DNA of 64,000 bases. It comes from Halichondria panicea. Lineage: Eukaryota; Porifera; Demospongiae; Suberitida; Halichondriidae. Below, piece by piece: positions 1 to 64,000 of this stretch. A program made the position numbers and the translations under genes. Positions within the stretch are counted from its first letter, which is position 1. Each line of letters begins with the position of its first letter. Where the stretch lies: positions 4,795,442 through 4,859,441 of the forward strand of contig NC_087392.1 of assembly GCF_963675165.1 (NCBI RefSeq). Reading direction: 5' to 3'. Under the pieces are notes generated by a model. The model had not been told where the DNA came from. It made no database searches and was given only the letters and a program-made list of their open reading frames with translations.

Positions 1-390
1 TTTTCATGAGGTCCAGGTAAAAGCCACGAAACACTACAATGCTACTATGTAGATACACACTTATTTTTATTGCATGTATATAATTATCATTGACAGGAAA
101 TGTACATTGTACTATTAACAATTAAAATTCAGTTCTTCTATCCTTGAAGATCATGACTGTGTGGAATTAAATCATTATCAACAATTGCGATCAACAATAA
201 TATTATTTTCTTTACCTCTTCTATAAACACTCTTGAACGAAAGCAAAACATGACAAGAGGCATTAAGCACAGCGCAGTTTGCAACACTTGTTAGTACATC
301 TACATGTACATGTACATCTCTATGTGTTCTCACATACTAATCATGAGCATTCATAATCAATAGGAGGTGTTCATCAACAATTTGACACAG
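1..390. other. Upstream 390 bases, intron presumed
   Basis: AT-rich. No frame that continues into the first recognised exon, which opens after a CAG at 388-390. A small ACATGTACATGTACAT tract lies near 300. I read this as the end of an intron of the same gene. Confidence 0.5.
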
Positions 391-1577
391 TGGCCCTACC
401 TAAAGATATAAATACAAGAACCTCAAGGAAATGGCTTACTGAGAAAGTAAAGTCGTTTTTTGGCTTTCAGGGACCTCCTACTAGTGTTGAAATGAGGCAG
501 CTGTGCTTAAAGTTTTATCTTCAGCTATATCGATACCAAGACATATTCACGGTTCAATTTGAAGACACTTTAATAAGTGGCATTTACAAGATTGAGCACT
601 TGTTTAATTCTATGCATGTGATTGCATTTTCAAATGATGGTCAATCAACAGATTTTGAGTATAATGTCTCTGTTAGTGCATCTGAGAAAAATGGAATTGT
701 GCTGAAAAAGGTAGTGATTACAGATCTATATGTGTGTTTTTGATGGCACATCGATCAGTGTGCCCAATATTTTTTGCTACACTTACATGTATATTAATAT
801 TCTGCAGTGGTTTGCGGAGTGGTTAGTGTCTCTGACTGAAAGAGTTCAACATCTTCAAGGAGCAGTCTGTATTGTTTGGTGCCTCTTTCGACTTGGTATC
901 ACCCTTAAAAATGTGGATGTACAGGCCGTCATGCCTATTCTTCTGAGGCTCCTCTCGCCTCCTGCTCAGACTAGACTGCAACAATGGGATGATTACAAGA
1001 TCCTTTGCTCTTCCATCCCACAAAAGGCCCATAAGTCAGTGATTTTATGTTAAATAATTAACAGAATATATAATGTCAATTCTATAAAGGGCTGAAGTAG
1101 CTGAAGCTGTAAGGAATATCTGTTTGGCCAGTGCAACAAACAAAGGTGCAGGTGGTACTCTTAGCATGGACTGGATCCATGGAATTCCACTCTACTCATT
1201 TCTCACTGAGACATTTGAGCCAAATGAGGATGGTCGTTCCCGACAGGAAGGGACGCTCGCAAAAAGATGGTTTTTGCTACGGGACAAGTTTAGTTTAACT
1301 TTTATCAGGAAAAAGTTTGAGACTAAGAAATCTAGGCAAGTGTCATTTGTGAAACTTGTTGTTGGTTAACAGTTATGTTTTACATGTTTGCATATACAGG
1401 CACATAAACTTCAAATATCTTATGCAATTTGACTTGCTCACTCTCCAAGCATGTGTGTATGTATGTCCTGATCATGACCTTTCTGAGCTCTTTGCTGTGA
1501 TACCACCCAACGTCTGCACTTCCTGGCTGTCGTTTCTCCTGACTACGCTTCAATATAAAGTGAACAACATGGATGAG
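391..1577 (+). CDS. rnf213-like: RNF213-like exons 1-4: N-terminal region
   Basis: Exons 391-710, 808-1034, 1090-about 1341 and 1400-1577. The first exon opens after a CAG acceptor (388-390), so a preceding exon is expected outside the window; a start at the in-frame codons here is not supported. Exon 1 reads as a beta-rich segment (SGIYKIEHLFNS, DFEYNVSVSAS), a possible counterpart of the carbohydrate-binding/beta-sandwich part of vertebrate RNF213. Exons 2-4 are alpha-helical, with WIHGIPLYSFL close to a conserved WLHAxPLLHFL-type block of the family and a helical run PDHDLSELFAVIPPN. Phases join 0, 2, 2, 0 if exon 3 ends at 1341, whose donor GTCATT is weak and is the least certain boundary. 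Short introns of about 55-100 bases separate them. Confidence 0.8.
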
Positions 1578-4500
1578 GTATAATAGTTTGTATTAGTTAT
1601 TGCCCAGCACGACTGCATGCCGCCCTCGGGCATTATGTTGCTCCTTTGCAATATATATGGCATATTGCACGAGGGCGCCTGCAATAACTGGCATAAGTCC
1701 AAAAGCAGATTTCATCCACTGCATTTACACACAGTGCAACATGCTGTGCAATATATGGTTGCTATGGTAGTGACGCAATATGCCATGTACAAAGCACTGG
1801 ATTGCTTTGATCTGCCCACTCACCGGGCAAGAAGTGTATATGTATATGTGCCGTACCTTTGTGAAAATATGCCCACCCTTTTCTACAAGAATTGATTTTT
1901 AGGAGACTGGGCATTTAATTACGAACGGCGAGTTATATGCAGCCTCAAATAGAGGTTTAAACTTTTGGCCCTATGACAATTATTCATTTCAATACATAGT
2001 AGGAACATTAATTTTCATTGACAATTAGCAACAATGTTATAAACTAATGCATGAGTATATGATTAAAGCAGATAATAATGAAGATGTAGCAGCAGGAACT
2101 TCCTGGAAGGATGGTAGGTCATATCCTATACGGAGCTATCATAGGTACTTTGTTTCAGGCAAGGTAACCTGCAAAATTGGCCTGGCTGATGACTTTGTTC
2201 AGATTTGTATATAGGACTAGTTGCAGGGGCGTAGCCAGGATTTTGGAGAAAGGGGTGCTATCATAGATGAAAAAGGGCGCAAAGCGGCCGATTTTTAAGA
2301 CGCACAGCGCTGAAATTTTTTTACCGGAAGCCACACCTCTTATTAATGACGTCATAATTAATTTATCTGCCAAAGTAGGGCGTGGCTGAACCTTTGTTTG
2401 CATAGAGAAGCTGGCCACGATCACAAAAGAGAACTAGTTCATAGATTTAAGCCAGAATAGCTCACAGTTTAGAGACTGACTAGCTAGCTAACAGCCTAAC
2501 TGCAGCAAGATCTGGAAGAGAAGGGGTGCTCAGCTGAATAATCAGATACATTGTGCTCGAGCACCCCTAGCACCCCCCTGGCTACGCCCCTGAGTGCATA
2601 TATACATATTCAAGGGCAAACAGATCCATACAGAGAAAGTTATATGTCTGATCTTGGTCCAGCAAGGAGTTATAGTCTAATGAAAGCACCGCGGGTGCTG
2701 ATGCCTCGGTGGAGGTGCCAAAGCTACATAACATAAAGCTACTAATAGCTAGCTTTTATACACACATTGATTATAATTATCATGATGAACATTTTAATTT
2801 TGCTGCATGCAGAATCCAGAATCACTGAGAAACTCAGAGTGGGTAATGATCGACGATGATTGTTGTTAATAACGATTGATGCCAAAAGTTCAAGTCTAAA
2901 ATTAATGCCGGCTGCAAGTCAGCAGAGCCTTGCAGCTCTCTTCTCACTCTTGCAGCTACCAATAGCTAGCGTTATAGTGCAGAGCTAACTAGAGTAGCAA
3001 CACTCCGTGAACAAGTTTTGCTACGGACTCTTTTGAAAAGGCATTCCAAGTAAGCAAAAACTAGGCATAACTTGAGAACGAAGCTTTATTTTGTAAATCC
3101 ACAAATACCAAGCCAAGAAAACATGACTAGAAGCCTATAGAAACTCTTACTTGCAATTCATTGATCCTTGAGCAGCTGAAACAGTCTACACACACAAACA
3201 CACTACCGTATACCTCGCTTGCGCATGCGCACCGAGGCATAACTAGCTACTACCTAAAACTTGCTTCACTAAAACATGTGGCATTTATAGCTACTATACG
3301 CATGCTCAAACTCTTCATTCTGGGTACATGGGCGTATAATCGAGTCGAAATACCCTTGTGCAAGAACTTTGAAGCAAAAGAGGGGATGGACGTTTATTCA
3401 AGATGGGCTTATTATACTATATACGGTATTAGTTATTACATGGCTATAATGAGGCCACAAGCTGTTTAGGCCCGATATCATTATAATTGTACTACAAAGG
3501 CCAATAAACTACTTGTGGCAGAATTGTGATGTAATAACTAATTAGAAACCAGCAAGAAACCACTTGCTGGATTATAGATACGAAAAAAATTAATAGTTTG
3601 GTAGTTTTGTTCTTCTGTTTTTGTCTCATTCAGTGTCACTATAAAAAGCATTGATATTGGGTGAAGGGTGGACTTATAGGTACCAAAAAGGTCACTTTGC
3701 AACATGCCATATAATTTTATTGGCCCTACATTATACCGTAATTATACTGGCCCTGCTAATCTTCTGATCTCAGAAGTCAAAAGGCAACTGTTTACAAGTG
3801 AATGTTATAATTATTATATAATTTTTTATATGACAGACGTCGAGATGGAAGGAATGGATAAATACGATTGCAAAAAATATTTCGTCTGCTATATTTCAAA
3901 GGTTGTGATATTAAAACGCATGTGTGTGCGTGACTATTTGTTTTCTTCTATAGTACTCAGGAGAATTTGGATTCTGCAAAGCTGCTGTTTAAGAACCTTA
4001 CTATGGTCGTGAGAAGCACACTTCGTCATAGAGTTACAGTCATTACAGCAGCTGCTTCTTTGGTCTTTACTGCTCTACAGCACTTCTGTGGAGATGTGTC
4101 TGCAGACACTTTTTCCGAGATGCATGGCTTTGTGAGAGATTGGATCCATCACCCTAGTGTAATTGGAGGGAAGATGCTCGGGTGTGAAATTCAGAAGGAA
4201 CACACCTTTTCTAAGATTTACCCAGAACTTGAGGTGTGTACAATTTACAATGTAGTCTATGTATGTTGAGTATTACAGTTGTTCGTTGTGTATTTAGGTT
4301 TGGAAGGTTCTACTTTCACTGGATTACAGTGACAAGACTCTTCTAGGAGAATGGCAAAAGATATTATTGAGTATCCTCTCTGAAAGAGTTGCTAACGTGT
4401 GTTTGTTGTATAAGTAAAAACCTCACAAGTATATTTTTTATTTAAGGGGGCACTTTTAAAACTACTTTTGCATTTTTTACGCTGTGACTATTCTTACGGC

Positions 4501-7500
4501 ACTGCATGTAAAGGCTGCTTACCTTGCTATTCTTACGGCATGGTGAACTTTCACCTCTGACCATAATAATAATTTATGCGCATGCGCTATAATAGATGAG
4601 TTAATAATCAATACACATAAAAATTAAATATGACAGGATCTACAAAACCAGTGCTTGCTTTTAGGAGCGTTCTTCAATCCAACACACTTCAAGTGAAACC
4701 ATCCAAGACCACTATCACAGCCAATGCTTTCACTTGTAGATAAATCAATGCAGCATATTGAGCAAGTCCAATTCCCATGAACAAGCAAAGTATCTATGCT
4801 ATTTTGAAGTAAACTCCAGCCGTCAAAAGTGAAGTATTTTTTGATTTGAGCAATGCAAACATCCAAGCACTTTCTGGGTATTTTCTCCGGGCAACATTCC
4901 ACTTCATGTTCTTCAATAAGGTCCCCACCTCTCACTGCTCGTTCAGTGACTTCTTCATCGACAAACCAGTTGAGCATAACTACAGAAGGAGAAGGGAAGA
5001 CTGTATAAATAACACAGGGCTGAATCTGGAATAAAGGAAGTATACACATCTTTTGTCTTCTCCCATTCTGATTTTTTAGTACAACGGTTTGGAAGAAGCT
5101 TTTCCCTTCTTTTTAGGAAGGCCAATCACTGTTAGTCTAGCACCTTTTGGTTGACCTCGTTTCTTGATTGCAGGCGGTATTTTTATCGCAAAAGTGTTAT
5201 CTTGAATGGTAGACAATGGCTGTCGAGAATCAGGTGCTTTCTGTAACAGATCTATAATTATACATGGTGAGTGTGGGTGATGCAACACACATTACAACAA
5301 CGAAAAACGTACCAACTGTGTCTTTATCTGTCAGGATGGGAGGTGAGATTTTATTATGATCAGAAACAGAATCGTCACTGTCGCTTGATAGATCCTCACC
5401 AGTGTCTATAGTAAGAAAAAAGGAACGAGAAATGCCCATACATTAGGTTATGACATAATCATTAATTTTTCAGATTTCTAGAGCGCCCCCCCTCTGTATA
5501 AAACCCTGTAAGATGCCTACTACTAATGCCGAACTACATACAAAAATTTGGCAAATATTGCCAAAACACTTGTAAAACAGTGAGTATATAATTATACACA
5601 ATAATAAAATGCGTAACAGTCTCATACTGAAATTATACCTGCTGCTTCTCCAATGACAACCTTTTTGCCTTTTTCCCAGAGATGCGCTATTGATTGCAGG
5701 ACTTCTGTTCCTTCATTGAAGTCGTGCATACCAAAAGTAGAGAGCTGCTGGCATAAGCGTTGGCCTATATTGAAAGATTTCCTGTATTTTTGCTGCTCAG
5801 AGAGCACTGCTCTTGCTGGTTCTAATGTAGAGATTTGAATCATATCATGACTTTCCACATCACAATCACTCATCAGTTGGTGCATATGCCCGATGATGGC
5901 TCGTAAAATGTTTTTGCGTCCACCTTTCAGCACAGAGAGATTCCTCATACTCAAATAGAGACTGGGATGTGCGCACTGAAAAGATATGCTTGCTTGCATG
6001 GCAGTTTCATAGCAGAAACAAAGCCGCAGGGACAAGAGTCAATAGTAGTTGTTATAGATCGGCCTTGAGATCGCAATACACACGATTTTTCATCAATTTG
6101 TTGAATAATCTATACTTTACTGGCGTTTTCTAGTTGGTCTTTTACAAATTCAAAGGAGTTATGGTGTCAAAAACGACATATACCGTCCAAATGATGTATC
6201 AGACTCATGTAATGATACACGTCTTTTCATTACTATTTCAAGTGCTCTATGATCACGCTCAATTCTCAGAGTGTTCAAACACTTCATCAAATCTTGGAAA
6301 AACTGAGTAACTCCTGAATACCGAGAAATTACAGACTTTAATTTCTGATTGATGCTTTCAACTCTATTGTTGGTGCGATTCATAAAGTTGCAAGTTGCAT
6401 TTTTCAAACCGTCCACCCATTCATGGCAAATGCTATGCCAATTATTTTCAAAGTACTCCACAAGTCGTTGTGGTCCATTCTTTAACTCATCAAAGAGCTA
6501 CTATACTCTTCTTCGTCTCTTGCATACACCATTTTCAACAATATTTCCAAGCACATACTCCTTTCTCCCTGTGATATGCCAAGCTTTTCGCAGGATACCT
6601 CTCTTTTCATAGTACGCAGAGTATGAAATAAGCAAATCAAAAGCTTGGACTGTGGAAATTGTTCGCCTAAAACAGTTCTCTCAGTCATATCTTTGTCGGA
6701 CAAAATACATTTCGTTGAAATCCAATCTGAATTATACTTCTTGAATTCTTCAACAAGTTTTGTAATAGTTTCTTTATCTTCAAATTGTATCAGCCACAGA
6801 CATACAATCTCACTCTCACCATTCCCATCGACTACCATTAAAACATACAAAGGCATATGCAGATCGTTTAGTTTGTACGTAGCATCAATCAAGAGGAATT
6901 CAGGATAAGAAGCAAATATAATTTTATTCTTCATTTCAGGTGTCTGAAAGTATATAGCCTTTAACATACTCTCTTCGTCAACAAATGCAGTAACAGTTGA
7001 ATCTACAACCTAAAAAAGAAAAACGTGATTACATACGACACTATAAAGGTGCAAGTTATGAAGCTCACCTTTAATGCTCTTCATTTCTTCTATACTAGCT
7101 CACGAAAATCATTCCGAAACTTTAGTACATTTCTCGCTGCAATATTATGAAGATCTTTGAGTGTCACTGTTTTACCAGTTGTATTCATCAAGTGATTCCG
7201 AAAAAGCTTTTTGTTAGCTCTGAGTTCGAGGAGTTTTACTGCTTCATCCTTTGTTTCAGAATCCAGGCGCCGTTGCTTTGGCATATGATGAGACGTATAC
7301 TGTGCATGAACACTTAAGCAGACATGTTTCTGATTCAGCCCCACTTGCTTACCTCAGACAAATCATGATTATGCTCTCCACGAATTTCCTTGATGTATTA
7401 CTTTTCTCCATCCAGTGTTGTCTTAATCTTAATCACAAATGGGCAATCCTTTAAAAATGTCCTGTGATTTGGTATACGTTAACAAGTACTATCGTAATTA

Positions 7501-10500
7501 TTATCGCGAATAATTATACGCCTATTGCACACCATGCATGCAATGATGCACATCCAGTACACGAGGTCATGGACGTCATAATTATAGTCACTGTCAAAGC
7601 ATTGATAGCTGATAATGCAGACAGTATTAATAAGCTAGAACTATAGTCTACTGGTACAGTACACTAGACAAAATTAATTAGCACAGTCAGAATTTTTACT
7701 TTTGGCACAGCCTCTTCTGTGTAAATTGGGACTTATATTCTCTGCCTCCATGTACACATGCATAATCAATTTCTGAATACTTCAGTTTGTCGAGAAAAGT
7801 TCTTTTTGGAGCCCTTCTTCTAGCTGCTTCAAAAATACTCCTAGAGCTTCTTGTGTAAAGAGTAACAAAATTAACCTCTTCCCACTTCTTAATAATTTCG
7901 GCCAGTTCCTCGAAAGAGCAGAACTCCTGGCCATTCTGTAGATGGAGCAAGTCTAGCGCCATATTGATTATACCTGGGTAACTTGCTACAGGAAGTTGCT
8001 AGCCTCTATCCCAGGCCGGCCTTGAATCGAGGCTAGGAAGTTGCCAGAGCCAGAGGTGAAAGTTCACTATGCCGTAAATATAGCAAGGTAAGCAGCCTTT
8101 ACAGTGCCGTAAGAATAGTCACAGCGCATTTTTAACGTCATTATGACATTAGAGGGGGGGTTGGGTTAGTATTGACCACAAGTTCAGACACGCTGAAGAA
8201 GCGCATGGCTTAAGGTTACGATGCAGTGTTCGCCCACACAGTAATTATCAGTAGTATTGTCTTTACTTTATACACTAGTCTTCATTTTATATGCTAGATA
8301 TTGCATACTCTTTGCCAGTAAAGCAATTATCTATTTAAAGGAGGAAAGGGGCAGGGCGGCTCGAAACAATTTCTTCAAAACAATGAACAGTCATCGAGTT
8401 AGCTCGTGTAGAAGTAAAAAAAATATGGAAAAATAGCCGACTAGCTAGTAAACTATGGCATTTTTCTTCAGTTTGTAGATAGATAGGAGCAAGAACTCTT
8501 CGAGCCGCCCTCAGGAATATCATAAACTGCTGGTAGGTCACTGTTAATTTAGAGTCTTTCTTTGTCTATTATTTGACGACTAAAATCGGCAGTGACCACA
8601 CGATCTTTGTGGTAAATTTTTGCCATCTAGTTAGCGTACTGATAGCTAGCAAGCGCTGTAATATAGTTACTTATGAGTAGTGCAACAGTGTAGACACATA
8701 AAACAATAGAAACAATATCATTCTTTCTCACAAAACAAAAAAAAACTCATGAATAATTCATGAGCAAACACTGCATCGCAACCTACTTTTGCAATAAAAG
8801 CAAGCAAGAGCTGATCAAAGAAGCACTGTGACTATTTCAGAACTAGATGAGTGTGGCCCGTTCCCAGGCCATGTCCATATAGTGATGTTTATTTTTTTAA
8901 TGCGCATGGCTTAGAATGAGCCCCACGTACGCACCAGGAGCACATGACAGAAGGAGCGTCTTACCTCGGGAATTGCTTCTTGTGGAAGTTTGCAAAGCAT
9001 GACCTTGTATGCAAAACCGCTAAGTGGGTGATAATCATCTGCGGGAGAGTGCTGATTGAGCTGACGGTGCAATTTTACCAAGCATAGGTCAATAAAAATG
9101 AAAAGCTACAGCTAGCTAGTATAGGCCTGGTAGTAAGCTCTCTTCTATGAACCCCAGTAAGACTTGTGAAACCGACAATCAATTTGGTCAGGCCTAACCC
9201 TACTTGCACCTGTGAATCACCCGCTTAATATTAATTATAATGTACATTTTCACCTGTGAGCAAATTGAGTCCCCCTACCTATAGATCTATAGTATTAAAC
9301 GTTGCAGAGGAGGTTGCATGGTGTTACGAATATATGAAGGAATGTGCGTACACGAAGAAATTATTAACATGCGCCTAAAATAAGTGCATGCCTTGAATTT
9401 TGTGTGAAGTATTAAGCATTTTATATATCTTTGTGCATGCGTGCATGTATACGATACAGCTTACAATCCTTTTTTACAGGTTCCTAAATGGGAGATTTTT
9501 TCACTTCTTCGGTTTGTTGAGCAGAATGGAGATGCAACTGTCACTGATATTGTAATGGAATCTTGTAAAGTTGCTGCTAATTTAATTTTGTCCCAAAAAG
9601 TGAGTAATACACTCTAGATACAGAAGCCACAGAGATCATATACCTTAATTACTATTAGACGGGTAGTAATTTTAGTGTTTTCAGATTTTTCTCTGTTTTA
9701 AGGTACTAATTTTGGCGGATTTGTAGCAAATTCATTAGCACAATAATTGTCAAAGATGTACGAGTATGAGTTTTAAGGTTGAGTGGAAAGTTTGGAGTCA
9801 GATACAGATGAAAAGGGCTAGCTTGCTTAGCATACTCTTAAAATACTTATTTTTTCATAAATAATCACAAATTCACTAAAATTAGTACCCGTTTTTATAA
9901 TAAGGTTCAGCACTGAAGTGCTAAACCTTTGTGAGTGTCACAACCAGGGTGTTATAATTATCGTAAAATCAGATTTGAACGCTGTGGGGCAAGGCTTTTC
10001 GGCTATGGTATGGTCAGTCATGCAATCAGCGGACTAAGATCACAGTATAGAGCCAGCAATTATGCCTAGAGTAGAATAGTAGTAACAAGGTTTCATACAG
10101 GGGAAAGGGGGATATCCCTCCCCTATATAGCTCCAATTCCCCCCCCTTTCAATTATGACTGAGTGTCCATAGCTGGGTATTGAAATAACAGTTGACCTTT
10201 TTTTAGCAACATTTTCTGGTTACTTTTCTCATTTCCCCCCTCTACTTCAAAATCCTGTATGACACCCTGGTATATATATTGACATGCAGTAGGACCGGAC
10301 TCACTGTAGAATCAGCAAAAAAGCCTGCATTGTAGTAAGAAAGTAACTATAAAGCCATGTTTAGCTAGCTATAGTAAAGCCAATGTGCAAGGTAAGCTAC
10401 AAAATTAGCTTTTGCTTTTTTATTTGGGCTTTATCAAAATCTGCCACTATTGTTGTTGTGTGGAGGCTATCCATGCTGTAACACTACCCAGATAAAAGAC

Positions 10501-13500
10501 TCCAAATATACAAGGCAAACAAACAAAACAATAATCCGCCGCTGCCCACATGCCTCAGGTTAACTACAAAATTATGCCTCGGTGCGCATGTATGCACAAG
10601 CGAGGCATACGGTAGTGTGTTTGTGCGTCTGTGTGTCTGTGTATAGACCTGCCACAGCTGCTTAAGGGTCAATGAAGTGCAAGTAGGAGTTTCTATAGGC
10701 TTCTAGCCATGTTTTCTTGGGTTTTTAATTTGTGGATTTGTAAAATAATGCTTCGTTTTCGAGTTATGCCTATAGTTGTGCTTACTTGGAATGCCTTTTC
10801 AGAAGAGTATAATACGTAGCAAAATTGTCCATGGAGTGTTGCTACTCTATTTTGTAGTTAGCTCTGCACTAGAACGCTAGCAGCAAAAGTCAGAAGAGAG
10901 CTGCATGAAGGTCTACTTGATGCAACCAGACTTGACTTTTGGCATCAATTGTCTTTAACAATGATCATCGATCATTACCCGAGTTTGCATGCAGCAAAAT
11001 TAAGGCACAAATTGGTTAAGTAATTATAGAACCACCCTATTACAAGCACCAACTGTGGAAAGCACTGCGGATGCTGATGCCTCGATGAAGGTGCCAAAGC
11101 TACATAAAGCTACGGTACTATGCACATCATGATGAACATTAATTTTTTGCATTAATTTTGAAACTCAAAGAGTGGGTAATGATCGACCATGATTGTTAAA
11201 AACGATCGATCCCAAAAATACGGTGGCCGAGAAGGGTCCTCCGCCTACTGCCACAATGAACCGCACGTGCAGAGTTTCCGTTGACCGCGTGCGCTTAAAT
11301 ATAAACGCTCGCGGTAGGAGACACACAGCGCGCGTGGTTAAACAAAGAGATCAGTCTGCACAAGGTCAAAGGTTAATAAATCATATCTGGATTCTAATTA
11401 ACGCAAGGTATTCCTTGGCTATCAAATGCAGACTGCAGGACATGATTGATTGACTTTTGACCTTGTGCAGACTGATCTTAAAATTTTTGGCGGCTCTTTG
11501 TTTAACCGCGCGCGCGGTTCATTGTGGTGGTAGGCGGAGGCGGGTGACCATCCACCATACAAAAGCTCAAGTCTAAAGTAATGCATGGCAGAGCCTTGCA
11601 GCTCACTCTTGCAGCTACCAATAGCTAGCGTTCTAGTGCAGAGCTAACTACTAAGTAGAGTAGCACACTCGGTGAACAAGTTTTGCTACCCACTTTTTTG
11701 AAAGGCTGCAATGGCATTCCAAGTGAGAAAAAGTAGGTATAACTCGAGAACGAAGCATTATTTTGCAAATCCACAAATTAAAATTCCCAAAAACATGACT
11801 AAAAGCCTATAATATACTTGCACTTGATCGATCCTTGAGCAGCTGTAGCAGTCTACATAATTATGCAGGTAGCTCATTTTCTGGTAAAAACTTTGTCGAA
11901 GTGGGTGTGACTTAGAGCTGCACACGTCACAGATTATGCCTGCAATCAAATTACCCACTCTGAGTTCGCATGCAGCAAAATGCAAAAATGTTCATATGTG
12001 TATAAAAGCTATTTTAGTTATGTAGTTTTGGCATCTCCACCAAGGCATCAGCACCTGCTGTGCTTTCATTATGAAACATAAACTTTCCAGCCATTTCGTT
12101 TCTTCAGGAAATCGGTGACAATCGTCCAGGCATTTGTCTTTTCAGAAACTCGATCAGATCGAGACTTCTGTGAGTAAGATGCAGGTGGAAGCATTATTTT
12201 GGTATAATGAACATTATGAACATTATACTATCGATCATTAACAATTTGCCAACGCTTTTCGTTACAATAATAGTCACCAAAACAGGATGTGTGCAGAGGA
12301 TAGTATTTGTGGCCTAAAAAAGTCGCACTTTTATGTTCAACTTACATTCATACTCGACAGGTTTATTGAATAGCTCCTAGCCTCCTTCATAGGCCTTCAA
12401 CAAGATGGCTAAGCTTCCATGCGTCCATGGGCGTGGTTTAGATACATTTTAATTGGGCTGAACCCACGACTAGCCGCTTTGGGCTTAGACGTGAATATAC
12501 CATCACAAACCACAAAGGTTTCAGACCAACCCAACTAACACATCACATTAATCGGCTACTCTGTGCTCTAATAGGCTTGGTACTTGGACTAGGTAACATT
12601 AATCGGCTACTCTGTGCTCTAATAGGCTTGGTATTTGGACTAGTTAGTTCCCGAAACCACACCCTAGTAGCTTAGGTACATCCTGTTCGCTTGGGGAGAG
12701 GGGTCAGCAGAACTCCCCCCAAAAGGGAGTGGCTCGTTACATGAGCCCTACCCGACCCCAAGCCTAGTACCAACTGTTACTTAAATAGCAAAGTTTAGAT
12801 ATGGACATATTGAAATTATATTGACTAATGAACCAACATAATGATGCAGAATTATACAAGCGTAAGTGTTCCAAACAGTTTTGTTACTGCTGACCGATAG
12901 TTCTAGCGATGGTACACAACTGGTCCCGGGGAGTGTGAACATACAGCAAATAAGCCGAGCTTTCCCATCTGCCCATCGTCTTAATGAGAGCTTCCGCGAT
13001 ACCATAGTACGAGGCCGTTGTAGCTGCCCCGATTCTGAAGGAGGTATGTATAATAAGAGGCGTGGCTTCCGGTCAAAATTTCCGCCCTGCCCTGCTGATA
13101 GGTTTTGCCCTCTCTTCCAAAAAATCCTGGCTACGCTCCTGATTTATGTCCACATCTTCAACAACAGCATCAGTTTGTCAGATCCTCATGTTGCAGTGGC
13201 GGATCCAGGGGGAGATCCAAGGGAGCAAAGGAACCCCCCTTTTGCTCAGAATATTAGAATTGATATTTAGCAATCTACAGTCATATTTTACCTATTCTAC
13301 AGATGTACTAAGGTCAATACCTGCATGCAGTCAACTCTAGAAGGAACAGAAGCTCGCTAAAACCAGCTAGTGGCAGCTTCTTCTTTCTCAACTGGATTGT
13401 CGCAAATAGCAATAGCAGCAAAATTGAGGGAAGCTCCCTGAACAGAGATGGGGATTTCCCTGTCATTTAGACCAGAAAACCGCTCTCTAGCTCTCTAGCT

Positions 13501-16500
13501 CTATTACAGTAACGAAATGAGGAGAATACGTCAAGCATGGATCAGTCTTTTCTCCTTGTTTACTTTCTTGAACAAATGAAAAAAACAACTTGAAAACTGT
13601 GCATGCCTAGCCTGCGTCTGGGGCTGTATGACTATATATCCTACAGCTGTTGACCAATGAGATCAATTAGTGGTGACGTAAGTGTGGTATAAGCAATTTT
13701 ACGGAGCAATCAATGCTCGCAAAGTTTGTATATGGTTGCTAGTAATACATACAATATAGTAAAGCAGCTGTATTATAATTATAGCAGTTTTTTCCGCAGT
13801 CACTATAATAGTTGTGCACTTATTATTAATTTTATGCACATGCAGTCATCAGATAAGCAGTTGGAGAGTATAATTTTTGAAATGACAAAGGAAGATTCAG
13901 TGGCATTTGGTAAAGTGTTTGGGGCTATTTTAGAGAAGCGCTACCCTCAGTTGATGGAAGACAACAGTCATGATTGGATTACTTTAGGAGTACTCTTGGA
14001 ATGGATTGTCTGGCCCACCTACCTTAAAATAGTCAAACAAGGTTCTATACTGTTATCACTTTGTTGCACCATTAATTTATCACCTCCATGCTCTTAGGTG
14101 ATGTGTGTCTCCTGATGGAAGGCCTCTCCAAACAGTGTCAGAGAGCCTGTGTCTGTGCTGTATTCAAATTCAAGGACATGTGTGATCGTGTTTTGAGTGG
14201 TGATATCACAATGTCTGACTTGAATCAGATGATCGCACACAGATACCGTGTGGAAAAACTTTTTGAAGCAATAGAAGGTGAAGAACTCACCTTGAAGATC
14301 GTCTCCGCTGCCCTGGACAAGAGAATGCAACAGTATCTATTTATTGAGAATCGTAGAAAAGCATACACATATATTTGTGGCTGGATATCTGAAATTGAAG
14401 GTACGTTTGATTGCACATGCATGTGCGCGTGCGTGCGTGTGTGTGAGGTTTCTAATCACGTTCTCTTGGATTTTAACTCGTGAATTTGCAAACTAAAGCT
14501 GCTTTCCCAAGTTACGGCTAGTTTGACTTACAGTAAATGTCTCTTCGGTTTAGTATCATCTGTTCGCACAAACTTTTTATTCAACTTATGACTTTACCTT
14601 GTACTGTTTGACGTTGTTACTGCAAAGCTATACACTGCCCGATTTGTGAACTCAAAAATTAAATGATCACCCATAACTATGTCCAAGCCAAAACAACACT
14701 TTGGTTGGCCATTTATGGTCATTAGCTAAAATTGGTAAATTGGTAGGACGTATAATTGTTACCCGATGCACGTGTGGGCGGCCACGGGTATAGTAGTCGT
14801 TTGGTTTGTCTGCCTGTTTTGCGATTTCTGAGCCTGCTCATCTGGATGCCACAGCGATAATTTATGTTTACAGCAGCCTTCTCATATAGGTTTTAATAGT
14901 GGTAGAATTTTTGCTTCGTTGTCGAATAAAAGCTATAGGAAGCTTGAGCTTGCACGTCCATAGCTAGTATAGTAGATCGCACTATTATTTGAGACACTAT
15001 TACAGCCATGTGGATACATTGTAATGTCTTGTAATCAATAACTTTAAGTATTTACTACTAACATCTAGAAGGTTCTACATCTATTAATATCCTGTTTACA
15101 AGTCCAAGGTTCTGGTGATTTCCTAAATCACATTACCAGATTACCACATACATGTTATCTTGGGAAGAGACTCCAGGAGTCTTTGCTGGCTACTGTGCAC
15201 GTGAGCCTCGTTTGGTGTCAGCCTGGTGTCCTAGTAATTGTAGGCCAGCTCTGCTGTGATCAAAATAACGTTCCAGGACTCCCAGAGTGCATGTCAGGTA
15301 TCTTACTTTCAGGCTTCTTTTTGACTCTGCTGTGATCCTATATAGTCCTATAGTGTATATGTCTGACCATGCACCACTACCGTTTTCAAAGCCTTGTTAT
15401 AGCATATTTTTCCTCCATATAGTTTAGGCCGGGTAGTTGCCGCTAGGTTCTTCCATGTTCGTGTATACGTACCGTATCATTACCTGCTTGTGAGACGTAA
15501 ATAGCCGAGGGTTAGCACTTCAGTGCTCTAACATAAATCTACATGCAAAAGCCAAATAAGATTATGCATGTCATCTTCAATGAGTTTTAGGCTCATCAAC
15601 TAGTACTATCTATATCTATATACATAAGTCTGTGTTTAACCCTTTCCCCGCTTTAGCCGACTATAGTCGGCATGGCTACTGATAAATTTAAAAAAATCAT
15701 TGTGCACGCTGTGTTGGAGCTATGCACACACTGCAGGTACCAGCACATGCACATTGAGCTGCTCTTCCATGTGGTATTTTTAATATTTTGCTTCAAGGTA
15801 CGGTTCGATCAGAATTGTCGAAAGAAAAGTGACCGTTTTATAATTGCTACAAGATCTTCGTAGTACAACGTCAGGGAGGTTCTAGGGAAGCTAGAGAGTG
15901 AGAATATCGATGCTTATGGCCTTGTAGAGTGAGAGGACAGTGACTGAGATCATAGCTAGGTAGGAAACTTCCTTTCAGAGGTCAAACTAAAAAGAAAGAG
16001 CCTGAGAATCCTGAGGAAGACGCACTTGAGGTGGACCATCTTCCTGAACCTGGTAAGTCACTATAGAGTAGCATTTGTAGTCTTGATAGCTTCACTATAG
16101 GTTTATTTAGGCTAGTTAGTACAACAGTGGACATCATGAGCCACCATTGAACTTGTAATCCTGTGTGTAGGTGAAGAAAATATTTCCCGGGAAAAGGGCA
16201 TCTGCCGATAGAACCTCAAATACAAGTTTCTGCAGATCATGATTGAGTCCTGAGTGAGCCATGTCATCGTGAGAACATTCTGAACACTTATATCATGTGT
16301 TCAGTCACTTTGTAACATCATACAGTATTGTTTGTGAACATAATTGTGAATTTTTGTTAACAATTGTTATTTGTGGGGTGGTGGTTGGTTGCTAGGCAAC
16401 AATGATGAGTCCATGAATGCGACAGGTCCGGTTCTACCTGTGGAACTTTGTTACAAGTGTTTTTAATATACGGTTCATGAGTTATAAATTTTTTAAACAA

Positions 16501-19500
16501 AATATGCAAATATTCACTTTTAATTAAAGCAGGGAAAGGGTTAAATTCTGATTCGTTTTCAGCACTATTTTCTTTCTTAATAATTAGGACGACGACTCTT
16601 CTCTCTCCACCACAGGAACATGGGCCGGGTAGCACTAATCAAATATTATTCATCGAAGTTATATTGTTTCGGGTTGAGTGTTTATGCTTATGCAGCTCCA
16701 TAGTTCAGACAAGGAAGGTTTGCACTGGATTATTTTCCAGAACGTTGTTGTGCTTAACCCTTGGCCATTGTCTGTGAGAGGACGCTTTCCAGCTCTCCTG
16801 TAGGTCATCCTGATTGCTGGCTTTAGGCTTCTCTCTATTATGCGAATATAAGATTGGGCCATGCCCAACTAGGCAGAGAAGTTAATTATGATGTCATTAC
16901 TAAGAGGTGTGGCATCCAGTCAACCAAATTGTTCACCCTCTCTCATCTGTAATAGCATCCTCCTCAAAATCCTGGCTACGCCCCTGTACTGCATGTGCAT
17001 GCTCAAGTTTGTGTAAAATGTTGATATGTGGGTATGATTTTGGCATGTATTTATTTAGGTATGGCTACCTTGAGAGATGAGCTTGGTCAAGATATCAGTG
17101 GAGCTAAACTTACTGATCTCTGTCAGCTCAACGACGATAACTCTATACAACTATTGTGCTACACATCTGCAAAACCTCTAGAACCATTTGCTGATCATTT
17201 TCTGACCATGAAGAATCACGGCTCCACTCTCTACACCCGCCCTCTTAACAATAGGCTGAAGAAAATATTAGCCACTAGGTCAGACCTCACCATTGCTCAC
17301 ATTTACTCAGAGATATGGCAGCCAGTTTTTAAGGATTGTCAAATGCTGATGCAGAGCCTAGTTGATAAGAGCATGACACTGTCGTTTGTAGACCAACATC
17401 TGCAAGCATACAAGAATGATCTACCGCCCTGCGAAAACACTCTTTATAGTGCCGTTTTCAACTTAGATGTTGGAGTGAGCAAGTGCTTGGGGATTAAACC
17501 AAATCAAGCACCCCTACGATCTGCTCTGCAAAGCATTGAGCACTACTGGATTCTGTGTCGTTATCAAAAAGGGGCACTTGTGTTTTTGAAACTGAGAGAT
17601 ATTCTCAATCTGAAGGGGGATTTTGGAATTGTTGAAAGATTATCTCACCAGGTATGTTTAAAATGTATTGTGTATCGTTGAACGGTAGGTATATACCAAT
17701 ACACAACATCATGTACATGTATAATTATGTATTATCTTCAATATTAATCCTTCCCAATTAATGTCAACTAACCAAGATTGTCATATACACCTGGTTAAAT
17801 AGAAGTCTGTCTTAGAAGGATTACTAAATATAGACTAAATTACGTATGACAGGTCATAGTTTATAATTATGTTCAACACTCCTATTTGTCATGACGTACT
17901 CGAAGAATTGACTTGGTTAGCAGCATATTTTCAGTTGGGCAATAAATCACGCTTTCTCTTCACGTACATATAGTGGTATACTTAGAATACGAATATGTTT
18001 GGTGCAAGAATGATTGCCATAGCAATTGTTCCTTGATTATCTTCACAGATTGTTAGATGCTTCTGCAGATTCACAAATGTCAGCCATCAACCTTCTCAAC
18101 CATACGCTTCTTGAGTTGCAAGACTGCATGCATGAGTGCTACTCCGTTTCTAAAGTTAATATAGAGCCACGTGCTTTCTGTTACTCCAACTGACTGCCCC
18201 ATTTGCCATCATGACCACTTGTGGAGTGTCTATCATCATGATCTCCATCCCAGTCAGCATCTAAGTACCAATAAAGTCTAGATTTGCTCATAGCACACAA
18301 TGCTTTCGAATAACGAAAGATCCTCTTGACTGCATGCAGTGAGCTGAACAGAGTTTTGATACCATTCCAGATTCCATTCCTAACTTCTTTGAGAGGTCCT
18401 TATACACACCGTCTCTTTGAGTCTTTGCTCACTAGTATATGTCCCAATCGTTATGCCAAATGTTCATATAATTATTATCACATGCTCTAAAACGGGTTCA
18501 CAATCAAGACAGTACAACACCTGCAGTGCAGATGTCTTCTAAGCTACCCACCCATTCCACTTTGAATCCAACATCTTGTTGCCAAATTTTACAACATTTC
18601 CTTGATCTGCTGCACACGAGAGCTTTGGCACATAGAGAACACGATACATGCATTGACTGCTTGTTTTGGGTATCTCACTTTGTAAATGAGTTTTCCTGAC
18701 ACCTGCCCATCTGCCCATCTCCTAAATATACTTTCTTGAACTCTTTGTAGTTTTTCAGTAAGTCTTTTCTAGACATCATAATTAATAGCTTGTTGCCCCA
18801 GAGTCAATAAGCCGAAGGCTCTAAGTATCACTAGTTCTGCTGGTTTATCTTTCTTGCAGCCATTCGTGTTGAAATTCAGGACAATCTCGTCGAAAGTGTC
18901 CGGGCTCACCACATTCAAACCACGTTAGATTGCTTCTCTGTTTTTGCCTCTCGCCAGAGGATTTGATAGCAGATGTTTCATCTCAAACTTCAAGTTCTTG
19001 CTGTCTAGCTTGTCGATCGTCCACTTCTCATCAGTTCCTGCCGTACTAAACCTTCTCAACTGCTAGTATTTTACTTCCGAGTCTTGTCCATAACCTAATG
19101 TTCAATCAACTGACCAAAACTGACAAATAATCATATAGGTGGTTAAATAATAGTCTGTCCTGATTGTTCTAGAAGGATTACTATAATAACTAACAGGTCA
19201 TAATCTCAACCTGTTACCTGTTTTCTTCACTCTTTCAGCTCACAGAGTCCGTGAAAGAAGACCAAACTCTGGCGACTATTGACACGGGTGCAGTAGAAAC
19301 TGATCAATTTCTGAAGGATATTATCAGCAACCCACAAAAGTACAAATGTCTTCAAACGTTCAGTAACTGCCAGGAAATCATTGAATGGCTCAAAGCGTTC
19401 ACACAAAGTAAGTTATATAGTTCTGTATTACCAGTGAGCCTGCATGGTATATTGATTTATTCACAGGTGTCATTGACATCCAAGGATTTGTGACCATGGC

Positions 19501-22500
19501 TCTAGCCACTGCTGCTGGAGGAGAGGGAGACTTGGCCAGTGACAAACTCTCTCACCTACAAACTGTTGGCAGTGGTTTTGCATCTCTCATCTATGAGATG
19601 AAGGAGTCTGATGATTATCTGATGCTTAAGGACCGATGTAAATCACTTTGGAAAGCTCTGGTCAAAAACAGTAACTTACCAGAGCTATTGGTAAGTGTAG
19701 TATGCATGCCAAGGACTTTACCATGCACATTTCCCATTTAGATCAGCTGTAATAAGGACATAAAGTGGTACACGTCGGTAAAGGATACCCAGGGCTCTGT
19801 GGAGACTACCTCCTCCTATGGCCAGATGGCAAACATTCTCAAGTACGGCACATACAGAGTAGGCTTTAAGAAAAATGCTCGGACTGTTCATGATTTCATC
19901 TCAGTGATACTCACCCGCCAATACGAGGAACTAGTTAAATGGAACTACACTCTAGACGAGCTTCGAGACCTTGAGAGCAAGTTAGTGCTCATTTGTGGGA
20001 ACAATGCAAAGAACAGAGCGGAGGTCAACCACTACCTCAATGTGAGTATAGGTGACATAATTATGTGTAATGCTCCTGCATGTATTGATCAAACAATTTT
20101 TTCAGCTTCTGCACTGTGCCACCAGTATTGCAGAGCTCTACCTGGAGCTCCAGAAAGCTGGAGATGTCACATACTCCAATGCTACTTTTGAATTCAAATG
20201 TGTCAAAGGGTACGAGTTCAACTTGGAGGAAGCAAAACTAAGAGTGGCTACTCTACAGGACTACATCATCCACACCTTAGAACGGGATATGGTTACCTGG
20301 AAACAAATTATGGAAAGTGCTCGTGATAAGTACTATGAACTGAACTACTTTACGACGCTTCAATTGCTCCAACTAAGGAAGGAACTGGGCATACTCAGTC
20401 AAACTAGCACCAACCACAAAGTTGAATATAACATATTAATGCTGCTAAAGAGTGTATCCCCTCAGGTTTCTAGTAGGGTGGTAATAGACTCACTGCAAGC
20501 AGCCGCACAACCTGAGCCTATGGGCGGAGAGGGAGCCATTCCCGTAGCTGATACTGTTTCTGCCAATTCAGAGAACAAGGACTCACTGCAAGCAGCCGCA
20601 CAACCTGAGCCTATGGGTAGAGAGGAAACCATTCCCAAAGCTGATAAAGTTTCTGCCAATTCAGAGAACAAAGCAATCCAGCTTGATTGCACTTTACCTA
20701 TTGCTATTTCTGAACCAATACCTTCATTAATGCCTACATTGAGTTTTGAAGATCTAAACGAATCGCAGAAAAGTATTTACACAACGTTGATGGGATTTAA
20801 CTATTCTAAGGGCCACGTTCTAAGAGCTTTTCAAGAATGCCAGGATGTTGACTACTTTGAAATTGAGACTTGGTGTGATACCAATGAGGACCTATTTTAT
20901 GAAAGAGATGTGGATGAAGATCATATAACTACTGTAACAAAGGAAATATATAATCCAGTGGAGTCAGATGATGAAGCCACTGTGCCAGTGTGTGAACAAA
21001 GTGAGTGTAATGGAGCACAGTATATAATTATAGTGTATAGTAGTGACATTGTACCTTGTTGCCTTTTGACTAGTGCCATGCACAAGCTGTTTATTGGCCC
21101 GGTAGTAGATTATGGTCAAGGCCTTTACTCATAGCCATGTGAATAACTATTACATGCTGAGCATAAACACACACATTGCATGTGCCCATGGCCAATGGGT
21201 GCATGAAGTAGTGTTTTTATGGCGTGTTTATATGCTATTTCTTGAATGCATAATTATGCTGACCATTTTCTTTTGGGTGTACAGCTAATGTATTGCCAAA
21301 AAATCCTACTCAACTCGATGTAGGGCTCAAAATTCAGTCTGTAGTGAGACACTCAGTTGACTTGAGTCACCCTGGGGTAAAGGAGTTAGTGGAAGCAGGC
21401 TATAACTCCCAAGAGTGTGTTGAAGCTGTATATCAAAGTAGAGGGGATGTGGAGAAGGCTATGAAGCTGCTTGATGCCAGGGTGATGGAGAATAGTGCTC
21501 AGTCTGATGTGGCCATAAGTAGAGTGGAACCAACGCTAGATCTGTAGGTTGAGGTTTCTGTATACCGTATTCACCAAGAACATACTCTAATTGCATGCTA
21601 CACCACGTACAGCTGTATATATAGGTGGGATGGTCTTATTTTCGAAATCGGTTGTTTTGGCTCAAATTTATACTTCCACCCAGGTGTTCGCCTCGAAATT
21701 ACACCCATGCACTAAGATAACTAAGTTTGTCCTGAGGGGCTTTGTGGTGAAGACGTGCGACCAAAACCATACTGCCCATTTGTATTCATTATAAGGAGTA
21801 CATCAAATTCGAGAATTCCTATAACACGTATACTGATCTGCAAAGCTGCACCTAGCTGTTTCATTATAATTTTATGGACTTTGGCATCCTTTTTAACAAC
21901 GATCATGGTTAATCATTTTCCCCCATTCTAGCTGCATGCAAATGTAACAATTGTGCATGTGTGTATTCATGAGGCATCAGCACATGCGAAGCTTTTAGAT
22001 AGTGTGCAAAGCAGGGCATAGCCAGGATTTTGTGGAAGGGGGTGCTAATTGTAGTATCGTTACTTTAATTTAGCATTTTCATTATAGACTCGAATTTATT
22101 TTGAACAAGTTAATGAGCGGGCGTAATTTCGAGACAAACTTCCATTTTCGACTTAATTTTACCATTTGCATGTAGCTGCTTTGTTGTTATACATTACGTT
22201 TATGTTTTAGAGTAGCATTGTTCCTTTAGCTCTGAGGCTGTAGGGGACGGTATCACCGAAGCTCGAGATCCTGAAGCCTGTAGGAGCCATCTGGAACTTG
22301 ACCACCTGGGACGTGTGCTAAAGGCTATCAGCAAATGCTCTCCAGGTATAATTACATGCATGTTTATCAAAATTATACATTGAATGCACAGGTACTGTGA
22401 CAGTTCAAAGACCCTTCAGCCACTTTCTCAAGGCTGGGTTACCTAATCTTCTAGTCACAGCTCCTGGTACTGTTATATAGCTACATGTATTTATAGCCAA

Positions 22501-25500
22501 TGTTCCCCCCTCTAGACAATATACTGAGTAGTGTGCTGGCGTTGTACATTGAAGACCCAACCCTCCCGCTCCCCACACTAGAGGAGGTCCTTCTCTGTAC
22601 TTTGTGTACTACAGTTGAAGAGGTAAATATATGGGTTGTCCAGTAATAAACTGCTTCGTGTATATATATATATATATATAGTGCTAGCTCTAGTACATTG
22701 GAGCTGTGTATCTCGATGCTCCTTATTCACCTCTCCTGCAGGTCAGTCTTCTTTGGCGACGGGCCATTGATGACCCCTACTTCAGGAGAGTGTTTTGTCT
22801 GGCCCACGCTGAGAGGCTCTCCAATAAGGTCTGTGATGCCGCACTGAGATCACTGCAAGAGCTTTCTCAGGGAAGGACTGGTGAGACACTGTGTGTACAT
22901 AGTACCAATGCAAGGGCGTACGCTCTTGGTAGTACATTAGTGCACAGGGTGCCAAGTTTACTGACTAAGAGTCACATGGCATGCAGTCAGTCATGGTTCA
23001 CCATTTAACATTTTCAGTTCTGAAACTTTGCACCATCTTATTGATTTGATTTAGTCGATTTGTGGCTGTTCATCTATTTCCAAAGACCTGCATATACTGG
23101 TTTAGTTCATTAGATCCCACACTTGTGTGTGTTTAGCAGGGAATTATGAGCATATAGTTTCCCAGGGAATTATAAGCTTGAGGGTAAGTATTTAAGCATA
23201 ATAATTAGCTACCTGCATATAGCGGGTAATTTTCGGGGGACAAAATATTCGTGGTTCAGCAATATTGAGACATTTCGTGGGTAATATTTTTCGTGGTTGC
23301 TGCTTGCACTGCAGGTAAAGGTAGGCAAGGTCGCTTCATTCGTGGGTAAAATATTTATGGTCAGACCTCCAACCACGAAAACCACAAATATTTTTCCCCA
23401 CAAAAATTACACGCTATACGGTATATGGCTGTTCAGTTTTTTCACTACTGTTCTGGGTCCATTTTCACAGTACTGAGGTATTCTAGGCATTCATCAACTT
23501 TGTCCTGCAGCCATGTTCACTCCAAAATTGTTTACTGCATGCATGCCCATTCAGTAGACTCTTAGCTGTGTACAAGCGCTGTTCCTTGCTAGCTAGCTGG
23601 CCATACAGAACTGAGAAGCTTGTACACTAGGGCTCGACTGCAGAGAAAAAGGAGGCTGGGCTCATTTGTTGCAGAGCGCTTCCTGCAGAAGTGGAGTCAT
23701 AGTGGAGTTGGAGTCATCCACTACCTGGTCCGAAACAGCGCAATTCAGGGCCAACGCGAACGTTTTTTAGCAGAGAAGCAGAAATCATCCTCAAAATAAA
23801 GCTGTTGCTAAGGCTTGCTGCTTTTATAGATTTTTTTCAAGAAAGAAAAATATAGTGTTATAATTATATACACATATATAGTTTTCTTGCTTGAAGCAGG
23901 GCTAGACGTAGCGCTTGAGGCAGGTAACGTAAGAAAGGACACCTTTGAATAATGGACAAAACCAAGTTATCCGTTATTTGGAGGTTCCACTGTATATACC
24001 AAATCTAGCTGACTATACCCTAAAAAAAAGTGAGCTGCTAAAATCATGCTAATGATAGTATCACTGGGTCATAATTATGATCTGTCCATCACATAATTAT
24101 GGTATTCACTACCTTGGCTGCAGACTATCGCCTTGTAGTGATCTGTAGTGAAAACAGTGAGGAAAAATCTCACATCATCACACGGCTGGGCAATAATCAA
24201 CGGCCAGTGATTCCCAAACTGATAGTGGATGATTGCAAAGACTACCTCAAGGCACACTTTGTGCACCAAATGGACATGGAGGTCAGTCAGGTCAATCCTA
24301 CATTACACCTGCGAGCATCAATGGTGGACCCTGATAAGTAAGCTATAGTGTTTAATCGTATAGTGCTTCAAAGCCCTCCACCCAGCTCGTGTGTGCGTGT
24401 GGTGTCCTCAAACCGCTCTGGTATGGGAAAATCTTTATACATTAAGCAGATGGCGGAATCTTTGAAACAGGCCACCTCCAACAATGCTTTTCATGTTACC
24501 ATCCCAATCCACGGGTCTGTGGTCAGTACTGACACGCTTATGGACAGTTTCAAGAAACACACAGGGAGAGATAACTGCACCATCTATCATTTGGACATTG
24601 CGCCAAATGTGAGTATCATCCCATTGTCATGAAATGTCTGTACCAAGCCCATATACTACCCCCAGGTGATTGCTGAGGTTGATTGTATTCTATTTTCACT
24701 ACTCATACTGAGTGGGATCAGTGACAGCCGAGGTCTTGTATGGAGAAGGCATACCGGTCACCTCTACATGGTAGAGGTTACTTTACCTGAGCAAATAGTG
24801 AGTTTATTATTTTGATTGTAAATATATATATTATGTCTTCCATATCTTCAAGAGTGACCAAGAGGATTTCCAGACTCTCCACCTACTTAATCTATTTCCT
24901 ACTGTTCAATGTTCCAGCCCTAAAGATGTTGCCACAAGGAGACAACAACAACCGGGTACTGCAATTATATATAGGTTAGGTACAACAATATTGTCATACC
25001 TGTTCGCTTTTATTACAGATTCTGGTGTGCTTGGTATGAACAAGAAGGAATTTGAAGGGCCCACAATACAGAGGGTGTACCAATACCTCAAGAGGTACAC
25101 AAATGGTCAAAATCTAGACACCTTCTTATACCAGGGATTGGTTGAGGGCGATGAGAGGGACTGCCTCAAGATCATACTCAGGTGAATACTGGCCTTGTTC
25201 CATGCCTAGATGCAAATACTACGTAATAGACTGAATGCATGCATATTGACACAATTCCAGCAAGTGCGGTGTTAGAGACCCCAGTTGGGCTGAGATCAGT
25301 CACTTCACTAAGTTTCTGGACATTCAGCTCAACTCTTGTGAGAACTCTGTGTTCTGTGATGAGATTCTTGTAGGTGATGTCATGTCTGGCATTAAGGAAT
25401 TTGTGGTAAAGTTCATGATTAGGATGTCACAGGTAAGGCTTAGACATCATAGTGTGTATTTTAATTTCCCCTGCCTCTTAAGGATTTCTCAACACCCTCT

Positions 25501-28500
25501 CTGGAGGGAGTGCTGGCCAGGGAAAACCTGGAAGTGGATGCACCAGATGCTGCTGAAGCAGGTGACCATGACCAGTTGGAACAGCACCAAATTGTCGCAA
25601 GAAGGCAGTGGGAGCAAACGTACGGTTGCACTAGTGTGTGCTCACGTTCCTATTATTTATTACGTGGCCACAAGCAGTTACGGTTACAGCTAGCTTTGTG
25701 ATTCCTCACTGTACACAATTAATGATTTCCGCATAGAGCATTTGATGCGTGGGTGGGAACGCTATATCGTAAGTTACTAACCTTAATTGACCCCGTAGTA
25801 GATTGTGGTCAAGGGCCTTTAATACCATAGACAGATTATATTGCATGGCCCTTGTAGTAGATAGTGATCTCGGGCCTTCATGATAAATTATACCTATTAC
25901 ACAGTTTGCTGGCTTGTGTAAAATATAATTATATAAATTGCACATAAGTATGTTACTGTGTGCAAACAAGAGTTCATTAGGAAGAGTACGCAACTCCAAT
26001 AGACTTGTACACAAAAGGCGTTCCGTCTGACCTACGTCACAGATACTAGCTGTTGTAACCGCAACTAGCAGGAAAGGCAATGATAGTAACTATTGCCTTT
26101 CCTACTGGCAGGTACAAATGAATAACATTAGTGATAATTATTACTATGTTATTCCATAGATAGTAAAGAAATGGGATTGGAAACGCACTATTTCACACGG
26201 ACAGTCCATGTTACAACCTCAATTATAGCCACGACCATTATACATGAATTATATCATTGTTCTTCCGGTGATTTCTCAGCCTAATTTCTTGCCACATCGA
26301 CACTACGGTGACAAAATCAGAGCATAAATACAAAATGCATTGCAATATAATAATATGAACATTGTTCTTTAATATTGCCAAGTCTCGAATATAAAACTCA
26401 GCTTAGTTATAGAGAAGCTCCCCCACAAAGATGGCTAGTTTAAATCAACAAATCGGCCAATAACTCAAAAAGTATGCCCTCCCCACTTCCAATATACAGT
26501 TGAAGCAATAAAATACCATCGTGTACTACTACTGTGATCATTCATTTACATAGATACAATTCATAAGTCAGTTCTTACCCCACAAATAAAAAGAGAGAAG
26601 CTAAGTGTTGTAAAACTTCATTCTACAAAGAGTGTACACTACTTCTAGCTAGTAATAATGTACCTATAGCCATGCCCACGGACAAGTTTTAGATACGTTT
26701 ACTTACCTATATAGTATATCCTCTCATCTTCTTTTTAAATCAGTGAAATTATACCTCAATGTGTCTATTAGTTGACATGCGGACTGTCCAGAGGAAGGCA
26801 GAGGCCTTACGTTACAAACATAAGCTCGCGTGATCCTGTTTCCAATCCCCTTCCTCTACTGTCTATGGTTATTTATTGCAAATTTGATTTCACAGTTTAT
26901 ACAACAGCATGTGGTTGTGATGTATTAGGTTGGAAGAAACGCCTACTACGGTTTTAAGTGGAGTTGTGTACTCTTCCTAAGCAACTTTTGTTGCAAGTAA
27001 TACACCTCCACTGCTCCTCCACACACTAATATACAGTTCCCACCCGTACATCTTCTTCAATGATGACGCGTTTAGCATCACTTTCATCGGGTTCATAGTG
27101 ACGCCAAATGGTGACTTAGTGGACCCAGTCCACAGAGTAGTGCTAGAGCCAGCCATCATGAGGCCACAGCTCTACACTAGGCTCAAACATGACAAGATAA
27201 ACTTCGATGAGGACTATCGCATCTGGAGTAAGGAACTGATGATCCAAAAGATAGCAAGTGTCATGGGACTCAAAAGTTTGACTGATCCAGACAGTTCATA
27301 CGTGCTAACTCCTGATAATCTTATCAAGATGTTGGCTATCCAAATGAGATTCAGGTAACAACTGGGATTAAAACCTCATCTATCGTGCAAAATGCTTCAG
27401 TGCATGTTTGTTCTCTGTGGAAAAGACATGACAATTGTACATGCAGATATTGTACAAAACCTATACATAGCATAATGTCACTGAGTGGCTTTTAATTATG
27501 CCAAATAGTTGCGCGCCAAATTCTCTATTATTCGCTTGCGTTTTTTCACTCTCTTTGCTAACAGCGTAGCTTTATTGTGCTCATGCATGCATGCATGTGA
27601 GTGAAAAAAGTGCAGGAGTGTCCATAATATCGGAAGAATAAAAAGTGGCTATAAGTTCATTGGTGTGTTTGCAATTTCAAGCACCCATACAGTGGTGGAT
27701 CTAGAAAAGTGGTAGGTAGGTGCTGAGCAAGAGAGGCAAGGAGTATCCCCCGCGGCAGCACGCGAAAATCTAGGGTTACGCCCCCTTACGACGTAATTTC
27801 CGGTGGTTGCGGTATCAATCTCACATTATTATTATATTTACCGTTGTCAAGTCTGAACTGCAGTGCAGCTAGTCAAGCTTTTATCATAGCTTTTAGCGAC
27901 ACTATACTGTAATAGATTGGTCTACATGCAGCTACTCAGCTAGCTAGTACCAAGTCTGAGGGTGACTTCCACAGCCAATGAGTGAGACACAAAGATAATT
28001 ATATTTGTTCAAGGTCAGGGGGGTGCTTGAGCACCCTCTGCTACCTGCTAGATCCACCCCTGGCACCGGCAATAATGAACAGCAGCTGCATGCAGACACA
28101 CATGCACACATAGAACAGCATACTTATGCAACTGACAATAATGGCTTGTTTAGCTGTAAGACTATCCCAAAAGATAAGAAGAGATACGTGATTTTTATAT
28201 TACAATGTGGTCACACCAACTGTAATTTTGTAACCACTGTTTACTATCCGCCATGCATGCATGTGAGCGGTGCACAACTTAGATAGGTTCTCCAGACCCT
28301 GTTTTTAATCAGGGCTGGTGTGAGACTCAGTTTCTCATTTAGCTTGCTATTAGACTTTAAACTATCGGCATTCTTTTTAGCGTCAGGACTATTTTCTTTT
28401 TCTGCTCTGATTCCCTGCATGTATATAATAATGTAAGAATTGTAACTGCATGTACATGCATTTGTATCTATTTAATAATAATAATTGTATGTATTTAATA

Positions 28501-31500
28501 ATAGTCAGCTATAGTACTATTATAGTACTGTAGCTTCATTGCTATAAAGCTTTGGCGCCTCCACCAAGGCATCAGCACCCGCTTAATTTATGCTAAGGCG
28601 CGCCGCGACGCCACGGGTTATAGTAGTCGGTCCGTCTGTCTGTCTGTCTGTCTGCATATGTATTTTGAGTCTATACTTACCTGATGCCATAGCACTGTGT
28701 TTTTACTATGAATAGCCTCAACACAACAAGGTAGTAGTTAAATTTGGCAGATTTTAATTAAAGCTTCATTGTCGAATAAAAGTGAACAAAAGCTAAGAAG
28801 TTAAAACGCTCGAACCACCTGCACGATGTTGGCCTAGATGTACATGCGCTTTGATTCAAGTCTGTATAGCCTCACTAACCTCAAATTAAAGCCGAGGGTT
28901 TGTATTTCAGTGCTTTAGTTGTATGTATAGATCTATATACCCCAGGTGCATGGTACCTGCATGCGCATGTAGGGCCACTAAACAGGAACGCCACTAAACA
29001 AGAACAACCGGAAATGTAGTCATTAAATGGGCGCGGTTATTGCGAGGTCATTATTATACGCGTGGGCTAATTATCTAACTTAGAATCAGAGTAAACTCTT
29101 CCACAGGTTTGTGCGACATGGATGCATTCTTGGTGCAGCTGATCAATCAAGTAGCTAGGACTGTAGTGTAGCTGTACTAGCTACATAGAGCTTACTAGCT
29201 AGAAATGAATTTTGTTGTTACTTTAATTAACACATTACTAGTACTGGTACGTCTAGTTAGTTTTGGGAAGGAAGATGCTCCTCTACTATGGTTATATATG
29301 CATAATAAGTCACCTGGGTGCCTGGTTGAGTTGCACAGCCTGTTTCTTGGCTTCTAGGGGGTGTTCCTGTTTAGCGTCAACCCTCACACTAAACAAGAAC
29401 ACCTCACTAGGAGCCAGAGATACATGCTGTGCAGACGTCACAAGCACAGATTGCCCTACACCACCATTAGAGCACTTGCGAACTCTTAGCAGCCCTTAAA
29501 ACCAGCATCACTGGCTCCTAGTGGGGTGTTCCTGTTTAGTGTGAGGTGTGACGCTAAACAGGAACACCTCCCTAGGGCCAAAATACAGGCTGTGCAACTC
29601 GATCAGACACCCAGATGACTTATTATGTATATATAATCATAATATAATCATAGTAGAGGAGCATCTTCCTCCCCAAAACAAACTAGACATAACAGTAATG
29701 TCAAAGGATTTATAAATGATATTAAAGCATCAATAATCTAGCTAGTAAAGCTCTATGTAGCTAGTACAGCTACACTACACTAGTACAGTGACACAGAGAA
29801 GCTACTTGATCGGTCCAGTTGCACCAAGAATGCCTCCATGTCTCACAAACCTGTGTGGGAGAGTACAGCTCTATTCTCCAGTTCGATAATTAGCCCACGC
29901 TCTCAACAACAACCCCGCAATAACCACGCCCATTATTGGTTTCATTTCCGGTTGTTCTTGTTTAGTGTGTGTTCCTGTTTAGTGGCCCTACATGCGCATC
30001 AGTCATTACTATAATAGAATCTATACTCAATTCACAATTATGTTTTCTGGACCTACTAAACAGGTGTGACATCCCAGTGGTTATAATTGGTGAGACAGGC
30101 TGTGGCAAAACAAGGCTCATTCACTACATGTGTGATCTGGCGCGGGGAGGCTTGGAGCAGAGAAACATGCTGATTCTAAAAGTATATAGAGTATATGTAT
30201 CTATTTGTGAAGTTAAATGAATGTAATCATTAATTTTGATCGTAAGATGAAAATTCTCTGCTGTGCGCGTATAGATACATGGTGGAGTAACCAACAAACA
30301 CGTCACAAACTTTGTGAAAGACGCCGAGAGATTGGCACAGATCAACAAAGAAGTTAACCCCAATCTGAGCACGGTGGTCTTCTTTGATGAGGCAAACACC
30401 ACTGAGAGCGTTGGACTAATTAAGGAGATCATGTGTGATCGTAGAATGAATGGCCAACCAGTCTCCAAAGACCTCAAGTTCATAGCTGCCTGCAACCCAT
30501 ACAGAAAGTGAGTGATATGCATAAGTATACGACACCTATTACAAGTCACTGATGTGTATACGTCCTTTGACAGGCATTCGAAGGAGATGATCGAAAAACT
30601 GGAAAAAGCTGGCTTAGGGTTTAATGTGAGAGTTGGTGAAACTCAGCAGAAGCTAGGTGAGAAACAACAACTGTCTATATATATGTTGTGGAACTTATGC
30701 TCTTATCTCACAACCACTATGCACCACCACTCAGGTAAAGTCCCCCTCCGTCAGTTCGTATATCGAGTGCTGGACCTGCCTCCCAGTATGAGACCTCTAG
30801 TGTATGATTTCGGTCAGCTTAACACAGGCACCGAACTAGACTATACTAGTCAGATCGTCAAGGATCATGTGAGAGAATAGCCTATAATTATTCATGCAGA
30901 GGTTGTCAGTATGGTCTCTCTGTATAGGTACTAAGACACCCAAAACTGAGGACAGAGAGCCCTGCCATCATTCCAGCTATATCAGCAGTGCTAGCTGCAT
31001 CGCAATTATTCATGAGAGAAATAAAGGTAAATTATGAGCACTTTAAACGTAATATTCTTTATTGTCAGTATGTCTCCCAGAATGAGTGCAGTTTTGTAAG
31101 TCTGAGAGATGTTGAAAGAGCTATGATTGTGTTTGAGTTTTTCTACAAGAAAATGGACAGTGTGTTTGCTCCACTCATAGACAAGAAAGCGCAGGAGGAC
31201 TACAATGAGCGTTGTGCAGTAAGAGAGAACGCTGAGGTATAAAATAATATCGATCAATTACTAATGCCATGTATAATTATATCCTATATTTACCTATAAA
31301 GATGATTTATATATGTTGTGCAAAATAAGACATCTCTTTTTTTAGGATGATGACCTAGCAGCCCTTCCCCCTCGCCCTAAACAGCTTGACAACATCACAA
31401 GAGCAGTCATTCTCTGTCTAAGTGTTTGTTACCATGCCAGGCTACAGGACAGGGCATGTTATGAAGAGAAGATCTCAAGATGTTTCAACTCTCCCCTACA

Positions 31501-34500
31501 GCTACCAGAAGGGGCACAACAGCTCAGGAATGAGATCAAATTGTAAAAATCTTCTATATAGATCTATTTATGTCCTAAGATTGTAGACCAGGTGATTTTT
31601 GTGGGGTAAAAAATTCGTTATAGAAAACCTAGGCGCGGTTTACCGAAACACATTGATGGAAGCAAACAAAACTTGTGCTCACAAGTTAAACGAATTTTTT
31701 TACCCCATATATGTATATATATATATATATGTGTAGTTGGTATATAAGATTGTAGACCAGGTGATTTTCGTGGGGTAAAAAATTCGTTATAGAAAACCTA
31801 GGCGCGGTTTACCGAAACACATTGATGAAGCAAACAAAACTTGTGCTCACAAGTTAAATAAATTTTTACCCCACAAAAATTACCCACTATACGGTGCATG
31901 GTTGGTGTGCATACATATATGGACACTCACTGATTCAAGCACTCTTATTATTATAAGCTTACGGGTGTGCCTTGCAGGTGTGAGGAAGGTTTACTGGACA
32001 ACATGGTCCTTGGTCCCAACATTGCTAAGAATGCTGCCCTGAGGGAGAACGTGTTCATGATGGCTATTTGTATTGAGCTGAGGATACCTCTCTTCTTGGT
32101 AGGCAAGCCAGGTAATTCCAAGTCTTTGGCCAAATCTATTGTTCAAGACTCCATGCATGGACGAGAATCGCAGTCACCAGTGCTAAGGGAGTTCAAGAAA
32201 GTGAGTATAATATCTTTGCACATTCCACTTTATTGTGTATGTCTGACCTTTGCAGGTACATATATTCTCGTTTCAATGCACTCAGCTGTGTACTCCAGAG
32301 AGTATAATAGAGGTGTTTAAGCAGGCTGAGCGATTCCAAGCCAAGCAGGACATAAAACAGTATGTGTCAGTGGTTGTGTTGGACAATATAGGACTAGCTG
32401 AGGACTCCCCCTCCCTTCCCCTCAAGGCCCTACACCCACTGCTGGAAGACGGGACAGAGGGATCGGGTAAAGATCATCAACAGCAGGTTGGGATTGGCAT
32501 GGTAGCGACTAAACAAAGGATATAATGTTAAATCGTATGTAATGCTAAGTCGTATCATTTATAAATTCTGTTATCATCAGATTGTAGAGCGTGAAAAGAG
32601 AGTGGCCTTCATTGGCATATCTAACTGGGCGCTGGACCCTGCTAAGATGAACCGTGGTGTTATGGTAACCAGGGGAGACCCTGGGAAGGATGACCTGGTA
32701 ATGAGTGCTGAAAGCATCTGCTCTAACAAAGAGAGAGATCCAGTGAAGGATCAACTAAAACATTTTTTTGACCCTCTATCTAGAGCGTACCTCGAGATTT
32801 GTAGTGTCTGTGAGAAAGGTGGAAGACAGTTGTTTGGTCTACGAGACTTTTACAGGTACTTGCATGCTGTATACTATACAATTGTATGAGATACTACACC
32901 TACAACAGTGGCGTTTCAAATTTGTTGAGTCCCGCCCACGCACAGGAAGCCATGCCCACGTTTTACTGCGCATTACAGGGAACAATACTGATTTTACAAA
33001 AACAATCACAAAGATATCAATTGTACCAGTACCATGCGCATTTATATCAGGTATTTTTCACAGTCTATCACTATGTGTAGAAGACATATCTTGTCAGTCG
33101 ATTTTTCTGTGTGATCGTACTGCTGTCTTTATTCCATGCACTGAAAGACTTCTCTGCTGAGCAGCTATAGTGAGAGCACATGCAATGATACTCTATCACC
33201 AGAACATCTGCATCAAAACCATTGCAGGTCCTCTGTTCCTGCTGGTAATGGTTGTTGAGTCACTTTAGAATAAAATTATAGAGCATGCTGTCGAAGTACA
33301 CATGCCCAGAAAACTTAGATATCTGCTTGAAGGTGTGGTATCCATGCAATCAGTATAAAAGCTCTTGCTAGCTAGCTAGCTATAGCTTAGCCTCCTTCAC
33401 AAGGCCTAGCTATAGCTCTAATGCAGTGCAGGCTCAGGCTCATGCAGCTCCCAGCTATCCAGTAATTAATGTTGAGTATGTGTGGTAGTTTTCACATATG
33501 CCACGTTACGGCCACAAAACTAGAAGGAATTGTCAAATTCACGGAGCTATCGAGATCCAACTAGAAAAACATTTGCAGTGTGAACAATTGCTAGGATTGG
33601 CCAGGGGAACCACCAAAAAGCGTAGAAACAAGAAATCAGACGAGAGCATAACTCCAATCCGTTACAACGTGAATCACATGTACTGGTAGTTTTCCATGTT
33701 TTCCCGGCCAATATACCACGCAATTTTATGTAAAACCTACTGATTTTACTAATAATAGCGTAACAGCAACTGAGCAAAAACAGAACTGACATTAATCAAA
33801 GAGGCCCAAATTAAAATAATAGGAGCAAAGCCCCTAGGTGGTGTTTCAGTACAAAGATGAGGCCAAAACCACAATTCAAAGTGTGAACAAAGACTCTTAT
33901 GATGCAATACGCTATAATTAAGAATGGGGATGAGTGTAAATTGTGATTAATTATGCCTCAGTGCGCATGCGCAGACGAGGTATATACGGTTGTGTGTCTG
34001 TGTGTGTGCATGTGTGTGTGTGTGTGCGTGTGTGTGTGTGTGTGTGCGTGTGTGCGTGTGTGTGTAGACTATTTCAGCTGCTCAGGGATCAATGAAGTGC
34101 AAGTAAGAGTTTCTATAGGCTTCTGGTCATGTTTTCTTGGCTTGGTATTTGTGGATTTGCAAAGTAAAGCTTAGTTTTCGAGTTATGCCTAGTTTTACTT
34201 ACTTGGAATGCCATTGCAGACTTTTCAGAAGAGTCCGTAGCAAAACTTGTTCACCGAGTGTTGCTTCTCTACTTAGTAGTTAGCTCTGCACTAGAACGCT
34301 AGCTATTGGTAGCTGCAAGAGTGAGAAGAGAGCTGCAAGGCTCTGCTGACTTGCAGCCATTAATTTTACACTTAAACTTTTCAGGGGCGTAGGGAGGGGC
34401 AGGGCTTTGGGGGCTGGAGCCCCCTCTTCCTCTGCAAAAACCACACTAAGAGCCCCACCTTCTCTGATGATTGTTTTCAGCCTGGGAATTTACTGGTATA

Positions 34501-37500
34501 GATTATGCACCTATCAATGTCAAGCCCCACCCCTGACATACGGGCAGTATAGGGGATTGGGTGGGGATTATACATTTTCAATTAATGAATGCCCAATAGG
34601 GTGGGGGTTCCTCATGTGTATAATCCCCCATCAATCCCTTGTATATATGGTGGGGGTACACTGGGGATTAACAGGGGATTTTGATTTTTTGTCAGCTAAT
34701 CTAACACATGGCAACTTTATGATGCGCATGCGCAAACATTGGCCCCGCCCTCAAAATTGCTGAGGAAAATGTTGATGCAAAAGCCCCTGTGTTGGGGGGA
34801 AAGTGAGTGCTAAAAGCTGTATAACCCCCTACTAATGCCCCTATACTGCCCGTATGTCAGGGGTGTGGCTTGACATTGATAGGTGCATTAGTGGCAGACA
34901 AACAGCATGTCTAAGAGCTAGCTATACTATAGTAACTTTGATTCTTCAGTGTAAGTTAACTAAGCTAGCTAGCTAGCTAGCTTCTTTAATTTAGCATGCA
35001 GTAATAATTATTAAGTGTGGCTATAAACTATTTCTTGCACATGCGCAATGCACTGTGCAACTGATTAATAATCTACCACAGAGGTTGATTGAGAAGGTTT
35101 ATTGAGAGCAGCAACTATATCGCAGAAACTGCATGGACCACTATTTCTCAAGGCCAAGATCTATAGTGTCAACGTGCCAAGCTATAGTGCCAGTTTGCCA
35201 AGCTCTAGTACTGCCAGCCTGAGTTCTGATGAAGAGCCAGCAAAGTAACTGATCAGCTACATTATCATAATATACATTGTACATGTAGTTAGCACTGTAA
35301 ATATTAGCAATGTTTCACAAGCACAACAAAATTGTAACATCATAAAAATAATTATTCATTATTACAAGTAACAAGTACAACTATTCCCGGAAATGAGTCA
35401 TTAATTAGGAGGTGTGGTTTCCGGTCGTCGAAACCCTTTCAGCTCAGCCCCCCTTCCTCAAAATCCTGCCTACGCCCCTGCTTTTGGCATCGATCGTTTT
35501 AACAACAATCATGGTCGATCATTACCCATGCACTATTTGAGTTTCCCTGTGATTGCATGCAGCAAAATTAAAAATGTTCATCATGATAATTGTGTGTATA
35601 AAAGCTAGCTATTAGTAGTTTATGTTATGTAGCTTTGGCACCTCCACCGAGGCATCAGCACCCGTGGTGCTTTCATTAAGATCAGCAAACATAAACAGCA
35701 GCTTTCCCTCCAGTTCAGACGATTGTCATCGATCCACACTGTTGCAGGCTGTAAGTCTTTTGTTAAACGTAGCAGGCTAAGGGTAGCTATCAGAGATGGG
35801 CTAGAAACCTTCAATTGAACTTTCTATCTACTTTTTTCGATCCACTTCTATTCTTTGTGACGTCATTGTTTTACTGAGCATATACTGTATTTACTTGAAA
35901 CGCCCGGGCGTTTATTTCCTAGCAGCATCTGTAGAGGGGGCGTTTAAACCAGATGGGCGCTTATTCGAAACGGGCGTTTATTGTTTTGTATACTTCAAAC
36001 TCTTGCTCATCAGCAGTTATTATGCTCTTTTTCGCTGCTGCCACAGCTCTCAGCTTCAATCTTAAGTCGTAAGAGTGGTGTTTCTCCCTCTGTGCCCTCT
36101 CTGCCATCATAAATCTATATTTATTCTATGCTGCCATTTTTTCAGCTGGTTCCACGTGCTAATTCAGCTCCACCCACAGTGCCACGCCCCATACATGGGC
36201 AATTATTAAGAGGGGCGTTTATTGACAAAGACAGCTTTTACCGTGGGCGTTTAATCAAGTAAATACGGTACGAAGTTATCCAAAGCCCCCAGATACCAGG
36301 GTGAGATTTAGCGTATGTGCAAGCAGTCGATACCAGGCCCACTTCCTTGATGAAGTGCGGCCTGGGATCAAGCATATGGTCACAATAATGAGTATTTGTG
36401 ACATAGGTCAGACAGAATGCCTCCTGTGTACAGTCTATTGGAGTTGCGTACTCTTTCTAATGAACTCTTGATCACACGTGAACTTTACTGATAGCTTTTA
36501 TACACACATTATAATTATGCCTCGGTGCACATGCGCAAGCGAGGTATACGGTAGTGTGTTTGTGTGTCTGTCTGTCTGTCTCTCTGTCTGTGTGTGTGTG
36601 TAGTAGACTGCTACAGCTGCTCAAGGATCAATAAAGTGCAAGTAAGAGCTTAGGCTTCTAGTCATGTTTTCTTGGATTTTAATTAGTGGATTTGCAAAAT
36701 AATGCTTCGTTCTCAGGTTATGCCTGGTTTTGCTTACTTGGAATGCCATTGCAGCCTTTTCAGAAGAGTATGTAGCAAAACTTGTTCACCGAGTGTTGCT
36801 GCTCTACTTAGTAGTTAGCTCTGCACTAGAACGCTAGCTATTGGTGGCTGCAAGAGTGAGAAGAGAGCTGCAAGGCTCTGCTGACGCAGCCATCAATTTT
36901 AGACTTAAACTTTTGGCATCGATCGTTTTTAACAACAATCGAGGTCGATCATTACCCATTCTTTGAGTTTTCTTGTGATTCTGGATTCTGCCTGAAAATT
37001 AATGTAAAAATGTTCATCATGATAATAATTATAATTATGTTATGTAGCTTTGGCACCTCCACCGAGGCATCAGCACCCGCGGTGCTTTCGTTACTCTATA
37101 ATTATCATGCATTAATTAATTGCTGCATGCAGGCAGAATCCAACCGCAAAGAGTGAGTATAATCAATATAATTATCCTTCCAGCCTTATCAAGATGCTGT
37201 ATTGGATGTGTGCAAGATCAAAGCCACTCCCACTGTCTTCGGCACAGCTGCAACATTCCATATCCAGAAATTTTGGTGGACTCGAGTTGGAAAATTTAAA
37301 ACCGTTGCAAGTGTTTGATAGAGCTATTGGAAATATTGGCTACCGAGACTTAACTGGCCTGAATCAAGAGGTATAGTGTATAGATTGCCAGTGTACGTTG
37401 CAATCATAATTATCAATATAATTATGCATGCATGTATAAATGACCAATGTACCATATTTTATCTTTAATTATAGATACTGTCATTACTGAACCCTGATTG

Positions 37501-39095
37501 CACTCGCCTGGGATTAATTAAAACCAGCCTTAATACCAAGGATACCACTTGGCATGGGTAAGTTTTATCTTGAACCGTATAAATCTTGGGGAGCAGAGCT
37601 GGGCATTTGGCCCATCTTGGAAAAAGCAACAATGTGCTGATAACATGTGGTCATATTTCATTCAAAATACGTCATAATCACTATAGCAGAAACTCTCCCT
37701 GCTAAACTTTATGTTCACTCTGCTTTTAAATTACTGAACTATACGTAAGAACATCTGATTATTGTATTACGAGCGCTTTATTCATGCAGTGAAAATCGCT
37801 ACCTGCTGTTCCTGACTGAGAACTACGCTGCTCTAGACATTATGAAGCACTACCTTTATGTGGACGATCAAGACCTCGCCTTACAGCCTTACATTCTATT
37901 CGGTAGTAGCTTCCCGAAGGATAAAGAATACACACAGGTTTGTCCTATATATGAAGGGTGTGTAAACGCTTGTATGCATGTGCAAGACATTATGCATTCA
38001 TGCATGATGTGGTAACTGAATGTGATAGGTGGTACAGTGAAACCTGTCTCTATATACTAGTTATTTACAATTTGTATAGACCATTTAAGTGGCTTAATAA
38101 AGAGGTGGCCTTGCTACCACATGTTGAAACATAGTCGGTATTATAGTGTGTGAATTGTTTTGAGATGACTACAATAGGCATGCAGGCTCGATTATATACT
38201 GTATATATTTACCAACTAAACGTATGGCACGTAATTATATAGTTCCACTCATACAGGTCTGCCGTAACACAAACCAGATTAAAATCTGCATGGAGACAGG
38301 TCGTACAGTTATTTTGCTCAACTTGGATAACTACGAAAGCCTTTACGATGTCCTCAACCAATACTATATATACTATGGTGGAGTACGATATGTAGACCTT
38401 GGATTGCAAACACACAGGGTTAAATGCAGGGTTCACAATGATTTCAAGTAAGTCTTGTGACTGCTCTCTTCAAATGCAGTGATTTACTTGACTCATTTCA
38501 ATGTAATGTAGAGCATCTACATGTATACCGGTATATTTACTCAAATCATTCTTATGATATCAATTATAATAGTAATACAATAATTATACCGATGCACCTC
38601 GAGTAACTGGCACACATGTTATTAACCCCAACCCATATCCCATGCATGCACAGGCTGATTCTGATTGCTGAAAGAGACACAGTATACGAGAAATTCCCTA
38701 CCCCCCTCATAAACCGCCTGGAGAAGCACTTTGTCCTCACCTCCTCCATCCTCGAGGATTGGCAGAGGGAGGTATTAACCGTCTTTGAGAAATGGATTCA
38801 AGACTTCTCAAGAACAAGGTGATATAATTTGTAGTTTTACAGGAATGTTTTGTAAGTACGAACTTTGCGTACACTTACTGCTACATCCAGAGAGCTCTCA
38901 CCCTTGAGTAGAAAGTTTTTATTAGCAGATTTTGCTATGCAAAATTTTAAAGAGACTGCAACAGTATAAAGTAAAACTAGCCATAACTCAAGAACAAAGT
39001 TTTATTTTGCAAGTCAAAAAATATGGCTAGAAGCCTTTATACTTTTATAGCCGCATTGCAACCGTTGAGCAGTAACAGCTGGGATTACACACACA

Positions 39096-39158
<63 letters not shown>

Positions 39159-42100
39159 CTTTACTGCATGCATTCTTCTACGGCTATACGCTTGAGACAT
39201 AATAACATTGCAACAAAATTAAAAGGTTATAGCTGTTAGTTACGTCATTGGAGACCACGCAAACGAAAGCATGAACGACAAGTCATCAGTTGCATGCAAA
39301 TAATGTTATATATCTTTGATTTCAGCAAGTTCCTTAGCTTCTTGAACTAGAAATAGGGTCCATACAGAAAATACATGAACAATACATGAACATACAATCT
39401 GCTATAAATATTAATTTGAATGAACCTCCGAAAAGAGGACAAAAGCTCTACTCCCAAAGTGTCCTTCACTGATTCGGAGGATTCACTGCATTATTTTGTA
39501 GGTATCACAATTTTATAAAGTAAATATATACTGTTGTGTCATGCCTGACATTTTAGTGTAGTTCCTGATATAAAAGAGAAATTGTTGCCCAGTGAGTAGG
39601 CAGATCAAAGCAATCCAGTGCTCTGTATATGGCATGTTGCATCACTACCATAGCAACCATAATATAAGGCATAATGCACTGGGATTATATGCACTTGCAC
39701 TGTGTGTAATGCAGTAGATTTTGAGAAATAAATCTACTTTTGGGACTTACTCCCACCGAATAACTCATTTGGTCCCTTTTATAGGCTACTACCTAATGCA
39801 TGCACTAGTTGTGGGAAGAAAACCTAATGAAATTCAGCAATTCAATTCAAAACACATGTCTTTTATTACAATTTATAGACCAATCAGAAGAGTTTAACGT
39901 CATTGGGCAACAAGTTAGTTATTGCAGGCGCCCTCGTGCAACACGTCATCCAGTTCAATATAGTGGCATGTTTCACTCGTGCTGGGCAATACCTAATACA
40001 TATCAGCTTATAAAAAACGTGGATTTGATTACTAAATCTAACCATATACACTTCATACTTCCAACAGGACAAGTCGACTGTCTGATCCAACGGTTATTTT
40101 CTTCATTTTTCATTTAGCTATATTTATCAAACATAAACAATAATTACAGAGCGATAATTATGTATACGCAAGCCCTAGTTATCATAGATATTGCACAAAC
40201 AAGATTGTAAAGTGTGTGGATTTGGCTCGTTCGTAATTACATAATACAGAAATTATATATTATACAGCGATAGTAATTCATCTACATGTATCCTGCATGA
40301 ATGGCTCACCTCTAATTCCTGACGGTTTGCAATAATTATGTGTTATTATAGTGACTATCGAGGCAGTAGCTTCAGCGAGGCCCATGCATTCATTGGCTAC
40401 CAGAAGGACACACCTGCAGCAGTGGTTTTCCAGGCTACTAAGATATTGAGGAGACTTCAACAGAACCATCGAATGGATAGCAAAGTAAAACACTTGTTGG
40501 TGAGGACTGAACACCACCTGTTAAAGGCTGGTATCATTACACAAGACCTTGCTGACCTCTCTGAAGACTCGTGTCAGTGGACTGATTCAGTGAGCCACTT
40601 TGTGTCGATCAATTTTACTGTACACATTAATATATGTATAAGGTTATTTCCCTAAGCCATGTCTAACTGCAGTAAACAGTGGACAGAGTATTTACAAGTT
40701 GTTTCTATATGCATTCAGGTTATCAAACTAAGCAAGTTCCTGCTTGTCCAAACAGCTGCTGACGCTGCAATAATTGGTTTCCTAAGGTCAAAATATCCAC
40801 CTGAAGAAGTTGATTACATTATGAACTGGTACTTCGAGCACCAGCAACACTGCTCAATAGGGGAGTTTTTACAGTACGAGCTCGAGTGCAGTCACCATTG
40901 TGAGATATTCATGCAGGTATAATATCAGGGCTTGTCTGTAAAGCACTTCCGTATGTATATGCCTCTGTTTATTCCTAAAGGTCACCACACACTGCCCACT
41001 GATGACAAAGGAAGAGTTGGCCATTGTTACTGAATCTATGGGCGTGGACTTTGCAGAATTTGATCTGCTTGATTTTGATTCTGAGCTGGATTTCTCAAAC
41101 AAAATAGGGTATATAATTATGACTTAAATGTGCCATTCATCTAATCTTACATGGTTGTACTGTGGTTTTGCTTGCAGACCCAAGTTCCTCCGTGACGAAG
41201 ATAATGCAAAGCCCTTCTTAGTGATTATACAATGTGACTCGGGGCATTTGAATTCTGATCTCATTGCCTGTGCCAGATTTCGAGTCTGTGAAGAAGCAAT
41301 ACATGCAAAGATGAAGAATGAAATCCATGGTCGAGATGATATCACGCACGTACTGCTTATTATTCGTTTGCCACCACAAGAGGTCAAGTCACAGTTTGTT
41401 GGTTTCCAAGGGGACCCCTGGATTTCAGTGCATATTGGTGACCTGAGGCCAACTTCTGAGGCCACAGTGATACCAGAGCAGGCAGTCGATGCATTTATCA
41501 GTGAGCTGTTTATTAGACATCGAGAGAGTATACTGCTCCATCCTCAGCATCGCCGACTACACAGTTGTGTGCAAGCTGCAGTATCTTTGCTCAAGGACTC
41601 TCAGAGAGACAGAGCAGTGCTAAGAATACAGAAACTCATGGCACTGATTCCAAAAGCACCTCCTGAGCAATTAGGTAAAGTAATAATTTCCGAGCGGGAA
41701 GCATTAAAATTTCAATTTCACCCTCTTATGCAGATGAGGCTCCATTTTTTGCTGTTTTGATCCAATTAATTCACTCGGCTCTACAACAAAGGAAAGAACT
41801 CAGAAGAGGAGAACAAGAATGGCTGCTCAATGAGGCTATGAGTGGTCAGATACTACGTAATGGTGGGACATTCAGGAATATGCTGGCTCGTTGTATCGAT
41901 GTGGTCATCACCCCCTACTTTGCTAAGATCATTGCCCATGCTGATCAGAACTCTAACCTTGACCTCCTTGATCCCAAAAACCTAGATTCCCCTGTCTCAA
42001 GGGTCTGGCTTGCCATGTTTAACTTAACTGGAGAGGGGATGGACTGTTCCACACAGGCAGAGGGCAAGACAATCGTCAAGACTGACTTCCACTGCCAGTT

Positions 42101-45100
42101 TCCCTTTTCCTGGATGATAAGAGAGGTGGTCACTGCTCAGGGAATAAATGTGCGAGGTATGCACACTTCAATTATTATTGTGGGCAGTATATAATAACAG
42201 TATGCATTTCATCACGCTCTCTGTTAGTGATTTGTCATTGTAATAGGTGCCAGAAATCGTGGGTTTGCTCTGCAAACCATTTGTGAGACTCTGAGTCTTA
42301 CTAGAGTGGGTTTAATCTTGGACAGTGTCAAAGAGGTCCATATTGACCAGTTATACAGACTTTACCTTCATGACTTTGTCCGATACGTGCACAATAGCAG
42401 CCTCAAGAATCACCTTACTATAACGGAATATCAAGTGATTTATGAAACGTTTTGTAGGCCCTTGAAATTTAAATATTGCTCCTCACATGCAGTTAATTAT
42501 GGAAGCATTAGATGCTATGACGCACCGTAATGAATTTTGCTCTGTGGATGGTCATGAGTCACTATCTCGTAAGATAGTGGCTCTTCATCTGATTCATGGT
42601 CAGTGGTCCACTGAGGTGATGCAGTTTAGCCAGCTGGTTCTGAACAGACCAGGGATCTTACATTCACTCTCTATAATGAACCCATTGGCCAGAGCAGGAA
42701 AAGAAGTATGTGATCACGGTGTCTTAAAACAAATTTCTCTTTTTGATTCAGGTCTCCTATAATGTCAATAAATTACTGTAGGCGTTTACTCTTCACTTGT
42801 GTGCTGTACAAAGAGTGTTAGAGTCAGACCACGAAGATGGTGACCCCACAAGCCCATCCTGGGCTGGCCTCAATCCTCCATTGCACAATCTCTCCACTAG
42901 GAAGCAGGATGAGGTCACTCGAAACCTGCAGCGCTGGTTGAACAATGTTCGTTTGTCTCAGAATGTTATTGAAACTATCCTGAGATCAAATAGTGTGAAT
43001 GATGCTACAATAACGTCCAGGTAAGTGATTTTCATGGTCCTCTATAAAATTATACATACTGATCAGGCTGACTTGGCAAAGGATCAGAGCTTTGCAGATA
43101 TTTGCTGAGACCGTGTATCTGCCTCATTCCAGAGTGAAGGGAGTTCCCTTCATCACTAAAAAACTTGAATTTGTAAGCAATGCCCCTATAATTATACCTT
43201 TTCTGTGCATATATATACTAAACTCAATACAGACATTAAAAAGGCATTCTGACTTTTTAAAGAAAGACACACTACTTGCTGTCAAGCAGTTTTTGAAGAC
43301 CTTTTTTGATTTGAAGCAGCTTGAAGCTGACAAAGGCACAAAGGATAAAATAAAAGACAGTTGCAACCGTTTTTTTATTGAGGTTGTCTCCAGTCTGTGT
43401 TTCGGTGGTAGGGAGATCCCGGAGTCAGAGCTGATTGAGCTGCTGTTGGATAATGTCCTGCAGGACAGAGAAACTAGTGCATTGTCACCCTATAAAAAGC
43501 AGGACCAAACTCCCGTCATCAGATCATTCCTACTGCAGCTTCTACTGGAGCACGAGTGAGTATTCAGCTGTATATACATACATTGTCTTAACATGAATTT
43601 TGTGTGCATGTGCATGGACAGACCTAAACAGGTACGGCAATACATGGACAACTACTACCAACGATCCAGTGTGGTTAGCCGTGGCCATGGCATGGACCAG
43701 GATCTCTGTCTGCTTTCTATTCAGTGCTTTGAAGTATGTCTGTGCAGATGTATATGTATTTTATAGGTGTTGGATAAGTGAGCATCCCCTCCTTTACACA
43801 ATCATGCACACATACTTAATTAGGATGCACTACATAAACGGATGAGTATCCTCTCTCCTGATGACAAAGCTAACAAAGTCATGCAGCTCCTGGAGAGTAG
43901 CCATTTAGCACTACAGGAACATTTGGGGACACCGACAGTTCGTCTTAAATACCTTGAGGCAGTGGCAGGCATTCGTTTTGCCCTTTCTATTCTAGCTGAG
44001 CAGTTAAAGAGTAACACTGTCCGCTACTCTCTCCTCAAAGTGGCTAAAAAGCTATGTATAGACACCAGAGTGAACATAATAGACCCCACAGGAAAATTAG
44101 ACACTACAGGACCTGTGCTCTATCTCATAAAGCTCATAGTGAGGCAGTTTGGTTTCCCTTGTCTTCGGGCTGTGAGTCGGGTCCATTCCTGGCTCGTCCC
44201 TGAGGGCTTAAAGAGGGCTGACAATGTGAGTTTTCCTTTGGCTATATATATAATTATGAGATCCATCTCTATACATGTACAGGAGGAGAGACCCATCGAC
44301 CCTTTTGTGCTGTATGAACGAGACTATCAGGATATGCGGATCGCTGTCAACACTGCATTGCGTACAAAAAAAACAACAGACCTTACTACCTGTGTGGAGG
44401 TAAGTATACCTGTAGTATATACATGCACTCTAAAACATGCTTCTGTGCCACATTATTTAACTTGGCGCTTGCAGCTCACTAATATCGCAGCACTATACAC
44501 ATTTACCGTATCGATAACCCTATATCCCGGGAACCACAAAACAGGAAATGAAACATAATTATCACATCACATAATTACAATCATCATGAATGTGTGATAC
44601 AATTAAGTTATGCAATACTTATTACCTTTGTATGCTCTGCACAGGGTGGAGCTAAGTTTTGTCTATTGGCCTTCGTCCTGTACCAAAAGAGCACTCTCTC
44701 ACTAGCCACCACAGTACCAACAGAGCCAATACAACAGGAGGTATGCTGATATTATAATCCTATGCATGTCAAATCTCTACTGCAAATCAGGAACACAAAG
44801 TACTGAAAGACTTCCTACGAGACAGCCCAAGCATCTCAACAGACTTGCTACATGTTCTGCGTTTGCTCCTGGCTAATCGCCAGAGTGGTACTCTGGTTCA
44901 GATGGTTGCCTCACCCTATCAAGCAGGCCTACATAGGACCCTCACTGGCCTTGTAGTGCACACGGTCACTGTGTTACTGAGCAGGGCTAACACTGAACTA
45001 CTGCTGCCATTTATTAACATGATTAACAACCCCGCTGCTCTGGAGGTCAGTCCATGACTGTTAAAACTATGCTGACCCCACACGCTCTGTTCACAGGATG

Positions 45101-48100
45101 CGTATCTGCCCACCATGCAAGACAACCTGGTCCATGAAGTGAAAAAAGCACACGAAGGCAGTGCAAATGAAACATCCAAGTTCTACAGTAAGCATGCGCA
45201 CATGCCCATGTGTTCAATTGCCTAAAACATTATTATATATAGAATGTCCAAATGGTCACCTGTATCTCATCGGAGACGTGAGTTTCATATTGGTACTAGT
45301 ATACCGCCTGTAGAAACCACAGTAAAATCCTATTATATCAGCTACAGCTTAGTGCGAACACCATAGAGATCAAATGGAAACTATGCTAGCACGTACATGC
45401 CATAGATTAGGATCTAGAAAACAGCTCAGTGATTCTATAAGCCTCTAGCCACCAATGCTATCTTTGCAAACGAAATCTTAATTTGTTCTTGAGTTAAAGC
45501 TCGAGCTACATGGATTATGACTCATCAATAATTTATATATATGCTTGTTACATGGAAATTACTCTTCATTTGCTTTAAATATCCAAAAATCCACGGCTCC
45601 CCTGAATATGAGTTATATGGCTTATAATGCATGCTCGTGGCGCACATCATACGCAGCCGCCGCATTCCTTTTGATATGCCCACGCAAGCCTCAATACAAT
45701 AAGCATATTGTCTTGTTTCAAAGTTTACATTGTGAATGGCATCATGCATTTTTTTTTAAGTATGGTAAGCCTTGGGTACGGAAAACCTGTCCTGAGTGTT
45801 ATGCAGCCATTGGAGGCACTCACCATACACTGTTGGCTGACAACTCGGAAGCACAAGTGTAAGTGTATTGTAATTTTCAAAATATCAAGACTTATTGCTC
45901 ATTGTGCAGATCAAAAGATTGTACTGTATTTACTGTTGTATTTACTGTTGTAAATTAGTAAAACCAGTAGGTTTTACATAGGATTGGCAGTGGGTTTGCC
46001 GTGTTTAGCAATATTTTGACTCATGTTCAAACTGTTCTATCTCTGCAGGGAAAGGCCACATCAAGAACCTGAATAGACAGATAGTTTATTTTAGCCTTTT
46101 CTCTCTTTGTATCTCTCATTTCATAATCCATGAACGTTTTAAATGTATGAATATTGTCATTTTAAAAATTGCACTATTTCGACGTTTCACCGCTCTTTGT
46201 CTGACTAAGTAGATCTAAGTAAGTAAGTGAGTGAGTAAGTTTCTTGCCCAGCATTTACTCCAAGTACAGCCCTCTCCAAGACATTCTGCACAGGGTTTCC
46301 AAACGACTACAACCTGGATTACAAAGCGCTTCTTCAGATTTGCGATTGCTTCCACGAGGCAGATGACCTCTCAGTCTCTATTTCTCTTACCTAGACAATT
46401 CCGCCATCTTTAATGACTCTTTGTGGCCAAATAATAGATAGGCGTGGCTAAGAAACCGTGCGCCTAAAATCAGTGCAGTGCTTTTCCAGAGCCTGGAGGT
46501 GTTGCTTTTCTTCACACTGTTCAGCTCTAGCTCCCTTTCTCTGACAAGCATGCTATATGCACTGGCTATATATATCATGCTCTTAAAATGGCTGTCATTT
46601 AATACTGATTCACAAATTCAACATATCAAGCAATAATTATTACTAGTCTATAATTATTAGTCCAGAGATATTCGAGAAGATATCTGATTAGTCCTGTCTT
46701 CTCTTCTTGAACTTCTGTACTGCCTCTTGACGTTCCACTTGTATTGAAAAAGAAAGGGAATCCGACTAGAAAAACATTTGCAATGTGAAAAATTGCTAGG
46801 ATTGGCCAGGGGAACCACAAAAAAGCGTGGAAACAAGAAATCCGACGAGAGCATAACTCCAATCCGTTACAGTGTCATGAACATGTACAATACATAGTAT
46901 ATAGACTGTGTTCCAGATCCATCTCTACCAGCTTCCATCCACCACATCATTCCATGCAGGTCACCAGTACGGTCCGTGCATGTTACTACGCATGGATGGA
47001 CTGTGTGTACTTGTGCTCAACACTGCATGTATTAGGAACATCAATTCATCACAAATCATCATGATTATATGCCCGCACATTCCAAAATGGATGTATAATA
47101 AAAGGATTGGTCATCACCCCCCACCAGTAAAAATTGCGTATTTATATTATAATTATTGGCCGGGAAAACAACCAGTACATGTGATTGACATTGTAACGGA
47201 GTGGAGTTATGCTCTCGTCGGATTTCTTGTTTCCACGCTTTTTTGTGGTTCCCCTGGCCAATCCTAGCAATTTTTCACATTGCAAATGTTTTTCTAGTCG
47301 GATACAGTACATGCCTGGGTAATTAATGTACCTAGATGATATTGATATTATCCACGCAGGATGCATACCAATTCAACCTAGCACCATACACCCACCACCC
47401 AGGATAGTAATTAGCTTGCGCATTGGTTTTATAAGAAACTGGAGTGCATCGATGTGTGGCGAATCCCAAAATCCTGCAATATGATTGGTCCATTGTAGGT
47501 AGTGATCCTTGAAATGATTACACAATCAGTAATAAGTAGGTTATAACATCATGCCCTCGTGCTGTACTGCTAATACAACACTCTTGCCTGCACAGTAAAA
47601 ACAGATTCGTTATAATAACATAAAACATCTCAAATAAAATGCATCATTTGAAATTTAATGTAGAAATGACAGAAATTTATGTCATTTCTACATTAAATTT
47701 CAAATGATGCATTTTATTTGAGATGTTTTATGTTATTATAACGAATCTGTTTTTACTGTGTGAGTAATATATAACCTACACTTACGTCATGGCATCTCCA
47801 AATGAGTTGTCCACTACATAAGACGTTTGTAAGTCACCAATTTCATGCAGTCATGTAATCTGAGTTAAGTATAAGTTATTGGGGCGAGCCCTGAGGCTCG
47901 TCCCATAGTAGCGAGTACTGCAGGAGAGCTCAGCGACCTAGATATCCGTCTATCCGTCTGTCTTTTTATATTCGTGTGTTTGTGTGTGTCACACGGTCAG
48001 TTCAAGCTTTTTAGCGTGACGATCGCTGCATTTTCAACGATCAGTTGTATTCAATACATGAGCAAGACATTAATATTTCTACTGGATGAAACTGATACAG

Positions 48101-51100
48101 CTCAAAAACTAAGGCAATGAAGCAATGGCGTTTCCTACGCCATATCGAAGACACTATCTGCTGACAATATCTGCTGACAACGCTAAGGGAAGTTTGACAA
48201 CAATTAAGTAGGAGTAATGTGACAGAAGTTCGTCTGTCGTCAAAAGGTTCTAATAGAGAATTACTACCGTTAGGAAACAGCAAGTCGAACAAGAGATTCC
48301 TGCTCACTACAACTTCTTCGCTAAGACTAGGCTCGCCCCACACAATATATGCTTCCAGCATTCCCCTAGTTATGCCAAGGTATGCGCAAATGAGGTATAC
48401 GGTAGTGTGTTTGTGTGTGTCTGTCTGTCTGCATGTCTATCTGTTGTAGACTGCTATACGGCTGCTTCGGGATAGCAAGTGCAAGTAAGAGCTTCGATAG
48501 GCTTCTAGTCATGTTTTCTTGGATTTCAGTTTGTGGATTTGCAAAATAATGCTTCGTTGTCGAGGTATAATTATGCTTAGTTTTGCTCACTCGGAATGCC
48601 ATTGCAGCCTTTTCAGAATATTCCGTAGCATAACTTGTCCATGGAGTGTTGTTAGCTCTGCACTAGAACGCTATTGGTAGCAGTAGCTGCAAGAGTGAGA
48701 AAAGAGCTAGCTGCAAAGTTATTGGGTGCCGTTAGTGTCAAAATCCAAAACTGGATGCTGTAAATCAAAAGGAGTCGATGTTTACTAAGAGTCAATGTTA
48801 TAAAGGTCAATGACAACATTGACTAAACTTCATGAAATAATAATTTTGACACAAACGGCACCCCATAATACAATGTACAAAGCTGCACTGTTCACAGCAG
48901 TACTTTGGCTATCGTTTTAGCAACAATCATGATTTATCATTTCCCACTATTTTGCAGCATTCACTTAATGCATTCATTGTGCATGTGTGTATTTAATAGC
49001 AGACCTCAGCTATAGCCTCAGCGGTGCTTTCATTACTCATGCAAGAGGATGTACAGACGAGTTGTATTAGCAGTATACAGCACGAGGGCATGACGTAATA
49101 AACCTACTTATTGCTGAGATTGTGTAATAATTTCAAGGATCATTACCTTATGGACCAATCAGATTGCGGAATTCTACCAGACTGCATTGGGATTCGCCAA
49201 GCGTCAATGCACTCCAGTTTCTTAAAGCTAATAGGGTGGTAGTCTCTCAGGTCTAGGCGGTGCTTTTAGAAAGAACGTCTGCATGGTGAAGTTCCAAGAG
49301 CGCATGCATAAAAGATTACAGTACGGGCAGAATCCAAAACCACTACTATAAATAGAACAATTCTTGAAATCGCTCACTGCTGCATGTGCATGGAATTTAA
49401 TCCCACGTGACCATAGTTCTATTTATAGTAGTGGTTTTGGATTCTTCCCAGTACTGTAGCAGACGGAGGTTACACGCTCTCTCTCTTTTATGCGCTCTTG
49501 TCAAGTTCCTATGAAATCATAGATACAAGAGGAAGAGGATCGGAAACGAGGTCACGTGAACTCAATTAGCACAGACTATCCTCGTTAGACAGAAGTATGG
49601 TGGGCGTGGCTTACACTAATAGCGTACACATAGACCACAAAATGGCACAAAAATAATTATTATTGCTGTATCTTGAAATATTACATGTATGCACATGGTG
49701 GTAGCCACAAAGCCATCTTTTCCTTTTATTTCATGTAACTACGGATCAACGGTATAGGCTTTTACTTTTTAAAAACTAGCCGATGCAGTGCAGCAGAAGA
49801 CAAAGTGTTAGTGTACAGTTTTCAAGTCCTATACAGTAAGTGAGTTACTACCCACTAATAAATGAGTAAAAAGCCTGAACAAGAGGTTTGCATGGCTCTA
49901 ATCTCACAGGATATCATAAAACAATGATTGATGCATGCAGTGATGCTCGCAGTGATGCTCTTAAATCAACTTAGCTTACCTTGGTAGTTGAAGGATCGCT
50001 CCAAACATGCCTTCTTTGCCTTTGCATAAAACGCGGATCAATTGTGAGGCTTACCGTATAGGATTGATAGCACACGTGATCTCGTTTCCAATCCTCTTCC
50101 TCTTATATCTATAATTATGGTGAAACTTGTGTAGAACCCCAGGAATTTCTTGGACTGGTAATTAACCGCACTGGATGTGGACGCCCACGATCAGCCATGA
50201 ATAAATCCCACTACAGAAATAGGAACACTTAAATAATTATGGCCTGCACGTCCTGTGCGGCTAATTACCGGTCCAATGGACTTCCACACGAGTTTCACAT
50301 AGGAACTTGACCAAAAGTTCTTTTCTAAAGCGCTGCCTAGACCCGAGACTAATACGATGGTGGGTGGTGCTTTAGGTTGAATTGGTCTCAATTATATCAC
50401 CCAGGTATATTGACGGCGACCACATTCTGGGTGAGATATTATAATACAACATTATAATGAGCAATAACATGTGCTATAGTACATTGTTGCTGTTGCAGTA
50501 ACGACATGACCAAGACTGGCCATGACCTTGGTTCCCCGCAACAACGCCCTGTCAATCTAAAAAGAGAGAGGGAACTATCCGCCACTGCTGTGGGCATCAT
50601 AAGGGCACTCATGCACGTTTCCTTCCTCTGGGCGGCCTGCCATAACCAATATCAGCTGGTGGACATTGCCAGAGTTACCCGGAGTGTGGTACCGCTTCAG
50701 GACCTGGCAGAGTTTTTTTGGCTCCATCTAGAGAAGGATTTGGAGTGTATGCAGAATAGCACTGGGAGGGCAGTGGATGAATGTTTCATGATCCTGCATC
50801 TGGTTCTGAAGCAAATACTAACATCTGACTACGTACCTATGTGTGAGTTGTGCAAAAACTGGAGTGTGTGCACTCAATTTATTGTGTAAAGTTGCAGCTC
50901 CGATGTCTGCCAATGTCAACCAGCTACAGTCTAAGGATGCCCGTAAAGAGTGGGAAAGACTATTCAATACTTGTTATATTGAACCGATGCTTAGTCAACT
51001 GCCGACATGTATGGATACAGCGTGGGATCTAGTAGCTAACGATGATCAACAAGGTAAGACTATACCGTATGTATAGCTGGTTATTTTTGCAGATTGCTCA

Positions 51101-54100
51101 AACTAAACATTTCACGAATGTTATTATCGTAAATAGTGGTTCAAATAACGGCCCTAGAGAGGTATTTCAACGAGGTGTGAGGTCAATCCTCGAAAACCTA
51201 AGCTATACGGTATCATATAATATTGCTCAAAAGAGGTACGACAGGCTCGGTGCAGCTCTATATAGTCTTTGATTGCATGAGTTATCCACCCACGCCCTGC
51301 CCACGTCGTATGTTATTGCTGAGCTCTACCGCGGCTGTCGGACATCCTTTGAGTTGTACTATACTGTCGTAAATAGAGTCAATACGGTAGACCCTCGCTA
51401 TTCCAGCTCTCTGAAGTACGGCCACCTTAATATACCGGCCATTTGGCTTGGCACATATTGCTAGCTAGATGCATGTTTACTGCACGAACTTCACCCTAAA
51501 GTACGACCACTCGCTATTCTATATACTGCATAGCCAGTGCTGCCTACAACAAAACTAGGTTTTTTTATATTACGGCTGGATATGACATGTGGTTTGGCAG
51601 ATAAAACTGGATTTCACTAGAGCAGAATCATTCATTGTCCTCGAGACAAGAACCGCGAAATAATTATTAGTCATTAGATTCGAGGTAAGGTCGTTTTTAA
51701 GCCGCGGCTATTTCCTGAAATACAGCCACCTCGCTATTCCGGCCAAGCTGCACTGTCCCAAGGAGGGTGACCGGATTAACGAGAGTCTACTGCATGTACA
51801 GTGTACACCCACAGTATGTGGTCAATATAAGAAAACTAATATTAATCGTGGCCCATGCAGGACACAATCTGATTGACATAAAGCACCACCCACCACCTAT
51901 TAGCTTACATAAGAAAACTGTAGTATGCATTGATGCGTGGCAAATCTTTCCCATGCACTTAATTAGGGATTCACCTTCAATTGATTTGTATACATATAGC
52001 TAGTTATATGCATCATGCATGTGAACCTCCATAAAACGGACACCATTGGGGAACAGCCTTTTGGAGAGGTGGTCTTCTTTGGGAGGTTTCGATTGCCAGC
52101 TATATGTATGTTCTATATGAGTCATTTTTTGCTTGCAAATGAATATTGAGGCTTTGCTAACTGCTTCTTTAGCTCATACAAGCTTTGAAAAGGCTGTAGG
52201 GACAAGCTACAGCTAGGTTTTGCAAAATAATGCTATCTCAGCAATGCTAATTCTGGGTGTAGCACCCCCTTCTTCAAAATCCTGGCTACGCCTCTGTGTT
52301 GTGCTCTTTAGCAAGCTCCATCACTTTCCAATATTGTAAACTGTTATGGAAGACGACAGTTAACCCTCCTATAGACTGTTATAGTATAGCCAGTGAAAAC
52401 CAAGCTATATATATTGCATGAGTCGGGATCCCACTGAAATCGCTGATCCATACGTTTGTACCATCACTGTGTGGTTTTCACATAAGTGCGTGACTATTGT
52501 GGCAACTATCAGGAAAAAACACATGAAAAACGCACACGCACTCTGCGTGAAAACTACACATCATTTTTTACAGTTCATCCTTTCACTATTAATAGCTAAA
52601 TTTTATGCCGTGGGATTGCTGCTGTTTTGGCTGCTTGAAGATCTGCACTTTTCATGCAAATCTGCATGCTTTAAACTTGGATTGTTATTACTAAGGCACA
52701 CGTGATGCATGTCCTACCTCCTCTGGTCCTCTGGTAGGAAATAGTGAAAAGAGTAGGAAATGGTCGACCATGCTTGTTGCTAAAAATGACGCCTTTATAC
52801 GATGGGCTGGCAGCAACGTGAAATCTCGTACAGTCCAATTTTAAATCAGTAGAAATCAACAGAAATTTGAGCTCTGTTCTCACTCTTGCAGCTAGAATAG
52901 TTAAGTTATCAACAAATGTTGCTACACATGAGTCTAAAGAGTCTGCAATAGCTATAGCCTTCAAAGTAAGCAAACCCATAGCCATGCATAAATCGAGATG
53001 AAGTATATTAGTTTTGCAAATATCTACTACTGGTGATTGCAATCCAAGAAATTACTAGAAGCATAGAAACTCACTGAGCAGCGATAACATGCACAGTCTA
53101 GACAGACACACTATATACCGTATACTTTGTGCATGCGCAACCGCGGCATGATTATGTTCTACTATATATAATTCCTTGTGTTTTGACATCATTGTTTTAT
53201 TGTTTTCGTTGGCCAACACATGTGCAAAAGTCAACTTTACCGGGCCCTCTTCCCCAACCAATGATTAGCGAAAGTGGGCATTGGGATGAGGCTTATAACT
53301 TTACCCGTGCATTGTATCTATATCCTATAGTGCAAGACAGTCTGTTTTACCTGGCCTTTGAGAAGGTCAAAGTGGATGAGAAGAATATGGACGTTCATCT
53401 CTGGAGCTACAGACCACAGATCAACCTGCAGCACCTCGAAAGTACTTTAAAGACTGGAAGCAAATGTAAAATCCTGGAAGCATTCCTTACAGCTGTGAGT
53501 CTGCATACAGTAACTGTCACAGTGTGTGAATGTGACATTATTATCTGTATAATAATATAGGAGCCAAGTCTACGTGCTACTCAATACCTGCCAGACATTG
53601 TAAAACTTCAACAGTTTATGTTTGAGTCCTTTGACAGACGCCTAGACAAGAGCAAAGCAGAGACCATGACCATCAGACAATTCCTGAGGGATGTGAAGGA
53701 GACTAGGAATGGTATAGCAAATAATTATAACATGTAAAACCATGGATATATATAATAATTATATACATGTATACAACCGGTAGAACTACTATCCATGGTG
53801 AAACAAGAGCATGTGCATGCTGGTTATGAATTATTACAGAACACATCCAAAAGGAGTGCCAGGAAATGATCAAGAGTTTGAAGAAAGCATGGGCTCTTGT
53901 GAGACATAAGCTCAAGAATCACAGTAAGTGTATGCCGTTCATGCACTGAATTTCACCCCACCCCTCTTTAGACCGACTACCTGTGGAGGAAGACTACCTG
54001 CTTCCAGAGATCACGGAAGATACTAGCATGGTCTACCTGATCCCAACTACCATGAGGGAGGGACGTTGCACCACAGCACTAGTCGACTATCTCGTTCTCA

Positions 54101-57100
54101 CACACAATTCCTTCATTGAGTGGTGCAGAGGGATCGTAAATCAAGGGGCGGAATCTACCTCCGCAGTGTGGAGGGAGCATAAGGTTCTCATCACCCACGT
54201 CCATTCCTGCCACCTGCTAGAGTATGAGCAGCATTTACAGTCCATTATCCTCTCTCACTGTCATTACTCTCTCACTGTGGGAAGGGGTCAGAACATCAAG
54301 TACAACCTCCCCGCTCTAGAGAAACATATCCTTAACAGGTTCATCTATGGCAAGCCAATTATTCTCTTAGACATCCCCCATGTGGCGTATTGTAAGGACA
54401 TCTACACAGTGGAAACTTTCCGGGAGATACGGCGGAAGGTTAAACCTCAGGTACTCAAAAAAATAAGTTTGCCCCTCTATTTCAGGGGCGAATCTAGAAG
54501 GTAGATTGCAGAGGGTGCTCAAGTACCCCCCTGACCTTGAAGAATTTAATCCATTATCTGCATGTGTGTCTCACTCATTAACTGATTGAAGACTGAAGTA
54601 ATTCCTATAGACTTTGTACAAGGGTACAAAGCTGTGCTATAAAAGTGTAATTGCAGTAATTACTATAGTACTACTGCAGCATATGCAGACTACATTGTAT
54701 ATAGCAGGGACATAGCCACCAGGATTTTGGGTACGGGGGTGCTAATTATTGATGAAAGAGGGCGCAAAGCGCCCGATTTTTTTAGTTGGCCGTTGCCAAA
54801 TTTTTTATTATAAAGAAACCTCCTTCAGCTACGAGTTTATAGATTTAAGCCAGAATAGCTCACAGTTTAGAGACTGAATCCTTTTCCTTGCCTACTAGCT
54901 ATAGCTATTAAACTCCTACACAAAATTTTAAAAAGAGATAATCAGACTTTGTGTTTTGTACCTGACTCAGGCTGGATGGTGCTCGAGCACACCTAGCACC
55001 CCCTCCCTGTATATAGTGCAGTAGATGATAGACATTTACAATTTACTAACCACACCTATTTCACTCGCGTGCAACCGGAAATGACGCAACAAGGGGGCGT
55101 GTTCACACACAAAATTGCGCGTTAACACGCATTTCATTTTCCGCATCAGCACCTACCTTTTCTAGGTCCGCCCCTGAATAATTTTTGTTTTGTCTACGTG
55201 AATTATATGTTATTGTCTCCCTTCAGGAACCCCTACTCCAACGTGTCCAGCAAGATATAATAACAGAGCTGCAAAATCCCGAGAAACTAAGAGAATCCCT
55301 TGATGTTGTAGAAGTTGTCCTTGGGCTACTTTCTTCAGGAGGAGGTAGTCACACCGTGATGTTGGAAAAATACATATCTACTAGGCGAATGGGCAAAAAA
55401 CCTTTCAGTGCTAAGGTGATTATGGATATATATTAGTGGCTGTGCTAGAAATGTATGTAGTGCATACATTTCTTCAGTGGAGTACTACGCCACTGAAGAA
55501 ATGTATGCGCTACATACATTTCTCCAGCCCTATTAAGTAGAGATTAACTTATCAATGCACTATATGTAGAGAGGCGTACTTTTTTGCATTCAAAGCCCCC
55601 CATTGAGAAATTGCTTCCTACGCCACTGCGCTATACATGCGTGTAACTAAATGCGAGCGGCTATCATATGACATAATTCTGTCGCACATGCACTTATTCT
55701 GCATTTAGTCAAGGCCTGCACGTATATCGGTAACTTCTAAATAAATAATAGTTAGACACCGAGGTGTCTATGGGATTTAGAAGACCAAAGGCACTGATTT
55801 AGTATCCCGAGCATAGCGAGGACTGCAAGTGGCTGAGGGCTTCTAAATCACATGCATGGACACCGACAAAACAGTGTCTAACTCATTTAGAACTAGTGAG
55901 CATGTGCAAACCTTGCCCTTGAGGCTTAACTACAATACAATTACTTGACAACGTAATACTAGGTATACTAATTAAGTAAAGTGCAGGTATACTAAGTCCC
56001 ATGGTATACCTGCTCTGAGGCACTTTTCCCATGTACTTCCCATATAGATCTTATCTACTAGTGTCTAATACTAATTTGTGCTTGAAAATTAGATTTTTCT
56101 GCGCTTGATGACAATTAAAAAAATCTTCCAAAAGTCTGGTAGAGCTGATGATGAAGACATCATCATTATTAACCCGAGGCACGTGGGCAGCCACGGATTA
56201 TAGTAGTCGTTTGGTTTATTTGTCTGTTTGTTTGTCCGGATGTATCGGGGTCGAGAAGGAGGTTGGTCACGATTGTTAATTAATCTTCTATTGTAACCTC
56301 CAATTCCGTGGAAACTTGAGAGAAAGTAGCTATCCTAGCTAAGCCAAAAGGCTGCAAACGATCATAGCCTCTTATACTAGTAGGAAATGATGCTAACAAT
56401 ACTCAGTGATTCTAGAAAGTGAGTAGCATAGTCATACTCGAAGTAATAAGCCAGAAACTAAGATTAGTCACAAACTTCCAGTTGTTGCTGCACTTTCCTT
56501 GTTTCTTTTACTCCTGTCTTAATATAGCAGGTGTAGCAACGATAGTTTTACTACTACGACTCATAGACTAACAGGAGACGTAATACAAGGCAGATAAACG
56601 CTCAAGAATACCAAAATAAGATAAAAATGCTGACTCAGCGGGTTGGGTAGGTTGGGGTTCTTTCAATGGCTTCTGTGCATTTACTGTTGGAATTGGAGGT
56701 TACAAAGAAAATTAGAAGATTAATTAACAATCGTGACCAATCTCCTCTGTATCGGGGTAATAACAGAAACTTTATGCAGCTGCTATAAGCTTATACAGCA
56801 AAAGTCAACCCAGAACAAGAATTATTTATTTTTTCGTTATACAAGTGACACTATTGACCCTGGCATTCCTCCTCTGATTTATGCTTTCATGTAATTATTT
56901 CTAGCAGTATATCGTAGCATAGATGTTAGGAGAGAGGGATTGGAAACGGAAGTGGGCCTCGGAAAACATCCGCGCCTCGCTTTCTTGTCTTCTTTTCTTG
57001 CCTTAAATGAGGAAAACTAATGTGCATTGGTACATCGTAATAGTAAGGAGAATGTACAGAGCTAGTGGTATTGGATACTTGTTTCACAGTAGATATAAAA

Positions 57101-60000: not shown

Positions 60001-63000
60001 TTAAAGTACTTATTATATTATAGTCTAGTGTGAAACAAACTTAGACAATTGTATATGTGTAGGCTATATTATTTGTATACTTTTGACCGTAATTATAGGC
60101 AGGTACATGCATGTAGGTTATATATAGATCTAGATTTAGTTGTCAATCAATGTACATGATTGTGTTTGTTGTGAATTTGAGTTGACGATCAAACAATAAT
60201 TATAGTGATTGCAAAAACAGGCATGTTAAACCAAAATTTGCATTCTAGTTCCAAACTACCCCAAAGAGTCACATCTGACAAACAGAAAGTGACGTCAATG
60301 CATAAATCAGGGTTGACAACCTTCTGTATGAGAACAAAACTATGCACAACTGCATGCAGTCAGAGACATGACACCCCTATAGGCCTTCACCCATTATTCT
60401 AATTTAATTCTTGAAAGTTGTGCCTATTATTCTTATCGATTATTCTCTAAAAATCCCAAAAATGTGACGAACAAAAATTAATTAAACTGACACAAGACAT
60501 ATCAGTGTTGTCTCGCTCATGACTTGTCAAAATTAGGTTTTCCTAAAAGAAGGCCGGGGCGGCTGATTCATGCATAGATAAAGAAGAAACTTCAAAGGGA
60601 TTGGAAACGGAAGTGGCCTCGATAAAACATACGCACCTCGTTTTCTTTTCCTTTTTCCTGCCTCAAATGAGAAAATGTGCTGACTTAGCATGCATTTTAG
60701 TGCCCACCAATCCCAATGGAAGAAGCAAAGAAGTCTACTGCTCTGTCCACTGCCCCTCTGGTCTGAGCATTAATAACTTTCATGCTTCGAATTCATGCAG
60801 TTATTTTATAGATCTAGATAATTATAGAGTCTAGTCATTATAAAAAGTTGCATATACCACATGGCATTACAAAAACTGATAAACGAAATATTGAAATAGC
60901 TATCTAATCCAATGTTTTTTATAGTACTGGGATATTATATCGTCCCCTGTACTAGCTGTACTGTTGAATAGGTTGGACATAAAATATGTTTCCACCGGCA
61001 TTACTCCTTACACAAGTAAGAGTGGAGAGAGCACAGTTAGCGTTGTGTCCAGAAGTGGAGAGAGGCCGGTGATCGACGTGTACGAGAGTCTTGTTTCACA
61101 TGCTTCTTTATATATACGCAGCATATGTTTCCTCAACATTAAGTCTTGGCTTCCGAGGCATTGATATAGGTGTTTTAAGTGGAAACATCCATGAAAGTGC
61201 TAATAAAAAACAGGCATACATGTACATGTACACATTATAATTATTACACAAAACTATATCTCTACTACAGATTGCAAGGATCACAGTTTTAGGCTTAGAA
61301 CAAGTGAAACAATACATTTTGGTTTAGCACATCATTCCTACACAATTCAAATTTATCATGCACATTTCGTTTATCAGCTAGAGGGACGATAGCATGCAGT
61401 ATTTTAAGACCAATACGGCAATAGATACAAGATAATGGATCTTTTTTCAGATACAAACGTAAATGACAAAACCTTTAGCTTTGGTTTATGCTTGGATATA
61501 GAGCAACAACTCACACAAATTTCAAACCTCTGAAGTCTCCAGTCACAGTAGGGACAACAGGTATAAATATTAGACCAAACCTTGCAGGTGACAGCTGAGA
61601 CACTGTATAGACAAAGCCTTACTGCTGTTTTTTGCACTCTATTTGATACACACTCAGACAGATGCATAGTATACTGAGAAAACTCAGAAACATAAAAGGG
61701 AGGTATTTCCCGGGAATTTCGCGGACACAATTTAGGCGAGGCGCGGATGTTTATTGAGGGTAGACTGAACGCTTCCGTTTCCAATCCCTCTCTTCGATCA
61801 TACGACTAAATATTCACCTTCAGCCATTTTTTGCTGTGAGAACATCGTTATGCAAAACTTAATGTAATAATCTTTACCAAAAATAGACATTGTTGCCAAT
61901 TATTCTTTAGACACCTAGTATATATAGACACCTAGTATATATATGCTAAAATTATTCCAAGCATAATTTATCAGGGCCTAGATATACCCCCTGGCCCCTC
62001 GAGTCCAGTCGCTATAGAAATAGGCCAGGTTTTTCTATGAGAGTTGATTATACCGCCCAAAATTTATTATGAGTTTTTTTTAGAAAAAGTGCATTTTGGT
62101 TGACCATGCAGGTGTGCAAGCTTTAGAGAGAGGTGTATTTTAGTAGTGCCGCTTCTAAAGAGTCTGGGTAGTTAATTTTAATATTTGAGTTAAAGAAACA
62201 GGAAAGTACAGTGTAGCAACAACTGGAAGTTTGCGACTAATCTTAGTTTCTGGCTCATTAATTGATTTGTTACTGAGTATTGTTAGCTATTAATTGGCTT
62301 AGCTATACCAGGATACCGCCTTTGTTCTAATTACAGCACCAAAACAATTAATTCAAATCTGGCCTCTACTGGATACACTTTACTACTGCCATCTACCAAC
62401 CAATTATTTGGTGGCCATTTAAGAGAGGTGCGTTTCGATTCAGTAAGAGCTTTAAACTATATAATAATTTATGTTGCTGCAATAGGGTTCGATGAGGCTA
62501 ATAGAATGGGGTGAGGTCCTTAATAATTTATTGAGAGGCGTTTAGTGCTGACAAAACTAATCCCTCTATCCAACGCTTGTTCTGATATAAAGTCATGGTT
62601 GTGTGTATGGTGGATATACAGACCCCGTGAACCAATTGTTAATAATTTGACGAAAAAGTATGATTGTGAATGATGTTGTAACGGATTAGAGTTATAATTA
62701 TGCTCTCGCCAGATTTCTTTGTTTCCACGCTTTTTGGTGTTTTTCCCGGCCCCGGCCAATCTTAGCATTTAATTATTTGTATGACATAATGATCATTGAC
62801 GTTGGTCCAAGAAATTCTTGAACTTCTAACACGAGTTCAGTGTCACATAGACTCACATAGGCTTGACTAGCCTCGATTCCAGGCCGATTAAAATACGGCC
62901 TGGTACCTATTGCAGGGGTGATAGTGCGCATGCGTTTCAAATTACCCAGAATATGGGTAATCGTACTACGAACGTAAAACCTTAGTAAATTACACAGGAA

Positions 63001-64000
63001 ATTAGTCCGTTTACTAAAAATAATTATGTTCCGTAATACTTTATCTCTATAACTGAGTTCTGTAAAGCTGTGGCTTATGCCGTCTATTGCGTTGGTCTAG
63101 AAGGCTTGAACACTAGTTTTAAGACAGAAGAGGCTCTCATCTACGTCTAGGATGGTCCTATAGCCAGGTTGTCTTCGCAAGTAGCAGTTTGAGGCACCAT
63201 ACACTTCCCCACAAGCGTTTCAAACGTGTCATTTAGTGCAAATTTGGAATCCAACAAAAATGGAAAAAGAGGTGTGGTCAAGATTGAAGAAGTTTCCTGT
63301 GTAATGGTAGTGACTTTACTTCATTTTTGTGCTCTTATGCTTAGTCATATGTCATTTATTTTTGTGTAGACACAATAAACATGCATTTGTCTGATATACT
63401 ATCACAAATGCGCATGCTTCAATCAAAACTGTTGGAACTGGGCAGCCTGTGTTGTCAGACATCTTTATTGTGGTTTGTATAGTGTACCTACTCTGAGCTT
63501 CATCCTGGGCAGACAAAAATTTTCCAGGACTCTCAGAGTGAATCACTCAATGTAAAAAGCATAGAGCTACTTCAATAACAAAGACAGGTAGATGGCTAAC
63601 TTTTTTACAAAAAGATATTCACATTCAAAGTTGTGGCATTATCAACACAAAATCACACAATAAAAATTAATGCTTGTAAGTATATACAACAAGTAGGTTG
63701 AATTGAATTGCTTGTTACACACATAGGAATGAATGAGCAACTTATTTATAAGCTATATAGGGGGCTGTTTGATCAGTTCGACACCAACAATATCGTATCA
63801 ACAGCTATAAAGACCATAGCCAATAAGAATCGATGATAATTAATTTTAGTGACAGTGCTTCAGCAACCTATTGAGTTGACAGTTTGTCGTACTTCTGTGC
63901 AGCATACTGCTGTGAGTAGTTGAGGCAGTCCAAGTTGTTGTCGTGTCCATGCTGCTATCGGGACCACCTAGCCGACAACTGCAACACGTACGTACGTCCC
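60001..64000. other. Downstream flank: transposon-like sequence
   Basis: A family H element at about 60588-61805 (left GGGATTGGAAACGGAAGTGG, CCTCGATAAAACATACGC; right GGCGCGGATGTTTATTGAGG, CTTCCGTTTCCAATCCCTCT), a family F end on the minus strand (62690-62790), and a GCCTCGATTCCAGGCCG / CGGCCTGG hairpin near 62872-62905 similar to one at 7993-8035. 61806-62680 and 62910-63860 show no recognised feature. Confidence 0.6.
63871..63956 (-). CDS. Possible terminal exon of a neighbouring minus-strand gene
   Basis: On the minus strand a GATAGCAG acceptor-like sequence is followed by a frame reading HGHDNNLDCLNYSQQYAAQK YDKLSTQ and a TAG at about 63871. It has a plausible coding look (few rare patterns, amphipathic helix), but only 27 codons and no identified family. 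The upstream exon would lie beyond the window. Function unknown. Confidence 0.25.

Follow-up and report, generated by a model that had tools for sequence, protein, structure and literature searches.

A RING-less RNF213-like gene of the sponge Halichondria panicea, putatively a retained pseudo-E3 with replaced RZ nucleophile and AAA4 Walker B glutamate

The window analysed here, a stretch of 64,000 nucleotides of Halichondria panicea (NCBI RefSeq assembly GCF_963675165.1, contig NC_087392.1, positions 4,795,442 to 4,859,441 of the forward strand), carries an RNF213-like gene in whose E3 module no RING finger can be recognised. In this gene the nucleophilic Cys of the RZ finger is replaced by Tyr and the catalytic Glu of the AAA4 Walker B motif by Asn, and among the four close copies of the gene in the genome the window copy alone carries both replacements. 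Judged from its sequence, the gene is probably a retained pseudo-E3 paralog, with a rough probability of 0.6. As no RING finger was found, it is classed as an RNF213-like paralog, not as RNF213 proper.

The C-terminal 24 exons (41178-60000) were set by hand, and the exon numbers 50 to 52 follow an earlier note on this DNA. These three exons and their introns are arranged as follows:

42782 to 43020, plus strand: exon 50, E3-back region, with AG/GT sites and an open frame, conserved in three paralogs
43021 to 43066, plus strand: intron of 46 bases after exon 50, without a RING pattern
43067 to 43172, plus strand: exon 51, encoding LTWQRIRALQIFAETVYLPHSRVKGVPFITKKLEF, with zero Cys
43173 to 43232, plus strand: intron of 60 bases after exon 51, without a RING pattern
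43233 to 43555, plus strand: exon 52, from TLKRHSDFLKK to CNRFFIEVVSSLCF, the block that lies 3' of the RING in vertebrates; phmmer against RNF213 chains, E 7e-07

The earlier note had ended exon 50 at 43020, described exon 51 as free of Cys and begun exon 52 at TLKRHSDFLKK, and all of this is borne out by the translation and the splice sites: a GT follows 43020, every site at these junctions is AG/GT, and the frame is open throughout. The intron sizes that it gave are also correct, and where it had seen no CxxC/CxH in them, the six-frame regex likewise found no RING pattern. Over 38000-61000 of the window this regex, which an exon-split RING would escape, returned no full RING pattern and seven half-patterns, every one of them starting beyond 46000. 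The same regex found no full RING in 10-kb stretches of the paralogs; half-patterns numbered two in C15a, two in C17 and none in C15b (the copies are located below), all in other exons or introns.

The RING profile search that had been proposed was made by running the spliced E3 region of the window copy (1064 aa) against Pfam. No RING family appeared up to E 10, and the sole family found was ZnF_RZ (PF20173; 62.3 bits, cut-off 27). Pfam likewise gave no RING family for the spliced E3-back of all four copies; weak matches there to Dark_CARD, DEK_C and Bcl-2 (best E 0.0087, none in the window copy) were rejected as chance. The spliced E3 region matches RNF213 chains in three blocks (phmmer E 7.4e-57), and the central claim of the earlier note, an RNF213-like gene without a RING, is thus upheld. 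The second and third blocks are separated by about 140 residues in the window protein and by about 192 in mouse RNF213. In the mouse, the E3-RING occupies residues 3940-3999, as an insertion between the two final E3-back helices (Ahel et al. 2020, PMC7311170). The deficit of about 52 residues between these blocks therefore fits a missing RING. In a four-copy profile across the RING site the flanks alone align, and sequence leaves the exact junction unplaced.

The genome (131 Mb, 39 contigs) contains four close RNF213-like loci: the window copy on C16, two copies on C15 (C15a and C15b), and one on C17 (C17:3199001-3209000). A search with exon 52 gave four matches, and a search with the AAA4 exon gave the same four plus a weak fifth. 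The C15a and C15b proteins are 97.5% identical with a dS of 0.066, and their loci lie 82-84 kb apart (C15:1643001-1663500 and C15:1700001-1745000); the pair either arose by a recent duplication or reflects the assembly. Counterparts of the 24 window exons, required by script to have AG/GT sites, the same phase and no stop, were located in C15a (24/24), C15b (23/24, the stretch ending inside the last) and C17 (24/24). The counterpart of the first exon is doubtful at its 3' end: 41178-41674 of the window is a single exon, where the three paralogs are interrupted by a further intron and contain additional acidic sequence.

Absence of the RING is a trait of this local family, found in all four copies. 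An assembly gap, the cause that the earlier note had named as able to overturn its claim, was ruled out, because the introns are complete and the three paralogs agree. A distant fifth locus of the RNF213 family lies on the minus strand of C12 (C12:356501-386500), and its AAA core matches RNF213 chains with E 1.4e-31. The next region tried at this locus had no PDB chain match up to E 1, and the RING regex had no match on the gene's strand in the 30 kb. With its E3 part unmatched, the locus stands outside the RING-less count.

The RZ finger of the window copy is encoded in two parts:

45243 to 45277, plus strand: first part, CPNGHLYLIGD, with two zinc ligands kept
45761 to 45858, plus strand: second part, YGKPWVRKTCPECYAAIGGTHHT..., with Tyr for the nucleophile Cys; the zinc Cys pair and the dyad His are kept

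The codon of the nucleophile, the first after the RZ intron, is TAT (Tyr, 45761-45763) in the window and TGT (Cys) in all three paralogs; the vertebrate RNF213 of the mouse also has Cys at this position. All four zinc ligands align with those of mouse RNF213. Counted along the alignment, the Tyr corresponds to mouse 4462 (human C4516) and the later His to mouse 4483. This count assumes that the 5161-residue mouse chain is natively numbered, which is supported by F, W and Y of the E2-docking patch then landing on 5093, 5097 and 5106. The Cys/His catalytic dyad is accordingly incomplete in the window copy, with Tyr for Cys and the His retained, a replacement absent from the earlier note. The C15 paralogs have no RING and keep the whole dyad. 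In the C17 copy, the RZ Cys is kept, Glu stands at the dyad His, and CRESGC, with two extra residues, takes the place of the zinc CxxC. A motif scan of 45278-50498 found no second RZ exon, and an alternative downstream RZ exon was thereby rejected. The intron that follows the RZ exon contains two inverted repeats, at 46760-47303 (129 bases, 96% complementary) and at 47591-47760 of the window (85 bases, 99% complementary), which are perhaps remnants of mobile elements.

Sixteen other RZ-finger places were fetched from the same genome as a control. Fifteen of them are clustered at C12:1.15-2.22 Mb and the sixteenth lies on C17; several stand in long open reading frames, and these genes are putatively of the ZNFX1 type. 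Like the window gene they have an RZ finger, and the zinc ligands are the same in most of them, but unlike it they mostly keep the nucleophile Cys (14 of 16, the other two having Arg and Phe). Loss of the RZ Cys is therefore not unique to the window gene.

Motifs of the dynein-like core, in which AAA3 and AAA4 were inspected, and a UBA-domain stretch lie farther upstream:

21326 to 21517, plus strand: UBA-domain stretch (PF00627, 24.0 bits, cut-off 22.4), upstream of the AAA core, with an aligned stretch in C15a
30089 to 30112, plus strand: AAA3 Walker A, GETGCGKT, intact
30371 to 30403, plus strand: AAA3 Walker B, TVVFFDEANTT, intact
32099 to 32125, plus strand: AAA4 Walker A, VGKPGNSKS, with the Lys kept; VGKPGSSKS in the paralogs
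32370 to 32408, plus strand: AAA4 Walker B, VVVLDNIGLAEDS, with Asn for the catalytic Glu

The AAA4 exon matches RNF213 chains with a phmmer E of 1e-23. Both AAA3 Walker motifs and the Lys of the AAA4 Walker A are intact in all four copies. In the AAA4 Walker B, the window has AAT (32385-32387), the three paralogs have GAA and read VVVLDEVGLAEDS, and the vertebrate chain has DE. By count, the Asn stands at mouse E2806 and, assuming a 40-residue tag on 8S24, at human E2845. A single sequencing error is an unlikely cause, since GAA to AAT requires two base changes.

The E3 scaffold and CTD are homologous to those of RNF213 (CTD against RNF213 chains, phmmer E 2.1e-33), and all 24 C-terminal exons have AG/GT sites and an open frame to the stop. 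The last of them are:

50499 to 60000, plus strand: nine E3-core/CTD exons, open to the stop TAA at 59998-60000

In pairwise comparisons of some 1630 codons from the E3/CTD half, dN/dS of the window copy was 0.162 to C15a, 0.162 to C15b and 0.186 to C17, against 0.223 between C15a and C17. Removal of the doubtful first exon left these values at 0.162, 0.161, 0.186 and 0.228, respectively. The E3/CTD half of the window copy is thus shown to be under purifying selection, and with 24 open exons the gene is no obvious pseudogene. These ratios average over time, dS between the window and its paralogs is 1.1-1.3, near saturation, and the AAA half was not counted, so that recent decay would be missed. 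In the CTD, the E2-docking patch is not securely aligned to the mouse: Phe stands at W5097, Tyr at Y5106, and F5093 falls inside an unaligned insert. This patch (F5093, W5097, Y5106) is reported to dock the E2, and W5097A to abolish the activity of mouse RNF213.

Could both replacements be drift in a copy that is decaying toward a pseudogene? Of 195 positions on which C15a, C17 and the vertebrate chain agree, the window copy has another residue at 21 (RZ segment 12/61, CTD 5/90, AAA4 exon 4/44), while in the reciprocal count C15a differs at only 4 of 178. The window E3 region also scores lower against mouse RNF213 (196 bits) than that of C15a (253 bits, with a query that includes the doubtful first exon), and the second RZ exon is among the most diverged, as it is also between C15a and C17 (pN 0.21, pS 0.16). 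Given such divergence, to find two of the ten inspected functional residues changed is no statistical excess; it is the roles of these two residues, not any enrichment, that argue for a pseudo-E3. All this agrees with decay; against it stand the open exons with their AG/GT sites, the dN/dS of 0.16-0.19, and a CTD in which 85 of 90 conserved positions are kept. Decay is regarded as unlikely, and it is the most credible of the alternatives to a retained pseudo-E3.

Less probable still is the possibility implied by the earlier note, a RING-less ligase that remains active by using its RZ finger for ubiquitylation. The RING is largely dispensable in mammals (PMC7311170, PMC11549300), and the retained zinc ligands and dyad His, together with the RZ profile match of 62.3 bits, are in keeping with such an enzyme. 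The C15 copies fit it fully. In the window copy, however, the nucleophile is Tyr, the motif scan of 45278-50498 showed no second RZ exon, and in the mouse, where C4462 was identified as the active-site Cys by XL-MS and mutation, either mutation of this residue or deletion of the RZ finger leads to complete loss of activity (PMC12075652). Thus the RING-less half of that idea holds, and its reliance on the RZ finger is not supported for the window copy. The two C15 paralogs are the better example of the natural separation of RING and RZ modules that it implied. An mRNA that differs from the genome, with UAU edited to UGU (Cys), or an assembly that is wrong at both sites, is very improbable. A-to-I editing produces changes of the TAT to TGT kind, and window and paralogs are one base apart at the RZ codon. 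But the RNA fold around 45762 is ordinary (z 0.36) and gives editing no support, A-to-I editing could not turn AAT into a Glu codon, and the Walker B change requires two base changes. Least likely of all is a RING in an unrecognised exon or one too degenerate for the profiles. A degenerate RING could slip past both the regex and Pfam, and the junction is unalignable, but introns of 46 and 60 bases are too short to hold one, and a hidden exon was rejected on the six-frame regex, the Pfam search of the window E3 region up to E 10 and the Pfam search of the four E3-backs.

If the gene is a retained pseudo-E3, vertebrate biochemistry suggests how its product may behave. An RZ finger with Tyr would be unable to form a ubiquitin thioester. 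AAA4 would bind ATP and hydrolyse it poorly, and might thus be biased toward the ATP-bound state; in the mouse, E2806Q disrupts hydrolysis and leaves E3 activity unaffected, and the RNF213 ligase is activated by ATP binding (PMC12075652). The CTD may still dock an E2, without ubiquitin passing to the RZ finger. The protein could then act by structure, speculatively by partnering, competing with or regulating the intact C15 paralogs without catalysis of its own. ATP hydrolysis is reported as essential for RNF213 coats (PMC11549300), which makes an independent coat-forming role less likely than a partner role. Stable human WB4 cells were also not recoverable (PMC12075652); together with the need for hydrolysis, this means that a change in Walker B may be no more than a deleterious one, a point against the pseudo-E3 reading. 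More tentatively, and with rather low confidence, the window protein might be a doubly switched-off RNF213 (RING-less, thioester-dead and AAA4-hydrolysis-dead) whose sole role is that of a structural partner: it would dock E2~Ub and assemble together with the active paralogs. In the C17 copy it is the Cys of the dyad that is retained and the His that is replaced, by Glu, so that the chemistry may be divided among copies that function jointly.

RNF213 combines two unrelated ligase modules, and a natural RING-less family means that its scaffold can persist without the RING. The C15 copies are putative natural candidates for an RZ-only form. Moreover, a paralog that is under purifying selection and has no RZ nucleophile would make a role of RNF213 that needs no ubiquitin transfer testable. 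In the titles and abstract openings of the open-licence literature, a sponge RNF213, a natural RING-less RNF213 and an RNF213 pseudoenzyme were not found; several papers on bivalves and on a sea anemone mention RNF213. Known forms of RNF213 include engineered ones with the RING deleted or the RZ finger mutated. As far as those titles and abstract openings go, the natural RING-less family and the natural copy with both catalytic changes are new.

Vertebrate RNF213 (mysterin; mouse 6TAX, human 8S24) shares with the window gene the order of AAA3/AAA4 motifs, E3 scaffold, RZ finger and CTD. The window copy differs in its lack of a RING, its Tyr at the RZ nucleophile, its Asn in the AAA4 Walker B and its UBA domain upstream of the AAA core. 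To our knowledge, human RNF213 has no UBA domain. The laboratory mutants of RNF213 offer a second comparison. Deletion of the RING left bacterial ubiquitylation unaffected and partly impaired ubiquitylation of Toxoplasma vacuoles, and with human C4516S three targets were not ubiquitylated and the vacuoles were still coated; according to the same report, no bona fide RING substrate of RNF213 is known (PMC11549300). The window copy differs from these mutants in having Tyr where the human mutant has Ser, Asn and not Gln at the Walker B, and a diverged background. In other respects it resembles a natural combination of the single changes made in the laboratory: RING deletion, mutation of C4462 and E2806Q in the mouse, and C4516S in the human protein.
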